A stretch of DNA of 64,000 bases from Sulfobacillus acidophilus DSM 10332 (GTDB lineage: Bacteria > Bacillota > Sulfobacillia > Sulfobacillales > Sulfobacillaceae): assembly GCA_000237975.1 (NCBI GenBank), contig CP003179.1, positions 806,001 through 870,000 of the forward strand, given 5' to 3'. Below the pieces are notes generated by a model. It saw nothing but the letters and a program-made list of their open reading frames with translations, was not told the DNA's origin and did not search any database. Below are positions 1-64,000 of the stretch, one piece after another. The first letter of the stretch is position 1. Each line of letters opens with the position of its first letter. The position numbers and the translations under genes were made by a program.

Positions 1-2
1 TG

Positions 3-1835
3 ATTCCTCCACCGGTCGGTTGGCCTCTGTCGGGCCTTTCGGAGTCGGCGTTTTTGGAATTGGCCAATGTGGTCTTTACGGCGTTTCTGAACGTTGTGGC
101 CGACATGTTGCGGGAGTCCTGGCCCGTAACGCCGCCCCGGCTTTTGGATCGAGGGGAGCGCGACCGGTGGCTTCAGGCGGCCCGGATGCACGGTGCGGCC
201 TTGACGGTGGAAGCGAGCTGGACGGTTGACGGGGAACCGGGGAATGCGCTTCTTTTGTTGAGCGATCACGCCTCCAAAGCCGTAACACCCCCAGATATCT
301 CCTCATCCGACGCCTCGTGGGACTGGGTCAATCCCGAACAATGGAACCAGGTACTGGATACCGGGGTTTGGTACCCTGTCGTAATCCGCTGGGCGCATCG
401 CTGGGCAAACCGGTTTAATGACGGGCACTGGCCGCAAGTGGTGGTGCAAACGCTTCCGGTTACCGTGGCGAGCTTGTGGCGCCTCGTGAACGAACAAGAG
501 GCCGAGGTGCTGGCGGCCAAAGGTTACCGACTCATGCCGGGTAATCGGGTGGCGATTGCCGATCCCCGGCACAATCTGGTAGCGGCGGCCTATCATGGAC
601 GCGTGCCGGTGGCCTATCCCAATGACCAGGTCTTTCCGTTGATGCGGCATCTTACCGAGGCGAGCCGTGTCCTCGCGATTCCGCTGGTCACCCCCGACGG
701 AGTCGCCGGGGTGCTCACCGTAGGTGAGATTGATCCGCGCCAGTGGTCGGAAGGGTTGGTTCAGGTCATCCAGGAATTTGCCCCGTTGTTGGCGCAAGCT
801 TTGGTGCAACATGTCCGGGTGGTGGAATTGGAACGCCATGCGGCTCTTTTTCGGTGGATGAATCGAGTCGTCGGGACGGTGTGGGATCCGGCGACCGGGT
901 ATCGGGTAAGACACGGAGATGTCGAAGCTCCGCCGGGAATTCTACGGCCTTGGCGCAAGGAGTGGCCGCGGTTGGCCGGGATTCAAGGGGGATTATGGGT
1001 TTTTTGGGATGAAGACCGTGAGCGGTGGCGGATTATTGACGCGTGGGGTCCTTGGACCTTCCGCACCTCCGAACTCTACACCGAGTGGTGGCCCCGGCTC
1101 CGGCGATGGTTATTAAGCGGCGATCCGGACTGTCAAACGCGCGGTTGGCGCATGCCCCCTCATCCGGCCGCGGTGGGGGATATGCCCGTGTTTTGGTACC
1201 CCATTCGGGAAGGGGAGCACGTGATTGGGGGCGGCGTGCTGTGGATTCCCGAGCCGACGGCGGGGGCAGGGGGCGTGTTGGATTCGCTATTGGACGTCGT
1301 CGGCATGGCGTTGGTCGCGATGCGTCGACAGCGCCAACTGACGCGGCAATCCTTACGCGATCCGCTGACGGATGCGTTGAATCGGCGGGGTCTGGAACGG
1401 GTGATGGACGACTTGCTATCGGCCGAACCGCCGCGCACGCTTCTGTTTTGTTTGGTCGATCTGGATAAATTTAAACCGGTGAACGATACCTGGGGGCATG
1501 CCGTGGGGGATCGGCTGTTGGCGGACTGGGCTCGTTTCGCGCGTCAATCGCTGCGGGCGGCCGACTGGGTGGCACGGATGGGAGGCGACGAATTTGTCGT
1601 ATTGTTCGTCGATGCCATTTGGTCCCCGGCGGTCAAAACCCGACTCGCCCGCTTAGTCGAAGAGGGACCGCTCACGCGCTATGGGGCTAGTGCGACGGTG
1701 GGGGTGGTGGAAATGCCGCGGGAAGCCCGGACCTTCGGGGATGCCTATCGCTTGGCGGATCAGCGGCTTTATTACGGAAAACAGCAAGGCCGAGGCCGCA
1801 TTATCGGCCCCGGCCAGCCTCTTGGCGAAGAATGA
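3..1835 (+). CDS. GAF-GGDEF diguanylate cyclase, 5' end outside window
   Basis: Makes the second messenger cyclic di-GMP from two GTP. The frame is open to the left edge of the window and still reads like protein there, so the true start is probably upstream; a TTG at 54 is only the first start-like codon. A GAF-like sensor region lies roughly in the middle third of the first half. The C-terminal GGDEF domain starts at about residue 436 (counted from 54) with DPLTDALNRRG. The active-site GGDEF is intact at about 510-514, and an RAAD inhibitory I-site stands five residues before it at 501-504. Both catalysis and product feedback are therefore expected. No transmembrane segment is obvious. The gene ends 2 bp from the convergent MFS gene. 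Confidence 0.9.
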   Translation: MPPPVGWPLSGLSESAFLELANVVFTAFLNVVADMLRESWPVTPPRLLDRGERDRWLQAARMHGAALTVEASWTVDGEPGNALLLLSDHASKAVTPPDISSSDASWDWVNPEQWNQVLDTGVWYPVVIRWAHRWANRFNDGHWPQVVVQTLPVTVASLWRLVNEQEAEVLAAKGYRLMPGNRVAIADPRHNLVAAAYHGRVPVAYPNDQVFPLMRHLTEASRVLAIPLVTPDGVAGVLTVGEIDPRQWSEGLVQVIQEFAPLLAQALVQHVRVVELERHAALFRWMNRVVGTVWDPATGYRVRHGDVEAPPGILRPWRKEWPRLAGIQGGLWVFWDEDRERWRIIDAWGPWTFRTSELYTEWWPRLRRWLLSGDPDCQTRGWRMPPHPAAVGDMPVFWYPIREGEHVIGGGVLWIPEPTAGAGGVLDSLLDVVGMALVAMRRQRQLTRQSLRDPLTDALNRRGLERVMDDLLSAEPPRTLLFCLVDLDKFKPVNDTWGHAVGDRLLADWARFARQSLRAADWVARMGGDEFVVLFVDAIWSPAVKTRLARLVEEGPLTRYGASATVGVVEMPREARTFGDAYRLADQRLYYGKQQGRGRIIGPGQPLGEE

Positions 1836-1837
1836 GG

Positions 1838-3148
1838 CTACTCTAAAGACGCGTGGTCAATCGAGACGCCGCGGCCGGTTTCGTGGCCTTTAACGTACCA
1901 GACCAAAGCCCCCGACAGACCAATCGCCCATATGAACATGTTAAACAGCATCGTGTGGGTGAGCGAAAAGTTTTGGGTGATATAAATCGTCACAATGTAG
2001 AGCCCAATCGAGATGAAACGAACCAGTGCGGTATACGTCCCGCGATGGCGGGTAGGCCAGACCTCCCCTTTTAAGGTGTCCTCCGTGAGATATCCGATAT
2101 TGGTGAAGAGGTTCAAGATGACCAGGAGAACCCAAAAGAGTGCCAAGTTTTTCGCCCAGCTGCCGACCGTGAAATAGATGACCACGGTGGACAAAAACGT
2201 GCCGGCATAGCCGATCAACAACAACATCTTTCGGCTCCAACGATCCGCCCAGAATCCGAAAAATCCCGAGATGAAGCCAACAAGGGTGGCAATGAACACA
2301 ATTAACGCGGCATCGTTTTTAAAGTAATACGGGCCGAGCACATAGGTCATCAAACCGAAACCGGCCGAACCGGCAAACGAAATCGTCAGGGTCGTATACC
2401 AGCGGACCGCCATGCTGACGCGGGGCGTCTGGCTGGAGGCGGCGGAGCTTTCATGAGCGCCTTCCGCTAAGCGAAGGCGTACGGGCCCCTCTTCCGGGCC
2501 ATAATATTTTAGCGCCTCCGCTTCGGCCCGTTCCCGGTCGCCTTTTCGAATCAGCCAGCGTAAGGATTCGGGCGTGTTGACTCGCGCAAACAGGAGGACA
2601 ATCAACACGATTAAAAGGGCGACGCCCACCGTCGCTTTCTGAAACGCAACGGAGGAGTTGAACGAGCGCGTCAAGAGGGCCAGGGCTCCCAGAATGACAC
2701 CGCCCAGGTTGATGAAGTTCAAAGCCAGCATGATGGTTTTGCTACGGTGCTGACGCGGCATAATTTCGTGGGACGCGACCATGATCGTATTCATTTCCCC
2801 GCCGGAGGCGAACAGCAAGAGGGCGAGAAAGATTAAGAGAGTGGTATAGGTGTGGCTGAAGAAGATAAGCCCTAATCCACCGATGCCATAAAGGGCCATG
2901 GTGAGATAGAACGTGTTTTTGCGACCCACCCGATCCGAGACGGGTCCTGCCACCATAATGCCGATAATGAGCCACAAAGGAGCCCAGGCCAACAGAAGGG
3001 ACGTCAAGGATTTGGGCATATTGCTGACCCATCCGTTGGCAATAGGCGCCATGGAAAAAATATAATTTTCCAGTAAAAAGCCTAACGCGAACGCCCAGAA
3101 CGACCATGAGTCGGCGCGCGTCCACCGTTCCTGGACCGTCGAGTTCAT
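1838..3148 (-). CDS. MFS transporter (sugar/organic-acid porter type)
   Basis: A 436-residue, 12-helix major facilitator superfamily permease. The loop 2-3 signature is clear (GPVSDRVGRKNTF near residue 68), and a matching cytoplasmic motif (FWADRWSRKMLLL) lies after the seventh helix, as expected for two six-helix halves. The overall look is that of metabolite:H+ symporters, but the substrate cannot be read from sequence. The ATG is preceded by AAAGGAGGGGG at good spacing. The gene stands alone with its own promoter-like element, and its 3' end nearly abuts the convergent cyclase gene. Confidence 0.88.
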   Translation of the reverse strand: MNSTVQERWTRADSWSFWAFALGFLLENYIFSMAPIANGWVSNMPKSLTSLLLAWAPLWLIIGIMVAGPVSDRVGRKNTFYLTMALYGIGGLGLIFFSHTYTTLLIFLALLLFASGGEMNTIMVASHEIMPRQHRSKTIMLALNFINLGGVILGALALLTRSFNSSVAFQKATVGVALLIVLIVLLFARVNTPESLRWLIRKGDRERAEAEALKYYGPEEGPVRLRLAEGAHESSAASSQTPRVSMAVRWYTTLTISFAGSAGFGLMTYVLGPYYFKNDAALIVFIATLVGFISGFFGFWADRWSRKMLLLIGYAGTFLSTVVIYFTVGSWAKNLALFWVLLVILNLFTNIGYLTEDTLKGEVWPTRHRGTYTALVRFISIGLYIVTIYITQNFSLTHTMLFNMFIWAIGLSGALVWYVKGHETGRGVSIDHASLE

Positions 3149-3189
3149 AGAAATCCCCCTCCTTTGCTAGGATGTCAGACGTCTAATTA

Positions 3190-3219
3190 ATTATAAGGCG
3201 GACAATTCGTGCGATACAA
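3190..3219 (-). promoter_or_regulatory. Sigma-A type promoter for the MFS gene
   Basis: Reading the minus strand, a TTGTAT -35 box (3214-3219) is followed after 18 bp by a perfect TATAAT -10 box (3190-3195). It lies about 40 bp upstream of the MFS start at 3148. Confidence 0.55.
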
Positions 3220-3316
3220 TGCTTTTTTATGCAACATGTTTAACCGGCAGGAAATCGGGGTTGTCGGTGCGAATGTATGGTCACGACTTATATTCTTTGT
3301 ATCCAAGGAGACGGTG

Positions 3317-5356
3317 ATGAAAGAACCACAAGCGCCCCAACATCCGGTCGTCTTGCGCCGGCATGGAGATGAGCGGGTTGACGAATATTATTGGCTGCGC
3401 GAGCGAGATAACCCCGCGGTTTTACAATATCTTGAGGAAGAAAATGCCTATTTTCGGGATCAAATGGAACCCTTGGCTTCGCTGGTGGATAGCCTTTATC
3501 AGGACTTGGTTCACCGCATTCCGGCCGCGGACCAAGAAGTCCCGGTCCGGCGAGGTCCGTATTTTTATTATCGGAAAATGATGCCCGGGCAACAATATCC
3601 GATCTGGTGCCGTCGCCGGGCGGAACGCCGGGAGGCATTGCCGACGGCTCCGGAAGAGGTGCTGTTGGATGTCAACCAACTTGCAAAGGGGCACCCTTAT
3701 TTTGCCGTGATGGGGGTTCGCATGAGTCCGGATCACACGCGTCTCGTCTACCTCGAGAACCGGGACGGCACGGATCGGTGTACTCTCAAGGGGAAAACCT
3801 TGACGACCGGTGAGCCGCTCCCGCTTCATTTGGAGAACGTATACTTGACCTCCAGTGTGGAATGGGACGCGTCGGGACACTACCTTTTTTATCTTACGGT
3901 CGATGCTACCCAGCGGCCCTTTCAATTATGGCGCCATTCTGTGGGAATGGAGACGGCCGATACCTTAATCTACGAAGAAACGGACCCGACATTTTCGTTG
4001 AGGCTCCGGAAATCGCAAGACGGCCACTATTTATTTTTAGCTTCCGAAAACAAAACCCACGACGAAATTCGCTATCTAAGCGCCCAGGATCCCTTAGGGG
4101 ATTGGCAAATCTTCATTCCTCGCAGCGAACACGTTCAATATGTGTTGGAGCATTGGCAGGGCCAATGGGTCTGGCTCACGAATCACGAGGCGCCAAATTT
4201 TCGGCTGATGCGGGGTGACGGCCCCGATCATGCTGACCCCCTCGTACCCTATGAGCCGTCCAAAACCTTCGAACGCCTTTTTCCTTTTGCGGATGCCCTC
4301 GTCATTCAAGGACGCGAAGAGGGGCTGACCCAAGTCTGGATATACCGGGAGGGTGAGTTCCGTCGATTAGCCTGGCATGAGGATCTTTACACCGTGAAAG
4401 TCGTGATTGGGCAGGACTACGATGCCCAGTCGGTCTTAATCGAATACGAATCGTTTCTGACGCCGCGCAAAGTCTATCATGTCCCGCTTTCGGGCGGACC
4501 GCCGGTCATGATTCATGAGGCACCGTGGCCGACCGGTTATGACCCGACCTTCTACCGACAAGAACGGCAATGGGTTACGGCCGCCGATGGCACCCGGATC
4601 CCGGTATCATTGGTCTATCGGGCCGATCGGCTGGTGAGGCCGGCACCGCTCTGGCTTTACGGGTACGGATCGTACGGCATTTCGATCGATCCCGCATTTG
4701 AACCGTCCCGATTGGTGTTGCTCGATCGAGGCATCCTTTTTGCGGTGGCCCATGTGCGCGGAGGCGGCGAAATGGGGCGAAGCTGGTATGAGCACGGCAA
4801 ATTTCTGGAAAAAGCCCATACGTTTGATGACTTCATCGCGGTGGCGAAGGCGTTCATCGAACGGGGCGACACGACGCCCGATCGGCTGGCGGCCCAAGGT
4901 CGCAGTGCCGGAGGACTTCTCATGGGAGCGGTGGCTAATCGGGCTCCCGAGCTCTTTCGAGTCATATCGGCCGGGGTTCCGTTTGTGGATGTGGTGACCA
5001 CCATGCTGGATCCCTCGATCCCGTTGACGACGTTAGAGTGGGATGAATGGGGAGATCCACGGCAGCCGGAATATTACTTTTACATGAAGTCTTATAGCCC
5101 CTATGACAATGTGACCGCGCAGGCGTATCCCCATTTGTTTGTCTATGCCGGGCTGAATGACCCGCGCGTGGGTTATTGGGAACCGGCCAAGTGGGTCAGC
5201 CGCCTACGGCGATTGAAAACGGACGACCATGTGGTGGTATTACGGACGCATATGGGAGCCGGGCATGGCGGGTCTTCGGGACGCTATGATCATCTGCGGG
5301 AAACGGCCGAGGAATACGCCTTTATGCTCCATCATCTAGGTGTGGACGAGACCTGA
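3317..5356 (+). CDS. ptrB: Oligopeptidase B (prolyl oligopeptidase family S9A)
   Basis: A cytoplasmic serine peptidase of about 679 residues that should cut short peptides after basic residues. The N-terminal half is the beta-propeller gate; the C-terminal half is the alpha/beta hydrolase domain. The triad is visible: Ser530 in GRSAGG, Asp615 in GLNDPRVGYWEP, and His650 in GAGHGG. The ATG at 3317 was chosen over an upstream in-frame start at 3209 because AAGGAG sits seven bases before it and homology (HPVVLRRHGDERVDEYYWLR) begins just after it. The length fits the family. It appears monocistronic. Confidence 0.93.
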   Translation: MKEPQAPQHPVVLRRHGDERVDEYYWLRERDNPAVLQYLEEENAYFRDQMEPLASLVDSLYQDLVHRIPAADQEVPVRRGPYFYYRKMMPGQQYPIWCRRRAERREALPTAPEEVLLDVNQLAKGHPYFAVMGVRMSPDHTRLVYLENRDGTDRCTLKGKTLTTGEPLPLHLENVYLTSSVEWDASGHYLFYLTVDATQRPFQLWRHSVGMETADTLIYEETDPTFSLRLRKSQDGHYLFLASENKTHDEIRYLSAQDPLGDWQIFIPRSEHVQYVLEHWQGQWVWLTNHEAPNFRLMRGDGPDHADPLVPYEPSKTFERLFPFADALVIQGREEGLTQVWIYREGEFRRLAWHEDLYTVKVVIGQDYDAQSVLIEYESFLTPRKVYHVPLSGGPPVMIHEAPWPTGYDPTFYRQERQWVTAADGTRIPVSLVYRADRLVRPAPLWLYGYGSYGISIDPAFEPSRLVLLDRGILFAVAHVRGGGEMGRSWYEHGKFLEKAHTFDDFIAVAKAFIERGDTTPDRLAAQGRSAGGLLMGAVANRAPELFRVISAGVPFVDVVTTMLDPSIPLTTLEWDEWGDPRQPEYYFYMKSYSPYDNVTAQAYPHLFVYAGLNDPRVGYWEPAKWVSRLRRLKTDDHVVVLRTHMGAGHGGSSGRYDHLRETAEEYAFMLHHLGVDET

Positions 5357-5357
5357 G

Positions 5358-5383
5358 GGAGGATCGCCCCAATGCGATCCTCC
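5358..5383. terminator. Bidirectional hairpin between convergent genes
   Basis: A perfect 10-bp inverted repeat (GGAGGATCGC / GCGATCCTCC) with a 6-base loop lies directly after the oligopeptidase stop and before the convergent DsrE-like gene. There is no strong T-run, so termination efficiency is uncertain. Confidence 0.55.
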
Positions 5384-5394
5384 GTGTGGATTCT

Positions 5395-5733
5395 TTACAC
5401 CCCGACAATTTGATACCCGGCTTCAACCAAGCGAATCAGGGCTTCGCCGGCGGGTTCCATGTGAATGCCGTGTGCGGTTATGGTGGTGGTGACCCCGTAT
5501 TGATCCGCGTTAAATGGACAGGCCGCCATGGGGACCTGTTCTTGCCCTAAGGTTTTGAGGGCTTCGAGCAGCGGGCCGTCGGCCCGTCCGGCGAGTTCAA
5601 CCCCGGGCCCAAAAAAGTAAACTTGGACGTCTTGTCCCCGATTAGCTTTTAAACGACCGGCAAGTACGAGATTACTCAACGCTTTGTCGGCCAACGCAGG
5701 ACCGGCAGTGATCCAAAATGCCACTTTTGCCAT
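5395..5733 (-). CDS. DsrE/DsrF-like sulfur-relay family protein
   Basis: A 112-residue soluble protein with the DsrE/F fold pattern: MAKVAFWITAGP at the start, a central VQVYFFGPGVEL strand, and MAACPFNADQYGV, in which the Cys sits where family members often carry a reactive sulfur-binding thiol. Relatives carry persulfide sulfur in sulfur oxidation or tRNA thiolation, but many are uncharacterised. The ATG at 5733 was chosen because AAAGGAGGTACC precedes it; the frame extends ten codons further upstream without a ribosome site. It has its own promoter. A sulfur-trafficking role would suit a sulfur-oxidising host, but that is inference. Confidence 0.72.
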   Translation of the reverse strand: MAKVAFWITAGPALADKALSNLVLAGRLKANRGQDVQVYFFGPGVELAGRADGPLLEALKTLGQEQVPMAACPFNADQYGVTTTITAHGIHMEPAGEALIRLVEAGYQIVGV

Positions 5734-5771
5734 GGGGTACCTCCTTTTATTGGAAAATCTCACCGCCTATT

Positions 5772-5800
5772 ACTATACATTAGTTAGTATTGATGTGCAA
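5772..5800 (-). promoter_or_regulatory. Promoter for the DsrE-like gene
   Basis: On the minus strand, TTGCAC (5795-5800), a 17-bp spacer, then TATAGT (5772-5777), about 40 bp before the start codon. Confidence 0.55.
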
Positions 5801-5878
5801 TGAGACCGACTGGGAAGCACGGGCGAAATGGTGGTACACTAGAAGCAATATTCTGGGACAGGGTGTGTGGGGAAACCA

Positions 5879-6850
5879 ATGCGGCAGAGTGATCGACTTT
5901 TGCGTGGTCTTGCGGCTCTCGGAACCCTGGGGATGTTTTTGGTCAATATGGTCGGCTTTCTCGATACGCAGACCAATTCGGCCATGGGGTGCGGGCCGGA
6001 TTGGCCGTTATGTAACGGGGCGGTGATTCCGCGATTCGGTAACGTCCATGTGTTGATTGAGTTTTTGCATCGGGCGATTGTGGGTGGTTTTTCGCTATTG
6101 ACCGTCATAGTGGTGGTTTGGGCTTGGCGGCGATATCGATCGTCGCGACCGGTCAAGCTCTTTGGCGCATTGGCGGTCGGTTTTATCGTCATTCAATCGC
6201 TTTTAGGGGCGGCCGCGGTGCTGTGGGTCAACCCGACATGGGTGCTCGCGCTTCATCTCGGATTTGGGATGCTGAGCATGATTGGGATGGAACTCTTGAC
6301 GGTGATGCTATGGTGGGATCCGATTGAAGGCAAGCATATTCCTGTCGGTCAATCGGCGTCTCAATTGGCAGGTTGGTTCTCGTTCATATGGGTCTACACC
6401 TTTATCGCGATTTATTGGGGATCTTATGTGGCTTTCCGGGGGGCCGGGGCCGCGTGCCCGGGTTGGCCTCTGTGTGGTCTTAACGGGTGGAGCTTGCCGA
6501 CGACCGGTTTTGAATGGTTGGATGCGATTCATCGACTGTTTGCCCTCGGCTTGGCCATCTTGACGGTCTGGGTACTGGTTCGGTTATGGCGCATTCGCGA
6601 TCGTGACCGTGCGACCATGTGGGGTGCCTGGTTGATGGCGGTGTTTGTGGCCACCCAAATTCTCACCGGGGCCAATCTCGTATGGAGCCACATTCGCACG
6701 AACCCCTATCTCCTCCATGTGGGGAACCTGATGGTTCTCTTTGGTATCGAAAGTTATCTCACGTTGGTGACGTGGCCGGATCCGAAGGTCCAAACGGACT
6801 CGCAGGGAGATGAAAGGCCCGTACCGGAAGGCCTTTCGGCTCATCGATAA
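5879..6850 (+). CDS. ctaA: Heme A synthase (CtaA/COX15 family)
   Basis: An integral membrane enzyme that oxidises heme O to heme A for aa3-type terminal oxidases. About 323 residues with eight predicted helices in two similar halves. Each half has a conserved extracellular loop with a cysteine pair: SAMGCGPDWPLCNG in the first and ACPGWPLCG in the second. Heme-ligand histidines follow in both halves (for example LIEFLHRAIVGG and LDAIHRLFALG). Start choice: ATG at 5879 after GGGGAAA; a GTG at 5867 would add four residues. It ends at a strong terminator just ahead of the cytochrome b operon, so its product probably serves the same respiratory chain. No ctaB lies in the window. Confidence 0.92.
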   Translation: MRQSDRLLRGLAALGTLGMFLVNMVGFLDTQTNSAMGCGPDWPLCNGAVIPRFGNVHVLIEFLHRAIVGGFSLLTVIVVVWAWRRYRSSRPVKLFGALAVGFIVIQSLLGAAAVLWVNPTWVLALHLGFGMLSMIGMELLTVMLWWDPIEGKHIPVGQSASQLAGWFSFIWVYTFIAIYWGSYVAFRGAGAACPGWPLCGLNGWSLPTTGFEWLDAIHRLFALGLAILTVWVLVRLWRIRDRDRATMWGAWLMAVFVATQILTGANLVWSHIRTNPYLLHVGNLMVLFGIESYLTLVTWPDPKVQTDSQGDERPVPEGLSAHR

Positions 6851-6852
6851 AC

Positions 6853-6876
6853 CCCGGGTGAGGAACCCGGGTTTTT
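6853..6876 (+). terminator. Rho-independent terminator of ctaA
   Basis: CCCGGGT, 5-base loop, ACCCGGG, then five T residues, immediately after the ctaA stop codon. Confidence 0.85.
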
Positions 6877-6981
6877 CCTTTGTTTTTCGCATATGGTGAC
6901 CGAAGTGTGGCACACTAACGTCCAAGGCTTGCCAGTAATTACCGTGCCCTAGTCCTTTTGGACCGATCACGTGGGCCGAAT

Positions 6982-7000
6982 GGCCCTCTCCAAGAGGGCC
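6982..7000. other. Hairpin in the leader of the cytochrome b operon
   Basis: A perfect 8-bp stem (GGCCCTCT / AGAGGGCC, loop CCA) sits in the roughly 245-bp gene-free leader between the ctaA terminator and the first gene of the cytochrome b operon. No T-run follows, so it is not a classical terminator. A weak promoter candidate (TTGTTC at 7033, TATAGA at 7054, 15-bp spacer) lies downstream. No known riboswitch class was recognised here. Confidence 0.35.
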
Positions 7001-7121
7001 CATTGGATTGGAGAAATGCGGCAGATCGTCGATTGTTCCGGTATCCCGGTCCATATAGACTAAGCTCACGAGAGGAAAGCCTCCAAGGAATGGTGAGTCC
7101 CGAAAAAGGAGGGAATACCCG

Positions 7122-7214
7122 ATGACTGCAGCAACTGGGAATTATATTGTTGAAATCCTGTTTTTGCTCACGTTTATCGTCGGCCTTCTGTGGCCCGCCC
7201 GGCGTCATCACTAA
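7122..7214 (+). CDS. 30-residue single-helix membrane peptide heading the cytochrome b operon
   Basis: A very short gene: ATG at 7122, stop TAA at 7212-7214, with an excellent AAAAAGGAGGG ribosome site (7104-7113). The peptide has a short polar start (MTAATGNY), one hydrophobic segment of about 17 residues (IVEILFLLTFIVGLLWP) and a basic tail ARRHH. This is the layout of small accessory subunits of respiratory or photosynthetic complexes, such as the small Pet subunits of b6f or CydX of bd oxidase; no homology to any of them is claimed. It is followed after 57 bp by the cytochrome b gene with a similar ribosome site, so cotranscription is likely. Confidence 0.72.
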   Translation: MTAATGNYIVEILFLLTFIVGLLWPARRHH

Positions 7215-7271
7215 ACGGATTGTTCCCGACGGCGGAGGCGCTTTTCTCGGTGGAAAAGGAGGGTGAGTCAA

Positions 7272-7886
7272 ATGGCCAACTGGACGGAAGCATCCAAGCG
7301 GCACTTTAGCCGGGTCATGTCGGCAGAAACCTGGCTCCCCAGCGAAATGCCGGAATATGCTCAAGGCTTTATGTACATGCTGGGGTCGCTGACGGCATCA
7401 AGTTTTGTGGTGTTGATTATTTCAGGGTTAATCTTGGCGGCCAACGGGCCCGACACCTGGTCCTATAACGGGGCCATGCGGTTTGTGGCGGCGACCCACT
7501 TCTGGGCCGTGCAGGCGTTCTTCTTCTTCATGATGCTCCACTTGTGGCGGGTCTTCTTTACCGGGGCGTGGCGAGGCGGTCGCGGCATGACTTGGCTCTT
7601 GGGAGCTATCGCTTTCATTTTGGCGATTCCCACCGCGTTTACCGGCTTTCTGATTAACGGGGACCTGTACTCTCAGTGGAACGCGGTACAAGCTAAAGAC
7701 GGGTTGAACGCGTTAGGTCTTGGATGGGTGAATCTGACCAATGCCGGCCAAATGTTCGGGATGCACGTCGCGGTGTTGCCGCTGTTATTAACGCTGGTCA
7801 TTGGCGCGCACATTACCCGGGTTCGTTTGCTCAGTGTGGTGCCGCCGTACCCGGATAAAAATGCCGGCCAAAAGGAGGGGGCGTAA
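7272..7886 (+). CDS. b6-type cytochrome b (N-terminal quinol-oxidising half)
   Basis: A 204-residue, four-helix di-heme membrane protein expected to oxidise menaquinol. Two histidine pairs for the two b hemes are visible: His76/His90 in helix B (13 residues between) and His165/His180 in helix D (14 between). The 14-residue spacing in helix D is the b6 hallmark, as opposed to bc1. The protein stops after helix D, so it is the split b6 form. Start ATG at 7272 follows AAAGGAGGG at good spacing. It lies three bases upstream of the next gene, so translation is probably coupled. No Rieske or cytochrome c gene is present in the operon. Confidence 0.88.
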   Translation: MANWTEASKRHFSRVMSAETWLPSEMPEYAQGFMYMLGSLTASSFVVLIISGLILAANGPDTWSYNGAMRFVAATHFWAVQAFFFFMMLHLWRVFFTGAWRGGRGMTWLLGAIAFILAIPTAFTGFLINGDLYSQWNAVQAKDGLNALGLGWVNLTNAGQMFGMHVAVLPLLLTLVIGAHITRVRLLSVVPPYPDKNAGQKEGA

Positions 7887-7889
7887 GCC

Positions 7890-8870
7890 ATGAGTGTGCG
7901 GACGGACGATATGGTGCATGACTACCGGATGGTTCCGGAGGATTTCGTAAAGCATCTTATGTCAACCTTGGCCATAATTGTCGTGTTGGTGCTCGCCGCC
8001 TCCATTCTGTTCGGAGTGCCGGAAAAGCAGCCGTTGACGATTCAAAGTTATGCGTCGCAAAATCCGGTCACGTTTGAGCAGGTTGTATTGCGGGCTTTGG
8101 ATGGTCAAGGGCAAATCGCCAACTATGGGCCGCCTTACAACAACGGGAACGGCAGTGTGCAGACGGTGATGCAAAAGTGGGTCGGCGTGATTCATCCGAT
8201 TAATGCGGCCCAGGACTTTGTGCTCAAACCTCTCTCGATGGCGGCCCAAGTCAATCCGAGCATTCGCCCGGCCTTAAACGCCTTTGAATCGGCACCGGCG
8301 GCGACTCAAACGCTGTGGGAAAATAATATGACCAAGGCCTTGAACAATGCTAAGGTGGTCAATGGTCAGGTCGTGGTGCCTTCGGGGAATTACGGACCGT
8401 TGCCGCAACTGTTGAACGATGCGTTGGCCCTAGGGAAAAGCGGATTAATGTCGGGGGCGTTGATTCGTAATCCCAAAGTGATTACCCGTTTTGACAACTC
8501 GAACTACCTGTTGTTCTTGCAAGGAGCGCCCTTACAAAATGACCCGCAGACCCAACCACTTGTCGGGAGCAACTGGGGTATTATCCATTCGGCGGTACCC
8601 GGCTATCCGGGAGCTTGGTGGATGACCATCCCGACCTGGATTTACCAATGGCCGTTTGTCGCCAATTCGTCGGCGCCGGACGCCACGGCTCTTAGCATCG
8701 GTTTCCTATTCTGGTTGGTCTTGGCGCTGATTCCGTGGATTCCGGGGCTTAATCGATTGCCGAAATATCTTGGGGTTTACCGGCTCATCTGGAAAGGATA
8801 TTATCAAGATCACCGGGCGCCTCAAGAGCCGACCCAAGACAAGGGGGCGTCGCATCATGCGATATCTTGA
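7890..8870 (+). CDS. Subunit-IV-like membrane protein with large extracytoplasmic insert
   Basis: A 326-residue protein I do not recognise as a named family. It has a cytoplasmic N-terminus, a helix at about residues 26-45 (TLAIIVVLVLAASILFGV), then a Pro-containing stretch and a polar domain of about 210 residues (roughly 50-260), and a C-terminal hydrophobic segment (ALSIGFLFWLVLALIPWIPG) ending in a basic tail. Its position directly after a b6-type cytochrome b suggests that it replaces subunit IV, but only two clear helices are seen instead of three. It contains no CxxCH motif and no Cys/His pattern for an Fe-S cluster. Polar, N- and Q-rich stretches fit exposure to an acidic exterior. 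Confidence 0.6.
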   Translation: MSVRTDDMVHDYRMVPEDFVKHLMSTLAIIVVLVLAASILFGVPEKQPLTIQSYASQNPVTFEQVVLRALDGQGQIANYGPPYNNGNGSVQTVMQKWVGVIHPINAAQDFVLKPLSMAAQVNPSIRPALNAFESAPAATQTLWENNMTKALNNAKVVNGQVVVPSGNYGPLPQLLNDALALGKSGLMSGALIRNPKVITRFDNSNYLLFLQGAPLQNDPQTQPLVGSNWGIIHSAVPGYPGAWWMTIPTWIYQWPFVANSSAPDATALSIGFLFWLVLALIPWIPGLNRLPKYLGVYRLIWKGYYQDHRAPQEPTQDKGASHHAIS

Positions 8871-9066
8871 GATTCGGCGGATCGTGGCTCTTTTACGGAT
8901 GATTGTCGGTAGCGTGATTGGCATCGTCGGGTTCGGCACGTTAAGTCTCGGGTTTGTTCAACTGAGCGGCGGCACCATGGGACTCGGGGTGTTGGAGATT
9001 TTGGCCGGAACCTTTCTCGCATTGGGTGTCATGGCACCCCTGCGTGTGAAGCGCAGTCATCGGTAA
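8857..9066 (+). CDS. Small two-helix membrane protein, last gene of cytochrome b operon
   Basis: 69 residues. The ATG at 8857 lies inside the end of the preceding gene (14-nt overlap in another frame), preceded by AAGGGGGCG; an upstream in-frame start at 8770 would overlap far more. Two hydrophobic segments are seen (LLRMIVGSVIGIVGFGTLSLGF and GLGVLEILAGTFLALGV, the first longer than a typical helix core) with a basic C-terminus VKRSHR. No known domain is recognised. The overlap and the terminator right after it mark it as the last gene of the operon and a likely small subunit or assembly factor of the same complex. Confidence 0.68.
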   Translation: MRYLEIRRIVALLRMIVGSVIGIVGFGTLSLGFVQLSGGTMGLGVLEILAGTFLALGVMAPLRVKRSHR

Positions 9067-9087
9067 AGGGATAAAGGTCGGCGAACC

Positions 9088-9118
9088 AAACGGGCCGAAG
9101 GATATCGGCCCGTTTTTT
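9088..9118 (+). terminator. Rho-independent terminator of the cytochrome b operon
   Basis: AAACGGGCCGA, 6-base loop, TCGGCCCGTTT with six T residues; a textbook intrinsic terminator 20 bp after the last stop. Confidence 0.88.
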
Positions 9119-9135
9119 ATTGGGAGGGATCGGCG

Positions 9136-9579
9136 ATGCGAAACGAACTGATCTATCACATTTTGCTCGTAGGCCACGTCACCATGGCTATTGCCGGCTT
9201 TATCGTGAGCGGGGGACTTGCGATTGCCGCATGGCGTCAACGGGGCAAAGCGGCTTTTTCCCCTCAATTTTGGCGATGGCAAACGCTCGTGCAAATCATT
9301 ACGGTATTGCTCGGGGCCTTTGGCCTGGGATTATTTCTAATCGGCAGCCGGCCGAAGGTTATTTGGCATCTTCTGTATGGCGCCCTCGCCCTTTTGACCG
9401 TTTTGATGCAACGGGCGGTGGGAACGGATGGGGCTATTTTGGCCGGCATGAGTGCCGGGGGCCAAGAAGCGGCCCAAGCACTGGCACCGCGCCGATTGGC
9501 TTGGGTAGTTTTTGGCTTGAACATCTTTTTATGGGCCATGTATGGCCGGGGGCTTAGCACGGGATTTTTTGGCGTGTAA
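9136..9579 (+). CDS. Four-helix membrane protein of unknown function
   Basis: 147 residues with about four hydrophobic segments and short loops. Histidines lie in or next to helices (YHILLVGH near the N-terminus and VIWHLLYG in the middle), a pattern compatible with heme binding, though this is speculative. GGGAGGGA precedes the ATG at 9136. It sits right after the cytochrome b operon terminator and 15 bp before a Crp/Fnr regulator gene. I do not recognise a named family. Confidence 0.62.
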   Translation: MRNELIYHILLVGHVTMAIAGFIVSGGLAIAAWRQRGKAAFSPQFWRWQTLVQIITVLLGAFGLGLFLIGSRPKVIWHLLYGALALLTVLMQRAVGTDGAILAGMSAGGQEAAQALAPRRLAWVVFGLNIFLWAMYGRGLSTGFFGV

Positions 9580-9594
9580 GAAAGAGGTGGGTTC

Positions 9595-10245
9595 ATGGAG
9601 GTAGACCTGAGCGGGATTCCGCTCATCTCGGCGTTGGATGAGGAAACCCGGGCACGCTCGGTTATCGTTCGCCGATATCAGGACGGCGAAGAAATTTTTC
9701 ATCAGGGCGACAGCACTACCGGTTTGTGGTTTGTGATCCAAGGCCGGGTCGCAGTCGACCGGGTCGGACCGGATGGATCGGTGACCACGACCGGGGTCTG
9801 GATCCGGGGGGAAATCGTGGGCATCGCCGGGCTCTGGGACGGATCGGGCTATCCCGCGACCGCCCGGGCGCTGGATACGCCCACGATGATGGGCTGGATG
9901 GATCGAGAAGTGGCCTTGACCCTTCATCAACGCGTGCCGGGTTTCGGGCTGGAGATGAGTCGGATGTTGGCCGAACGGTTACGCCAAGTTCAGGAGTTGA
10001 TTGCCAATCGGCAAGGACGGCCGGTGGGGGAACAATTGGCTATGATTCTCTTGATGTTACATCGCCGTTTAGGCGGGAATATTCGCCTGACCCATGAAGA
10101 CTTGGCTCATATGATTGGCACGCATCGCGAAACGGTCAGTCGGGCGTTACAAGAGCTAGTCAAACAGGGCATTATTACCGTCCGGTATGGCGAAATTCAA
10201 GTGGCTCGTGAAGAGAAATTGCGGGAACGGGCGCAATTATTATGA
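9595..10245 (+). CDS. Crp/Fnr-family transcriptional regulator
   Basis: 216 residues: an N-terminal cyclic-nucleotide-binding-like beta-roll (YQDGEEIFHQGD...GLWFVIQGRVAV), a dimerisation helix, and a C-terminal Crp-type winged helix with a clear recognition helix region (LTHEDLAHMIGTHRETVSRAL). There is no N-terminal cysteine cluster, so it is not an Fe-S oxygen sensor of the classical Fnr kind, and the cAMP-contacting residues are not evident. Its gene overlaps the next by ATGA. A near-consensus Crp-type site occurs at 32406-32421 in this window and is a possible target. Confidence 0.9.
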   Translation: MEVDLSGIPLISALDEETRARSVIVRRYQDGEEIFHQGDSTTGLWFVIQGRVAVDRVGPDGSVTTTGVWIRGEIVGIAGLWDGSGYPATARALDTPTMMGWMDREVALTLHQRVPGFGLEMSRMLAERLRQVQELIANRQGRPVGEQLAMILLMLHRRLGGNIRLTHEDLAHMIGTHRETVSRALQELVKQGIITVRYGEIQVAREEKLRERAQLL

Positions 10246-10823
10246 GCGGGGTATTTCAGTGGGTGCTCTGGTTGCTGGGTATCGGTCTTCTCGGTGCGCT
10301 GAGCCCCTGGTGGGGGGCAACCCGGCCTCGTAACATTGTAGGCCCCACGCTACTGGCCATCGCGGTGCTGAGCGGCATCGCGAAACGGATCGGATTCGGG
10401 TGGCCCGATCTGGTTTTCTTGGTAGTGCTCATTATTGTGGCCGCTATCGATGTGGATGAACGCATCATTCCAAATCGCTGGGTCGTTGGGTTGTTGGCCC
10501 TCGGAATATACCTGCACAGTCTAGAGGGGCATTGGTTGAATGCCGCCCTGACCGCCGGAGGCACGGGGCTCTTCTTTGGTCTGGCGCATGTGCTCACGCG
10601 TGGCGGGCTTGGGTTCGGGGATGTGAAGCTCGCATTGGCGGAAGCGTGGATTTTGGGATATCCGGCGATTGTCTTAGGGCTCACCGTGGGATTGATAACG
10701 GCAGCCGTCGTATCCCTTGGCCTTTTGGCGTTCCGTCGGGTCACGGTCAAATCGACGATTCCATTTGGCCCGTTTCTGGCTGTGGGCGGAATGGTGGGGC
10801 TTTTGGCAATCCGGCCTTTTTAG
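10242..10823 (+). CDS. Prepilin peptidase, A24 family (TadV/CpaA-like)
   Basis: A 193-residue polytopic aspartic protease that removes prepilin leader peptides. Both catalytic aspartates are visible: the first in AAIDVDERIIPN and the second in GLGFGDVKL (the GxGD motif). It lacks the large N-terminal methylase part of PilD, as is usual for Tad systems. Start overlaps the Crp gene by four bases (ATGA), so the two are translationally coupled. It lies next to the tad-type pilus genes and should process the Flp pilin at 13583-13762 and the pseudopilins. Confidence 0.88.
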   Translation: MSGVFQWVLWLLGIGLLGALSPWWGATRPRNIVGPTLLAIAVLSGIAKRIGFGWPDLVFLVVLIIVAAIDVDERIIPNRWVVGLLALGIYLHSLEGHWLNAALTAGGTGLFFGLAHVLTRGGLGFGDVKLALAEAWILGYPAIVLGLTVGLITAAVVSLGLLAFRRVTVKSTIPFGPFLAVGGMVGLLAIRPF

Positions 10824-10853
10824 GGGTTATGGGTGTAATTGTGAGCAACATAA

Positions 10854-11504
10854 TCAACAGCCTCCCGGTTGCACAAGGTAGGCGACGTTGGTAGTCGGGG
10901 GAGGAGGATTGGTCCACTTGGTCGTTTCATCATAAGGGGAACCGGTGGGTTCGGTGGTCGTCGTACCATTTGGGGGTTGGGGTGTTTCTACCATCATTTG
11001 ATACGTCTCGGTAATTTCCATTTGGGTGGGCAACAAGCCGGGAATGGGCAGCACCGGACGATAGGGATATGCTACCGTCAAAAGAATGTTATTTTGCTGG
11101 GCGTTAAATTGATTGCCAATAATGGCTGCGTAGGAAATAACCGGGATGGGCGAACTGCCCATCATAGTTGTCAACCATGGCTGGTCATGGTTGATTTGGT
11201 CATCCACCATGCCATACACTGTAGGCAAATTTCCTGAAGCTAACTGGCTTGTCGCAGAATCGCCAGGGCATCCTAACGAATCGCCCACAGAGGCCGCACG
11301 AGTCCCAATACGTACGGCTTGTTGAATGGTGCTAATGGCATTGATATAGAGGCCGTACGAGATAATACTAAACAATATAAGGAGTACTAAAGGTAAAACT
11401 AAGGCGGTTTCAATTAACGCTTGGCCTCGTCGCCATAAAACACAAGAATTATTGGATAAGTGCGACCTGCCGATACGGGATTGTCGCCACTTGTGTCGGA
11501 TCAT
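10854..11504 (-). CDS. TadE-like pseudopilin
   Basis: About 216 residues. A TadE domain follows a short basic lead: RRGQALIETALVLPLVLLI, with Gly before the cleavage point and Glu at +5 of the mature protein, as in class IVb prepilins. The rest is an extracytoplasmic domain with a Pro/Thr-rich C-terminus. The ATG at 11504 overlaps the end of the upstream tadG-like gene by 56 nt in another frame; a TTG at 11513 is the only other upstream start. It should be processed by the A24 peptidase and inserted in the pilus base or fibre. Confidence 0.82.
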   Translation of the reverse strand: MIRHKWRQSRIGRSHLSNNSCVLWRRGQALIETALVLPLVLLILFSIISYGLYINAISTIQQAVRIGTRAASVGDSLGCPGDSATSQLASGNLPTVYGMVDDQINHDQPWLTTMMGSSPIPVISYAAIIGNQFNAQQNNILLTVAYPYRPVLPIPGLLPTQMEITETYQMMVETPQPPNGTTTTEPTGSPYDETTKWTNPPPPTTNVAYLVQPGGC

Positions 11505-12606
11505 ATTGGACAATTCCAGCTCCCCCTAAGTCTACCTGGTATCCTATCACGGCTCCTTGGACAATATCTGCGCCGCTAAGAGATATTGTTCCGGTTGGAG
11601 CATATAGAATTCCAATTATGTTATGGGCACCACGAATGGTGATATTTTCCGAAACGTTTGGGGATGACACAGGAGGCAATGCAGCTAGACACACGCCGAG
11701 ACCATTAATATCGGTGCCAAAACTGGCGGCACCGTGAATAGTAATACTTCCTCCAATTGCTACGATGGAGCTGGGGCCAACGATAGCGCCGTCAATATTC
11801 ACGTTGCCGTAGACCACCCAGTTTCCAGAAAATTGGGTAGCCCCATTAAATGTTAAACCTGTAGGATTTGAAGGTGACCCAATGACCTGTGTAGCTCCGT
11901 TTGTTAATACTTGGGCTGACCAGAGAGGCATGGGAATTTGGGAGACGAAACTAGACGTGCCTCCACTGCATCCACCCACTCCATCCACCACCACATTACT
12001 GCTAGCAGAGCACGCTCCTTGGACTATAGTAGCCCCCCTAAGTACAAGGCCGTTATTTGAGTGGACATTTGCGGCCGATGTTTGCCCAAAAGCCGTTTGA
12101 ATGATATTGGCACCATGAATCGTCAATGGGGGGTCGGTAAGGTTGGAATCACCCTGAAAGACCGCATAATCAAATGCAGGCCCAGGTCCATATGTAGCAA
12201 CTGCCTTAGCACGTATGGTAAACGTTTTATATCCAAACAACGCGGCAAATGAGCCAGGAACCTTAGCTTCGGCGGATGCGACGACCGTGTAGGGAGGATT
12301 AGATTGGGTGACTATCATGGGATTAACGGCTTGAGGGTCATCTTGAATGATGAGATTTGCTTGATCATTCGGTGCATTGATATCCATCGTCGTCATTTCT
12401 TGAGCACCTGCTAACGCCGCAGCATCCACTGCCGCCTGCAACTTCTGTTGGGCGAAGAACACGCTACCGATCGTTAAACCAAGGCCGACCAAGCCAAGGA
12501 GAACCAAAAGAAAGAGCACCGTAAGCGGAACAACTTGCCCACTCTTTGGCATCAAGCAGTTCAAACTTTGAAACAGGTTCTTCATAATTCTTCTTGTGTT
12601 GCGCAT
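11449..12606 (-). CDS. TadG-like protein with repetitive beta-solenoid-like domain
   Basis: 385 residues. The N-terminus is a Tad-G-like segment (SGQVVPLTVLFLLVLLG, then FFAQQKLQAAVDAAALAGAQEM), typical of TadG/pilus-assembly proteins. From about residue 150 on there is a long repetitive region with a recurring GA-x-x-h-h motif: GANIIQ, GATIVQ, GATQVI, GATQFS, GAHNII, GADIVQ, GAGIVQ. Spacing and composition suggest a right-handed beta-solenoid or adhesin-like fold. TadG proteins usually carry a von Willebrand-type domain here; none is seen. Start at 12606 or a second ATG at 12585. Confidence 0.75.
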   Translation of the reverse strand: MRNTRRIMKNLFQSLNCLMPKSGQVVPLTVLFLLVLLGLVGLGLTIGSVFFAQQKLQAAVDAAALAGAQEMTTMDINAPNDQANLIIQDDPQAVNPMIVTQSNPPYTVVASAEAKVPGSFAALFGYKTFTIRAKAVATYGPGPAFDYAVFQGDSNLTDPPLTIHGANIIQTAFGQTSAANVHSNNGLVLRGATIVQGACSASSNVVVDGVGGCSGGTSSFVSQIPMPLWSAQVLTNGATQVIGSPSNPTGLTFNGATQFSGNWVVYGNVNIDGAIVGPSSIVAIGGSITIHGAASFGTDINGLGVCLAALPPVSSPNVSENITIRGAHNIIGILYAPTGTISLSGADIVQGAVIGYQVDLGGAGIVQYDPTQVATIPYRQVALIQ

Positions 12607-12795
12607 TTATCTCGACCCCAATACCACGGACTGAGTGAATCTTCCGCCGAAACGAACATCAAAATCCATTTAAACCATATCGCAGTAGTCTTTATAACAT
12701 GGGTTGGAGTACCGGAAAAGCGATCCATCAAGGGAAATTTTTGTATTAAGATACCTAGGTTGGATAAGGGCGTTGGTCACCTTTTATCAATGTAT

Positions 12796-13536
12796 TTACG
12801 GTGTGAGCGTTTCAAATTGGGATTGATCATAGGGTTGGGGCGGTATGGCGCGACTGTGAGGCGACTCAAGGGCGGCGGTCATGGCAGTGGCATTTTGTTC
12901 CGCATACACCAATGCTTCAACTTGAGCTGGTGACAAGGCCACAATGAGATTTAATCCTTGACCAACCGTCGACGTGGCTGACGGGGTTAAAGAGCCATTC
13001 ACCGCCAATACTTTTAAGTGATTTAAGAAATCAGCAATAACCTTATCCCCATTCGGTTTGGTGGTCGATATAAACAATGCTACCGTATCACCTGGTTGAA
13101 TAAGGCCATCCACGGCACTGGTGGCGTTTAAGGGAACGTCGATCGCCATATCCCCTGGTGCAATGCGCGCCGCAATGATATTGGCCGATTTAGGAAAAAA
13201 AACGGCGGATTGCACCAGGGGCATACCGGGCGAGATGGCTTCCATGGTCCAAGCCCCCGTTAATGACTGGACATTTTGAAAAGCCCCGGTTGGAATCGCT
13301 GAGGCAGGAAACATCACCGTTTTGACGAGATTTGGGGTGATCGGCGTATAGGCCGAAATGGGTTGGGTTGCAACTAACACAGCGATTGTGGGAATTTGTG
13401 TTTTGGCCACGTCCTGACGGATGACTTGATGGACATAACGAACGGATATCCAGGTCGCCAGACCGATGGCCACAATACCTGCAAATAACCACCGGTTGAT
13501 GCGTAAGAACGTGGTGATCCGTTCGACTTGAATCAT
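12796..13536 (-). CDS. cpaB: CpaB/RcpC-like Flp pilus assembly protein (SAF domain)
   Basis: About 246 residues: one N-terminal helix (WLFAGIVAIGLATWISVRYV) then an extracytoplasmic SAF domain (VLVATQPISAYTPITPNLVKTV...IPTGAF) and an RcpC-like core (IAPGDMAIDVPLNATSAVDGLIQPGDTVALF). In Tad systems the protein is needed for pilus assembly, possibly by holding the fibre near the cell wall. Three candidate starts lie close together; ATG at 13536 best fits the GAGGTG ribosome site, ATG at 13545 is possible. It lies downstream of the Flp pilin gene on the same strand. Confidence 0.85.
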   Translation of the reverse strand: MIQVERITTFLRINRWLFAGIVAIGLATWISVRYVHQVIRQDVAKTQIPTIAVLVATQPISAYTPITPNLVKTVMFPASAIPTGAFQNVQSLTGAWTMEAISPGMPLVQSAVFFPKSANIIAARIAPGDMAIDVPLNATSAVDGLIQPGDTVALFISTTKPNGDKVIADFLNHLKVLAVNGSLTPSATSTVGQGLNLIVALSPAQVEALVYAEQNATAMTAALESPHSRAIPPQPYDQSQFETLTP

Positions 13537-13582
13537 CTCGCCCATCACCTCGTTGCCCAAATTTATCTGATACGCTTAGACT

Positions 13583-13762
13583 TTAGGCGCCATTAACGGT
13601 ATTGGCGATGTTACCAATCGTGTTACTCACGCTGCCACCCAAGAAGTGCAATACTGCGATGACTACAATGGCGATTAAGGCCAGAATTAAGGCATACTCA
13701 ACTAAGGCCTGTCCCTCCTGTTTCATGAATCGTCGGGTAAGCCAATTCCAAATGCGGGGCAT
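13583..13762 (-). CDS. flp: Flp-type pilin (class IVb prepilin)
   Basis: 59 residues. A short basic leader ends in Gly17, followed by QALVEYALILALIAIVVIAV: the mature protein would start at Gln18 with Glu at +5 and Tyr at +6, the signature of Flp/Fap pilins. The C-terminus is short (SVSNTIGNIANTVNGA), as usual for the major Tad pilin. A GGAGGAGGAT ribosome site precedes the ATG at 13762, and such a strong site fits a highly made structural protein. First gene of the minus-strand arm; divergent from cpaF. Confidence 0.9.
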   Translation of the reverse strand: MPRIWNWLTRRFMKQEGQALVEYALILALIAIVVIAVLHFLGGSVSNTIGNIANTVNGA

Positions 13763-13826
13763 GAATATCCTCCTCCTCTACAAAGCATGCGACAAACTTC
13801 CATTCTCATGGTAATCAGATTATGAT

Positions 13827-13855
13827 TTAACTCCAAATATTAAGCCGGATATAAT
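13827..13855 (+). promoter_or_regulatory. Promoter for the cpaF operon
   Basis: TTAACT (13827-13832), a 17-bp spacer, then a perfect TATAAT (13850-13855). It gives a leader of about 95 bases before cpaF. Confidence 0.6.
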
Positions 13856-13955
13856 CAAGGGAGCTTTGGTTAAATGGAAATTACGTCGCAAGTTATGCAT
13901 GCGTCATCGGTTATGATGAAAAGAAGAGACCTAGCATCGAAAAGGAGGCCCAGGA

Positions 13956-15302
13956 ATGTCACTGCGGAGTCGGATGCGCGGGTTGGCTCCTGGCGCATCG
14001 CAAGCCTTTAAAGCGATGAAAATGCCCCAACCACTAAATACCCCGACGTTGGATTATCTGAGTGATAATTTCTTGACCTTAAAACAAAGGGTTCAAGATG
14101 CCTTATTGATGCAAGTCGACCAACCTGAAACGCTTTCGCGAGACGAATTGCATCGAATGATTCAAGGGTTGGTCGACCGGGAATCCGACATTTCGCCACT
14201 CGAAAAAGATGCGGTGGTACGGATTTTGGTCGATGAAATTTTAGGATATGGCCCTATTCAGCCTCTACTGGACGACCCGGGAATTTCCGAAATTATGATT
14301 AATGGTCCTCGAGATGTCTATGTTGAACAACAGGGTGAAGTAAGAAAAACGCCGGTGGTTTTTCGAGACGAAGCCCACCTACGAGCCGTGCTGGAGAAAA
14401 TGTTAGCGTTTACCGGCCGCCGAGTCGATGAAACGCATCCCATGGTTGACGCCCGATTGCCCGATGGTTCGCGACTGAATGCCATTTTGCGGCCGGTGGC
14501 GGTGTCTGGCGATTCGATTACTATCCGTAAGTTTTCCCAGGACCCCTTGGGATTGACCCAGCTGGTGGAAATGGGAACGCTGGCGCCATTTATGGCGGAG
14601 TTTCTTGAAGCCGCTGTCCGGGGAAAGCTCAACATTGTGGTATCAGGTGGCACCGGATCCGGGAAGACCACGACGTTGAACGCCTTGTCAGCGTTTATTG
14701 GACCAACCGAACGCATTGTGACCATTGAAGATGCGGCCGAATTGCAGCTTATGCAAGTCCATAAGGTCCGTCTGGAAGCTCGTCCTGCGAACATGGAGGG
14801 ACGGGGCGAGGTCACCATTCGTGATTTAGTTCGCAATGCCCTTCGAATGCGCCCTGATCGGATTATCGTCGGCGAGGTGCGGGGTGGTGAAGCCTTAGAT
14901 ATGTTACAGGCGATGAATACCGGTCATGAAGGAAGTTTGACAACAGTCCATGCCAATAGCCCGCGGGATTGCCTAGCCCGTATTGAAACAATGGTATTGA
15001 TGGCGGGAATGGAACTTCCCTTAGCCGCGATTCGCACTCAAGTGGCTTCGGCGATTGATCTCATTATCCACCAAGCACGCCTGTTAGATGGTTCTCGTCG
15101 CATCTTACAAGTTACCGAAGTGGTCGGGATGGAGAATGGCGTCATTACCACGCAGGATCTCTTTCAATTTGAACAGCACGGAGTGGATGAGGCCGGTCGA
15201 GTCATGGGCCGTTTTGTCGCTAACGGAATTCGTCCACGGAACGCCGATAAGCTACGGGCGCGAGGAATTGATTTACCTAGCCAGATATTTGGAGGTGATT
15301 AA
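13956..15302 (+). CDS. cpaF: CpaF/TadA-type pilus assembly ATPase
   Basis: A 448-residue secretion ATPase of the type II/IV superfamily that powers Flp pilus assembly. After an N-terminal domain come the Walker A motif GGTGSGKTTTLNALSAF (starting near residue 231), the Asp box (IVTIEDAAELQL), the Walker B region (MRPDRIIVGEVRGGEALDML) and the His box (GHEGSLTTVHANSP). AAAAGGAGG precedes the ATG. First gene of the plus-strand Tad arm, followed by tadB after only four bases. Confidence 0.95.
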   Translation: MSLRSRMRGLAPGASQAFKAMKMPQPLNTPTLDYLSDNFLTLKQRVQDALLMQVDQPETLSRDELHRMIQGLVDRESDISPLEKDAVVRILVDEILGYGPIQPLLDDPGISEIMINGPRDVYVEQQGEVRKTPVVFRDEAHLRAVLEKMLAFTGRRVDETHPMVDARLPDGSRLNAILRPVAVSGDSITIRKFSQDPLGLTQLVEMGTLAPFMAEFLEAAVRGKLNIVVSGGTGSGKTTTLNALSAFIGPTERIVTIEDAAELQLMQVHKVRLEARPANMEGRGEVTIRDLVRNALRMRPDRIIVGEVRGGEALDMLQAMNTGHEGSLTTVHANSPRDCLARIETMVLMAGMELPLAAIRTQVASAIDLIIHQARLLDGSRRILQVTEVVGMENGVITTQDLFQFEQHGVDEAGRVMGRFVANGIRPRNADKLRARGIDLPSQIFGGD

Positions 15303-15306
15303 TCAA

Positions 15307-16224
15307 ATGTCTGGAGACAACGCCTGGCTGGTCGTGATGATGTGGCCGATCGCTAGTGCCGTGCTATTAGCAGGGATTCGGTACCGGCGGTCGGTGAGTG
15401 TCGTAGAAAAGCGTCTCTTACAGCTACAACGCCTAGAGTGGGGCACGGGGCTGGCGGTCAAAAAATTATTGTGGCAGAGACTCGCAGAAACCTGGAGCCG
15501 TAGTCAAAATGCTGCTGCTTTTAACCTGCGTTGGACCGAATACAGCCTTTTTATTTCGTTAGGCTTTCTCGTGCCAGGAATCTTAGGATATCTCGGGCGT
15601 GGATGGGCCGGAGGATTACTTTTAGGGCTAATGGGAGGCGGCTCGACTCTCTTATATTTTAGGTGGAGGAAACAACAATATTTACGCCGTGCCCAAGAAT
15701 CCTTACCGGATTTTCTGCGTGGAGTGGCGAGTGGCCTGCGGGCGGGGTCGTCTTTAATGCAATCGATGTTATTGGTTTCTGAAGAAACGCCCGATCCATT
15801 GGGGTATGAAATTCAACGGGTCTTGCGGCGGGAATCATTGGGCTTTTCATTGGATCAGGCATTAGAGGAATTAACCCAGCGGATTCCTTCTAAAGATTTG
15901 TCATTGGCGGTTATGGCGATTAACATTCAGCGGGAAGTGGGCGGATCTCTAGCGGATATTTTGGAAAACATCGTCGGAACGATTCGGGAACGTCAAAGAT
16001 TGGCCCAAGAGGTTCGTTCTTTGACCGCTCAAGGGCGTTATAGCGGTTGGATCCTAGCCATGTTACCGTTCATATTGGGCATATTGATCTGGTTCGTCAA
16101 CCCCTCATACATGGATCCCTTATTTGGTTCCGCTCTCGGCCATTGGCTCGTAGGAGCTGCGCTTTTCTCCGTTATGGTCGGGTCGCTGGTAATTCACCGG
16201 ATGGTTAAAGCACCGGAACTATAA
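15307..16224 (+). CDS. tadB: TadB-like pilus assembly membrane protein (T2SSF domain)
   Basis: About 305 residues. N-terminal helices, a central cytoplasmic region with the T2SSF pattern (ESLPDFLRGVASGLRAGSSLMQSMLLV...LEELTQRIPSKDLSLAVMAINIQREVGGSLADILENI), and two C-terminal helices. It forms the inner-membrane platform with TadC. The open frame extends upstream into cpaF, but ATG at 15307 has GGAGGTGAT in place and starts right after the cpaF stop. Confidence 0.9.
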   Translation: MSGDNAWLVVMMWPIASAVLLAGIRYRRSVSVVEKRLLQLQRLEWGTGLAVKKLLWQRLAETWSRSQNAAAFNLRWTEYSLFISLGFLVPGILGYLGRGWAGGLLLGLMGGGSTLLYFRWRKQQYLRRAQESLPDFLRGVASGLRAGSSLMQSMLLVSEETPDPLGYEIQRVLRRESLGFSLDQALEELTQRIPSKDLSLAVMAINIQREVGGSLADILENIVGTIRERQRLAQEVRSLTAQGRYSGWILAMLPFILGILIWFVNPSYMDPLFGSALGHWLVGAALFSVMVGSLVIHRMVKAPEL

Positions 16225-16247
16225 TTCGGCCTCGGAGGTGAGATGTT

Positions 16248-17177
16248 GTGGATTGGTTATTTCCGGTGATGACCGCCCTCTTATTAGTGTTGACCACCTT
16301 GTCTTTTGTCTTGTGGGTTCGCGATGTGCGTCATTTTCGACGGCAACGGATGCTTTCAGCACGGATTCAAACGTATACCCTTCCCACCAAACGTACGTTA
16401 GACGATTTGGACCAGCCATTTTATGAACGGGTCATCCAACCCTGGCTGACCCGGCAATCTCGTCGTTGGGTTCGGATATTGGCTCCTCAAGCCGTCAAGC
16501 AGGATCTCACACGGCGCCTTCGCCAAGCGGGTTTCTCTTGGTCCCCGGAGCAATATCTGCTTCTTCGACTGGGGTCAACCCTAGTGATGGTCCTGTTAGG
16601 GCTCATGTTGGACATGGCCGGTATGGGAAATTCGTTTGCGATGGCAGTGATATGGCCGGTCGGCCTTGGAAGCATTACCTACCTCTATTGGGGCGTTCAT
16701 GTGTCCACGCGGTCTCAAATGCGATTAGCCCAATTGGAACAGGCCCTTCCTGAAGTATTTGATATTCTCAGCATGAGTGTTGAAGCGGGTTTGGCCTTTG
16801 ATGGGGCGTTACAGAAACTGGTAAGTTATCTTCCCGTCGGGGTGGCTCGCGAAGAGTTCGGACGCGTCTTGTCGGATGTCCAGTTGGGGATGACCCGAAG
16901 TGAATCTCTGATGGCGTTGGCGGAACGGACCCGATCTCGTGAACTTAAGCGGTTTGCCGGACTCGTTTTGCAAGCTGAGAGGACGGGTGGCGGTATGGTG
17001 GAAACTCTTCGGGCGCAATCACGGGAAATAAAGCAAGCCCGAGCTGCATTGGCGCGTGAGCGAGCTGCCCTCCTACCTGTCAAGATGTTGTTTCCTATGG
17101 TTGGGTTTATTTTTCCTGCCATATTAATTGTGATTTTAGGGCCGGCGGTGATCGAAATTGCTCGAGTCTTTCACTAA
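16248..17177 (+). CDS. tadC: TadC-like pilus assembly membrane protein (T2SSF domain)
   Basis: 309 residues, starting with GTG at 16248 after GGAGGTGAG. N-terminal helix, then two mid-protein helices and a T2SSF domain (LEQALPEVFDILSMSVEAGLAFDGALQKLVSYLPVG...RTGGGMVETL) and C-terminal helices (MLFPMVGFIFPAILIVILGP). Partner of TadB in the platform. The neighbouring order cpaF-tadB-tadC is the standard Tad order. Confidence 0.9.
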   Translation: MDWLFPVMTALLLVLTTLSFVLWVRDVRHFRRQRMLSARIQTYTLPTKRTLDDLDQPFYERVIQPWLTRQSRRWVRILAPQAVKQDLTRRLRQAGFSWSPEQYLLLRLGSTLVMVLLGLMLDMAGMGNSFAMAVIWPVGLGSITYLYWGVHVSTRSQMRLAQLEQALPEVFDILSMSVEAGLAFDGALQKLVSYLPVGVAREEFGRVLSDVQLGMTRSESLMALAERTRSRELKRFAGLVLQAERTGGGMVETLRAQSREIKQARAALARERAALLPVKMLFPMVGFIFPAILIVILGPAVIEIARVFH

Positions 17178-17208
17178 ATCGTCGTTACCAACGCCAATCT
17201 GGGAGGTT

Positions 17209-17547
17209 ATGATTCAGGAAACCGGTCACCGGTTATTGCGTCACGTCACTCGTGCCGACAGATTTGGGCAACGCTTTTGGGGGCTTATGGGACGACATTC
17301 GTTAGGGGCAGACGAAGGTCTTTGGTTCCCGCAAACGACGGCGATTCATACGTTTTTCATGCGATTTCCATTAGGAGTGGTTTATTTGTCGTGGGACAAT
17401 GAAGTCATTGCTAAAGAGAGGGTAATCCCTTGGCGTTTCGGGAGTTGGCACTCGAACGTATCACAAGTCGTTGAGATATTACCCGACCTGCTATCTCAAG
17501 TACAGGTAGGCACGCATTGGCTGTTTCAGTTGGCACAGAATGATTAG
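17209..17547 (+). CDS. DUF192 family protein inside the Tad operon
   Basis: About 112 residues with the DUF192 (UPF0127) pattern: TRADRFGQRFWGLMGR, then GLWFPQTTAIHTFFMRFPLGVVYL and ERVIPWR. The function of the family is not established. The ATG at 17209 has GGGAGG very close (spacing 2); a TTG at 17158, overlapping tadC, is an alternative. It sits between tadC and the cpaE-like gene with gaps of 31 and 17 bp, so it is very likely part of the pilus operon. Confidence 0.78.
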   Translation: MIQETGHRLLRHVTRADRFGQRFWGLMGRHSLGADEGLWFPQTTAIHTFFMRFPLGVVYLSWDNEVIAKERVIPWRFGSWHSNVSQVVEILPDLLSQVQVGTHWLFQLAQND

Positions 17548-17564
17548 CAGGGCGGGGGGTAGCG

Positions 17565-18761
17565 GTGTTTACAGTGTACTTAACTAGTCGCGAGGAGAAG
17601 CTAGGGACCTTACTGAGTGCGATAAAAAATGTTCCTGGTGCCGTTCTCTTGGGGAGTGCGACGAATTTACGCCAGGGGCTGAAAGAATGTGCCCAAGATC
17701 ATCCTGGAGTGCATCTGATTGATGATGGCCTTTTAGAGCATGAGGTGGGACTATGGGAGCAGATGGCGACTTTACCCTATCCGGCGGTGGTCATTGGGGA
17801 GGCCGTGGATGCGGGGGCGGCACGTCGGGCATTGGCCATTCAGGCGAAAGACATCATTCCCTGGAGCTCCCTTTCTACGGATCTTGCGGCGGTTCTCACT
17901 CGTGTAGCGACTTCTCTGGAGGGTAAAATTCGACAAAATGGGCGAGTTATCGTCGTCTTTTCCTCCAAAGGAGGAGTGGGGAAAACGACCTTGAGTGTGA
18001 ACCTAGGTGTTGCTTTGGCGAAAGCGAGTCGTCAACCGGTGGCCCTTGTCGACCTCGACGTCCAATTTGGTGATGTAGCGGCGATGGTTGGGGATGCGCC
18101 TCTAGTCACCATCTATGACTTGGTGCGCGGGACCCATCAAGTGGATGCCGAATTAGTTAAGCGTGCCTTGAAACGTGTAACCAATAATGTCTACTTGTTA
18201 GCGGCCCCTAATAATCCCGAAGAAGCAGAAGAGATTCAAGCGGATCATGTCGTGCAGATTTTGCAACTATTACGGGAAAATCATGCCTATGTGGTTGTCG
18301 ATACGGCTCCGGGATATAACGATATCAATGTAGCTGCTTTTGATTTTGCTGATGTCATTTTAACCGTGTGTACTCCCGATGTGGTCACTTTACGGACCAT
18401 CGGTCAAGCATTGCGGGTATTTTTAGAGGGATTTCATTACGAGCCGTCTAAAGTTCGGTTGGTGTTAAATCGTAGTGGTTCGAAAACGGGTGTTGAAAAT
18501 TTAGATATTACTCGCGTGTTGGATTATCCGGTACGATACGAGCTGCCGAGTGATGGAGCTTATCCCGCTCGTGCCGCCAATGAAGGAGAGCCGCTGACTG
18601 TACGATATCCCGAGTCGTTATTGTCTCGGGCGATTCAGCAGCTGGCGATCGATTTGGTTCAGGAGGTTGAGGGGCGTAAGAGGACTACCGAGAAAAGCTT
18701 AAAAACCCGGACATGGCGGAATTGGCTTCGGCGTGGGGACAAAGCGGAGGGAACTAGGTGA
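17565..18761 (+). CDS. cpaE: CpaE/TadZ-like ParA-family ATPase
   Basis: 398 residues: an N-terminal receiver-like domain (about 1-110, without a clear phospho-acceptor Asp) and a MinD/ParA ATPase domain starting VVFSSKGGVGKTTLSVNLG (deviant Walker A), with VALVDLDVQFGDVAAMVGD as the switch region and YVVVDTAPGYND as Walker B. In Tad systems this protein places the pilus machinery at the pole. Starts with GTG at 17565 after GGCGGGGGG; it overlaps the next gene by four bases (GTGA). Confidence 0.88.
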   Translation: MFTVYLTSREEKLGTLLSAIKNVPGAVLLGSATNLRQGLKECAQDHPGVHLIDDGLLEHEVGLWEQMATLPYPAVVIGEAVDAGAARRALAIQAKDIIPWSSLSTDLAAVLTRVATSLEGKIRQNGRVIVVFSSKGGVGKTTLSVNLGVALAKASRQPVALVDLDVQFGDVAAMVGDAPLVTIYDLVRGTHQVDAELVKRALKRVTNNVYLLAAPNNPEEAEEIQADHVVQILQLLRENHAYVVVDTAPGYNDINVAAFDFADVILTVCTPDVVTLRTIGQALRVFLEGFHYEPSKVRLVLNRSGSKTGVENLDITRVLDYPVRYELPSDGAYPARAANEGEPLTVRYPESLLSRAIQQLAIDLVQEVEGRKRTTEKSLKTRTWRNWLRRGDKAEGTR

Positions 18762-20266
18762 AGCCCGAGATACAAAGGGGTGACGGTTTTCAAATCTTAA
18801 ATAGGAGACGACAGACCCGTGATTATGTGGTCGTGCTTGGGGGATTGACCGCCTCGATAGGTATGGTGGCGCTCGGCATTAGTCAAACGGGATTTAGTGG
18901 AGATGCCGGTTGGACGTGGCAAACGGGTCGGTGGATTTTATCCAATCACGGCGTTCCGCATACGGCAATTTGGAGTTGGTGGGTTCCCCGTGCGCCCTGG
19001 GTGGACACGGAATGGTTATGGCAAGTGGTGGTCGCGTGGTGGCAGGCACATTTCGGTTTCTACGGGATCGAATGGCTGGACCTGGCCATTTGGGTGGCGC
19101 TCGGCATGTTGCTCTGGAAGGGGTGGCAACGTTGGGTACGCGGACCGAATGGCATAATCGCAGTTGCACTATTTGTGGGTGTATGGCCGTTGCTCTTATT
19201 TATGGATACGCGAGCCGAACTAGTTTCCTATCTGGCCTGGGCCGGTACCCTTTACCTCATTCGGGCTGAATACCGGTCACGGCGCCTGTGGTTATTGGTG
19301 CCGCTAACCGCCATCTGGGCCCAAATGCATGGTTCGTTCCCTCTTGAATGGTATGCACTGACGGTTTTGGCGGCTGCGCTCTGGTGGACCAAGAAGCCGG
19401 AACTGCGGGGCGTGTTTCGCCGCGTGTTAGCAGTTCTAGCCACGTCGATTGTTGTGACGTTAATTAATCCCTATGGATTGAGCCTTTGGACTTATATTAT
19501 GCATATGCTTACCAATCGCTGGTTTGTCGCCAATATTAACGAATGGGACACGCCTCCTTTTGACCAGCCAATATGGATGCTAGCTGTGCTGCTACCTGGT
19601 ATTGCGATTATTTGGCGGTTCAATCGTTGGTGGCACCGTGTTCCCGGCATCATTCGACTAGGATTGTTACTGCTGACGATTCAATTTATGCTCCATCTTC
19701 GCTATTATCCCTATCTCTATATAGCCGGGTGGTCGGCTATGTGGTGGGTACCCCCTCAATGGCCGTCACTTGACGACTCTTCGGTTGGCTGGAAACCCCC
19801 TCAATGGATCGCAATATTCACTGCTTGGGTTATTGTAGCAGGTAACGTGCTCGTTCCGGGCCCTCAATTTCGCCGGCAAAATGCTTGGGATTCTGCCATT
19901 GCATGGCTTGCCCGACACCCCCATCCTCGGTTAATGAACGGCCCGAATATCGGAGGAGACTTGATTGCGGCGGGAATTCATCCGTTTGTGGATGGTCGGG
20001 CGGATATCTATACGAGGCTGCCACTGACCTGGCAAAATCCTGAAACCTTAGTTCAAACAATTTTTGACTTGCAACCGGGTTTTTACCGGGCGTGGCGCTT
20101 CGTGCATCCCCGAACGATTATCGATGATCCAAATCAGCCAGTCAATCTTTGGCTTTCCGAGCATCACTGGCGGGAGGTTGTTCATGGAAAATACTCTACG
20201 GTATGGGTGGCTCCCGGATCTTTATTTCACAACAACAAAAAAGGAAGTTTTCATGACTATCACTAA
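18758..20266 (+). CDS. Polytopic membrane protein, GT-C glycosyltransferase-like, paralogue 1
   Basis: 502 residues with about 10 hydrophobic segments and a C-terminal soluble part. It is similar to the next gene: both share GDAGWTWQTGRW / GDIYWDLSAGRW near the start, a W-x-x-x-EWLW motif, an AQMHGSF / SQFHGSW motif, an RYYPY / RFYPY motif in the last membrane part, and a VDGRAD / IDGRAD motif near the end. Acidic residues in the first outside loop and a late soluble domain recall GT-C lipid-linked sugar transferases, but no named family is certain. It starts with GTG overlapping cpaE, so it belongs to the pilus operon; pilin glycosylation is a plausible inference. Confidence 0.62.
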   Translation: MKPEIQRGDGFQILNRRRQTRDYVVVLGGLTASIGMVALGISQTGFSGDAGWTWQTGRWILSNHGVPHTAIWSWWVPRAPWVDTEWLWQVVVAWWQAHFGFYGIEWLDLAIWVALGMLLWKGWQRWVRGPNGIIAVALFVGVWPLLLFMDTRAELVSYLAWAGTLYLIRAEYRSRRLWLLVPLTAIWAQMHGSFPLEWYALTVLAAALWWTKKPELRGVFRRVLAVLATSIVVTLINPYGLSLWTYIMHMLTNRWFVANINEWDTPPFDQPIWMLAVLLPGIAIIWRFNRWWHRVPGIIRLGLLLLTIQFMLHLRYYPYLYIAGWSAMWWVPPQWPSLDDSSVGWKPPQWIAIFTAWVIVAGNVLVPGPQFRRQNAWDSAIAWLARHPHPRLMNGPNIGGDLIAAGIHPFVDGRADIYTRLPLTWQNPETLVQTIFDLQPGFYRAWRFVHPRTIIDDPNQPVNLWLSEHHWREVVHGKYSTVWVAPGSLFHNNKKGSFHDYH

Positions 20267-20298
20267 TTACTTCATGAGGTCATAAGAAAGAGGTAACG

Positions 20299-21714
20299 AT
20301 GACAGAACACCAGGAATTATTGTCAGTGCGCGATCACTGGTCGGAATGGATCGCAGTAGCGGTCAGTGTAGCTATCGTCGTGTTGTTGTTAGCTGAGCGA
20401 AAGTTGTCGGGTGATATTTACTGGGATTTGTCAGCCGGCCGGTGGATGTGGAACCACCACGCCGTTCTCATGGTCAATCGCTTATCATGGAGTCATTCCC
20501 ATGCCCGATGGATTAATATTGAGTGGTTGTGGGGGGTAATTGTCTATGGAGCGAGCCACGGTGGAGCCTACGGCTTAATTGCGCTGTCGGCAATCGGGGC
20601 GTTCTTCTATTTTTGGGGGATAAAGGCTTTATGTCAGGAATTTGGGCTAAATTCCATCACTACATTTGCGGTGTTGATATATAGTGTTTGGGCTTCGGCA
20701 CCGTTTTGGGATTTCCGGCCGCAAAGCTGGGCTTATGCCGCAGCCGTATGGAGTTTTTTGTTAATTCGTCGAATTGACCGGACAATGATGGCAAAACAGC
20801 GTGTTGGATTATTGGTAGGCCTTATGATATTGTTGTGGGTCTGGTCCCAATTTCATGGATCGTGGATTCTTTTGATTTTCTGGGAACTGATCGAGGTTCT
20901 TATCGGTCAAAGGCGGCGAGAATGGTTTCTACTTATTCCGTTAACGCTATGGATCGCCTCTTGGGGTCCATTTGGGTGGGCAGGAGTGGGACACGCTCTT
21001 TTCCTAGCTAGCTCGTCGCATATTGCGAATGCGATAGGCGAATGGTCGTCTCCTTCGTTTCACAATATATATCAGGCCACTGTGATGCTCATTTATTTAT
21101 TTGCCGGTGCGTTAACGCTCAAACGGCCCCGGATGACAATAAAAAACTGGGTGTTTTGGATAGGATTTGGCGCGGCCGGATTATATGCCGTCCGATTTTA
21201 TCCTTACCTGCCATTAGGGCTGATCTGGGCATTTGAAGGGATGCAATTGCCGGGGAAGCTCGGCTGGCGCGTCCGAATTGCTAGCGGGTTCGTTGGGCTA
21301 TTCGCCGTCAGCTGGGCCTTGTGGTTCTATCCCTTATACGGGAACTTGATTGATGGGCCGTTTGTCTCTCGTCAGTTGGAACCTGTGGCTGCGGTACAAT
21401 ATATGAAGGCGCACCGTTTGGTTCGACGGGTATTTAATATGTATAGCTGGGGCGGGTACCTTACGTATGTTGGAATTCCGGATTGGATTGACGGACGGGC
21501 GGACTTTTGGCTTACCGTCAGTCAAAATTTTCAAGCCTATTTAGCCGCACGGTCAGGAAATGCTTTTCCCTTAGCCTTAATTCAGCATAGCGGAGCAGAA
21601 GTCGCCTTGGTTCGACGTAACACGACATTTTATTGGAGTCTTCACCAATCACGATGGCATCTGGTCTATCAGGATCACGAGGCGGCGGTATTTGTTCGGC
21701 CGTCAAACATCTAG
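20299..21714 (+). CDS. Polytopic membrane protein, GT-C glycosyltransferase-like, paralogue 2
   Basis: 471 residues, a divergent paralogue of the upstream gene, with the same order of motifs (GDIYWDLSAGRW, INIEWLWG, SQFHGSW, EWSSPSF, RFYPYLP, DWIDGRADFW). About 10 membrane segments. AAGAAAGAGGT precedes the ATG. The pair probably arose by tandem duplication and may act on two substrates or as a heterodimer. It is the last gene of the Tad plus arm; the next gene starts 20 bp further but belongs to a different functional group. Confidence 0.62.
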   Translation: MTEHQELLSVRDHWSEWIAVAVSVAIVVLLLAERKLSGDIYWDLSAGRWMWNHHAVLMVNRLSWSHSHARWINIEWLWGVIVYGASHGGAYGLIALSAIGAFFYFWGIKALCQEFGLNSITTFAVLIYSVWASAPFWDFRPQSWAYAAAVWSFLLIRRIDRTMMAKQRVGLLVGLMILLWVWSQFHGSWILLIFWELIEVLIGQRRREWFLLIPLTLWIASWGPFGWAGVGHALFLASSSHIANAIGEWSSPSFHNIYQATVMLIYLFAGALTLKRPRMTIKNWVFWIGFGAAGLYAVRFYPYLPLGLIWAFEGMQLPGKLGWRVRIASGFVGLFAVSWALWFYPLYGNLIDGPFVSRQLEPVAAVQYMKAHRLVRRVFNMYSWGGYLTYVGIPDWIDGRADFWLTVSQNFQAYLAARSGNAFPLALIQHSGAEVALVRRNTTFYWSLHQSRWHLVYQDHEAAVFVRPSNI

Positions 21715-21734
21715 GAGAGTAAAGGAACAACGCC

Positions 21735-22457
21735 ATGACGATACAACGTTATCGGGATGTAGAACGGGCGATGCAGGAGTTTGTGTCTTTGGCCTTTTAT
21801 CCCCAGCCGTTCTTTCAAGAATTGGGACAAGGGTTATGGTCCTCCGAGTTCTTAAAGTATTTTGCGGTGCAATACGGCTATTATAGTGCTCATTTCCCTC
21901 GGATACTGGGCGCGGCTATTGCGGCGATGGAACCGGACGACGCTTGGTGGATCCCCTTGGCGGATAACTTGTGGGACGAAGCCGGGCGAGGGGTGCCCGG
22001 ACAGTCCCATCAACAGTTGTACCGGACGTTTTTGGTTTCGGTGGCACCGGAGTGGGGGGATCCCAACGCTCGCCCGCCTCTCGGGGATGCCGTCCGGCGC
22101 ACGGTACAGGGGAGTTTGGCGCTCTTACGTGTCGTCACCCCCTGGGAGGCGATGGCGGCGATTGGACTGGGTTCCGAATTTTTTGCGGCCGATGTCATGG
22201 GGACTATCGCCCAGGGCTTGAAACACCCCCATTATCAGGGCGATCGTCCCGTCGACACCCGGTTTTGGGACTTGCATGCGGCCAAAGACGAACCTCGGCA
22301 TTATGCCCTCTGCCGTGCCCAGTTACAGCGGCTCGAAGACCCCGCGCATTTAACTCAGGCACTGGCGGTGGGCCAGCGGTTTGCGCAGTTGGAGGCCCTC
22401 ATGTATCACGGGATTTATGACGAATTTCACTCTCGGGTAGCCCAGTTCACGGGGTAG
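21735..22457 (+). CDS. Heme-oxygenase-fold iron-containing redox enzyme (TenA/PqqC/CADD-like)
   Basis: 240 residues, all-helical. The segments LADNLWDEAGRG...SHQQLYRTF and WDLHAAKDEPRHYALC provide acidic and His residues in the order expected for the metal site of heme-oxygenase-like diiron oxidases/oxygenases. Relatives include PqqC, CADD (para-aminobenzoate synthesis) and fatty-acid decarboxylating UndA; the substrate cannot be told here. AAAGGAACAACGCC precedes the ATG. Its 3' end overlaps the convergent flavoprotein gene by 31 bp. Base usage is more GC-rich than the Tad genes just upstream. Confidence 0.7.
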   Translation: MTIQRYRDVERAMQEFVSLAFYPQPFFQELGQGLWSSEFLKYFAVQYGYYSAHFPRILGAAIAAMEPDDAWWIPLADNLWDEAGRGVPGQSHQQLYRTFLVSVAPEWGDPNARPPLGDAVRRTVQGSLALLRVVTPWEAMAAIGLGSEFFAADVMGTIAQGLKHPHYQGDRPVDTRFWDLHAAKDEPRHYALCRAQLQRLEDPAHLTQALAVGQRFAQLEALMYHGIYDEFHSRVAQFTG

Positions 22458-23083
22458 TCGGGCCAGGGAACGCTCGGATCGCCGTCGGGGCTGGCCTCGG
22501 GAGTTCCGAGACGGGTCTCAATCGGCCAGATCCCGGCCCAAACGGGCCAAGTGAGGTCGTCTGGATCGTCGATTGGCGGTCCTTGACGAATTTTGGCGGA
22601 TGCCTCGGTCAAGGGAATCCGAAAGACGGCTGTCTGAGCCAGTTCATCCGCTCGCGGCGGCCTCACCGTTTCGAAACGGCCTGGTGTCAAGCGGGTTAAT
22701 AAGGCTTGAAATACTGACGTTTTCTCTTCCGGGGCGACGATTTCCTCCGCCTGGCCCAAAATGACGACCGAGCGGTAATTCACGGAATGATGAAAGGCCG
22801 AACGGGCGAGCACCAACCCGTCTAGTAATGTCACGGCAATCGCCACCGGCTGTTTTTGACGGAGAACGCGGGATAAGCGCGCCCCCCTGGCACCATGCAA
22901 ATAGACGGCGTGATCGATGCGGACATAGAGCGTGGGAATCACATAGGGCTGACCGTCCGTCTGAAAGCCCACGTGACAAAGAAATGCTTGATCCAATATG
23001 GCGTGTAGCGTGGCCTCGTCATATTGACCTCGTTCGGGATGACGCCGGACCCGGACCCGGGACGATGGCGGATAACTTGGCAT
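22427..23083 (-). CDS. PNPOx-like FMN-binding split-barrel protein
   Basis: About 218 residues. The pattern HAILDQAFLCHVGFQTDGQPYVIPTLYVRIDHAVYLHGA and the later SVNYRSVVILGQAEEI match the pyridoxamine-5'-phosphate-oxidase-like family (NimA-like branch), which binds FMN. Not a confirmed PdxH. Start ATG at 23083 with GGAGGGTG; upstream in-frame starts lack ribosome sites. It is divergent from a MocR/PdxR-type regulator, which suggests a link to vitamin B6 or amino compounds. Confidence 0.8.
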   Translation of the reverse strand: MPSYPPSSRVRVRRHPERGQYDEATLHAILDQAFLCHVGFQTDGQPYVIPTLYVRIDHAVYLHGARGARLSRVLRQKQPVAIAVTLLDGLVLARSAFHHSVNYRSVVILGQAEEIVAPEEKTSVFQALLTRLTPGRFETVRPPRADELAQTAVFRIPLTEASAKIRQGPPIDDPDDLTWPVWAGIWPIETRLGTPEASPDGDPSVPWPDYPVNWATRE

Positions 23084-23125
23084 GAACACCCTCCAATCTT
23101 GTGACATGGTATGATTGTGAGGGAA

Positions 23126-23180
23126 AATTGGACTGCCGAAAAGCGCCAATCTGCATCATTACATGGGGCCAATTGGACTG
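23126..23180. promoter_or_regulatory. Direct repeats, candidate MocR-type operator
   Basis: The 10-mer AATTGGACTG occurs twice in the same orientation, at 23126-23135 and 23171-23180, with a 45-bp period (about four helical turns). It lies between the flavoprotein gene and the MocR/PdxR gene. MocR/GabR regulators are known to bind direct repeats as dimers. The second copy lies just before the regulator's ribosome site. Confidence 0.5.
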
Positions 23181-23189
23181 GAGGATCTG

Positions 23190-24647
23190 ATGGATCCCTT
23201 AATGCTGTCGCTAGACCTGGAACTCGGTGCCGACGCTCCGCGTCATCGCCAAGTGTATTGGGCTTTACGCCGGGCCATCGAGACGGGGACGCTGGAACCG
23301 GGAGCTAAAATTCCCCCGTCGCGTGTGCTGGCGCAATATCTCGGGCTTTCCCGGACCACCGTGACGACGGCTTTAGCGCAGTTAGCGGCGGAGGGATATA
23401 TAACGGCTCGAGTCGGGAGCGGAACGTTTGTGCAATCGCTTGAGGCGTCCTCGCCGCCGGGGGAGCCGTTGCCGCCCCGAAAGCCGCCGGTTCTCGGCCA
23501 CCGGACCTCTTTGTTAAATCCCGTAGCGGAAACCGAATCCCGCTGGGTTAGGCGGCCTTTTCGTCCCGATGTGCCGGCGTTGGAGCTCTTTCCGATAGAG
23601 GTGTGGGCCCGGTTAAGCCAACGGCGGTGGCGGCAATTGTCTCCCTCTCAGTTGGATTATCCTGATCTGCTCGGATTTTTACCCTTAAGACAAATCATTG
23701 CCCATTATTTACGACACGCCCGCGGCTTGAAAGCGAATGCCGAGGATGTGGCCGTCACGGGGGGGACACGCCAAACCCTCAACGAACTCTGCTATTTATT
23801 GGCGAATCCCGGCGATGTCGTCTGGGTGGAAGATCCCGGCTATCGCGGGATTCGGGAAGCGGCCCGTTTAGCCGGACTGACCGTGGTGCCGATTCCGCTC
23901 GATTCCGAAGGGCTCAACCTCGACTGGGCTTTATCCCAGGCACCCCCGCCGCACATGATTTACGTCACCCCTTCGCATCAATACCCCTTAGGGATGACGA
24001 TGAGCTGGCGCCGTCGACGGGCCTTATTGGAATACGCCCGGCAGGTCCCCTGTTGGATTATCGAAGACGACTATGACAGCGAATATCGCTATGAAGGGCT
24101 GCCGCCTACGGCATTGGCCGGGATGGATCCTACCGGGGGGGTTATCTATCTGGGCTCTTGGAGTAAAGTCTTGGCCCCGGTATTACGACTCGGGTATATG
24201 GTGGCTCCTCCGATAGTTATTCGGCGGTTTCGGGAGTGGCGGGCGACCTGGGATCATGGCCTACCGGGGGTCGATCAAATCATTTTAACCGACTTTCTCG
24301 AAAAGGGGCATTTTGAGCGGCACATCCGGCAGACGCGGTCGGTTTATGGGGCTCGCCGCGAAGCCTTCTATGAGGCGGTGACCCGCTATTGGGGGGAAGC
24401 CCTCCGGCTAGGCCGACCGGTCGGTGGCCTCAGTACCGTAGGCTATTTGCCGGAAGGGATGGACGATCGGAGGATAGCGGCACAGTTGGCGGCTCACCAG
24501 ATTCAAGCGCCGCCGCTGTCCCGCTATTTTTATCGGGAGGCCGGCCAACCCGGTTTAATTCTCGGATATGCGGCCTATTCGCCTGAGCAAATTATCCAAG
24601 CGGTTCGCCAAGTGGCGTCTTTTTGGTCCGAGTGGCTTAGGGGCTAA
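23190..24647 (+). CDS. MocR/PdxR-family regulator (GntR winged helix + aminotransferase fold)
   Basis: About 485 residues. The N-terminal GntR winged helix (YWALRRAIETGTLEPGAKIPPSRVLAQYLGLSRTTV...TARVGSGTFV) is fused to a class I aminotransferase-like domain. The PLP-binding lysine is visible in GSWSKVLAPVLRLGY, with IIEDDYDSEYRY before it. Such proteins sense pyridoxal phosphate or a PLP adduct and control PLP synthesis or amino acid metabolism. ATG at 23190 fits GGAGG at 23180-23184 better than the ATG at 23163. Confidence 0.88.
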   Translation: MDPLMLSLDLELGADAPRHRQVYWALRRAIETGTLEPGAKIPPSRVLAQYLGLSRTTVTTALAQLAAEGYITARVGSGTFVQSLEASSPPGEPLPPRKPPVLGHRTSLLNPVAETESRWVRRPFRPDVPALELFPIEVWARLSQRRWRQLSPSQLDYPDLLGFLPLRQIIAHYLRHARGLKANAEDVAVTGGTRQTLNELCYLLANPGDVVWVEDPGYRGIREAARLAGLTVVPIPLDSEGLNLDWALSQAPPPHMIYVTPSHQYPLGMTMSWRRRRALLEYARQVPCWIIEDDYDSEYRYEGLPPTALAGMDPTGGVIYLGSWSKVLAPVLRLGYMVAPPIVIRRFREWRATWDHGLPGVDQIILTDFLEKGHFERHIRQTRSVYGARREAFYEAVTRYWGEALRLGRPVGGLSTVGYLPEGMDDRRIAAQLAAHQIQAPPLSRYFYREAGQPGLILGYAAYSPEQIIQAVRQVASFWSEWLRG

Positions 24648-24820
24648 GGAAGGTTAACCAAATCGTGGAGGGGTACCGCGCGAAGGAGCCGAATCGCCTC
24701 CGATACCCACCATAAATGTTCTAACGTGTTCCACCATGCAATCGGATCGCCGCGGTGGGCCGCTTTCGCTAACTCGTTCCAGTCATCGGTCACGATTTGC
24801 TGTAATACCGGGGGAATCAT
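24644..24820 (-). CDS. Small hypothetical protein, 58 residues
   Basis: ATG at 24820 is preceded by AAGAGGAGG at good spacing. The product is acidic to neutral and Trp-rich (DDWNEL, AWWNTLEHLWWV), apparently helical, with no recognised domain. Its stop overlaps the end of the convergent MocR gene by 4 bp. The ribosome site and amphipathic sequence support a real gene, but there is no family evidence. Confidence 0.5.
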   Translation of the reverse strand: MIPPVLQQIVTDDWNELAKAAHRGDPIAWWNTLEHLWWVSEAIRLLRAVPLHDLVNLP

Positions 24821-25037
24821 ACGGGTTCCTCCTCTTAGGCTTGATAAAAGATGGCGTGCGTATCGACCGTTCTTTTTCTACGGTATGAGAATCGGTTGCG
24901 GGACGTGAGCCGTGGTGACATGTGCAAATTTCGGTAAAACAGGCCATACTAGAATTATCCAGTGCGGATTGCGTACAGTAGTATGGCCGCTGCCTGTCAA
25001 TAAGGGATCCGATGGCGGCCTTCAGGAGGCAAAACGG

Positions 25038-25913
25038 GTGACCGAACGCGACATGAGACTGACGTTGGAAGCCGACTTTATTCTCCACCCGGGCCGACGG
25101 CCCCTCTCGCTTTTTACGCGGGTGGTGACCCCGGCCGCCCCAGAGGCCGGACTCATCTTCTATCACGGGTCGATGGTGCATTCCGAATATTACATGCCGT
25201 GGGCATTGGAACTGGCGCAAGCGGCGCCGATCACGATCTGGTTACCGGATTTACGGGGTCATGGGCGGTCGGGGGGAGCACGCGGCCATGTGCCCGCCAT
25301 CCGCGATTATCTCTTCGACATTGCGCTGACGGTAGCCGAATTTCGGCGGCGATGGCCCGAGTTGCCGCTCTTTTTAGGGGGCGAGAGTTTTGGCGGACTG
25401 TTGGTGTTTTTAGCCGTAACCGAAATACCGTCGGTTCAAGGCCTCATATTAAGTGCCCCGGTATTCGGATTGAAAGCGGATTTGAGCCGCGGCCTGCAAC
25501 GCATTATTCAAAGTGCCGATCGGATTTTACCGTTTGTACGCCCTCTTCGGCCGCTGGGAGCCGAGGGCATTGTTCGCCATCCGCAATGGCCGCGTCTCAT
25601 CAAATCCGATCCCCTGGTCATCCGCAAATATCCGTTGCACTTTTTGGCTGAACTGCTGCGAGCGCAACGGCAGGCGGAGAATGTGGCCCCGTTGGTGTCT
25701 GTCCCGCTTTTAATGTTGATTGCCGGTCAGGACCACATTGTGGATAATCAGGCAGCCGAAAGGATTTGCCAGCAGGTTCGGGGGCCGGTCTGGTGGAAGA
25801 AGTTTCCGGACTCTTGGCACGCCCTGTCCAGTGAATCGCCCGATTTATATCAGGACACCATGGTGCAATTTATCAATACCTACTATGCCTGCGACATGGT
25901 GAATCCTGCCTGA
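25038..25913 (+). CDS. Alpha/beta hydrolase (monoacylglycerol lipase-like)
   Basis: About 291 residues, cytosolic. The oxyanion-hole region (LIFYHGSMVHSEYY), the acid loop (WLPDLRGHGRSGG), the nucleophile elbow GESFGG, and late Asp (LIAGQDHIVD) and His (DSWHAL) fit a full catalytic triad of the serine aminopeptidase S33/monoglyceride lipase group. Start GTG at 25038 follows AGGAGGC at seven bases; an upstream in-frame GTG at 24912 would add 42 residues unlike the family. Substrate unknown (monoacylglycerols or small esters). Confidence 0.85.
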   Translation: MTERDMRLTLEADFILHPGRRPLSLFTRVVTPAAPEAGLIFYHGSMVHSEYYMPWALELAQAAPITIWLPDLRGHGRSGGARGHVPAIRDYLFDIALTVAEFRRRWPELPLFLGGESFGGLLVFLAVTEIPSVQGLILSAPVFGLKADLSRGLQRIIQSADRILPFVRPLRPLGAEGIVRHPQWPRLIKSDPLVIRKYPLHFLAELLRAQRQAENVAPLVSVPLLMLIAGQDHIVDNQAAERICQQVRGPVWWKKFPDSWHALSSESPDLYQDTMVQFINTYYACDMVNPA

Positions 25914-26037
25914 ATTTGGTGTCGAAACCGTTAAAACACGTCGACAAATTCTTTTCCGTCGAACCTCGGACGCCGACAACATTTTGCTTCGCGAAGCGTT
26001 TAGCTAATAAATAGCAAAGAACGCCTGCCGAGGAGCG

Positions 26038-27666
26038 ATGCGTGTGGTTGATCCGATAGGGAGACGGTCCGGACATCATCCCAAACGACCCCGTTGGTTT
26101 GTGGCGGGAGGTATTCTAAGCGGCGTATTGGTGGGAGGGGCCGTATGGATCCTGGCTCCGCACGTGACCACGACGGTCGGGGGACCCGGTTTACTGCAGA
26201 TGCAGGTGCGCGGTTGGCATGATCGGATCGTCGAGGCGGAGTGGACCGAGGGCTCCCAAACGGTTTCTCTCGCACGACGCGGCCAGGGGTTATGGCCCGT
26301 AAAGGCCCTCGCTCCCAGGGGTTCGGGGCGGGTCACGGTCGCTGTCCGCGGGCCCGGCTGGCTCGATTGGCTGCCCTGGGAGCGGGTCGATCTGAGCATT
26401 CCGGTGTCGGTGCCGGCTGCGCCGGAGTTGCGGACGGTTAATGCCCATTATGCGTTAAACGGCCGGGTTTCGTTGAATTGGACCGCGCCCATCGAGCGGC
26501 TTTGGATAAACGGTCGGGAATTTTTCGTCCACGGTCGTCACGTGACGGTTCGGCTGGCGCCGCCGCACCCTGGGGAAAAGGGACACTGGACAATCCGAGC
26601 CGAAGGCCCTCTTTGGGAAAAGCCGGTCCCGCCGATCAAAGTCGCCTGGTCGACTCCCGCCTATTTATCCATGAGCACGAATCTGTCGACACCGCTTCAA
26701 GGGCTTCAACCGCTCACGGTTCGGTTGAGTCAACCGATTACCGTGGCGCACCTGTCCCGATGGCGGCTGAATCCCGCGGTTGCCGGCACCTGGAAAAGAA
26801 TTTCTCCCACCGTCTTCGTTTTTCAACCCCAAAAACCGTGGGCACCCAATTTGTCCTGGCAATTGAGTGTTCCAGGGTCCCTCCGTGGGCCCGTCAGCCA
26901 ATCCGGGTCATTCTTGGCCCATTCGGTACGTCTTCAGGGTCGCACCCGACCGGGGTCGGTTCTCAGGCTGCAAGAATTGCTGGCGGAGGAGGGCTATTTG
27001 CCCGTTCGTTGGGTGTCCGCGGGACGGCCCCTCATGACCGAAGGTCAGCAACAAGCCGCCATCTATGAGCCCCCGGCGGGAACCTTTCAATGGAAGTTTA
27101 GCGGATTGCCGGCGGCACTCCGGGCGTTATGGCAACCGGGTCAGTGGACGGCGCTGGTGGCGGGAGCGGTCATGCAATTTGAACGGGCCAACGGGTTGGC
27201 GGTGGATGGGGTGGCGGGCCCGGAGGTATGGCATGCCTTGATTCAGGATCGGCTGAACGGCGTGACAAGTCCCTACCCTTATACCTATATCTATGTCACC
27301 GAAACGCTGCCCGAGACGCTCCAACTGTGGGTCAACGGGCAAGTACAATTAACCACTCGGGCGAACACCGGCATTCCGGCCACGCCCACTTTGCTGGGCA
27401 CCTATCCCGTCTATGAACGGTTGCCTTTTCAAATCATGCGGGGGGTCAATCCTAACGGCACCCCGTATGCCGATCCGGTATCGTGGATTAATTATTTTGT
27501 CGGAGGAGATGCCGTTCACGGATTTGTCCGTGCCCAATACGGGTTTCCCCAAAGTCTCGGGTGTGTCGAGGTTCCCCCGGCGGTGGCGGCCACGATCTAT
27601 CACACGATTCACTACGGGACTTTGGTCACGGTAGAACCGCCGGGGGTGTCGCCTCCGGCTTCCTAA
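26038..27666 (+). CDS. Membrane-anchored L,D-transpeptidase (YkuD) with peptidoglycan-binding domain
   Basis: 542 residues. An N-terminal anchor (WFVAGGILSGVLVGGAVWIL), a long Ig-like/beta-rich extracytoplasmic region, a peptidoglycan-binding helix bundle (MQFERANGLAVDGVAGPEVWHALI) and a C-terminal YkuD domain. The catalytic motif is intact: His494 in VHGFV and Cys509 in SLGCVEV. It should form 3-3 cross-links in peptidoglycan or attach proteins. GAGGAG precedes the ATG. Confidence 0.9.
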   Translation: MRVVDPIGRRSGHHPKRPRWFVAGGILSGVLVGGAVWILAPHVTTTVGGPGLLQMQVRGWHDRIVEAEWTEGSQTVSLARRGQGLWPVKALAPRGSGRVTVAVRGPGWLDWLPWERVDLSIPVSVPAAPELRTVNAHYALNGRVSLNWTAPIERLWINGREFFVHGRHVTVRLAPPHPGEKGHWTIRAEGPLWEKPVPPIKVAWSTPAYLSMSTNLSTPLQGLQPLTVRLSQPITVAHLSRWRLNPAVAGTWKRISPTVFVFQPQKPWAPNLSWQLSVPGSLRGPVSQSGSFLAHSVRLQGRTRPGSVLRLQELLAEEGYLPVRWVSAGRPLMTEGQQQAAIYEPPAGTFQWKFSGLPAALRALWQPGQWTALVAGAVMQFERANGLAVDGVAGPEVWHALIQDRLNGVTSPYPYTYIYVTETLPETLQLWVNGQVQLTTRANTGIPATPTLLGTYPVYERLPFQIMRGVNPNGTPYADPVSWINYFVGGDAVHGFVRAQYGFPQSLGCVEVPPAVAATIYHTIHYGTLVTVEPPGVSPPAS

Positions 27667-27737
27667 AGCCTTGCCTTGGCATCCCGGGTGGCGGGTGGTA
27701 CCATGGCAGGAGACGACAAGGAGCGGGGAGGCAGTCC

Positions 27738-28319
27738 ATGACCGGATGGCGGCGGTTTTGGATGACCTGGTTAATCATCGCCGTCACGGTGGCGGTCTTT
27801 CTATTCGTGGAGCACGGCTATCAACCCGGCGCCATTACGGCCGCTAAATTGGCCCAATGGGGCGGAGTGGTCGGGTGGCCTTACACGTCCTGGCGGTCGT
27901 TGATATTCAGCACGTTTTTGCATGTCAGCTGGGTTCATATCGGGTCCAATATGGTGTCGCTGTATGTCATTGGACCGTGGGTGGAATTGGCGTTAGGACC
28001 GTGGGAATACCTCGTGTTTTATCTCTTGGGCGGCGCAGCCGCCAATTTGACCACGGCTTGGTTACAACCCGCGAATGTCGTGGCGGTCGGGGCCTCCGGG
28101 GCCATATTCGCCCTAATTGGTTATTTGGCGGTGCGGTGGACCTGGGGAGCCGGTCCGCCAGCGCCGCGCGCACGACGCTGGCTTTGGACGATGCTCGCAT
28201 TAAATTTGTTGCTGACGGTCGCAGTCCCGCATATTGCCGTATGGGATCATGTCGGCGGGCTAGCTTTCGGGTTTCTCTGGGGCATCGGGGATGTGATCCG
28301 AAGGCGGCGGCGCTTTTGA
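27738..28319 (+). CDS. Rhomboid family intramembrane serine protease
   Basis: 193 residues with six helices. The HVSWVHIGSNM motif in helix 2, catalytic Ser120 in GASGAIFAL and His171 in WDHVGGLAFGF are all present, so it is likely active. Start ATG at 27738 follows GGGGAGGC. Its last 60 bp overlap the convergent DUF1641 gene. Substrates unknown. Confidence 0.92.
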   Translation: MTGWRRFWMTWLIIAVTVAVFLFVEHGYQPGAITAAKLAQWGGVVGWPYTSWRSLIFSTFLHVSWVHIGSNMVSLYVIGPWVELALGPWEYLVFYLLGGAAANLTTAWLQPANVVAVGASGAIFALIGYLAVRWTWGAGPPAPRARRWLWTMLALNLLLTVAVPHIAVWDHVGGLAFGFLWGIGDVIRRRRRF

Positions 28320-28784
28320 TGCCGCGTCTCCAAGGGCGCCTAAAAAGGCGAACACAGCGGTCAGGGCGCGGCTCACGTGAGGATCTTTGACGTCCTGCCA
28401 AAGCCGCCAAGCGGATACACGGGGGGATTCCGGCGCTCTTATGGCTTGGTCGTAGCGATCGAGGGCATGCGCCACCCCGTCGAGTATCCGGGACCACTGA
28501 TCCGACGGGATGCGGCCGAGAAATGTCATCAACGCCTCCAGATTCCGGATGGCGTTTTTCGGACCGGGCTGATCCAGTTGATTGACGACAATGGCCCAGA
28601 CGTCCTGCGATTCCGCCAAAAAGCCGCGTAGCATGCGAAAAAGCGTGGATTGTTCCAGGGCGGCCAGGTCATGAATGAGTTGGGTTAGGCTCTCTTGGTG
28701 TTGGTGGATCGCTTGATGTAACGGGTCGTGGACGGGCGGCTCCGCGACCGGCTGAATGACCCGAATGGGTTTTGCCACAATCAT
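28260..28784 (-). CDS. DUF1641 protein, partner of the Fdh-like molybdoenzyme
   Basis: 174 residues, mostly helical. The C-terminal segment VKDPHVSRALTAVFAFLGALGDA matches the short conserved DUF1641 motif. DUF1641 genes commonly follow fdhA-like genes in Gram-positive bacteria (as yjgD after yjgC), and here the start overlaps the fdh stop as TAATG. The role is unknown; an accessory or maturation role is inferred. GTG at 28778 is an alternative start with better spacing to GGGAGG. Confidence 0.78.
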   Translation of the reverse strand: MIVAKPIRVIQPVAEPPVHDPLHQAIHQHQESLTQLIHDLAALEQSTLFRMLRGFLAESQDVWAIVVNQLDQPGPKNAIRNLEALMTFLGRIPSDQWSRILDGVAHALDRYDQAIRAPESPRVSAWRLWQDVKDPHVSRALTAVFAFLGALGDAASKAPPPSDHIPDAPEKPES

Positions 28785-31741
28785 TACCTCCCTGGGACCC
28801 CGGTGGGTACCGGGGCATTTATCGGTTCATAGTCCGAGCGGGCCCACTTGAGCTCGACCTGGACGCCCGGTTGGGGATTTCGACGGTGAAACCGCCAGTT
28901 GCGACGGGGAAGCGGCGGTTCGGGCGTATCGGCCCGACGGATGACTTCCAGATAGGCGACCGTGTCTTTATAGGCCGGGGTTTTGGTATGCGTATCGATG
29001 CCGGTACCGGTCAGATCATTAATCGCCCCGGTGCCGACGGCATTCATCGGCAGGTAGACCGTGGTACCCCGAACGCGGTCGGTAACCAGCACGGGGACCT
29101 CAACCCACCCGGTCGGCGAGGTCAATCGGACCCAAGTTCCGTCGGTTAAGTCACGTTCTCGCGCCAGTTCCGGCGAAACTTCCAAAAAGACCTGAGGTAC
29201 CAGCGTTTGAATCCCGGGAACCCGATAGGTGAGGTTACCCTCGTGAAAATGCTCGAGCAGTTGACCGTTATTGACATGCAAATCAAATGACGGGGCTTCA
29301 TGATTGGGACCTTGTAAATGGACGGGGACCAGGCGCGCTTTACCGGACGGCGTATGAAACCGTTCCCGATAGAGAAGCGGTTCGTCCTGCCCGTCGGCTT
29401 TTACCGGCCACACTAACGTATGATAACCGTCCAATCGGTCATAGTTGACGCCGGCAAATAACGGGGCGGCCTGTGCCGCTTCGGCCATGATCTCCCGCGG
29501 ATGGATATACTCCGGCCAATTGGCCCCCATCCGATGCGCCACGGCCTGAAGAATCTTCCAGTCCGGCCAACTGTCACCCAACGGCTCCATCGCCGGGTAA
29601 AAATGCTGGATGCGCCGTTCGGTATTCGTAAACGTCCCTTCTTTTTCGAGACTGGGGGACGCCGGCAGAACCACATCGGCATACTGGGCGGTTTTCGTCA
29701 GGAAAATGTCTTGTACGACGAGAAAATCCAGCCGGGAAAAGGCATCCCGCGCATCGCGGGCGTCGGCATCGACCACGGCGGTATCTTCTCCGACGATATA
29801 AAGCGCTTTCAACCGACCTTGGTGAATAGCCCCGGCAATTTCTTGGTTGTTGAGACCCGGTTCGGAAGGCAGGGGTACTTGCCACAACGCTTCGAGCCGC
29901 CGGCGAATGGCCGGGTCACGCACATCTTGATAGCCGGGGAAAAAGAGCGGTTTGGCGCCAAAATCGCTGGCGCCCTGCACGTTATTGTGGCCTCTGAGGG
30001 GGTAGGCGCCCGTACCCGGTCGGCCAAAATTGCCGGTCAGGAGCAGAAGATTAGCGATTGCGAGACTGGCTTCACTCCCGTCTCGTTGCTGGGTGATGCC
30101 CATCGCCCACAGAATCGCCAGGGATGGGGCATCATGAATCATTTGAGCGACTTTCATGGTGAGATCGCGAGGAACGCCGGTTACGGTTTCCGTATAATCC
30201 AGAGAATACGGGGCCAAGGATTCGAGGTATTCCTCCAGACCTTCGACCCGAGAGGCTAAAAAGTCGTAGGCCAGCCACTTCTGATCCGCCAAATATTTGG
30301 ATAATCCGAGAAGCCAGACGGGATCGGTCCCGGGACGGGGCGAAATAAATAGGTCTGCTCGTTCAGCCATTTCGTGGCGACGAATATCGACGACGACCAG
30401 TTTCTGATGCCCTAGTTTATGGGATCGTTTGACCCGGGTGGCAAATACCGGATGGGATTCCGCCGTGTTGGAACCGATAATGAGGACCAGCGCGGCGGCG
30501 GCGACATCCTGGATCGTGCCGCTGTCGGCGCCATACCCTACGGTTTGTCGGAGCCCGTAGGTCGCCGGATCTTGGCAATAGGTCGAGTCATTGTCCACGT
30601 TATTGGTGCCAATGACGGTACGCGCAAGTTTTTGGGTTAAATAGGCCTCTTCGTTGGAGGCTTTCGAGGATGCGATAAACATGACGGCATCCGGACCATA
30701 GCGCGATTTGACGTCAAATAGCCGCTCTGCCACGACCGATAAGGCTTCGTCCCAACTGGCGGGTCGGAAGTGATCGCCTTCCCGAATAAGGGGGGTCGTC
30801 AGCCGATCCGGATGATTCACGAAATCCCACCCGAATTTCCCTTTCACGCAGGTTGAGATGCCATTGGTCGGCGCTTCGACCGTCGGTTGGACTTTCAAAA
30901 TCTGACGGCCTTTGGTCCAAATGTCAAAACTACAGCCGACGCCGCAATACGTACAGACGGTCTTGGTGACCCGAATGTCGGCCCGCCGCAAGTGGGATTC
31001 CACGTCGGACAACGCAAATACCGGCGGTAAACTCGGTTCGACGTCCTCGACCAGGCGTATCATGCGTTGCAGAGTCGGCGATTCAATTCCGGTCAAGAGG
31101 CCGGCCTGGCCGATCATCGATTTTTCCATCAGCGCGTTACAGGGACACACGGTCACACAGTGACCACAGGAGACGCAAGAGGATTCGCCGATCGGCACAT
31201 TCTGGTCCCAGATCACGCGCGGCCGCTCCAGGGTCCAATCAATCGACAAGGTTTCGTTAACTTCAAGATTTTGGCAAGCCTCCACGCAGCGTCCGCACAG
31301 AATGCATTGGTTCACGTCATAGCGATAGAAGGGATTGGTTGCGTCGATTGAAGGCTCGTAGGGCTTTGGTTCGAAGGGAACGGTTTGGTGCCGAATCCCC
31401 ATCGCCTCGGTCGTATTATGCACCAGGCAATCGCCGTTATTGTTATCGCAGACCGTACAGTAGAGCTGGTGATTATGAAGGATCTGATTCATCGCGGCCA
31501 CTTGACGCTCGCGGACTTCCGGCGTGTCGGTATAAATCCGACTGCCGGGTGTGACTTCCGTCGCACAGGCGCGCACCAAGTCACCATTCAATTCCACGAC
31601 GCACGTGTCACACGTTTGAATGGCCCCTAGCTGGGGATGAAAACAGATGTGGGGAATCGGAATCTCCAGTGCTTCCGCCAAAGATAAGATGGTTTGGCCC
31701 GCATCGGCCGTCTGTTGGTTACCGTTGATTTCTACAATCAC
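28784..31741 (-). CDS. fdhA: Formate-dehydrogenase-type molybdoenzyme, alpha subunit with N-terminal Fe-S domain
   Basis: About 985 residues. Order of domains: [2Fe-2S] (HIC, CDTC, RAC), His/Cys cluster (HNHQLYCTVCDNNNGDC), two ferredoxin-type [4Fe-4S] motifs (CILCGRCVEAC, CVSCGHCVTVCPC), the [4Fe-4S] of the molybdopterin domain (CTYCGVGCSFD...TCVKGKFGWDF), the large Mo-bis-MGD domains and a C-terminal dinucleotide-binding domain. The Mo ligand is Cys389, not selenocysteine, and the next residue is Gln390 where classical formate dehydrogenases have His. The start is a GTG at 31741 after GGAGG; translation from further upstream is unlikely. Substrate formate is probable but not certain. Confidence 0.88.
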   Translation of the reverse strand: MIVEINGNQQTADAGQTILSLAEALEIPIPHICFHPQLGAIQTCDTCVVELNGDLVRACATEVTPGSRIYTDTPEVRERQVAAMNQILHNHQLYCTVCDNNNGDCLVHNTTEAMGIRHQTVPFEPKPYEPSIDATNPFYRYDVNQCILCGRCVEACQNLEVNETLSIDWTLERPRVIWDQNVPIGESSCVSCGHCVTVCPCNALMEKSMIGQAGLLTGIESPTLQRMIRLVEDVEPSLPPVFALSDVESHLRRADIRVTKTVCTYCGVGCSFDIWTKGRQILKVQPTVEAPTNGISTCVKGKFGWDFVNHPDRLTTPLIREGDHFRPASWDEALSVVAERLFDVKSRYGPDAVMFIASSKASNEEAYLTQKLARTVIGTNNVDNDSTYCQDPATYGLRQTVGYGADSGTIQDVAAAALVLIIGSNTAESHPVFATRVKRSHKLGHQKLVVVDIRRHEMAERADLFISPRPGTDPVWLLGLSKYLADQKWLAYDFLASRVEGLEEYLESLAPYSLDYTETVTGVPRDLTMKVAQMIHDAPSLAILWAMGITQQRDGSEASLAIANLLLLTGNFGRPGTGAYPLRGHNNVQGASDFGAKPLFFPGYQDVRDPAIRRRLEALWQVPLPSEPGLNNQEIAGAIHQGRLKALYIVGEDTAVVDADARDARDAFSRLDFLVVQDIFLTKTAQYADVVLPASPSLEKEGTFTNTERRIQHFYPAMEPLGDSWPDWKILQAVAHRMGANWPEYIHPREIMAEAAQAAPLFAGVNYDRLDGYHTLVWPVKADGQDEPLLYRERFHTPSGKARLVPVHLQGPNHEAPSFDLHVNNGQLLEHFHEGNLTYRVPGIQTLVPQVFLEVSPELARERDLTDGTWVRLTSPTGWVEVPVLVTDRVRGTTVYLPMNAVGTGAINDLTGTGIDTHTKTPAYKDTVAYLEVIRRADTPEPPLPRRNWRFHRRNPQPGVQVELKWARSDYEPINAPVPTGVPGR

Positions 31742-31991
31742 GGGTACTCGACCTCCTAAGAAAGAAGACTGCCCGGAACCGCGAAAGAGCATACGTGGCG
31801 GACAGAAACGACAAGACGGCTGATAACGGAAGTCGTCACGATTGCGGTTGGGGACAAGCGATTGGCGCGGTGGCGGACGTCACGATGGGCTTTGATAGCT
31901 TGCCGTCGGCTTTGTCCAGCGGGCATTCGGGACGGGCGACGGTTTAGCGCAGGCGAAGCGGGTATTCGGATCCAGCCGGGAAAGCCGGTCG

Positions 31992-32348
31992 TTAGCGTTG
32001 GGTTAGGGCCTCATTGAGACTGGCACGTAAAATGGGGACATGACTGGCTTCGAGATTGCGGCTATAGGTTAAGAGCATGATGGGCGTGGTTTCGGCGATT
32101 TGCCGCAAGATCTCCCAGGCCGGGTTGTCGGCCAGTTCCCGGCGATAACGGTCGCGAAATATGGCGTACTCGGCACGGTTTTGATGATACCATTGCCGAA
32201 GCGCCGCGCTCGGAGCCACGTCCGGCATCCATTGATGAATCGCCGGATGATTTTTCGCAATCCCTCGTGGCCATAACCGATCGACCAAGATGCGCCGGAC
32301 CTTGGGTTCGGGTGACGGGTCGAGCAGTCGTCCCTGGTAAATATCGAT
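31992..32348 (-). CDS. DUF488 family protein, probable non-ATG start
   Basis: About 118 residues. Conserved DUF488 (YeaO-like) sequence runs from RLLDPSPEPKVRRILVDRLW through WMPDVAPSAALRQWY to TPIMLLTYS. No ATG, GTG or TTG precedes the first conserved part; a TTG at 32288 would cut off about 20 conserved residues. An AAAAAGAAGG ribosome site lies 8 bases before an ATC at 32348, which also aligns with the initiator of E. coli YeaO, so an ATC start is proposed. -10-like boxes (TATAAT, TATACT) lie 27-37 bp upstream. Function unknown. Confidence 0.75.
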   Translation of the reverse strand: MDIYQGRLLDPSPEPKVRRILVDRLWPRGIAKNHPAIHQWMPDVAPSAALRQWYHQNRAEYAIFRDRYRRELADNPAWEILRQIAETTPIMLLTYSRNLEASHVPILRASLNEALTQR

Positions 32349-32405
32349 GATGATCGCCTTCTTTTTGCCGGTTAATTATAGTATAGGGGACGAAAGCCCG
32401 GGTTT

Positions 32406-32421
32406 TGTGATCGGGATCACG
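32406..32421. promoter_or_regulatory. Crp/Fnr-type operator between divergent DUF488 and DUF2249 genes
   Basis: TGTGA-TCGGGA-TCACG matches the Crp consensus (TGTGA-N6-TCACA) at nine of ten positions and contains a perfect 14-bp palindrome. It lies about 45-48 bp upstream of the likely transcription starts of both genes, judging from -10 boxes at 32375-32385 (minus) and 32449-32454 (plus). This is a typical activator position. A Crp/Fnr regulator is encoded at 9595-10245. Confidence 0.7.
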
Positions 32422-32476
32422 GTGGGTTTCATAGGGCGGGAGTAGGCTTACTATATCGAAGACTCGAGGTGATCGA

Positions 32477-32698
32477 ATGTTGGAATTGGATGTGCGTCCC
32501 ATTTTACGGGCGGGTGGCGAGCCGTTTGATCAGATTATGACGTTTGTATCGTCGTTACCGGCCGGAGAAGGGTTTCGCCTGTATGCGACCTTTCGACCGG
32601 ATCCCTTGCTTCAGGTTTTGAAAACCAAAGGGTATCGGGGTGAGGCGGAAGAGCTGCCCGATGGGGATTGGGTGGTCCATTTTTATCCCATGGATTGA
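32477..32698 (+). CDS. DUF2249 domain protein, single domain
   Basis: 73 residues covering one DUF2249 domain: ELDVRPILRAGGEPFDQIMTFVSSLPAGEGFRL...FRPDPLLQVLKTKGY and a final GDWVVHF. The family is related in fold to TusA/SirA-like proteins, lacks a proven activity, and is often found near nitrogen-oxide or anaerobic respiratory genes under Crp/Fnr control. CGAGGTGATCG precedes the ATG. It is followed after 34 bp by a two-domain DUF2249 gene. Confidence 0.85.
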   Translation: MLELDVRPILRAGGEPFDQIMTFVSSLPAGEGFRLYATFRPDPLLQVLKTKGYRGEAEELPDGDWVVHFYPMD

Positions 32699-32732
32699 TC
32701 GACCGGAAACGGGGATAAGGAGAGACGATGTC

Positions 32733-33242
32733 ATGGAACCGGTGGTCGTGGAGGTTAAAAGCCTGCTGAAATCGGGGGTTTCCTTATTTGGCCATATGAT
32801 GAAGACGGTCGATGCCTTAAAACCGGGACAATCCTTAATCGTGAAATCGACGTTTAATCCGCGGCCGTTGATAGGGCATATGAAGCGCAAGGGATACCAG
32901 GTGACGCAAGAGCGGATTGGCAAACAATATGTGACCACCTTTCGTCCGGGCGAACCGGCGGTCAAAGGGGGAGCGGCTCAAGACGGGCGCCCCGACCGCC
33001 CGATTGAAGGGCCGGAACATTATTTGGACAATCGTGGGCTTTTACCGCCCGAACCGATGCAACGGACGCTGGCGCTCTTGCAGGAAGTACCCGAGGGGCA
33101 CGTCGTGGTCATTCACAATGATCGGGTCCCGGTGTTTTTGTTAGGCCAATTGGACGACGAACAAATTCCCTATGAGATCATTCCCCAAGCCGACGAGTCG
33201 GCGATGGTGCGAATTTTGAAAACCCACGACCTGTCGGTTTGA
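32733..33242 (+). CDS. DUF2249 protein with two tandem domains
   Basis: 169 residues. Domain 1 (about 1-75): VVEVKSLLKSGVSLFGHMMKTVDALKPGQSLIVKSTFNPRPLIGHMKRKGY. Domain 2 (about 95-165): LDNRGLLPPEPMQRTLALLQEVPEGHVVVIHNDRVPVFLLGQLDDEQIPYEI. A charged linker separates them. ATG at 32733 follows AAGGAGAG. Together with the single-domain protein upstream it forms a small operon ended by a clear terminator. Confidence 0.82.
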   Translation: MEPVVVEVKSLLKSGVSLFGHMMKTVDALKPGQSLIVKSTFNPRPLIGHMKRKGYQVTQERIGKQYVTTFRPGEPAVKGGAAQDGRPDRPIEGPEHYLDNRGLLPPEPMQRTLALLQEVPEGHVVVIHNDRVPVFLLGQLDDEQIPYEIIPQADESAMVRILKTHDLSV

Positions 33243-33252
33243 GGCCTTTCCC

Positions 33253-33278
33253 AAGCCCTCTTTCGTCGGGGCTTTTTT
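33253..33278 (+). terminator. Terminator of the DUF2249 operon
   Basis: AAGCCC, short loop, GGGCTT and a run of T residues 10 bp after the stop. The region from here to 33429 holds further GC-rich hairpins (33358-33378, 33409-33425) but no gene was seen. Confidence 0.75.
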
Positions 33279-33429
33279 ATTTGGGCGGCAGGCTCAAGGG
33301 AGCCCCGAAGGGTGGGCGGGACGAGCTACCGGACTCGCACGCCGCCGGAAATGGCAGCGGGAGCTTCATCGGCTCCCGTTGTCGCCCGGTGTGAGAGTGC
33401 ATCGTCAGCCGAAGAACGCCTTCGGGCGG

Positions 33430-34527
33430 TCAGGTCATCGGCACTTCGCGAATCAGGCGGCCGTCGATGCGGTTTAAGATATCTTCAATGCTGCGACCGG
33501 TAATGGTGAGCCCGTGATTGCGCAATCCGACCACGGTTTGGGAAGGATCGGCCGCCCGGTCGATTTCCTGACTCACGGCTTGGGCGAGTTCAATCGTCCC
33601 ACAAGGGTAATTGATGTCGGTTGAGGGGACATTCTCCATCCAAGCATGGATGTGGATAATGGCACCGACTTCGGGGTGGGCCCGATAGATGCGCCAATGC
33701 TCGATGGCGTCAACCGAAACCCGTCGAGGTTTCACCGCTTCCGGAACACTGAGCACCATGCCCTCTTCTTCGGCGTCAAAATCGGTCACGAGCAAGATAT
33801 CCCGACCTACTTCCTCTAATCGCCCTTTGTTGACGCCGCTGGCACTCATCCAAAACGTCGATTCGTCTTGGCGGACACTTAAATTACCGTAACTGAGGCC
33901 ACCAATGTTAAACAATCGTTGGACATGGCGAAAATCTTCCGGTGTGAGCAGCTGCTCCATCGGAAACGGGGCCGGGAGTAAATCCCACCGGTCCAATGCC
34001 CGCCCGCCTTCTTTGAGGCTATCGGTTTCCCGGGTGCCCCGCCACAACGACGGCGGAAGATCCGGGACGAAGCGGTTTTTGACGATGAGATGGGAACGAG
34101 CCAAGGGGCCGATCCGTCGAACCAGTTCGTCATAGATTTGGCCGGCCTCCGGATGGGACACGCCCGGTACACGGACGGCATAGGTCCCCCGTTCCAGGGT
34201 GGTGATGTAAAAGATTGGGGCGTCGGGCGACCCGGCGACGGTAATCAAGAGATTGGACAGGGACCGAATTAAATACGGGTAAAACTGATTCAATAACGGG
34301 ACGTCCGGGTCAATCGTGTCCGGAAAATACACCCCAATCACATAAACGGCATGATTTTTCCGGCGAAACGGACGGGATACGTCGTCCACGCGTTGTAGGA
34401 CAAGGCGGGCTTCATCGACCGTGCCGGCCACGAAATCGTCTTCTGCCAAAGACCGTGCCAAGCCTGTCATAAAATGCTGGGTACGAACCCCTTGGTCAAA
34501 TCCTGGATTCCAGGCATAAATCGTCAT
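33430..34527 (-). CDS. Class II aldolase/adducin-family protein with extra N-terminal domain
   Basis: 365 residues. The C-terminal 180 residues are a class II aldolase domain: GGLSYGNLSVR, SASGVNKG, IIHIHAWM (zinc ligands) and RNHGLTI. The N-terminal 180 residues (MTIYAWNPGFDQGVRTQHFMTG...NHAVYVIGVYFPDTID) are not part of the usual fold and look like a separate alpha/beta domain. The substrate of such enzymes is usually a sugar phosphate or a keto acid; not inferable here. GAAGGAGG precedes the ATG. Confidence 0.8.
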   Translation of the reverse strand: MTIYAWNPGFDQGVRTQHFMTGLARSLAEDDFVAGTVDEARLVLQRVDDVSRPFRRKNHAVYVIGVYFPDTIDPDVPLLNQFYPYLIRSLSNLLITVAGSPDAPIFYITTLERGTYAVRVPGVSHPEAGQIYDELVRRIGPLARSHLIVKNRFVPDLPPSLWRGTRETDSLKEGGRALDRWDLLPAPFPMEQLLTPEDFRHVQRLFNIGGLSYGNLSVRQDESTFWMSASGVNKGRLEEVGRDILLVTDFDAEEEGMVLSVPEAVKPRRVSVDAIEHWRIYRAHPEVGAIIHIHAWMENVPSTDINYPCGTIELAQAVSQEIDRAADPSQTVVGLRNHGLTITGRSIEDILNRIDGRLIREVPMT

Positions 34528-34555
34528 GCTGGTCCTCCTTCATGGTCAATCGTTT

Positions 34556-34571
34556 ATACCATGACTGGTAT
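34556..34571. promoter_or_regulatory. Palindromic operator candidate upstream of class II aldolase gene
   Basis: ATACCA-TGAC-TGGTAT is a perfect 6-bp-arm inverted repeat overlapping a TATAAA -10-like box (minus strand, 34553-34558), about 28 bp before the gene start. No good -35 box is present, so an activator site is also possible. Confidence 0.4.
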
Positions 34572-34751
34572 TGCCCCTAGAAAAAAGGATCTTTTGGCCC
34601 TGCCTGACTTCCCCGTTGGATCCATCGGCCGGTCAATAGCCCATGACGGTCCCGTGTAACATATCCAATCGGCCGCCGAATAGGGGGCAAGTGGCCCTAT
34701 TTGTCGGCTTGATGGAATCGGTATGGTAATGCTACAAGGGGGCGGACTCCC

Positions 34752-35822
34752 ATGAAACAGGTGGCCATTGTGGGCGGGGGCATCTCTGGACTGAGTGTGG
34801 CGTACGCTCTAGAGGCGCTATTAGTGCCGGAATTGTCCGATATTGTTTTGTTCGAGGCGTCGTCCGAACTGGGCGGCGTCATTCAAAGCGACATGTGGCA
34901 AGGTCAGGTGCTGGAGGGCGGACCCGATACCTTAACGGATCGGCCTTTTGGCGTGCTCGACTTAGTGCATGCGATCGGATTGGCTCATCGCTTAATTGGG
35001 GTGCGTCCCGGTGCGCAAGGCACATTGGTCTATGGCTCCGACGGCTGGCTGAAATTTTCCGGACAAGAAGCCCGGGCGTATACGTTGGCCGGGGGATTGG
35101 CGGAATTGCCGCACGCGGTCGCATCGCATCTAATGCGGACCCGTATTTTACGGCAAGCGCGGGTGCAAAAGTTGTCTTGGGACACCCGGGGACGCGTTCG
35201 GGTATGGTGGGAGCGCGGTGTTTTAACCGCCGATGCCGTCATTTTGGCCGTGCCGGCGCCGATTGCGGCCGATTTGATGCGGCCGTTAGACCCGGACCGG
35301 GCCCGACGTCTCGAACAAATTCTCTATCAGCCGCGGGCGGTGGTCACCGCTGTATATCCTTCTCATGCATTCGTCGATGTACGGGTATACACCCATACCG
35401 GCTTTATGACCATTAAAGGGGCGCCGTTGGCCTGCTCCGGGGCGTCTTGGATGACAACCAAATGGAACTATCCTGGGGCCCGTGACCATGTGGTATTACG
35501 GACGTTCTGGGGACCACCGGGGGTAGATCCCTCGCCCTGGTCTGATCGCGAATTGATCGACCGGCATGAACACGATTTAACCCGGGCGTTAGGCCCCCAT
35601 CAACCGCCCGAATTTGTGCGGGTTTTCCGCCATCCCTATGCCGTACCGCAGGTACCGAGCGGCTGGACGGACAGTCAGCCGCGGGTTCCCTATTCGAGTT
35701 ATATCGGCATGGTAGGGCCTTTTTTCGCCGGAGCGGGTTTGTCGGATTGTGTCCACCGGGCCTGGCAAGAGGCAAGCCGGGTGACGGAGTGGATGACGGC
35801 GTCGGGAACGGGGATTGGATAG
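34752..35822 (+). CDS. Short HemY/protoporphyrinogen-oxidase-like FAD amine-oxidase family protein
   Basis: 356 residues. N-terminal dinucleotide fold VAIVGGGISGLSVAYAL, a second FAD motif (LFEASSELGGVI), EGGPDTL, and a C-terminal FAD contact (GPFFAGAGLSDCVHRAW). The layout is HemY-like, but the protein is over 100 residues shorter than typical HemY (about 460-480): sequence jumps from the LVYGSDGWLKF segment directly to TLAGGLAELPHAV, leaving out most of the helical substrate-binding domain. It may be a different oxidase or a reduced HemY. GGGGGCGGA precedes the ATG. Confidence 0.72.
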   Translation: MKQVAIVGGGISGLSVAYALEALLVPELSDIVLFEASSELGGVIQSDMWQGQVLEGGPDTLTDRPFGVLDLVHAIGLAHRLIGVRPGAQGTLVYGSDGWLKFSGQEARAYTLAGGLAELPHAVASHLMRTRILRQARVQKLSWDTRGRVRVWWERGVLTADAVILAVPAPIAADLMRPLDPDRARRLEQILYQPRAVVTAVYPSHAFVDVRVYTHTGFMTIKGAPLACSGASWMTTKWNYPGARDHVVLRTFWGPPGVDPSPWSDRELIDRHEHDLTRALGPHQPPEFVRVFRHPYAVPQVPSGWTDSQPRVPYSSYIGMVGPFFAGAGLSDCVHRAWQEASRVTEWMTASGTGIG

Positions 35823-35823
35823 G

Positions 35824-35853
35824 GCCGGCGCGGAAAAAAGAACCCACGCCGGC
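35824..35853. terminator. Hairpin between convergent genes
   Basis: GCCGGCG / CGCCGGC with a 16-base A-rich loop, located between two convergent stops. No T-run follows the stem; a weak or bidirectional terminator. Confidence 0.4.
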
Positions 35854-35862
35854 TCCCCTCAA

Positions 35863-36891
35863 TTAACCGGCATCCGCCATCACCGCATACGGGCATCCGG
35901 GGTCGGCTCCCAGCGGATTCCCGGTGACGGCATAGGCGCGGGCCCGTGAACCGCCACAGGTATCCCGGTAGTCGCAGGTCCCGCATCCACCGAGAAATCG
36001 GCTAGAATCGCGCAAAGAACGGAACAGCGGGCTTTCCCGGTAAAGGCGGGATAAGGGTGTGTGACGAACGTTTCCGGCGGAAATGGGCAGGTATCCGTTG
36101 GGATACACTTCTCCCCGGTGATCGATAAAGGCAAAGCCGCGGGCTTCCCGGGCTATCACATGCGGCGGCATCTCGGGATGGTGGGCATGGAGAATGCGAA
36201 CCCATTGCGGGGCACCGACCGTGGTCACGCGAAACGGGAAGGTTTCTTTCCAATCGGCCAGCCAATGAAGGGCTTTTTCGATTTCTTCGGCGCTTAGGGC
36301 GTCTTCGAGTCGTGCACGGCCGGTGGGAATCACGAAAAAGACTTCCCAGCTGGAGGCTTCTAACCGACGGACCAAGTCGCCCATTAACGGTAACTGATCG
36401 ACGGTTTGCCGACCGACCGAGGTATTGATTTGGAGGGCGATGCCTTCGTCGGTAATGGCTTTCGCGATGGCGAGGGATCGGTCAAAGATGCCGCGAAACC
36501 CCCGGAAACGATCATGGATTTCTGCCGTCGGCCCGTCAATGCTCAGCGAGACGGCATGAACACCTAACGTTTTCCAGCGGTGGATGACTTCCGGGGTGAG
36601 GTTGGGGGTTACGCTGGGCGCTACCGCAACGGTTAGGCCGCGGCCGCGAGCCGCTTTAATAATCAAATCCAAGTCGGGCCGTTCCAGGGGATCGCCGCCC
36701 GTCAACACCAAGACGGGTGGACGGGTAAACCCTTGGGCCAAGTCGTCCAGTACCGGAAGCATTTCGTCGAGTGCAAGTTCTCCCGGGTTTCGGCGCGGAA
36801 TCGCTTGCGCCCGGCAATGGCGGCAATGCAGCTGGCAGGCCCGTGTCAATTCCCAAGTCACGACGTGCGGTCCGTTTTCGTAGGCTATCAT
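35863..36891 (-). CDS. Radical SAM/SPASM enzyme
   Basis: About 342 residues. CxxxCxxC (Cys19, 23, 26) binds the radical SAM [4Fe-4S] cluster; VLVLTGGDPLERPDL is the SAM-binding GGD motif. The C-terminus has a SPASM-like Cys cluster (GGCGTCDYRDTCGGSRARAYAV...DPGCP). The group includes heme-modifying (AhbC/AhbD, NirJ) and peptide-modifying enzymes (PqqE, AlbA). With a HemY-like gene facing it, a tetrapyrrole role is one idea, but no precursor peptide gene was found nearby. ATG at 36891 was chosen since homology starts there; the frame continues 43 codons upstream. Confidence 0.8.
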   Translation of the reverse strand: MIAYENGPHVVTWELTRACQLHCRHCRAQAIPRRNPGELALDEMLPVLDDLAQGFTRPPVLVLTGGDPLERPDLDLIIKAARGRGLTVAVAPSVTPNLTPEVIHRWKTLGVHAVSLSIDGPTAEIHDRFRGFRGIFDRSLAIAKAITDEGIALQINTSVGRQTVDQLPLMGDLVRRLEASSWEVFFVIPTGRARLEDALSAEEIEKALHWLADWKETFPFRVTTVGAPQWVRILHAHHPEMPPHVIAREARGFAFIDHRGEVYPNGYLPISAGNVRHTPLSRLYRESPLFRSLRDSSRFLGGCGTCDYRDTCGGSRARAYAVTGNPLGADPGCPYAVMADAG

Positions 36892-37022
36892 GGTCCCACA
36901 CCCTTTTCGAATTCGTATTTCGTCACCCTTAAGGTACTCTTGGGGTATCGGGGCGCATAGGGCCTTCCGGTCGGTCACGGACGGACGATCGGTCCCTTCC
37001 TGAGGGGCCGTTTGGACCACGG

Positions 37023-37049
37023 AAAAAAGCCGCCCGAGAAGGCGGCTTT
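37023..37049 (-). terminator. Terminator of the copper lipoprotein gene
   Basis: On the minus strand AAAGCCGCC, loop, GGCGGCTTT followed by three more T residues, 17 bp after the stop codon. Confidence 0.8.
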
Positions 37050-37065
37050 GCCGGCGGACAGGATC

Positions 37066-37635
37066 TTAACGGGCGTTGATGGTGCCTTCCATCCATCCCG
37101 GTGTCATCATGGGGCCCCCCATGCCGTCGAGGCCGGTCCCACACGGGGCTTCACATTGCCAGCCGTATTGACCGGGGTGGGCCGGCATGTTAAACGTGGC
37201 TTTGACCGTAATTTTGCCTCCCCGAGGAGCCGCCGGGATGACCAGGTTGAGATGCATCGCCGGAATGGTGAAGGTATGGGCGACCTCTTGGGGATTGACA
37301 TGCGAAACCGGTTTGCCGTTGACCCATTCGGTGCCGCTCGTCGTTCCCTGGACCGTCGCAAACGGGGAACCGGAGGGCAATGGAGACGGGCCGTCGTCGT
37401 AGCTCACGATGGTCAACGCGACTTTTGCGCCGACGGGAGCGGTCCAATCCGCCGGCGTATATTTGGGCCACCCGGGTTTGCCGTCCATTTTGCCGGTCAA
37501 AATGGTCATGGTACGGGCGACGGTGGTGGGGGCAGGCGCGGCCGAGGGGGCACTGCTGCCACATCCTGTCAGCCACAGGGATCCGCCCACAACGGCCAAA
37601 ACAGCGGGTAAGCGTTTTTCGCGGCCACGTTTCAT
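37066..37635 (-). CDS. COX2-like cupredoxin lipoprotein
   Basis: 189 residues. Signal peptide with lipobox LTGC (Cys25), so it is anchored outside the membrane. After a Pro/Ala linker comes a cupredoxin domain: VAHTFTIPAMHLNLVIP with the first His ligand, and a C-terminal CEAPCGTGLDGM (Cys161, Cys165, Met172) that aligns with the CuA motif CxxxCGxxHxxM, but with Leu in place of the His. It could bind a mononuclear or modified copper centre and act as an extracellular electron carrier. GGGAGGAA precedes the ATG. Confidence 0.75.
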   Translation of the reverse strand: MKRGREKRLPAVLAVVGGSLWLTGCGSSAPSAAPAPTTVARTMTILTGKMDGKPGWPKYTPADWTAPVGAKVALTIVSYDDGPSPLPSGSPFATVQGTTSGTEWVNGKPVSHVNPQEVAHTFTIPAMHLNLVIPAAPRGGKITVKATFNMPAHPGQYGWQCEAPCGTGLDGMGGPMMTPGWMEGTINAR

Positions 37636-37744
37636 AGTGTTCTGTTCCTCCCAAGCTGTCTATTCCTGTCAATATCCGTAGCATACCCGACGCGCGAGGG
37701 AAAAACGAGAGGCCAAAAGTCCCGCTGCGGCTAGCCCTTTCGAA

Positions 37745-38101
37745 CTACGGGGTTTCCGGCATGACCGTTTCATATAGGGTTAAAAACGCATCAAAGGATT
37801 GTCGTCGAATGAGGATATCCTCTTTCCATTCACGAAGCCGCCGATGGCCTTCGGCGGTCAGCTCGTATAGCCGGACGGGGGCGCCGCTCTCTTCCGCGAT
37901 CCATTGGGATGTGACCAGCCCTTCTTGCTCCATTCCGCGTAAAATCCGATAGACCCGGCCCGGATCCACGGTCCAGGCGGGGGGAATCAGGGCCGTCAAC
38001 CGATCCATGAGTGCCCCCCCGTGATCGGGTTTTTGACCAATCAAGAGCAGCAGGAAAGCTTCCAGATGCTTGCCGGTCTGATAGGTGCGCGCTTCCGTCA
38101 T
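37745..38101 (-). CDS. PadR-family transcriptional regulator
   Basis: 118 residues with the PadR winged helix (HLEAFLLLLIGQKPDHGGALMDRL...TVDPGRVYRILRGMEQEGLVTSQW...RLYELTAEGHRRL) and a C-terminal helix for dimerisation. It overlaps the end of the DHA2 exporter gene by four bases (ATGA), so it is its translationally coupled local regulator, probably repressing the exporter until a drug-like ligand binds. Confidence 0.9.
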   Translation of the reverse strand: MTEARTYQTGKHLEAFLLLLIGQKPDHGGALMDRLTALIPPAWTVDPGRVYRILRGMEQEGLVTSQWIAEESGAPVRLYELTAEGHRRLREWKEDILIRRQSFDAFLTLYETVMPETP

Positions 38102-39564
38102 GCCTTACCTCCTGAGCCGGGCGACTTTGCCGGATCGGTGAGCAGCCATAAGCCAATCAAGGCAAATCCGATACCCGACCAAAAAACTCCCCGAATACCA
38201 ATTAAAAGCCAATGAATATAGTGGGGATCGGTATGGCTCGGATTAGGTCCGGCCCCGATGAGAAGCCAGACCAAAGACAAAATACCCGATCCCAGGGCGA
38301 CACCCACGGCACGCCCCAGGTTTCGCTGGGTAGCCAAGAGACTGGAGGCCAATCCCGTATCGTGGGCGGTCACCGAATTTAAGACCGCGGCATTTTGCGG
38401 AGACGAGAATAAGCCGGCCGCTACGCCAATGATGGCCAGAGCCAACCAAATGGTCCATAAGGGCGCCGATAGCGGCAAGCTGGCCAAGAGGACGTCGGCC
38501 AGAATAAAGAGAGCCAATCCGGTTCGCCCCGGTCCCATGATGCCTCGCCGATCGGCCCACCGACCGCCCCAAGGAGATACGATAATCATGGCCAATGCTT
38601 GGGGGACTAAACTGAGACCGACCCAACTGATGGGTAGATGACGTTCCGTGTGTAAGTAAAACGGCATCAAAAACGCCGGGAACATCATCAGCACCCAATA
38701 TGCCATGCCGGCCAACATGTTAAAGGAAAAGGCGCGGACGCGGAAAAGTCTTAAGGGAATTAAGGGATGATCGTTTCGGCTTTCAATCCGGATAAAGGCT
38801 GCCAGGGATAAGCCGTCGGCGGCCAAAAAGGCTAACCCGGTCCAATGATGAAGATCCGCCAACCCAAATTGCAAGAGGGAGGTGGTGGCCATAAAAAATC
38901 CTGCGCCGGCCCAATCAAATCGCTGTAAAGACGCGTGGGGATCCGGGGGGAAATGTGGTAGGTAACGCCAAGATCCCCAAAGCCCCCAGAGACCGACCGG
39001 CAGGTTGATCCAAAAAATCGAACGCCAACCATACCAAGCGGTCAATAGGCCGCCCAACGGAGGGCCGGCCAACGTTCCGGCGGCCACGACGGATCCGATT
39101 AACCCCAGGGCTCGTCCTCGTTCGTGAACCGGAAAAATTAAGGCGATAATGGCCATGACATTCGCCATAATGGTGGCGCCGCCAATCCCTTGCAGGACGC
39201 GGGCGGCGACTAGACCCGAGAAATTGGGGGCGAGCGCACTGGCCAGGGATCCCAGCGTAAAGACGAGGACCCCGCCCATAAAGACTTCCCGCCGGCCTAA
39301 GGCATCGGCTAGATAACCGGCCATCGGTAAGAGTGCGGTGATAATGAGCAAATAGCCGGTGATCACCCACTGCAAGGTGGAAATGGGTAGTTGAAACTGA
39401 TGTTGCAACACCGGGAGGGCTACGTTGACCACACTGGCATCGACATTCACCATGAAGGTTCCGGTGGTAGCCGCCGCAAAACTGAGCCATAAAGCACGCC
39501 CGCTAAGGGCGGTAGACGGTCGGGAGACGGTCGGGCGCGACTCGATGACTCCTTTTTCCGACAT
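38098..39564 (-). CDS. DHA2-family (14-helix) MFS multidrug exporter
   Basis: 488 residues. DHA2 motifs: NVDASVVNVALPVLQ in helix 1, GYLADALGRREVFM in loop 2-3, and GPPLGGLLTAWYGWRSIFWINLPVG in helix 5 (motif C of antiporters). It exports toxic compounds with H+. ATG at 39564 follows AAAGGAGGAGG; the longer frame upstream is not coding. Cotranscribed with the PadR regulator. Confidence 0.9.
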   Translation of the reverse strand: MSEKGVIESRPTVSRPSTALSGRALWLSFAAATTGTFMVNVDASVVNVALPVLQHQFQLPISTLQWVITGYLLIITALLPMAGYLADALGRREVFMGGVLVFTLGSLASALAPNFSGLVAARVLQGIGGATIMANVMAIIALIFPVHERGRALGLIGSVVAAGTLAGPPLGGLLTAWYGWRSIFWINLPVGLWGLWGSWRYLPHFPPDPHASLQRFDWAGAGFFMATTSLLQFGLADLHHWTGLAFLAADGLSLAAFIRIESRNDHPLIPLRLFRVRAFSFNMLAGMAYWVLMMFPAFLMPFYLHTERHLPISWVGLSLVPQALAMIIVSPWGGRWADRRGIMGPGRTGLALFILADVLLASLPLSAPLWTIWLALAIIGVAAGLFSSPQNAAVLNSVTAHDTGLASSLLATQRNLGRAVGVALGSGILSLVWLLIGAGPNPSHTDPHYIHWLLIGIRGVFWSGIGFALIGLWLLTDPAKSPGSGGKA

Positions 39565-39599
39565 CTGACCTCCTCCTTTCAGGCGCCTTCCATTGGTCG

Positions 39600-39625
39600 G
39601 GGAGCCTGCCTTAAGACAGGCTCCC
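39600..39625. terminator. Hairpin between the CMD-like gene and the MFS operon
   Basis: GGGAGCCTG / CAGGCTCCC with an 8-base loop, 17 bp after the stop of the minus-strand CMD-like gene. No T-run. Confidence 0.5.
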
Positions 39626-39641
39626 GAGACCAAAAGAGACG

Positions 39642-40019
39642 TTATTGTGCTGACGGTAAGATCGCTTCCAGCCCATCGACCGAGGCGGACAGGACCGCTG
39701 TACCGGTAATGAACCACACGTGGGCCATAATCGAACCGATCTCTTCGGGGGTGACCCCTGCCTTTTGGGCAGCGGTCATATTGTTGCGAATGCAAAGCGG
39801 TACGCGACTCGCCAAGGCGGCAGCCAAATTCACGATGGCCACGGTTTTGGCGTCCAACGGCTCATCCGCTTGTAAGGTATCGCGGACGAGCCCTTGAGAT
39901 TCGACCAGGGATGGATTGACTTGGGCCAAATAGCGGCGGAGTTTCATGGGCCGTCCGATTTTGGCTTCTTCGGCTTCTAAGGCTTTTAAAATGCGGGCAG
40001 TTTTTTCGGCACGGGACAT
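39642..40019 (-). CDS. Carboxymuconolactone-decarboxylase-like (AhpD-fold) protein lacking the CxxC motif
   Basis: 125 residues. The fold pattern is seen in VAIVNLAAALASRVPLCIRNNMTAAQKAGVTPEEIGSIM, but the AhpD/CMD CxxCxxxH motif is reduced to a single Cys followed by IRNN, so a thiol-disulfide peroxidase function is unlikely. GAGGAGGAT precedes the ATG at 40019. It lies 33 bp after the FucA-like aldolase gene on the same strand, so the two form an operon. Confidence 0.72.
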   Translation of the reverse strand: MSRAEKTARILKALEAEEAKIGRPMKLRRYLAQVNPSLVESQGLVRDTLQADEPLDAKTVAIVNLAAALASRVPLCIRNNMTAAQKAGVTPEEIGSIMAHVWFITGTAVLSASVDGLEAILPSAQ

Positions 40020-40052
40020 TAATGATATCCTCCTCACGATGGACAAAACGTG

Positions 40053-40724
40053 TTATCGTCGGCTTCCAAATGCTTGCATCCGTTCGCGGACTTCGTGGAT
40101 CGCGTCCGGATGCAGCGGCTTGGCCCCGCCAAGAGCGCGGGCGAGAATGACCAATTCGGCCGCTTCATCCAGCGTCGCTAAAAGCTGAGCGGCCGACTGA
40201 GGCGTTTCATGAAAGACCAAGGCGCCGTGATTAGCCATCATGAGCGCCGGTAACCCCGGATGGTGAGCGACAATGTCGAGAATGCCGGAAACCGATTTTT
40301 CCGATCCTCGAGGTGCCCAGGGCACCACCGGTACCGCCTCACTGACGCCAAAGCGCAAAAGCGGCTCGTAGACCAACGGAATGGGCTCATGCGCGACAGC
40401 AAAGGCGGTAATATGCGGAGCATGGGTATGAATGACGGCGCCCACGCTGCTTCGGGTCCGGTAGACTCCCGCATGCATTTGAATGATTTCCTGCATCGTG
40501 GGGTCCATTTGTCCCGACAAGATGCGACCGGACAGGTCTAAGATCGCCAAGTCATCCGCCGTTAAATGGGCAATCGATCCCCCACGCGTCATAATAAAGC
40601 GATCGCCGTCAATCCGGGCCGATAAGTTGGCATGATTGCCGCGAAACAGCATCCCGGACTCGCCGAGTTGATGAGCCGCGAGGACGATGGCTTGTCGGGC
40701 TTCGTTTTCGCTAAGATAGGCCAT
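40053..40724 (-). CDS. Class II aldolase (L-fuculose-phosphate-aldolase type)
   Basis: 223 residues with all family motifs: GNHANLSARI, MTRGG, VIHTHAPHITAF (two zinc His) and MMANHGALVF (third His). It cleaves a phosphorylated sugar or decarboxylates a small acid; the exact substrate is unclear. AAGGAGGGG precedes the ATG. Its promoter overlaps tandem operator repeats, and a tartrate/malate-type dehydrogenase is divergent, suggesting a shared four-carbon acid or tetronate pathway. Confidence 0.88.
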   Translation of the reverse strand: MAYLSENEARQAIVLAAHQLGESGMLFRGNHANLSARIDGDRFIMTRGGSIAHLTADDLAILDLSGRILSGQMDPTMQEIIQMHAGVYRTRSSVGAVIHTHAPHITAFAVAHEPIPLVYEPLLRFGVSEAVPVVPWAPRGSEKSVSGILDIVAHHPGLPALMMANHGALVFHETPQSAAQLLATLDEAAELVILARALGGAKPLHPDAIHEVRERMQAFGSRR

Positions 40725-40813
40725 GATTTCCCCTCCTTATGAGATTGGGTCGAGCAATGGGTGTTTCCCTGGCATAGCATGTCCAAGGAACCCAACGGCA
40801 TAACTGACTTATT

Positions 40814-40843
40814 CACTATAGTGCAAAAGACACTATAATGCAA
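40814..40843 (-). promoter_or_regulatory. Promoter with tandem operator repeats for the aldolase operon
   Basis: The 13-mer CACTATAGTGCAA (40814-40826) is repeated as CACTATAATGCAA (40831-40843), a 17-bp period with one mismatch. On the minus strand these form TTGCAT (-35, 40838-40843), 17-bp spacer, TATAGT (-10, 40815-40820). A regulator bound to the repeats would cover both promoter boxes. The first repeat contains the palindrome CACTATAGTG. Confidence 0.65.
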
Positions 40844-40972
40844 TAAAATGTGCTCCTATATTTTTGATGGCATGGCGATCGCCTCGATGACCCATGCTAC
40901 AGTAGCAATACTGGGGTACCTTTCCGAGGCCCTGCCGTCTCAATTTTTTGCATCGTCCAAAGGAGGCCTATC

Positions 40973-42052
40973 ATGCGAATTATTCCGGTGGCGTTGATTC
41001 CTGGTGACGGGATCGGGCCCGAAGTGGTCGCCGAAGCCCAACGGGTTCTGGATCAGGTTGCGCGAATGTCGGGCCGATTTCGCTTCCAATATCGGTCGTT
41101 CGATTGGAGCTGTCAATATTATTTAGCGCACGGGAAAATGATGCCCGATGACGGCCTGAAGATTTTACAAGATTTCGAGGCGATTTTTTTGGGGGCGGTG
41201 GGTTTTCCTCCCGTACCCGATCATGTGTCACTCTGGGGCCTTTTGTTGCCGATTCGCCGGGAATTTGACCAGTATGTGAACTTACGGCCGGTAAAACTTT
41301 TGCGCGGCATCGAAAGTCCCTTGCGAGAGGTCGCCCCCGGAGAAATTGATTTTATCGTCATCCGGGAAAATACCGAAGGCGAGTATTCGAATTCCGGTGG
41401 CCGCCTACGTCAAGGCACGCCCCAAGAGGTGGTCGTCCAAAATGCCGTCTTTACCCGCTACGGGACCGAACGAGTGATTCGTTATGCGTTTGAGCGGGCC
41501 GTTCATTCCCGCCAACACGTCACGTCGGCGACTAAATCCAATGGCTTGAATTTCTCGATGCCCTTTTGGGATGAGGTGTTTCGGTCGGTCGGGCAAGCGT
41601 ATCCTCAGGTGAAACAGGAGTTATATCATATTGATGCGTTAGCGGCCTATTTTGTGACGCGGCCTAAAAGTTTCGACGTGGTAGTGGCCTCAAATTTGTT
41701 TGGCGATATTTTGACCGACTTGGGTGGCGCGATAACCGGGGGGATTGGAATTGCGCCATCGGCCAATATTAATCCCGAGAAACGCTATCCCTCAATGTTT
41801 GAGCCGGTACATGGATCCGCCCCGGACATCGCCGGTCGAGGCATTGCCAATCCGATTGGTCAAATTTGGACCGGCGCCTTAATGTTGGAGCATTTTGGCT
41901 TGATGGCCGAAGCCGAACTCCTCATCGATGCCATTGAAGCCACCCTGTTAGACGGGGTAAAAACTCCCGATTTAGGTGGTCGCCATACGACCCGTGATGT
42001 GACGGACCACATTATTCAGCGGTTGACGGCATGGGAAAAAGCCCCTGAATAA
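40973..42052 (+). CDS. Tartrate/D-malate-type dehydrogenase (isopropylmalate dehydrogenase family)
   Basis: 359 residues. NAD-dependent beta-decarboxylating dehydrogenase: IPGDGIGPEV at the start, FDWSCQYYLAHGKMMPDDGL and GAVGFPPVPDHVSLWGLLLPIRREFDQYVNLRPV typical of the tartrate dehydrogenase branch, RENTEGEYS, and NLFGDILTDLGGAITGG. It should oxidise tartrate, D-malate or isopropylmalate-like acids. AAAGGAGG precedes the ATG. Not the leuB of leucine synthesis by its signature; no leu genes are nearby. Confidence 0.85.
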   Translation: MRIIPVALIPGDGIGPEVVAEAQRVLDQVARMSGRFRFQYRSFDWSCQYYLAHGKMMPDDGLKILQDFEAIFLGAVGFPPVPDHVSLWGLLLPIRREFDQYVNLRPVKLLRGIESPLREVAPGEIDFIVIRENTEGEYSNSGGRLRQGTPQEVVVQNAVFTRYGTERVIRYAFERAVHSRQHVTSATKSNGLNFSMPFWDEVFRSVGQAYPQVKQELYHIDALAAYFVTRPKSFDVVVASNLFGDILTDLGGAITGGIGIAPSANINPEKRYPSMFEPVHGSAPDIAGRGIANPIGQIWTGALMLEHFGLMAEAELLIDAIEATLLDGVKTPDLGGRHTTRDVTDHIIQRLTAWEKAPE

Positions 42053-42067
42053 CCAGGGGCTTTTTCC
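42034..42067. terminator. Bidirectional terminator
   Basis: A perfect 14-bp stem (GGAAAAAGCCCCTG / CAGGGGCTTTTTCC, 6-base loop) overlapping the stop of the dehydrogenase gene and followed by T or A runs on both strands, so it also serves the convergent small gene. Confidence 0.85.
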
Positions 42068-42072
42068 GGGAA

Positions 42073-42432
42073 TTATTGCATCGCGTTTTTTACCGGTGCT
42101 TGGATCGTCTCCGGCAATTCCGCAAAAGCTTTCATCATAAGGGTCTGATCTCGTTGTTGTAAAGCTTCCGGCAACGATGCCACGGCTTTTTGGCGGACGG
42201 TCAAAAAGCCTTTTAATGTCTCCTCGGGTAAGCCGGCGGCTAACGTCAGATTGGTGTGGCAAAGGGCCAAGTATTCGCTATCCGTGGCCTGTTCGGCCAT
42301 TTGACGAATCAGTTCGCGCATTTGACCCACTTGTTGGTCCGGGGATTTCGCCATCAACTGTTGAAACATGGCGCCCATGTGGGTCGCTCGTTCGGCCTCC
42401 GGCAATCGGGCAATCTGGACAACATCAACCAT
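42073..42432 (-). CDS. Helical protein of unknown function
   Basis: 119 residues, Gln- and Ala-rich and apparently all-helical (ARLPEAERATHMGAMFQQLM, QQVGQMRELIRQMAEQATD, RQKAVASLPEALQQRDQ), with no membrane segment. A repeated short pattern 'sLPEAlq/eLPETiq' occurs near the C-terminus. No named family recognised. AAAGGAGGGTG precedes the ATG at 42432. Similar-sized helical proteins occur at 63495-63746. Confidence 0.68.
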   Translation of the reverse strand: MVDVVQIARLPEAERATHMGAMFQQLMAKSPDQQVGQMRELIRQMAEQATDSEYLALCHTNLTLAAGLPEETLKGFLTVRQKAVASLPEALQQRDQTLMMKAFAELPETIQAPVKNAMQ

Positions 42433-42503
42433 GAGCACCCTCCTTTTCTACTGCGGGCGTTATTGTACCCCAAAGAGGTCCCCCGGTATAAGACCCGTTG
42501 GCA

Positions 42504-43760
42504 CTAAACCGCCAGCACAATCGTCAATAAGCCAAAGAGCATGACGATGGCGCTGACGCCCCAAACCAGCCAGCGATAAAAGCCGCGCATGCGCCACCGC
42601 GGCGGCAGGGCGCGGGCTTCCAGCGCCAACAAAAACCCGAGAACAATCGGCAGCAACATCGCGTTCATGATTTCGACATCGATGGTGAGGGAGACCAGAT
42701 TCCGGCTGAAAATGACCAAAACGGCTCCCGCGATATGGGCAAAGGAATAGACGGCATAAAACCAAGGCGCCTCGCGAAACGAGTGGTTTAAACTATGGGA
42801 AAATCCAAAGACTTCGCCAAGCCCCCAAGCTCCGGCTACCGAGACCACCAACGCGGCAATAATGCTGGCGCCGAGCATGCCTAATCCGAAAACGGTAATG
42901 CCGATCGGGTGGCCCAAAAACGGAACCAAACTTTGGGAGATTTGTTGCACCGTGTTTAACGGGCGATGGGCGTGAACCCGTCCTACCGTAGCCGCGACGA
43001 CAATCACCATAGCCATCATGATGACTTGGGTAATGATCGACCCGGCCAACGTATCCCAACGGGCATGCCGCAGGGCCCGCCAACGACGGGTCAGTCCTTT
43101 GTCGATGACGGCTCCCTGCTGGTAAAAAATCATCCACGGCATAATGACCGCTCCGACATTGGCGGCTAATAAGAAGAGATAATTGAGGTTGGTCAAGGGA
43201 ATGGAGACAAAAGCCGCCGCCATGGCCGCCGGACTCGGACGGGCCACCACGGCAACCCCTACAAAGACCAATTCAAACAAGCCAAAAATGACCCCAATCC
43301 GCTCGACGCGAAGGTAGCTGCCCGAGAGTCCAATGGCAATCAAGGCGACGGTCGCCAAGCCTACGCTGATGGCGGGAGGAACCCCAAACAGGGCGCCGAC
43401 TCCGGCCACTCCGCTAAATTCGGTAATTAAGGCGCCGACAGCGGACAAGAAGAGGGTAGTGGCGGAAATGATCGCCCAAAAACCGCCGAATTGCTGACGG
43501 ATAAGGGAGCCGTGCCCTTGGCCGGTGACGATGCCTAACCGCACGGTGACTTCCTGAACAATATATAAGACGGGAATTAATATAAGCTGGGGCAAAATCA
43601 TGTGATAGCCCCACTCGGCCCCGGATTGGGCCGCGGTAATCAGACTGCCGGCGTCCGTATCCGCCAGCATGACCATGAGACCCGGACCCCAGATGGCCAA
43701 TAAAGGAATATACCATGGTAGAGAACCATGCAGCGTGTCCGGAGTCTTGTCAGCACGCAT
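42504..43760 (-). CDS. Nramp-family divalent metal transporter with altered metal-site motif
   Basis: About 418 residues, 11 helices. The family signature GPGLMVMLADTDAGS is in helix 1; the canonical metal-binding DPGN reads DAGS (residues 36-39). In helix 6, the canonical MPH reads MPW (AVIMPWMIFYQQ). Such changes mark the Nramp-related branch, some members of which carry Mg2+ rather than Mn2+/Fe2+. A very good Fur box covers the promoter, which argues for iron or manganese. Start ATG at 43760 (TTG at 43763 also possible). Confidence 0.85.
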   Translation of the reverse strand: MRADKTPDTLHGSLPWYIPLLAIWGPGLMVMLADTDAGSLITAAQSGAEWGYHMILPQLILIPVLYIVQEVTVRLGIVTGQGHGSLIRQQFGGFWAIISATTLFLSAVGALITEFSGVAGVGALFGVPPAISVGLATVALIAIGLSGSYLRVERIGVIFGLFELVFVGVAVVARPSPAAMAAAFVSIPLTNLNYLFLLAANVGAVIMPWMIFYQQGAVIDKGLTRRWRALRHARWDTLAGSIITQVIMMAMVIVVAATVGRVHAHRPLNTVQQISQSLVPFLGHPIGITVFGLGMLGASIIAALVVSVAGAWGLGEVFGFSHSLNHSFREAPWFYAVYSFAHIAGAVLVIFSRNLVSLTIDVEIMNAMLLPIVLGFLLALEARALPPRWRMRGFYRWLVWGVSAIVMLFGLLTIVLAV

Positions 43761-43797
43761 CAACGGGTGTCGTCCTTTCGGATGATCATTGGGATTA

Positions 43798-43826
43798 ATG
43801 ATAATGAGAATCATTCTTAAAAACAA
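43798..43826 (-). promoter_or_regulatory. Promoter with Fur box for the Nramp gene
   Basis: On the minus strand TTGTTT (43821-43826), 17-bp spacer, TATCAT (43798-43803). The 19-mer at 43800-43818 (GATAATGAGAATCATTCTT) matches the E. coli-type Fur consensus at 16 of 19 positions and lies across the spacer and -10 box. Confidence 0.8.
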
Positions 43827-43872
43827 GGGGCAAAGGACGCGACTTTTTTGATCCGTTTGCGCCTCGTCCATG

Positions 43873-43893
43873 AAAAGGCCGCGTGGGCGGCCT
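43873..43893 (-). terminator. Terminator of argR
   Basis: Minus strand GGCCGC, CCAC loop, GCGGCC then TTTT, 9 bp after the argR stop. Confidence 0.75.
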
Positions 43894-43901
43894 CGCCTCG
43901 C

Positions 43902-44381
43902 TTACGATGAGGCATGGTGCTCGGGAGGAAGCTGAGCCGGACGTAAGCGCGTCTCCATGCTTCGGGCCGAGACATCATCTTCGCATATAATCAGGAGGGT
44001 GTCATCGCCGGCTACCGTTCCTAATAAATGCGGCAATTCCATTTGGTCCAAAATCGCCGCCACGGCATGCGCATTACCCGGCAACACTTTTAACACCACC
44101 AGGTTATTTGCCCGCCGTACCGATACGTAGGATTCCGCGAGCATGCGATCCAGCCGGGCTTCGGCGGAAATCCCGCTACCGGCCGGCAAGGAATAACGAT
44201 ACCGACCGCTCGGGGTCAGGGTTTTCACCAAATGTAAATCCCGGATATCCCGTGACACCGTCACCTGGGTCACATGAAAGCCGGCTCGCCGCAATTCGCG
44301 GACTAACGCTTCTTGTGTTTCTAAATCCCGTGTGGCGACGAGTTCTCGCAAAAATTGCTGGCGGCGCTGTTTCTCCCTCAC
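43902..44381 (-). CDS. argR: Arginine repressor ArgR
   Basis: 159 residues: N-terminal winged helix (FLRELVATRDLETQEALVRELRRAGFHVTQVTVSRDIRDLHLVK) and C-terminal arginine-binding hexamerisation domain (LPGNAHAVAAILDQM...GTVAGDDTLLIIC; the DD pair binds arginine). GTG at 44381 after GGGAG is preferred; it gives the usual ArgR length, while the open frame upstream has no ribosome site. Follows argH after a terminator and has its own promoter. Confidence 0.93.
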   Translation of the reverse strand: MREKQRRQQFLRELVATRDLETQEALVRELRRAGFHVTQVTVSRDIRDLHLVKTLTPSGRYRYSLPAGSGISAEARLDRMLAESYVSVRRANNLVVLKVLPGNAHAVAAILDQMELPHLLGTVAGDDTLLIICEDDVSARSMETRLRPAQLPPEHHASS

Positions 44382-44399
44382 ACTATCACTCCCGTATTC

Positions 44400-44429
44400 A
44401 TTATACTGAACCCGGACGCCATTTTTCAA
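44400..44429 (-). promoter_or_regulatory. Promoter of argR with ARG-box-like inverted repeat
   Basis: Minus strand TTGAAA (44424-44429), 18-bp spacer, TATAAT (44400-44405). The -10 box lies within an ATTCA-N6-TGAA inverted repeat (44397-44410), suggesting autoregulation. The resulting leader is very short. Confidence 0.6.
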
Positions 44430-44491
44430 AACCAACCGCGAATAGTTAAACAGTTAAGGGGACTGCGGCGATTTCGGGCATTCCGATGTCG

Positions 44492-44523
44492 AAAAAGCCC
44501 CCCGCTACGCGAGCGAGAGGCTT
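44492..44523 (-). terminator. Terminator after argH
   Basis: Minus strand: imperfect hairpin from AAGCCTC to GGGGGGCTT with CGCT/AGCG inner pairs, followed by a T-run; 15 bp after the argH stop. It separates argFGH from argR. Confidence 0.7.
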
Positions 44524-44538
44524 AGAGGAGAAATGGTC

Positions 44539-45840
44539 CTATAATAATTGGCGGGCGGCGCGAATTTGCTCTCGAACATGAGCCGGGCCGGGCCCCATCG
44601 GACGGTCCCGAAGAGTCAAGCTGTGCCGAATGGCGTCCGGGGAAGCGGCTTTGACCTGGGGATCCCGAAAACGGGCGGCCACTTGCCCGTGGGCTTCCCG
44701 GAAGGGGATGCCGTCTTGCACCAGTTTTTCCGCCCAGTCGGTGGCTAAGAGGTCTTCGCCCATATCCTCTTGAATCCGTTTCGGGTTGACGGTGATTCCG
44801 GCCAAAAGACCGGCCATGGCGTCCAGACTGGCCAGAACGGTGTCGACGCCGGTAAATAAAAGGCCCTTGTCTTCTTGCAGGTCCCGGTTATAAGCCAGCG
44901 GCAGTCCTTTCATGAGGGTCAAAAAGGCGGTCAATTGCCCGATGACGACGCCGCTTTTCCCCCGAATCAACTCGGCAATATCCGGATTCTTCTTTTGGGG
45001 CATCATACTGGAACCGGTGGCCCAGTGGTCGGAGAGGGTAATAAAGCCGAATTCACGCCCACTCCATAAAATCAACTCTTCTGACAGGCGGGACAGGTGT
45101 ACCGCCACCAACGCCAAATCCGCCAGAAATTCGATCGCGAAGTCGCGATCGCTGACCGCATCCAAACTATTTTGGTAGGGTCCCGCAAAACCGAGGTGAT
45201 GCGCGGTCCTGGTCGGATCAATGGGTAATGTCGTGCCCGCCAGCGCGCCGGCCCCTAACGGCGATACATTGGCCCGGGCCGCCATATCTTCGATACGGGA
45301 GCGATCACGCAGGAGCATCCAGACATAGGCTAAGAGATGATGGCCGACGGTCACCGGTTGGCCCGGTTGCATGTGGGTATATCCCGGTAACGGCAGATCG
45401 GCCCACCGTTCCGCGAGTCCCAAGATGGTGTCCACCAAGTGGTTGAGGGCGGCTATCGTCTTTTGCCCGGCGTCTTTTACGTAAAGGTGCAAATCCAGGG
45501 CGACCTGGTCATTGCGGCTGCGGGCGGTGTGTAGCTTGCCGGCGACCGGACCTAAGCGCCGGGTGAGTTCTTGTTCGACGGCACTGTGGACGTCTTCCGC
45601 CATAAGGTCCCACGGATCGGCGCCGGCTTCCACCTCGCTCAACAGGGCTTCTAATCCTTGCTGGATTGCCTCATGCTCCTCAGGCGTCAAAAGACCGACT
45701 GCGGCCAACATGTCGGCGTGCGCGAGGCTACCTTGGATATCATACCGTGCAAGGCGCCAATCAACCGCCAGCGAGGACGAGAAGGCCCGGGCTTTCGGGT
45801 CCAGGCCTCCGGGAAGACGTCCGCTCCATAAATCAGGCAT
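44539..45840 (-). CDS. argH: Argininosuccinate lyase
   Basis: 433 residues. Catalyses the last step of arginine synthesis (argininosuccinate to arginine and fumarate). The superfamily signature GSSMMPQKKNPD is present, as are the N-terminal LWSGRLPGGLDP and HTARSRNDQVALDLHLY. Starts within the end of argG (8-nt overlap). A little shorter than the usual 450-470 residues but with no missing motif. Confidence 0.96.
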   Translation of the reverse strand: MPDLWSGRLPGGLDPKARAFSSSLAVDWRLARYDIQGSLAHADMLAAVGLLTPEEHEAIQQGLEALLSEVEAGADPWDLMAEDVHSAVEQELTRRLGPVAGKLHTARSRNDQVALDLHLYVKDAGQKTIAALNHLVDTILGLAERWADLPLPGYTHMQPGQPVTVGHHLLAYVWMLLRDRSRIEDMAARANVSPLGAGALAGTTLPIDPTRTAHHLGFAGPYQNSLDAVSDRDFAIEFLADLALVAVHLSRLSEELILWSGREFGFITLSDHWATGSSMMPQKKNPDIAELIRGKSGVVIGQLTAFLTLMKGLPLAYNRDLQEDKGLLFTGVDTVLASLDAMAGLLAGITVNPKRIQEDMGEDLLATDWAEKLVQDGIPFREAHGQVAARFRDPQVKAASPDAIRHSLTLRDRPMGPGPAHVREQIRAARQLL

Positions 45841-47077
45841 GGGTATGCTGCTCCATCATCGAAAACTGGAAGTCGCCCACGTGCGCGGATGCCAGCGGCG
45901 ATACTCGCGAGCGGGTCCGAATGGGTAATCCCCACAAGTCGACGAATCCCTTGGCGGCTTTGTGGTCGAATTGGTCGCCCGTGCTATAGGTCGCGAGACC
46001 GGTGTGATAGAGTGAAACCGGGCTTTCTAGTCCGAGAACCTCGATTCGGCCTTGAGCTAATTTGACAGTCACTTTGCCGGTGGTCATGCGATTGGCCTCT
46101 CGCATAAAGGCATCCAACGACAGGCGGGCCGGGCTATACCACATGCCGTAGTACACCAGTTCCGCATATTCCGGCTCCAGGCGGGCTTTCAAGTGGGCCA
46201 AGTCACGGGTGAGGACGAGTTGTTCCAGGGCTCGGTGGGCCGTGACCAGTGTGACGGCCGCCGGGGCTTCGTAGACTTCGTGGGATTTAATGCCTACTAA
46301 CCGATTTTCCACCATGTGAATACGACCTACGCCTTCGGAACCCGCAATACGGTTCAACGTCTCCACCAGCTCATGCAAGGGAGGTCGCTCGCCATTTACC
46401 GCAACCGGTACCCCCGCCTCAAATTCAATGGTGAGGGTGGTGCCGCTCGGGTCGGTTTCCCCCGGGTTTTTCGTCCATTCAAAGGCATCTTCCGGCACGG
46501 GTTGGGACGGGTCCTCGATGGCCCCCCCTTCAGCACTGCGTCCCCAAATATTGACATCCACGCTATAAGGGGAGCGACGGGTCACCGGAATCGGCACATG
46601 ATGCTGTTCGGCATAGGTAATTTCCTCGTCGCGCGTCATGCCCCATTCCCGGACGGGGGCTAAGACTTCCAAAGCCGGGTCTAACGCCGCGATCGCCACG
46701 TCAAAACGGACCTGGTCATTGCCTTTGCCGGTGCATCCGTGTGCGACCGCTTCGGCCGCCTCCTGGTGCGCTACCGATACCAACAGTTCCGAAATTAAGG
46801 GGCGGGACAACGCCGAAGCCAAAGGATATTGCCCTTCGTAGAGCGCATTCGCCTGAATGGTGGGGATCACGTAATGTTGAGCAAAGTAATCGCGCACATC
46901 GACCACGTAGGCGCGGACCGCTCCAACTTGGAGGGCTTTTTCTTGAATGGCTTTCAAATCTTGATTGGCGCCTAAATCGGCAGTGACCGTGACCACTTCG
47001 TATCCCTGCTCGTGGAGCCAGGGAATGGCGACACTGGTATCGAGCCCTCCGGAATAGGCCAACACGACGCGTTTCAC
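45833..47077 (-). CDS. argG: Argininosuccinate synthase
   Basis: 414 residues, GTG start after GAAAGGGG. N-terminal ATP pyrophosphatase loop VVLAYSGGLDTSVAIPWL, then AHGCTGKGNDQVRFDVAI and the tetramer arm. Condenses citrulline with aspartate. Middle gene of argF-argG-argH; 65 bp downstream of argF. Confidence 0.96.
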   Translation of the reverse strand: MKRVVLAYSGGLDTSVAIPWLHEQGYEVVTVTADLGANQDLKAIQEKALQVGAVRAYVVDVRDYFAQHYVIPTIQANALYEGQYPLASALSRPLISELLVSVAHQEAAEAVAHGCTGKGNDQVRFDVAIAALDPALEVLAPVREWGMTRDEEITYAEQHHVPIPVTRRSPYSVDVNIWGRSAEGGAIEDPSQPVPEDAFEWTKNPGETDPSGTTLTIEFEAGVPVAVNGERPPLHELVETLNRIAGSEGVGRIHMVENRLVGIKSHEVYEAPAAVTLVTAHRALEQLVLTRDLAHLKARLEPEYAELVYYGMWYSPARLSLDAFMREANRMTTGKVTVKLAQGRIEVLGLESPVSLYHTGLATYSTGDQFDHKAAKGFVDLWGLPIRTRSRVSPLASAHVGDFQFSMMEQHTHA

Positions 47078-47142
47078 AAAATAACCCCTTTCACAAGTGA
47101 TGCTTTCATCTTACGAGTCCAGCCGATTCCTGGCTAGGCCAT

Positions 47143-48117
47143 CTAGCTGGGGTTGGCCAATAAGGACAGTAATAAGGCTTTTTGGGCATGCAGGCGGTTT
47201 TCCGCTTGATCCCATACGACCGATTGATCCCCATCAATCACGTCCTCGGTCACTTCTTGCCCTCGATGGGCCGGCAGGCAATGCATAAAAACCGTATGAC
47301 GACTAGCCAATTGCATCAAGAGGCGATTGACTTGGAAGGGCGCAAAAGCGGTCAAGCGGGCTTCGGTTTCGGCTTCTTGCCCCATGCTGACCCAAACGTC
47401 CGTGTAGATGACGTCCGCATCTACGGCCGCTTCTTTCGGATCATGGGTGAGGTAAACGCCGCCGCCGCGGCTTTTGGCTTCCGATTGCCCCCATTCAAGG
47501 ACCGCCGCCGGCGGCTCATATCCGGGCGGGACGGCCAGTCGGAGGCCAAACCCCAACAAAGCGGCCGCTTCAATCCAGCTATTGGCCATATTGCTGCCGT
47601 CACCGACATAGGTGACAACCAGGCCGTTTAAGGTTCCGAAACGCTCATAGAGCGTCAAGAGATCGGCCAACAGTTGGCAGGGATGGTAGTCGTCGCTGAG
47701 CCCGTTAATAACCGGGATGGTGGCAGCCTCCGCTAACGATTCCAGCCGATCATGCGGCCCGGTTCTGACCATCAGTGCGTCGACATAGCGCGATAAGACG
47801 CGAGCGGTATCTTCGAGCGTTTCACCCCGCGAGATCTGCAAGGTGGTGGGGGACAGCTCGAGGATATGGCCGCCCAGTTGTTGCATCCCGACGCTAAAGG
47901 ATACCCGTGTCCGGGTTGATGCCTTTTCGAAAATCATGGCCAGGGTTTTTCCTTTAAGTGGTTCAAACGGGATCCGAAGCTTTTGGATTTGTTTCAGATC
48001 ACGAGCTAATTGCACGAGCTGGACGATATCATCGGGCGAAAGATCGGCGAGCCGTAAGACGTCCCGTCCGTATAACGACGGCCAACGGGAAGGAACCGGT
48101 AACGATGCAACCGCCAT
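47143..48117 (-). CDS. argF: Ornithine carbamoyltransferase
   Basis: 324 residues. Carbamoyl-phosphate site STRTR (in EKASTRTRVSF), HPCQ (YHPCQLLADLLT), and the ornithine-binding HCLPAHRG are all present; VYTDVWVSMGQE also fits OTC. First gene of the arg operon, whose promoter overlaps an ARG box. GGAGGTGG precedes the ATG. Confidence 0.96.
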   Translation of the reverse strand: MAVASLPVPSRWPSLYGRDVLRLADLSPDDIVQLVQLARDLKQIQKLRIPFEPLKGKTLAMIFEKASTRTRVSFSVGMQQLGGHILELSPTTLQISRGETLEDTARVLSRYVDALMVRTGPHDRLESLAEAATIPVINGLSDDYHPCQLLADLLTLYERFGTLNGLVVTYVGDGSNMANSWIEAAALLGFGLRLAVPPGYEPPAAVLEWGQSEAKSRGGGVYLTHDPKEAAVDADVIYTDVWVSMGQEAETEARLTAFAPFQVNRLLMQLASRHTVFMHCLPAHRGQEVTEDVIDGDQSVVWDQAENRLHAQKALLLSLLANPS

Positions 48118-48143
48118 GTGGTTGCCACCTCCATACTAAGATA

Positions 48144-48178
48144 TGAATAGTTATACTATCATAAGGATGGATCGTCAA
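48144..48178 (-). promoter_or_regulatory. argF promoter overlapped by an ARG box
   Basis: Minus strand TTGACG (48173-48178), 17-bp spacer, TATAAC (48150-48155). The plus-strand 14-mer TGAATAGTTATACT (48144-48157) resembles the ARG-box pattern TGAAT-N4-ATTCA and covers the -10 box, the classical place for ArgR repression. Confidence 0.65.
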
Positions 48179-48293
48179 TAGCTTGGCCGGCCGTTGGTTG
48201 TCGCTTGATTTGCCGGACATTAGCCATCAAGGCTCAAAAAAGCGCGCAAAGAATTTTTTTGGGGACGCTTTCGGGTTTTTGCCGAGATCCTGG

Positions 48294-48337
48294 TTGACAG
48301 TCGGTCGTTCTTAAGATATTTTGAATAAAATTTGAAT
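48294..48337 (+). promoter_or_regulatory. proBA promoter with TTTGAAT repeats
   Basis: Consensus TTGACA (48294-48299), 17-bp spacer, TATTTT (48317-48322). Directly after it, TTTGAAT occurs twice (48320-48326 and 48331-48337), resembling ARG-box half sites. The 312-bp gap between argF and proB holds only these two divergent promoters and a leader of about 100 bases; no T-box motif was recognised. Confidence 0.6.
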
Positions 48338-48429
48338 TACAGGGGTCGTCTCGGTAATTGGCGTCACGGGATGTATCATCGGGCGCACCAACGGCTATCG
48401 AGTTGAATTTACCGCGGGAGGTTTAACCG

Positions 48430-49206
48430 TTGCGCTGGGTCGTTAAAATCGGCACCTCAAGCTTATGTGAGGCGGATGGCCAGTTAAGCTGGAACAAAGT
48501 CCTCATGTTTACCCGTCAGATCAAGGCGCTGCATGAGCGGGGGCACCAAGTGGTGGTCGTGACCTCAGGCGCGATTGGGACGGGGATGGGGACCACCAAA
48601 ATCCGTCCTAAGACGCTGTCTGAGCGCCAAGCCCTGGCGGCCATTGGACAGGCGCACCTCATGGAATATTACCGTAAAGCGTTGGCTCCCATTACGATGG
48701 GGCAGCTGCTTTTGACCTATCCCGATATTAGCGATCCGATTCGGCGTGACATATTTTGCCAAACATTGGAACACATGTTGCAGTGGCGGACCATCCCGGT
48801 CGTCAACGAAAATGATGCGGTGACCGACGACGAGTCGCGCATTGGCGACAATGATACGTTGGCGGCTCATCTAGCCGTGATGGTCCGGGCCAATCGTTTG
48901 GTTATCTTGACGGATATTGACGGACTTTATACCGATAACCCTTATCAAAATCCGGGTGCGCAACGCATCGACGCCTTACCTTGGGTTACCCTAGAGCACG
49001 TGGAACAGTTCGGGGCCGGCGAACCGGGACAATTTGGGGCCGGCGGCATGGCCACGAAGCTGCAGGCCGCCCGTATCGCGCAGGAAGCCGGGATCGAGAT
49101 GGTTCTCGCGTCAAGCCGCGAGCCCGGGGTTTTGCAAAAGATTGATGCCCCGAATTGGCAAGGGGGCACGCGGTTTTTGGCACGGAGGGGGGTCTCCCAT
49201 GCTTAA
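48430..49206 (+). CDS. proB: Glutamate 5-kinase without PUA domain
   Basis: 258 residues. First step of proline synthesis from glutamate. Amino-acid-kinase motifs: VVKIGTSSL, VVVVTSGAIGTGM, VVNENDAV, ILTDIDGLYTDNP and GGMATKLQAA. The C-terminal PUA domain of E. coli ProB (367 residues) is absent, as in some other bacterial proteins. TTG start after GGGAGG. Overlaps proA by 8 nt. Confidence 0.94.
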   Translation: MRWVVKIGTSSLCEADGQLSWNKVLMFTRQIKALHERGHQVVVVTSGAIGTGMGTTKIRPKTLSERQALAAIGQAHLMEYYRKALAPITMGQLLLTYPDISDPIRRDIFCQTLEHMLQWRTIPVVNENDAVTDDESRIGDNDTLAAHLAVMVRANRLVILTDIDGLYTDNPYQNPGAQRIDALPWVTLEHVEQFGAGEPGQFGAGGMATKLQAARIAQEAGIEMVLASSREPGVLQKIDAPNWQGGTRFLARRGVSHA

Positions 49207-50440
49207 TCAACTGTTGCAGCAAGCCAAAGATGCGCAAAAAGGGTTGCGGTTGGCGGATGGCTCCCGCCGTAACCAGGTTTTAGCGGCCATGCGAGATCTT
49301 CTGCGAGAACGGCAAACCGAGATTTTGGCGGTCAATCAAGCGGAAGTGCAAAGGGCGGAGGCTGCCGGCTTAACCGGGGCCTTGTTAAAGCGCTTGGTCC
49401 TCACGGAGAAGAAATTAGCCGAGTTGGCGGACGGCCTGAAAACCGTGGCCCGCCTACCGGATCCGTTAGGACAAGGGCCTCGCTGGACGTTGGATAACGG
49501 ATTAAAGTTAAATACGGTGCGTGTGCCGTTGGGCGTAATCGGGTTAATTTTCGAGAGTCGACCGGGGGTGGCGATTGAGGCGGCCGGTCTTACGGTCAAA
49601 AGCGGGAACGCCATTATCTTGCGTAGCGGGCATGAAGCTCTCGACACGGTTACTTTGCTGACGCGCTTATGGCAGGACGCGCTGGAACGGGCAGGTCTCC
49701 CGCGGTTTGCCGTGCAATCCGTGGAAAAGCCGGATCGGCAATATGCGGTTGAGATGATGCATTTGACGGGGTTGGACCTATTAATACCGCGCGGCGGGGC
49801 CGGGTTGATTCAAACGGTTGTCAAAGAAGCGACGGTCCCCGTCATTGAAACCGGGGTAGGGAACTGTCATCTCTACGTGGATAAGGCGGCGGATCTTGAT
49901 ATGGCGGTCAAAATCCTCCGCGACGGCAAGGTGGGGAACCCGGCCGTTTGTAACGCGTTAGAAACGGTGTTGGTACACCGGGACGTCAAAGAGGCCTTTT
50001 TAACGCGGGCGTATGCGGCGTTAGAAGACGACGGGGTGACTTGGCACGGGGATCCGGAAGTGAGGCGGATTTTACCGCAGGCGGTGGCGGCCGACGAACC
50101 GGATTGGGCCAACGAATATCTCAGTTTGGATTTGGCGGCCAAGGTGGTGGACGGTTTAGAAGAGGCTTTGGCTCACATTGAACGCTATGGGACTTTCCAT
50201 TCCGAAGCGGTTGTGACGAACGATTACGTGGTTGGCCAAACCTTTTTGGAACGTGTCGATGCGGCGGTCGTGTACTGGAACGCCTCCACCCGGTTTACCG
50301 ACGGGTTTCAATTCGGATTCGGCGCGGAAGTCGGCATCAGCACCCAAAAGATGCACGCGCGGGGTCCCATGGGGCTTGAAGCCCTCACCACAACCAAAAC
50401 CCTCGCGTACGGCATGGGGCAAACTCGGGATCTGCATTAA
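49199..50440 (+). CDS. proA: Gamma-glutamyl phosphate reductase
   Basis: About 413 residues. The ALDH-fold enzyme makes glutamate semialdehyde. Catalytic Cys in KVGNPAVCNALET; other family motifs are RVPLGVIGLIFESRPGV, GNAIILRSGHEA, LIPRGGAGLI and YGTFHSEAVV. ATG at 49199 after GGAGGGGGG overlaps proB; an upstream in-frame ATG at 49034 lies deep inside proB and is rejected. Confidence 0.95.
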   Translation: MLNQLLQQAKDAQKGLRLADGSRRNQVLAAMRDLLRERQTEILAVNQAEVQRAEAAGLTGALLKRLVLTEKKLAELADGLKTVARLPDPLGQGPRWTLDNGLKLNTVRVPLGVIGLIFESRPGVAIEAAGLTVKSGNAIILRSGHEALDTVTLLTRLWQDALERAGLPRFAVQSVEKPDRQYAVEMMHLTGLDLLIPRGGAGLIQTVVKEATVPVIETGVGNCHLYVDKAADLDMAVKILRDGKVGNPAVCNALETVLVHRDVKEAFLTRAYAALEDDGVTWHGDPEVRRILPQAVAADEPDWANEYLSLDLAAKVVDGLEEALAHIERYGTFHSEAVVTNDYVVGQTFLERVDAAVVYWNASTRFTDGFQFGFGAEVGISTQKMHARGPMGLEALTTTKTLAYGMGQTRDLH

Positions 50441-50454
50441 ATCCCGGTTTTTCC

Positions 50455-50485
50455 GCTGTGGCTCCTTGTGAGCTGCAGCTTTTTT
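50455..50485 (+). terminator. Terminator of proBA
   Basis: GCTGTGGCTC / GAGCTGCAGC (two G-T pairs), 5-base loop, followed by six T residues. Confidence 0.8.
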
Positions 50486-50514
50486 GTTTGCCCAAAATAA
50501 AGAGAAAAAGTGGA

Positions 50515-50545
50515 TTGACAAAAATAGAGCGATAAGTCACATTAT
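50515..50545 (+). promoter_or_regulatory. Candidate promoter of the IclR operon
   Basis: Consensus TTGACA (50515-50520), 19-bp spacer, CATTAT (50540-50545). The long spacer makes it a moderate match. Confidence 0.4.
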
Positions 50546-50579
50546 AACTGACCGGATAGTGGATGGAGATGACCACATC

Positions 50580-51341
50580 GTGGACAGTCATGAACACATA
50601 TCGGTGATCGATAAAATGGCAGAACTTCTTGATGTCATTTGTCGGGATGGGTCCGGTAATCCTTCGGACTTAAGCCGACGGTTGGGGATCCCGCGAACCA
50701 CCGTGCATCGAATTCTCCAAACGTTGGTTGACTTGAAGATATTGACCTCCACGTATGAGCCGGGGCCCCGATTACTGCAATGGGCTGCTCCGGCCTATGG
50801 GCAACAGGGATTGGAGATTATCGCCCAGGAGTCTCTTCAGCGTCTGGTTGGCCAATTTCATGATACGGCCAGCGTTTATATACGAACCGGGGTAGCCCGC
50901 GTGTGTATTGGGCGTCTCGAAGGGACCGAAGCGATTCATCATCGGGTTCACGTGGGGGCTGTGTTGCCGCTTCACATCGGATCGGCCGGTCGCGTGTTGT
51001 TAGCCTGGTTGGATGATGAAACGCGGAACCGTCTGATTCAACAATCGATTGCCTGGTCACAGGTCTCCTTGCCTCGGGTTTCTCCCGATTGGCGGCAAAT
51101 TCGTCGGGAGGGATGGGCCTTTACGCAGGGCGAACGCGATCCGGTATTGGCATCGGTCAGTGTGCCCATATTTGACGGGGCCGATCATGTGGCTGCTGCC
51201 TTAAGTATCTCCGGACCGTCCGGTCGATTTGATCGTCCGCGAGTGTTGGCCATGGTTCAAGAACTCCAAAAAGAAGCTCAGGCTATTCGCGTTCGGTGGC
51301 AATCGATAGATCCTGGCAATCTGGACCAAGAGAAAGAGTGA
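50580..51341 (+). CDS. IclR-family transcriptional regulator
   Basis: About 253 residues. N-terminal winged helix (KMAELLDVICRDGSGNPSDLSRRLGIPRTTVHRILQTLVDL) and a C-terminal ligand domain (DTASVYIRTGVARVCIGRLEGTE...LHIGSAGRVLLAWL...SISGPSGRF). GTG at 50580 after GGAGATG is the most likely start; the frame is open to 50484. It is the first gene of the operon and probably controls it in answer to the pathway substrate. Confidence 0.87.
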   Translation: MDSHEHISVIDKMAELLDVICRDGSGNPSDLSRRLGIPRTTVHRILQTLVDLKILTSTYEPGPRLLQWAAPAYGQQGLEIIAQESLQRLVGQFHDTASVYIRTGVARVCIGRLEGTEAIHHRVHVGAVLPLHIGSAGRVLLAWLDDETRNRLIQQSIAWSQVSLPRVSPDWRQIRREGWAFTQGERDPVLASVSVPIFDGADHVAAALSISGPSGRFDRPRVLAMVQELQKEAQAIRVRWQSIDPGNLDQEKE

Positions 51342-51348
51342 TCGGGTC

Positions 51349-52551
51349 ATGCATTCGAGCAGTCTCAGTGGCGTTCGCGTTCTGGAACTGGGTCAAATGG
51401 TGGCGGCACCCTCGGCTTCGAGAATATTGGCCGACTTTGGGGCCGACGTGATTAAAGTGGAACCGTTATCCGGGGATCCGCTCCGTCATTGGGGGCAGTT
51501 GGCTCCCTCGGGAGATTCCTGGTGGTGGGCGATGCAAGCCAGGAATAAGCGACTTGTCGCCGTGAATTTGCATACCGCCGAAGGTCAACAAATTGTGCGG
51601 GATTTGGTGCCGCATGTGGATGTGGTGATAGCCAACCTACGCCCTGGACGGTTAGAGCAGTGGCGGCTCGGGTATGAGGCCCTCTCCGAAATTCACCCGG
51701 GATTGATCTATGTCAGTATTTCCGGGTTTGGCGCCACCGGACCCTATCGTGAACGGGCGGGCTTCGGCAACATTGCAGAAGCGATGGGAGGTATCCGCTA
51801 TATTACCGGGTATCCGGATCGGCCACCGGTTAGGACGGGCGTTTCTCTCGGGGATGAGCTGGCGGCCCTTTATGCGGTCATCGGCACGTTAATGGCATTA
51901 TATCGTCGCCAGAACGACCCCCAGGGACGAGGCGATTTTGTTGATGTCGCCCTCACCGAATCGGTCATGGCCATTACCGAGGCGTTAATTCCGGAATATG
52001 TCAATGCCGGTATTATTCAAGAACGGACGGGCAATCAATTGTTAAGGGCGGCGCCGTCCAATACCTACCCTACCAGGGACCGAAAATGGATCGCGATTGG
52101 TGCCAATAGCCAGGGAACTTTTACGGCATTGGCCGGCTTGATGGGGCGTGCCGACCTGGTGGACGATCCGCGTTTTCTGACCAATACCGACCGCGTTCGC
52201 CATGCCGACATTCTGGATGACCTGATTGCCACCTGGACTATCCAACATGATCTGGCCGATTTGCTCACTCGTTTGGAAGAATCTGGTGTGCCCGCCGGTC
52301 CCGTCATGAATGCCAAAGACATTGTCGAGGATCCGCAAGTGAAGGCCCGCGGGTTTATTCAATTTGTTCCCGGTCCGGGTGGACAGTCGGTGGGAATGGG
52401 AGGCATCGTTCCCCGAATGCAACAGGGAGAGGGAGCCATCCGTTGGGCCGGAGGAGCCGTTGGGGCCCATACCACCGAAGTGCTGACGGAATTATTGGGG
52501 GTCGATTCTGCCCAGATCGAGCGGTGGCGTCAAAACGGGATTGTGACATAA
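51349..52551 (+). CDS. Family III CoA-transferase (CaiB/BaiF)
   Basis: 400 residues. Typical motifs: VRVLELGQMVAAPSASRILADFGADVIKVEP, RNKRLVAVNLHTAEGQ, YVSISGFGATGPYRERAGFG. The catalytic acid, Asp in several studied members, is here Glu204 (FVDVALTESVM), a substitution also common in the wider family. It should activate a carboxylic acid as its CoA thioester for the lyase encoded two genes downstream. Follows the IclR gene by 7 bp. Confidence 0.88.
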   Translation: MHSSSLSGVRVLELGQMVAAPSASRILADFGADVIKVEPLSGDPLRHWGQLAPSGDSWWWAMQARNKRLVAVNLHTAEGQQIVRDLVPHVDVVIANLRPGRLEQWRLGYEALSEIHPGLIYVSISGFGATGPYRERAGFGNIAEAMGGIRYITGYPDRPPVRTGVSLGDELAALYAVIGTLMALYRRQNDPQGRGDFVDVALTESVMAITEALIPEYVNAGIIQERTGNQLLRAAPSNTYPTRDRKWIAIGANSQGTFTALAGLMGRADLVDDPRFLTNTDRVRHADILDDLIATWTIQHDLADLLTRLEESGVPAGPVMNAKDIVEDPQVKARGFIQFVPGPGGQSVGMGGIVPRMQQGEGAIRWAGGAVGAHTTEVLTELLGVDSAQIERWRQNGIVT

Positions 52552-52563
52552 CCGGAGGGGGCC

Positions 52564-53631
52564 ATGGGCGTCTGGCGATTTTACGGCGGGCGATCGTTTA
52601 CCCATGATGGGCGATTCGTCGAGAATCCGGAGTGGATTTTATCCGTCCTGTCGGACTGTGACAGGGTGGTGCATCTGAGGCCGCAGGACATCATTTTACC
52701 GGGCTTTGCCGATTTTCATGTACATCTGGCTTCGCCCGCCAACTCTCTTGGAGTTTTACCCCGGCAGTTGCTGGCCACCGGGGTTCTGGTGGCCGGAGAT
52801 GCCGGGACCGAGGGATGGCGTACGGTAAGCCGGGCGGCAACGTCGGAGGGTCTTCGGATTAAGCGATGGCTGTCTCTATTGCCGGACGGGTTATCGCGCT
52901 ATCCGATGGTGACCCGCTTTTCGGGGCTGACCGACGACGACTGGATTCATTGGCAATCGCTGATGAAAGAGCGGCGTACCGAGATTCTTGGCGTGAAGAT
53001 CCGATTGGGACAAATCGATGAGGCGGATGATGTTCAACTCCTCACGCAGGGACTCGATTTAGCCCGAACGCTGAATTTGCCGCTCATGGTTCATGTCACC
53101 GGAGCATGGATAAACCCGGTCACCGTACTGAATGCCTTAAGACCAGGCGATGTGGTAACCCATGTCTATCATGGGCGACGGGGGACGTTGGCGGACGGCC
53201 CGAACGTAATGGAGGCGCTGACCGCGGCGATCCATAAAGGGGTTTGGCTTGACCTGGGGCACGGAGCCAATCACTTTTCATGGCGATCCTTTCGGCGTCT
53301 GACGGCTCACCAGGTGCTGCCGGACACTATTAGCACGGATATGACGCAGCGCACGTGGGGGAAGGCTCCGGTCTATGACATGGCCCACCTTTGTTCTAAA
53401 TTATGGGCTGGAGGGCTATCTTGGACGGCCATTTATCGTGCGGTGCTCACCTCACCGTTAAAATATCTCGGGCTTAGCCTGCCGGCCGATTCGGCGGTTG
53501 TCCTACGCTATCGTTCCGAGCCTGTTGAATATCCGGATACGGAAGGGGAGGTCGTGGTCGCCACCGGGGGTTGGCGTCCCCAATACATTATCGCCCACGG
53601 TCATGTGGTGATGGCAAGGGAGGGCCTTTAA
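52564..53631 (+). CDS. Amidohydrolase-superfamily metal-dependent hydrolase
   Basis: 355 residues. HxH motif (His52, His54 in GFADFHVHL), a candidate carbamylated Lys in GVKIRLGQ, metal His in LMVHVTG and VTHVYHG, and a catalytic Asp in ISTDMTQ. The order fits the dihydroorotase/deacetylase-like group with a binuclear metal site. It may hydrolyse a lactone, amide or ester to release the acid acted on by the CoA-transferase (inference). GGAGGGGG precedes the ATG. Confidence 0.8.
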   Translation: MGVWRFYGGRSFTHDGRFVENPEWILSVLSDCDRVVHLRPQDIILPGFADFHVHLASPANSLGVLPRQLLATGVLVAGDAGTEGWRTVSRAATSEGLRIKRWLSLLPDGLSRYPMVTRFSGLTDDDWIHWQSLMKERRTEILGVKIRLGQIDEADDVQLLTQGLDLARTLNLPLMVHVTGAWINPVTVLNALRPGDVVTHVYHGRRGTLADGPNVMEALTAAIHKGVWLDLGHGANHFSWRSFRRLTAHQVLPDTISTDMTQRTWGKAPVYDMAHLCSKLWAGGLSWTAIYRAVLTSPLKYLGLSLPADSAVVLRYRSEPVEYPDTEGEVVVATGGWRPQYIIAHGHVVMAREGL

Positions 53632-54519
53632 ATGGCGACTGTGCGAATTATTGATGTCACACCCCGTGACGGACTCCAAGATGCGCCCGGTTATGTTCCG
53701 GTGCCCGATAAGGTGCAGTTGATCCAGGGACTGTTAGGGGCCGGGGTGCCGGCGATCGAAGTCACGGCGTTTGTCAGTCCTCGCTGGAGTCCGCTCATCG
53801 CCGACGGGGAAGAGGTGTTAGGCCAACTGCGTGACCACCAGGGCGAGTGGATTGCCTTGGTGCCCAATCTGAAGGGCGTGCAACGGGCGATCCGGGCCGG
53901 CGTCGACGCGGTGACATTGGTTGTGTCGGCGTCAGAAAGCCATAACCGGGCCAATTTAAATCGTTCGCGCGACGAGACGTTGAATCTGTTGCAGGACGCG
54001 GCCCGGTTAGCCCGCCAACAGGGATTACGGATTCGGGGAGCGGTGAGTACCGCCTTCGACTGTCCTTTTGAGGGACGCGTGGCATTGTCTGCGGTCCTTG
54101 AGGTGGTGGCGCGATATCTTGCCATGGGGGTTGATGAGATTATTCTGGCAGACACATTGGGGACCGCCACTCCCCGTCTGATTAAAGAACGCGTGCAAGC
54201 GATTAAGGCGGTAGCTCCCGAAAAAACGGTGGGTCTTCATTTGCACGATCGCCGGGGATGGGGACTGGCCAATGTGGCGGTGGCATATGAATACGGGGTG
54301 CAGGAGTTTGAAGCGGCTCTAGGCGGTTTGGGCGGCTGTCCTTATGCACCCGGGGCGGCCGGTAACTTGGATTTGGAACGCCTGGTGGAATTTTTCGAAG
54401 CCCAAGGGGTTTCGACCGGGATTGCCGGCGACCGTCTCGTGGAAGTACGACAGCGCGTGCTCACGGTCATTGCCCAGGGATTGCCGGCACCCGAGACAAG
54501 TAAAAAAATGGAGGGCTAA
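53632..54519 (+). CDS. Hydroxymethylglutaryl-CoA lyase-like protein
   Basis: 295 residues. DRE-TIM-type TIM barrel: DVTPRDGLQ at the start, EVTAFVSPRWSP, GLHLHDRRGWGLANV (metal His) and the catalytic-Cys loop GGLGGCPYAPGAAGNLDLE. It cleaves 3-hydroxy-3-methylglutaryl-CoA, or a close hydroxyacyl-CoA, to acetyl-CoA and a keto acid. It starts directly after the stop of the previous gene (TAAATG). Confidence 0.9.
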   Translation: MATVRIIDVTPRDGLQDAPGYVPVPDKVQLIQGLLGAGVPAIEVTAFVSPRWSPLIADGEEVLGQLRDHQGEWIALVPNLKGVQRAIRAGVDAVTLVVSASESHNRANLNRSRDETLNLLQDAARLARQQGLRIRGAVSTAFDCPFEGRVALSAVLEVVARYLAMGVDEIILADTLGTATPRLIKERVQAIKAVAPEKTVGLHLHDRRGWGLANVAVAYEYGVQEFEAALGGLGGCPYAPGAAGNLDLERLVEFFEAQGVSTGIAGDRLVEVRQRVLTVIAQGLPAPETSKKMEG

Positions 54520-54520
54520 T

Positions 54521-55879
54521 ATGGCGACACAACCCAGTACGATAACGATTGCCGATCGCATGAATCGGTTACCCCCGGCCGGGTATTTTCGACGACTGGT
54601 GACCCGCGTTTCCACAGGGGGATTTTTTGAGTTCTACGAACTTTTTATGGCCGGCGCGGTGGGGGCGGCCTTAGTCCATGCGAAAGTGATGGCTTTAAGC
54701 GGCTTGGCGTATTTTGTAGGGGCCGGATTTTTGGGGATGTTTTTTGGCACCTCAATTTTCGGAAATATCAGTGATAAGATCGGGCGGCGTCAAGGATACG
54801 TCTATTCGCTATTGATCTATTCCTTCTTTACGGTCTTAATGGCCTTTTCACCCAATGCCACCTGGATTGATATCTTCCGCATGTTGGCAGGATTTGGCGT
54901 AGGGGCCCAACTGGTGATTATTGACACGTATATCAGTGAAATGACTCCGGCCAGCAGGCGAGGCTACTATATTGCCTTTAGCCAGTTTATTACCTATTGG
55001 GCGGTTCCGGTCGTGGCTTTTCTGGCCTATGCGTTGGTGCCGACCCACTTTCTGATGTCCGGTTGGCGCTGGGTTGTATTGATTGGGGCACTGGGCTCCG
55101 TGGTCGTGTGGTGGATTCGGTTAGGGCTACCGGAATCTCCGCGCTGGTATGAGAATCAGGGCAAAGTGGCCGAGGCCCATGCCGTGATGACGCATATCGA
55201 GAACGAGGTGGCCAAGGAAGTGGGCGTGTTGCCGCCGCCTCAACCCGGCGCGGAAGAAAAAGAGTCGAAAGGGCAATTTCGGGAGATCTGGAAAAAACCC
55301 TATCGTGCGCGAACGATCATGCTGTTGGTATTTAATCTGTTTCAAACCATCGGGTTTTATGGATTTGCGTCGTGGGTTCCCACATTGTTGGTCAGCGAAG
55401 GCATTACGTTAATTCACTCACTTCTCTATACCTTCGTGATTGCGCTGTTTAATCCGTTAGGTCCGATTATCGGCATGCTGATGTCCGACCGCTGGCAGCG
55501 TAAATGGCAGATTGTGACGGTGGCGTTGGCGATTGGGATAACGGGTCTGATTTTCTCGCAAATGCGATCGCCGGCCGGCATCATTTTCTTTGGCGTGATT
55601 ATTATGCTCTTAAACAACTGGTTTAGTACGTTGTTTCATTCCTACCAAGCCGAGTTATATCCGACCCGTATTCGGGCGACCGGCGTCGGATTTACCTATA
55701 GTTGGAGTCGGTTAAGCTCGGCGTTGGTCGGATTTGCCATTGTCGCCCTCTTAAAGGCGTTCGGGGTGCTGGGCGTATTTGCCTTTATCTCGTTCGCCAT
55801 GGCGATGGTGGCTTTTGTCATCGGGACCTTTGGACCTAAAACCAACCGGCGGAGTCTGGAAGACATCTCGGCCGCTTAG
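54521..55879 (+). CDS. MFS transporter, sugar/carboxylate importer type
   Basis: About 452 residues, 12 helices, long central loop. Motifs NISDKIGRRQGYVYS, GFGVGAQLVIIDTYISEMTPASRRG and LGLPESPRW. Such proteins often import aromatic or hydroxy acids with H+. ATG at 54521 is preceded by GGAGGGC. Last gene of the operon, so it probably takes up the substrate of the pathway. Confidence 0.88.
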   Translation: MATQPSTITIADRMNRLPPAGYFRRLVTRVSTGGFFEFYELFMAGAVGAALVHAKVMALSGLAYFVGAGFLGMFFGTSIFGNISDKIGRRQGYVYSLLIYSFFTVLMAFSPNATWIDIFRMLAGFGVGAQLVIIDTYISEMTPASRRGYYIAFSQFITYWAVPVVAFLAYALVPTHFLMSGWRWVVLIGALGSVVVWWIRLGLPESPRWYENQGKVAEAHAVMTHIENEVAKEVGVLPPPQPGAEEKESKGQFREIWKKPYRARTIMLLVFNLFQTIGFYGFASWVPTLLVSEGITLIHSLLYTFVIALFNPLGPIIGMLMSDRWQRKWQIVTVALAIGITGLIFSQMRSPAGIIFFGVIIMLLNNWFSTLFHSYQAELYPTRIRATGVGFTYSWSRLSSALVGFAIVALLKAFGVLGVFAFISFAMAMVAFVIGTFGPKTNRRSLEDISAA

Positions 55880-55895
55880 GGAGGACAAAAACGTT

Positions 55896-55927
55896 AAAAC
55901 CCCCGAGGCATATCCTCGGGGGTTTTT
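55896..55927. terminator. Bidirectional terminator between the IclR operon and gltB
   Basis: AAAACCCCCGAGG / CCTCGGGGGTTTT with a 5-base loop and T/A runs on both sides. Confidence 0.9.
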
Positions 55928-55928
55928 G

Positions 55929-58900
55929 TCATTCGGTGGAAACCGACGGATCGGTTTGCGCCGCTTGCGGTACCAGTTTGATAAAGTGTGCGGGCGGATT
56001 GGCAATGAACTCGGTTAAGGCTTCGGCGCGGTCGGGTTGTCCGGAGCGGGCGAGGGCTTCTTGCGCCTTTCCAAGGAGCTCTTGCACCGCCAGAATATCG
56101 TCCGCGTTTAAGGAGGCCAGTTGCACTTTGGCCGAGCGGGCGAGCCGCGACCGATGCAATTCGGGGGTCAACCCTAATTCCGGGGCTACCCGCAGGTACA
56201 CCGTGCCTCCTGTCATGCCGGAAGCCAGCCAGGGGCCGGGATCGCCGAGAACCAAACCACGGCCGCGCGTCATGTACTCAAAGCCGAAGCCCCGAATCAC
56301 GGCACTTTGCCACATCCCCTGGGCTTGGGCGGGGGGCGTGATGCCATCACCGAGCAAAACGATACTGGCCCCGGCCAACCGGATACCCGCTCGCGCATCG
56401 GCGCCACCCTGAACAATGATGGTGCCGCCTTGGGCTCCATAGGCAAGCGATTTGCCGACATGGCCGCCATAGAACCGGCCGTCGGCGCCGCGGGCCTTTA
56501 ACACCGCGATAAATCCGCCCGACGCGCTCTTCCCGACGCCGTCTTGTGCGCCTCCATGAGCGACCAAGTTGACGCCGTCACTCAAGAAGGCCCCAAATCC
56601 CTGACCGGCAACATGGGGGACCGGCCGGACGACAGGCGACGACCGATCGGCCAAGCGAATGCGTTGCCCGGAGAGTTCGGTGCCAATCGTGCGGGTTTTC
56701 TTGGGTTTGTTCCACCGCGGGTGGGCGGCGATGCTGACCGCACCCGCTTCGCCCACCGCATGGACGTTACGCTGCGCCAAGGCGTCCTCAACCGCCTGGT
56801 TGAGCGATTGGATAAACGGTTCGTAACCGACGGCTTCGGTAAATCGTTCCTGAACCAAAAGATGCGATTGACCAACCGCTTCCGTAATACTGCGAAGGCC
56901 TACCTGCCGTAAATTCGCCTTTAAGCCTTCGGCGATACCGGTAAAGAAGCGGACCAAATGGGCCACCGCCGGTTCAAAGTCTTGCAGTTGGAAGTGCTTG
57001 ATCCCGCGTTCTTGCGCTTCCTCCAAGGTCTCGATTTGCGTGGTGATGCCGACATGGCAGGTATCTAATTGACAGCCGCGACAGACGGTACAACCCAGCG
57101 ATACCATAGCCATCGTTGCAAAGCCCACTCGATTGGCCCCTAACAGGATCATCCGTAAAACATCGTCGGCACTACGCATGCCACCGTCAGCCCAGATTTC
57201 TACCCGATCGCGAAGACCGGCTAACGTCAAGGCCGCATGCGTCAAGGGGACGCCGACATCGGCGGGAAGACCCGCATGTCGCAGGGCGTGTAAGCGGGCG
57301 GCTCCGGTACCCCCTTCAAATCCCGAGAGGGTAATGACGTCGGCACCGGCTTTGACAATTCCCACCGCAATGGTCCCGATATTGGGCACGACGGGAACCT
57401 TGACGATGACCCGCGCATCCGGATTGGCTTCTTTGAGCTCGTCAATGAGTTGCTTCAAGTCTTCGATCGAGTACAGATCATGATTGTTGCTCGGGGAAAT
57501 CAAATCAATCCCCGGTAAAGCATTACGGGCATTCGCAACTTTGGCCGAAACTTTCTTGCCGGGTAGGTGCCCCCCTTCACCCGGTTTGGCACCTTGCCCG
57601 ATTTTGATTTCAATGTATTGCGCCCCGTTTAAAAGGTGGGCATTAATACCGAATCGGCCGGAAGCGACCTGGTGGCCACGCCACCGATAGTACTTGCCGA
57701 TCATATCCGGGATTTCTCCGCCCTCGCCGTTCATGGAGAGCATGTTCAACGTCTTGGCGGATTCCGCATAGGCACGAAATGCGGTTTCGCCTTGGGAGCC
57801 AAAAGACATCGAGGAGATGACGAACGGCAAATCGTGTTCGCCGACCGCTAAAGAGACCGGGGTATGGGGAGACAGCGGTTTTGCCCGGAAGCCCAAGGTG
57901 TGGCGCAAAGCAATGGGGTGCTTGGCTTCGACGGCCCGAGCCTGTTCCAGATATTCGTCGGCCGACAATTCCCCGGATGCCAATTTAATGGCCGGTTTAT
58001 AAATATGCGTGGTCGCCCGATTGACAAATTTGGGCTTGCCGGTGACGCCAATCAATTCCCCGCGGCGTTGCAACAATTGTTGCCGATGTTCCGCCCAATG
58101 ATCTTCCGGGGCTTCGGCAAAGGATACCACGCCTAAGGCATTGGCCAGCGAAGCCGGCCAACCGATAGCGGAAAATACCCGACCATAGCCGCGTAATTCG
58201 TGAATCCCCATCGTCGAAAGGATTTTTTCGAGCCCTTGATTCATCACGGTCATGACCCCTTCCAGGGTCTCATGCGGCACTTGGGCCCAAATCGCGTAAG
58301 GGACTAATGCATCCGCACCGAGCCCGAGGGCGACGACGGCATCGTGGAGGTGGCGAATCTGCCCGCTGCGCACGATAATCCCCACCTGACGGCGCAATTG
58401 GGACTGTCGCAATCGGGCGTCGATTAACCCGACGGCCAAAACAGGATCGAGGCTGACCGATTCCTGGGCTTGATAGGCGTTCTGGTCATCCAACACCAAA
58501 AGGCGGACACCTTCTTGGACCCATGCCAACGCCTCATCGGCCAACCGGGACGCTACGGCTTGTTCGTTCTCTTGGAGGCCCACGGTCAAGGAAAGCGTCC
58601 GGCTTAGAGAGCCAAAATGTTCATGGATGACGGCTAGGTCCGAATCGGAGAGCCAAGGGTGATCGAGCCACAGCGGGCTCGCCCCGGTAATTGCCTGGCC
58701 GAAGTCCGGCTTCGGGCCTAACAGCACGCGCAAACGAAAATGTTCCGTTTCCCGTTCGCGGTCGAGAGCCGGGTTGGTGACGACGGCGACGGTTTCCTGG
58801 AGATAATCGGCTAAATTGGTAATGTCATGAGAGAACGGCGCCAGCGGCCCGTCATAGCCTAATGAGCCAATCGGTTCATGAGCCGTTTCGATCCATTGTT

Positions 58901-60221
58901 TCACCAGTTGCTGGTCGTCACGGTGCCAACCGTCCGCGACAAATTGCCAGTCGGGGACCGTCACCTCGTCGCGGCGGTGGTCCAAAGGCATGGCCATGGC
59001 TGTCGTCGCCTGGCTAAAACGTGCCGCGAGACGATTGAAGATGGCGTCGGTTTCAATAATTTCGGCGGCGCCGGTTTCGGTCCATTCGATGGCAATGACT
59101 TCACCGGGACCGATGATGCGGGGCTCCTTAACCCATTGGTCGTGAGGTACGACGCCCGGTTCAGACGATAGGACAAAGTGCTGGGCCGTCTCTAAAAGCC
59201 ACAGGGGACGAAGACCCATGGCATCCACGGCGGCTGCCACACTGTTGCCGTGGCGATGAACGAAAGCGGCCGGCCCTTCGATCCAAGGCCCCCAAAACGA
59301 CTGGATGGCTTCCCATTGACGTTTCATGTCGTCGGGCAGGGCGTCTAGGATCGCCGGAGACGGGCTGATGGCCAGGCGCATCGCTTCGGCGTGGGTGAGG
59401 CCGAAGCGCTCAATAAAAGCCGACAGCAAACGATCAGCATTTTGCGAGTCGCTGCCGGTAGGAATGGGAAGGATGCCCAAGGACTCCATTTCACGTTGCA
59501 AACGGTCGATGGTATTAATTTCGCCGTTATGAGCCAAACCTAAAAAGGGTTGCACACGGGCCAAATCGGTTAAGGTGTTAGTCGAGAAACGGTTGTGACC
59601 GATGACGGCACGTGGCAAAAATTCTGCTCCACCCCATTCGGTCTCGAATACGTGGTAAAGTGCCGCAGGGCTGGAGGTCATTTTTAAAACCGTATGCCGG
59701 TTGCTAAAGGACGCAATATGTCCCGGGAATGCTTGTTCCAGCGATTGTAACGCCTGAAACGCCTCGGTCAACACCCGAGTGTTCTCTCCCTGGTACCAGA
59801 GGACATGGTTCTCCAGGGCCTGCTCTCCGTCCGTAATTTCCACATGTCCCATGACATAGCGAAACCCGGCCGTCGTGAGAGCTTGCGCAATTTTGTCTCG
59901 CACCTGCCGATGGGATCCGACCGGCGCAACCAGTGTCAACAGCCAAAAGTTTGGATCGTGTGCCGAAAGCCCGAGGTTTCGGCTGTCGAACCGCGCTTGC
60001 CAGACGTCACGGGGAATGTCGGTTAAAAGTCCGGTTCCGTCGGTCCGTTCATCGACCCATCCGGCGCGATGGTCCATTAAATCGAGGGCAAGAAGTCCCG
60101 TAGCCCACAGAGGGACATCTCCCGAGGAGGTCGGTCGCTTGGATACGGCAGCGTAAATCGCACAAGCATCATGATCCTGACCGAGGTAGTGCACGAGGAA
60201 TTGGTGGTTAAGGGTATCCAT
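55929..60221 (-). CDS. gltB: Glutamate synthase large subunit
   Basis: 1430 residues. N-terminal class II glutamine amidotransferase with the nucleophile Cys20 in DACAIYAAV, which implies removal of a 19-residue propeptide; central domain; FMN/synthase domain with GGEIPDMIGKYYRWRGHQVASGRFG and GQGAKPGEGGHLPG; [3Fe-4S] site GCTVCRGCQLDTCHVGI; and the C-terminal GXGXG beta-helix. It makes two glutamates from glutamine and 2-oxoglutarate. No gltD small subunit is adjacent. AAAGGAGG precedes the ATG. Confidence 0.95.
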   Translation of the reverse strand: MDTLNHQFLVHYLGQDHDACAIYAAVSKRPTSSGDVPLWATGLLALDLMDHRAGWVDERTDGTGLLTDIPRDVWQARFDSRNLGLSAHDPNFWLLTLVAPVGSHRQVRDKIAQALTTAGFRYVMGHVEITDGEQALENHVLWYQGENTRVLTEAFQALQSLEQAFPGHIASFSNRHTVLKMTSSPAALYHVFETEWGGAEFLPRAVIGHNRFSTNTLTDLARVQPFLGLAHNGEINTIDRLQREMESLGILPIPTGSDSQNADRLLSAFIERFGLTHAEAMRLAISPSPAILDALPDDMKRQWEAIQSFWGPWIEGPAAFVHRHGNSVAAAVDAMGLRPLWLLETAQHFVLSSEPGVVPHDQWVKEPRIIGPGEVIAIEWTETGAAEIIETDAIFNRLAARFSQATTAMAMPLDHRRDEVTVPDWQFVADGWHRDDQQLVKQWIETAHEPIGSLGYDGPLAPFSHDITNLADYLQETVAVVTNPALDRERETEHFRLRVLLGPKPDFGQAITGASPLWLDHPWLSDSDLAVIHEHFGSLSRTLSLTVGLQENEQAVASRLADEALAWVQEGVRLLVLDDQNAYQAQESVSLDPVLAVGLIDARLRQSQLRRQVGIIVRSGQIRHLHDAVVALGLGADALVPYAIWAQVPHETLEGVMTVMNQGLEKILSTMGIHELRGYGRVFSAIGWPASLANALGVVSFAEAPEDHWAEHRQQLLQRRGELIGVTGKPKFVNRATTHIYKPAIKLASGELSADEYLEQARAVEAKHPIALRHTLGFRAKPLSPHTPVSLAVGEHDLPFVISSMSFGSQGETAFRAYAESAKTLNMLSMNGEGGEIPDMIGKYYRWRGHQVASGRFGINAHLLNGAQYIEIKIGQGAKPGEGGHLPGKKVSAKVANARNALPGIDLISPSNNHDLYSIEDLKQLIDELKEANPDARVIVKVPVVPNIGTIAVGIVKAGADVITLSGFEGGTGAARLHALRHAGLPADVGVPLTHAALTLAGLRDRVEIWADGGMRSADDVLRMILLGANRVGFATMAMVSLGCTVCRGCQLDTCHVGITTQIETLEEAQERGIKHFQLQDFEPAVAHLVRFFTGIAEGLKANLRQVGLRSITEAVGQSHLLVQERFTEAVGYEPFIQSLNQAVEDALAQRNVHAVGEAGAVSIAAHPRWNKPKKTRTIGTELSGQRIRLADRSSPVVRPVPHVAGQGFGAFLSDGVNLVAHGGAQDGVGKSASGGFIAVLKARGADGRFYGGHVGKSLAYGAQGGTIIVQGGADARAGIRLAGASIVLLGDGITPPAQAQGMWQSAVIRGFGFEYMTRGRGLVLGDPGPWLASGMTGGTVYLRVAPELGLTPELHRSRLARSAKVQLASLNADDILAVQELLGKAQEALARSGQPDRAEALTEFIANPPAHFIKLVPQAAQTDPSVSTE

Positions 60222-60279
60222 AGGCGACCTCCTTTGATGACGGATAAAAAGTCCAGAAAAAAGAATACTTATACAGTCT

Positions 60280-60308
60280 ATAGTAACTCAATTCCCGCGT
60301 CGGAACAA
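60280..60308 (-). promoter_or_regulatory. Promoter of gltB
   Basis: Minus strand TTGTTC (60303-60308), 17-bp spacer, TACTAT (60280-60285), about 60 bp before the start codon. Confidence 0.45.
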
Positions 60309-60521
60309 CTGTAGGCTTTCACCGTTTATGCCCGGGTTGGGTAAACTCTTTACGACAAACGACGGATCAAACTCCGAAGACTCGAACGCAACCTGACATA
60401 ACCTAGAATAAGGGAAGTATATTGGTGTTAACTATACATTAAATGGAAGGGTGTTGCAATAGGTGATTTGATTCACAAATATTCTGGGATTAGTTTATGT
60501 CGCGCGACAAATGTATAGACG
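60309..60521. other. Intergenic region without a visible gene
   Basis: Between the gltB promoter and the 3' end of the minus-strand DHA2 gene. A+T-rich around 60410-60490. No convincing ORF, terminator or RNA gene was seen. Confidence 0.5.
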
Positions 60522-62042
60522 TTATGGCCTTAACCGGTCGGGGTCCGGCACACGTTTTTTTCTTAGGTGTTGCGGAAGTGCCCACTCGATCAGAAATGTC
60601 ATGGCGGCGACTAAAAACACACCCCAAAATACGCGGTGAATGGCTCCCGCCAGCGCCAAGCGGATATAACGGGAAACGGCCTCGGGCATGGACGCCAACC
60701 GGCCTAAGGCTAAACCGGCGGCATTCAGGTTATGGGGTAGACGGCTCGCGACGGTGGCGGGCGGATGATGAAATGCGGCCGATAGACGGGCGTTTACCAA
60801 ACCGCCGTACCCGGCGACTCCTATCGCGCTACCCAGTTGACGCATGAACATGTTGGATCCCGTGACCATGCCCCGGCGATTCCACGCGACGACACTTTGA
60901 ATCGAAACCAACAGCGAGGTGGAACCCAGGCCGAGACCGCAACCCATGACGAAACTGGCAAGACCGGCCTGCCACGGAGAGCTTTCGGGCGAAAGCAGAA
61001 CAAATCCCAGACTGCCCAAAATCGTGACGGCCGATCCGATGAGGGCGGTCGCCCGGAACCCGACGGTTAAATACAGCCGACCGGATAGGGAAGACGCCAG
61101 GGGCCAGCCGATCGACATCATGCCGAGGGCAAACCCGGCGACAAGCGGCGAGCGTTCTAACACGCCTTGCACGAATGTGGGAAGATACGAACTGAGTCCG
61201 ATGGTCAAAATACCGATTCCGAGGCTGGCGGTATTGGCTGCCGATATCGCCCGTTGACGGAATACCCATAGCGGTAAAACCGGTTCCGGGGCCCGGCGTT
61301 CTTGCCCCACGAAGAGGGCTAAACCGACCAGACCGGCGGCTAATAAAAGAATGCTGGCCGGAGAGGTCCATTTCCAGTGCACCCCGCCTTCCAGTAAGGC
61401 GGTGATGAGGCAGCCGATAGCCGCCATGAGCAAAAACGCTCCTTCATAATCGAGACGGTGGGCCTGGCGGCTAACCGATTCATGCAAATAACCGCCGAGC
61501 ATCAGGAGAGCCGCCAACCCAATCGGAAGATTGATATAAAAAACCCAGCGCCAGGAAGCATACTGGACAAAAAAGCCGCCGATGGCCGGGCCGATCACGG
61601 CCGAGAGTCCCCAAACGCTGGATAGGTATCCTTGCATTTTGGCACGTTCTTCGAGCGTAAATAAATCCCCCACGATGGTGGAAGTTATCGGAATAATGGC
61701 TGCGGCGCCAATGCCTTGAAATCCGCGAAAGACAATGAGCGCCAGCATATTCCAAGCAAGACCGGAAAACACGGAACCGGCAATGAATATTCCGGTGCCG
61801 GCCATTAACACAGGTTTTCGTCCGAAGAGGTCGGCGAGTTTTCCGTAGATAGGCACCATGGCGGCTTGGGTGAGCAGATAAATGGAAAAAACCCAGGGAA
61901 AAAGCGAAAACCCCCCCAGATCTCGCACAATGGTGGGGATAGCGGTCGCCACGATGGTTGAGTCCATCGCCGCCAACGCCATGGCCAACATGCAAGCCAA
62001 CAAAACGGCCATGCGCGAGGATGAGGATCCGCGTGTATCCAT
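60522..62042 (-). CDS. DHA2-family MFS multidrug exporter (EmrB/QacA type)
   Basis: About 506 residues, 14 helices. Motifs: AMDSTIVATAIPTIVRDLGG in helix 1, GKLADLFGRKPVLMAG, and GPAIGGFFVQYASWRWVFYINLPIG. A proton-driven exporter of toxic compounds; substrate unknown. ATG at 62042 follows AAAGGCGGA; the upstream open frame is not used. No regulator gene adjoins it, unlike the DHA2-PadR pair at 37.7-39.6 kb. Confidence 0.9.
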   Translation of the reverse strand: MDTRGSSSSRMAVLLACMLAMALAAMDSTIVATAIPTIVRDLGGFSLFPWVFSIYLLTQAAMVPIYGKLADLFGRKPVLMAGTGIFIAGSVFSGLAWNMLALIVFRGFQGIGAAAIIPITSTIVGDLFTLEERAKMQGYLSSVWGLSAVIGPAIGGFFVQYASWRWVFYINLPIGLAALLMLGGYLHESVSRQAHRLDYEGAFLLMAAIGCLITALLEGGVHWKWTSPASILLLAAGLVGLALFVGQERRAPEPVLPLWVFRQRAISAANTASLGIGILTIGLSSYLPTFVQGVLERSPLVAGFALGMMSIGWPLASSLSGRLYLTVGFRATALIGSAVTILGSLGFVLLSPESSPWQAGLASFVMGCGLGLGSTSLLVSIQSVVAWNRRGMVTGSNMFMRQLGSAIGVAGYGGLVNARLSAAFHHPPATVASRLPHNLNAAGLALGRLASMPEAVSRYIRLALAGAIHRVFWGVFLVAAMTFLIEWALPQHLRKKRVPDPDRLRP

Positions 62043-62217
62043 GAAATTCCGCCTTTCGCTTCCTTTAGTCAGTATCATATCGTCTTTGCTGTATTTATCC
62101 ATAAACGACAAAAACTAACAGATCCTGAGCGGGATTTCCGGCACAATAGCGATCGCGACGACGACGATATGCGTATAAGGCTATGAAGTGATTAATATCG
62201 GGCAAAGAAGGGACTCT

Positions 62218-62427
62218 ATGTATCGTATTGATATCGCATTTCCGGTCCGTGTCACGCTCACTATTTATACGGAAGCGCCGCCGAACGTAAGCGCGTTAGC
62301 GGAGTGGCTCCATACCCATCCGCCTTCCATTCTGGTGTCGTGGGTGGAAGATGCCGGCCAAGGGGCGCCGGGCGTATTGGAGCATCCGAATTTGGCCGAG
62401 TGGCTGCGAGATTGGGAACGCGGGTAG
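62218..62427 (+). CDS. Small hypothetical protein, 69 residues
   Basis: ATG at 62218 with AAGAAGGGA before it. A beta-like N-terminus (MYRIDIAFPVRVTLTIYTEA) then amphipathic helices and a Trp/Glu-rich C-terminus (LAEWLRDWERG). No recognised family. The gene stands alone between two minus-strand genes. Confidence 0.5.
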   Translation: MYRIDIAFPVRVTLTIYTEAPPNVSALAEWLHTHPPSILVSWVEDAGQGAPGVLEHPNLAEWLRDWERG

Positions 62428-62473
62428 AAGACAACTGGTCGGCCTGGCGGAACCTGGCTTTTCAGACATTGCG

Positions 62474-63337
62474 TTATCCGAAGACTTGAGCGGCCAACGC
62501 GTAGAGACCGCGGCGGGGCGGCAAAAGAGCCCCTTGATAGGTCATCAGGGGAGGCTGTGCCACCTTTTTAAAGCCGAGCGGAGGCAGTGTCTTTATCGCC
62601 CATTCGGCGTGCTCGTCCGGTACGTCGATTCGCATCGGATTCGAGGTCATAACGGCCACTTTGGCAACCAATTGCGTTGCCGCGGCATCGGTTGGGGCGA
62701 CGACGGGACCGAGGATCCAATTCGCCGGCCCTTCAATCCCGAATGCATATCCTCTGACGTATATCCCATCGGTCAAAATCCAGGCGGTAGCGGACTGAAG
62801 CCACCGGTGGCGCAAAAACTCTTGCCGTCTTACCCCAAAAGCGGCTGCATCGAGGGCCGTGATAGCCGGAAGATCGTGCTCTTCCATTCTTTTGAGCCCG
62901 AGCGGGCTCTCCGGCGGTCTTATCGTCAAATCATCGTGAACCTTGGATGACGACCGCACATACTTGTGAACCGTGGATATTTGTTGAAAGCCGATTTTTT
63001 GATAGAGGCCCTGTCCGCTCGGGGTGGAGACGAGAGCAACCGGATGACCTGGCGGCTGAACCGCCAATGCCGCTTGAGTCACCATGGTGCCTAGGCCCCG
63101 TTGTCGGTGGTCCGGGTGCACCATGACCATGCCCAAAAACGCGAATGCATGCGAATAGGGGACAATCGCGGCACTCGACACCAAATGTCGATCCCGGGTT
63201 TTGTGACCGAAAAGACGGCCGACGGCCTCGAGTGTCCCGATTTCTCTTGCATCATAATCCCAACCGATGGCGGCCGAGAGGTCTACTAACGCCGGTATGT
63301 CCTCGGGCCCGAGTGCTTCAAGCGTGTAGGTGTTCAT
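62474..63337 (-). CDS. GNAT-family N-acetyltransferase, two GNAT-like domains
   Basis: About 287 residues. The first domain carries the acetyl-CoA-binding motif VHPDHRQRGLGTMVTQAAL (Q/RxxGxG/A type). The second half (from about LKRMEEHDLPAITALDAAAFGV) looks like a degenerate GNAT or sterol-carrier-like domain (YVRGYAFGIEG, GPVVAPTDAAATQLV). Substrate unknown. ATG at 63337 follows GAGGAAGG at six bases. Confidence 0.85.
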   Translation of the reverse strand: MNTYTLEALGPEDIPALVDLSAAIGWDYDAREIGTLEAVGRLFGHKTRDRHLVSSAAIVPYSHAFAFLGMVMVHPDHRQRGLGTMVTQAALAVQPPGHPVALVSTPSGQGLYQKIGFQQISTVHKYVRSSSKVHDDLTIRPPESPLGLKRMEEHDLPAITALDAAAFGVRRQEFLRHRWLQSATAWILTDGIYVRGYAFGIEGPANWILGPVVAPTDAAATQLVAKVAVMTSNPMRIDVPDEHAEWAIKTLPPLGFKKVAQPPLMTYQGALLPPRRGLYALAAQVFG

Positions 63338-63494
63338 CGGCATCCTTCCTCGCGGGGGCATCTTTTATTCGATGGATCGATTGTATCCGATACGGCCTTC
63401 GCGTGCCAAAGGGGAACAAGACGGGGGCCTTCGCCAAAGGTCGGTGAACGGGTGTCGTCCTCCCCGTTAGCCTTTGATGTTAGCCCCCAACAAA

Positions 63495-63746
63495 CTATTC
63501 TTCCGTGTTCAGGACGGTTTTTAACCAATCGTGATAGGCATGTAACAGGTGGGTACTGACCGCCAGCGCGATATCGGTCACGATGGGGGGGATGGTCTCG
63601 GTTAATTGTTTTTGGACTTCCGGGGGCAGGCCGGATAAGGCCTTCTCCCACGGGTAAAAGGCGGGATCCGTGACGCTTTGCACCAGATTGCCGAGCTTTT
63701 CAGAGGACAATTGGGCATAGAAGGTGTGAAATTCCGGCCACTGCAT
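63495..63746 (-). CDS. Small helical hypothetical protein, 83 residues
   Basis: AAGGAGGA precedes the ATG. All-helical sequence (HTFYAQLSSEKLGNLVQSVTD, SGLPPEVQKQLTETIPPIVTDIALAV) ending with AYHDWLKTVLNTEE. No membrane segment or known domain. Its tone resembles the helical protein at 42073-42432. Confidence 0.62.
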   Translation of the reverse strand: MQWPEFHTFYAQLSSEKLGNLVQSVTDPAFYPWEKALSGLPPEVQKQLTETIPPIVTDIALAVSTHLLHAYHDWLKTVLNTEE

Positions 63747-63769
63747 AAGGGTTCCTCCTTAAGAAAGAA

Positions 63770-64000
63770 TCAGTACTTGGTGGAAACGCCGGGAGGTCCG
63801 GACCGTGGACCATAGGGCCCTTCATCCAGCCAACGGCCAAATTCCGGCCAAACCGGGGATAAGAGGGCTCCTACGGCCCGTTTGGTTCGCATGCCGACGG
63901 ATTCCCCCTGAATGTGTTCCAATGCGATACCGGCCGCGTCCCGATTATATTGGGCCGCTCGGTGACGTTCTTCGGCAAAACTGTGGATAGCCGCCACGCG
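63770..64000 (-). CDS. Hypothetical protein, 5' end probably outside window
   Basis: The frame is open to the right window edge. A GTG at 63997 is the first start-like codon seen, but there is no room to judge a ribosome site. The 75 visible residues are charged and helical (HSFAEERHRAAQYNRDAAGIALEHIQGE), then VGALLSPVWPEFGRWLDEGPYGPR. No domain recognised. It lies 23 bp upstream of the 83-residue gene, so the two may be cotranscribed. Confidence 0.5.
   Translation of the reverse strand, partial: RVAAIHSFAEERHRAAQYNRDAAGIALEHIQGESVGMRTKRAVGALLSPVWPEFGRWLDEGPYGPRSGPPGVSTKY

Follow-up and report, generated by a model that had tools for sequence, protein, structure and literature searches.

A conserved four-gene unit encoding a putative Rieske-free cytochrome b complex in Sulfobacillus acidophilus

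Described cytochrome b complexes and the layout of the unit

Quinol bifurcation in cytochrome bc complexes is considered to require the Rieske protein. The b6c and b6f complexes combine a cytochrome b split into PetB and PetD with the Rieske protein PetC, and operons of this type are found in the host family itself (loci L179, L180, L182 and L187). The actinobacterial bcc complex is built on QcrB, a single chain with a canonical Qo site that works with QcrA (Rieske) and QcrC. ExtP belongs to the selenite and tellurite reduction operons (NF040969). For Sulfobacillus, passages of Justice et al. 2014 state that all species except AMDSBA4 have a petB-like di-heme cytochrome b, and that these non-canonical genes are present without cytochrome c or iron-sulfur protein (PMC4378227). 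The genes in question are very probably the same as those of the unit analyzed here. S. thermotolerans was likewise described as having a cytochrome b without a bc1 complex, with two copies counted (PMC6803676); we find three genes for the 326-aa partner protein described below on its chromosome. Judging from the S. thermotolerans paper and those passages of Justice et al., the absence of a Rieske protein has therefore already been published. The same passages are silent on the partner and the small subunits, on how widely the genes occur and on whether the standard operon has been lost (PMC4378227). In the open-access papers searched, we found no account of what the partner is, of a complex of four subunits, or of changes in cap and Qo motif. 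Nor did these papers yield the fusions, the broader distribution or evidence from synteny that the standard complex was lost. The lack of a Rieske protein was known before; new here are the make-up of the unit, the homology of its partner, its distribution and the disappearance of the standard complex.

The unit lies in a window of 64,000 nucleotides from Sulfobacillus acidophilus DSM 10332, whose genome comprises 3.56 Mb in two contigs. An initial annotation had proposed an operon at 7122-9118 with two tiny membrane proteins, no Rieske or c-type gene and a strong terminator at its end. All four open reading frames are found at this place and the unit is conserved in relatives. Neither a Rieske nor a c-type gene was found within it. 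The features are as follows.

7122-9118, plus strand: four-gene unit and terminator, with all open reading frames confirmed
7122..7214, plus strand: first gene, 30-aa one-helix protein (MTAATGNYIVEILFLLTFIVGLLWPARRHH), from counterparts in relatives and substitutions by codon position
7272..7886, plus strand: b6-type cytochrome b, 204 aa, helices A-D, from PF13631 and PF00033 matches
7890..8870, plus strand: 326-aa subunit-IV-like partner, helices E and F and no helix G, from fusion, an extended PF13631 match and a model
7938..8030, plus strand: predicted helix E, partner aa 17-47, from hydropathy (helix 222-247 of the fused model)
8025..8612, plus strand: ef-loop insertion, aa 46-241, from conservation over 81 sequences and a model (pLDDT 83.6)
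8604..8657, plus strand: Qo-like motif YPGAWWMTIPTWIYQWPF in place of PEWY, acid-free in 88/88 sequences
8673..8759, plus strand: predicted helix F, partner aa 262-290, from hydropathy (helix 469-489 of the fused model)
8857..9066, plus strand: 69-aa two-helix membrane protein, its start overlapping the end of the partner gene, from counterparts in relatives
9088-9118, plus strand: intrinsic terminator closing the unit, an 11-pair stem with a loop of 6 (stem-loop 9088-9115) and a T-run

The genes follow each other on the same strand in the order 30-aa protein, cytochrome b, partner and 69-aa protein. For cytochrome b, the ATG at 7272 is preferred over the alternative GTG at 7263 because the cytochrome b of relatives begins with MANWT. 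The partner is present in 27 of 34 host-family genomes, with at most five matches per genome, which fall into two subfamilies. Cytochrome b stands directly 5' of the partner at every locus where the contig allows. The two tiny proteins claimed by the initial annotation recur as well. In 64 of 82 relatives, a reading frame corresponding to the 30-aa protein and equipped with a ribosome-binding-like site lies 5' of cytochrome b; the 69-aa protein has a counterpart at 59 of 86 loci under a crude rule. Substitutions at first, second and third codon positions amount to 27/14/59% in the former and 32/18/50% in the latter. This predominance of third positions indicates that both tiny reading frames are genes, and both are under selection at the protein level. 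By comparison among genomes, the four-gene unit is conserved and not a chance reading. A PADLOC search gave no match. Downstream of the terminator, a 147-aa membrane protein without any family match is encoded at 9136-9579, and homologs follow the unit at loci L049 and L054.

Cytochrome b and its remodeled second half

The cytochrome b at 7272..7886 is the only one in the genome. It matches PF13631 with 50 bits and PF00033 with 30 bits, and PDB searches return bcc and b6 chains. The heme ligand pairs are H76/H90, with 13 residues between, and H165/H180, with 14 between. The latter spacing is of the b6 type, as had been read from the sequence initially, and all four histidines are retained in 85 or 86 of 86 relatives. 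The unit thus has in common with b6c and b6f complexes a split cytochrome b, two bis-His b hemes, the 14-residue spacing in helix D and, by model, helices A-F. In contrast to these complexes, the unit has no Rieske protein, c heme, heme-ci cysteine, helix G or acidic Qo residue, and adds a 190-aa ef-loop cap and two tiny subunits. The heme-ci position (residue 36) carries no Cys in any of the 86 sequences; the host family's own canonical PetB has it. The best sequence and structure matches of the unit are to actinobacterial QcrB. Among NCBIfam models, cytochrome b matches ExtP best (64 bits, E 1.5e-17), far under the cut-off of 290 bits for NF040969. In the cd loop, 85-86 of 86 members have a near-invariant WNxVQxKD (7677-7700, aa 136-143) instead of the usual sequence; this motif perhaps belongs to a rebuilt outer quinone site.

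The partner was initially described as subunit-IV-like with two clear helices and a large outside domain, and this description holds. Hydropathy identifies two hydrophobic segments, at the positions listed above for helices E and F, separated by the cap. Pfam and NCBIfam searches of the partner yielded no match, and PDB sequence searches with the partner and with its profile returned nothing. The search against PF00032 suggested by the initial annotation gave no match either, yet this says little because PF00032 also misses the ordinary subunit IV of the host family. A profile-profile comparison of the partner with that subunit IV was weak, covering only 20 columns at a probability of 1.9%. 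Hence, the homology of the partner rests on fusion, a structural model and an extended cytochrome b match. In two Ktedonobacterales MAGs, cytochrome b and partner are naturally fused into one 547-aa chain; the two are split in Bacillota. In the fused chain as well as with the split genes of the window genome, the PF13631 match extends into the start of the partner. The two genes share one frame here, so that a read-through chain could be folded. The resulting model, based on 47 sequences, reached a pLDDT of 75 and a pTM of 0.71, and matched bc1 cytochrome b in structural alignments of 255-306 residues (Z 20-22). The alignment spans the model from about residue 1-26 to about 508 and the target chain to about 325 in mitochondrial numbering. 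Cytochrome b has only 204 residues, so at least 50 of the aligned residues belong to the partner. Of the helices E, F and G found in the second chain of an ordinary complex, subunit IV, the partner therefore retains E and F and lacks G. From sequence and model, the partner appears to be a rebuilt C-terminal half of cytochrome b. We consider the structural identity of the complex well supported and hold it with high confidence.

The ef-loop cap comprises about 190 mostly helical residues placed on the outer side, and was folded alone at the pLDDT given above. It carries the motifs YGPPYN and LFLQG and, across 81 sequences, none of its Cys, His or Met residues is conserved. Comparison of its fold with the PDB listed no relative, which by itself does not prove a new fold. 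The Qo position, whose equivalence to PEWY was set by its location before helix F, is of a P[GA]-x-x-W type in all 88 sequences, including PGPWW, PGAWW, PAAWW and PGAVW. None of these sequences has an acidic residue replacing the Glu, and neither P[E/D]WY nor a known variant was found in the partner. Several Alicyclobacillaceae-like members (L121, L125, L126, L128, L129 and L135) show a C-terminal extension of the partner with CxxCPLxxxC and a fourth Cys. Placed on the cytoplasmic side by topology, this extension may form a metal or FeS site.

Spread of the unit and the standard complex in the host family

A scan of the collection recovered 183 relatives, of which 80 were kept. They include Sulfobacillus, Ferroacidibacillus, Sulfoacidibacillus, Alicyclobacillus mengziensis and Ktedonobacterales MAGs, and most of the named hosts are acidophiles that oxidize iron or sulfur. 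An even draw of phylum genomes gave matches in only 6 of 398. By these sequence matches, the unit is spread over Sulfobacillaceae, Alicyclobacillaceae and Chloroflexota. Two copies of the unit lie close together in opposite orientation on one contig at L121 and L135. No conserved linked redox or carrier gene was detected in 20 neighborhoods of the unit. The neighbors at L044 are not a coxBAC cluster. A gene for a cydA-like cytochrome bd subunit I lies 3' of the unit on the same strand in two genomes of one genus (L048, 3932-5332; L049, from 2998).

The initial annotation called for a genome-wide search for an unlinked Rieske gene. This search was negative, with no bc-type Rieske protein encoded anywhere in the window genome. 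Four Rieske-domain proteins were found, all of soluble types, with genes in SUF, NADH dehydrogenase-like, oxygenase-like and hydrogenase neighborhoods. In six genomes of the host family (G001, G002, G007, G008, G029 and G030), an ordinary operon encodes a Rieske protein, PetB, and PetD fused to cytochrome c. The site of this operon is flanked by genes for an exchanger-like membrane protein and a creatininase-like protein. Four other genomes (G003, G004, G009 and G010) have only a solitary PetC-type Rieske gene at this site, decayed to varying degree. G009 and G010 have other residues in place of the two ligand histidines (CSFRSCP, CPCDNS), G004 has one of these histidines replaced and G003 has lost one disulfide cysteine. 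These solitary genes (L183-L186, in G010, G009, G004 and G003, respectively) look like relics of a lost b6c complex. At the syntenic site of the window genome, both flanking genes remain, separated by only a small open reading frame, and the three genes of the complex are gone.

The simplest reading of this synteny is that the host genome has probably lost the standard complex, whose function the Rieske-free unit may have taken over. Both complexes are found in G007, G029 and G030. Hence, the Rieske-free unit is not simply a replacement. G001, G002 and G008 have the standard complex only, G006 and G009 have neither, and the other combination is the Rieske-free unit alone. For the host genome, Rieske independence of the unit is well supported. 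With the standard complex lost and only the Rieske-free unit kept, electrons must therefore enter or leave by a route not yet described.

Candidate electron partners and proposed function

As candidate carriers for the outer face, the host genome encodes five c-type cytochromes, several of them apparent lipoproteins and one in a cytochrome oxidase cluster. None is a subunit encoded in the operon, and none of the five genes adjoins the unit. Sulfocyanin is absent from the host genome and, over 34 genomes, shows no association with the unit (p 1.0), so it was rejected as a universal partner. In five genomes, a sulfocyanin gene is found no more than about 15 kb from the unit; four of these genomes belong to one genus and share a similar spacing. 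Expression data are available for S. thermosulfidooxidans, in which Sulth_2730/2731, annotated as cytochrome b/b6 domain genes, show log2 drops of 1.8 and 1.4 in the presence of Leptospirillum ferriphilum, a stronger iron oxidizer, and fall together with sulfocyanin and cytochrome oxidase (aa3) genes (PMC6315122). The gene numbers, and where the pair and sulfocyanin are located in G018, agree with assigning Sulth_2730/2731 to the cytochrome b and partner genes of the unit. If this match holds, the published transcriptome would place the unit with the iron-oxidation chain.

On balance, we favor a divergent member of the cytochrome bc superfamily: a diheme b-type quinol/quinone complex of four subunits that would need no Rieske protein. 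The two b hemes would span the membrane, as their conserved ligands suggest. From sequence and model, the partner would contribute helices E and F, and the helical cap would stand in for the Rieske docking surface and the acidic Qo motif. The tiny subunits probably pack around the complex, perhaps in the place of helix G. Menaquinone would most likely react with the b hemes. Electrons at the outer face might pass to or from a small extracytoplasmic carrier, a c-type cytochrome here and sulfocyanin in relatives. The complex could either oxidize quinol or, while iron is being oxidized, reduce quinone uphill. As a tentative extension, the cap might replace the mobile Rieske head and couple quinone chemistry at the outer site directly to the outer carrier, which would define a distinct, acidity-adapted branch of bc complexes able to run uphill in iron oxidizers.

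Several other readings compete with such a Rieske-free quinone complex. A dedicated uphill enzyme is possible, if doubtful: electrons from outer carriers supplied by Fe(II) would enter at the outer b heme, cross the membrane and reduce quinone on the inside, driven by the large pH gradient and without Rieske bifurcation. The lifestyle of the named hosts and expression moving with the sulfocyanin and aa3 genes agree with this, and reverse flow through a bc complex is a described route in other acidophilic iron oxidizers, according to passages of Justice et al. 2014 (PMC4378227). However, the expression data carry no direction and depend on the proposed Sulth gene match, and the host genome has no sulfocyanin. 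We consider it unlikely that the unit is a mere membrane anchor or heme conduit for another enzyme, such as a dehydrogenase or oxidase, with no bc-type quinone chemistry. The rebuilt Qo motif and cd loop, the missing Rieske protein and the cydA-like genes 3' of two units would fit this role, but no catalytic gene is consistently linked across genera and the bc fold is retained over helices A-F.

It is highly improbable that the unit is an ordinary bc complex served by a Rieske subunit encoded elsewhere. The four Rieske-domain genes of the genome invite this explanation, which was rejected because all four are soluble types encoded in the neighborhoods named above; moreover, the docking region is rebuilt, and the true PetC-type Rieske protein of the host family belongs to another site and is gone here. 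Least credible is a dedicated role for the COX2-like copper lipoprotein at 37066-37635. The initial annotation had suggested a quinol-cytochrome b complex lacking Rieske protein and cytochrome c that hands electrons to this lipoprotein, and the former part is supported and the latter is not. Its weak CoxB-like match and its outer-face lipoprotein character by sequence speak for such a role. Nevertheless, its gene is unlinked to the unit; 11 of the 27 genomes that have the complex carry it, as do 2 of the 7 that lack it, giving no association across 34 genomes (Fisher p 0.68), and the CuA-like motif CEAPCGTGLDGM is incomplete, with no second histidine. The lipoprotein, with CEAPCGTGLDGM where a full CuA motif would be expected, is found in 13 of the 34 host-family genomes.

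Genomes that lost the standard complex and have only this conserved Rieske-free branch, with its rebuilt outer quinone site, would offer a natural experiment on which elements of the mechanism are indispensable. The unit is also a concrete candidate for the link between quinone and outer carrier in Gram-positive bioleaching iron oxidizers.
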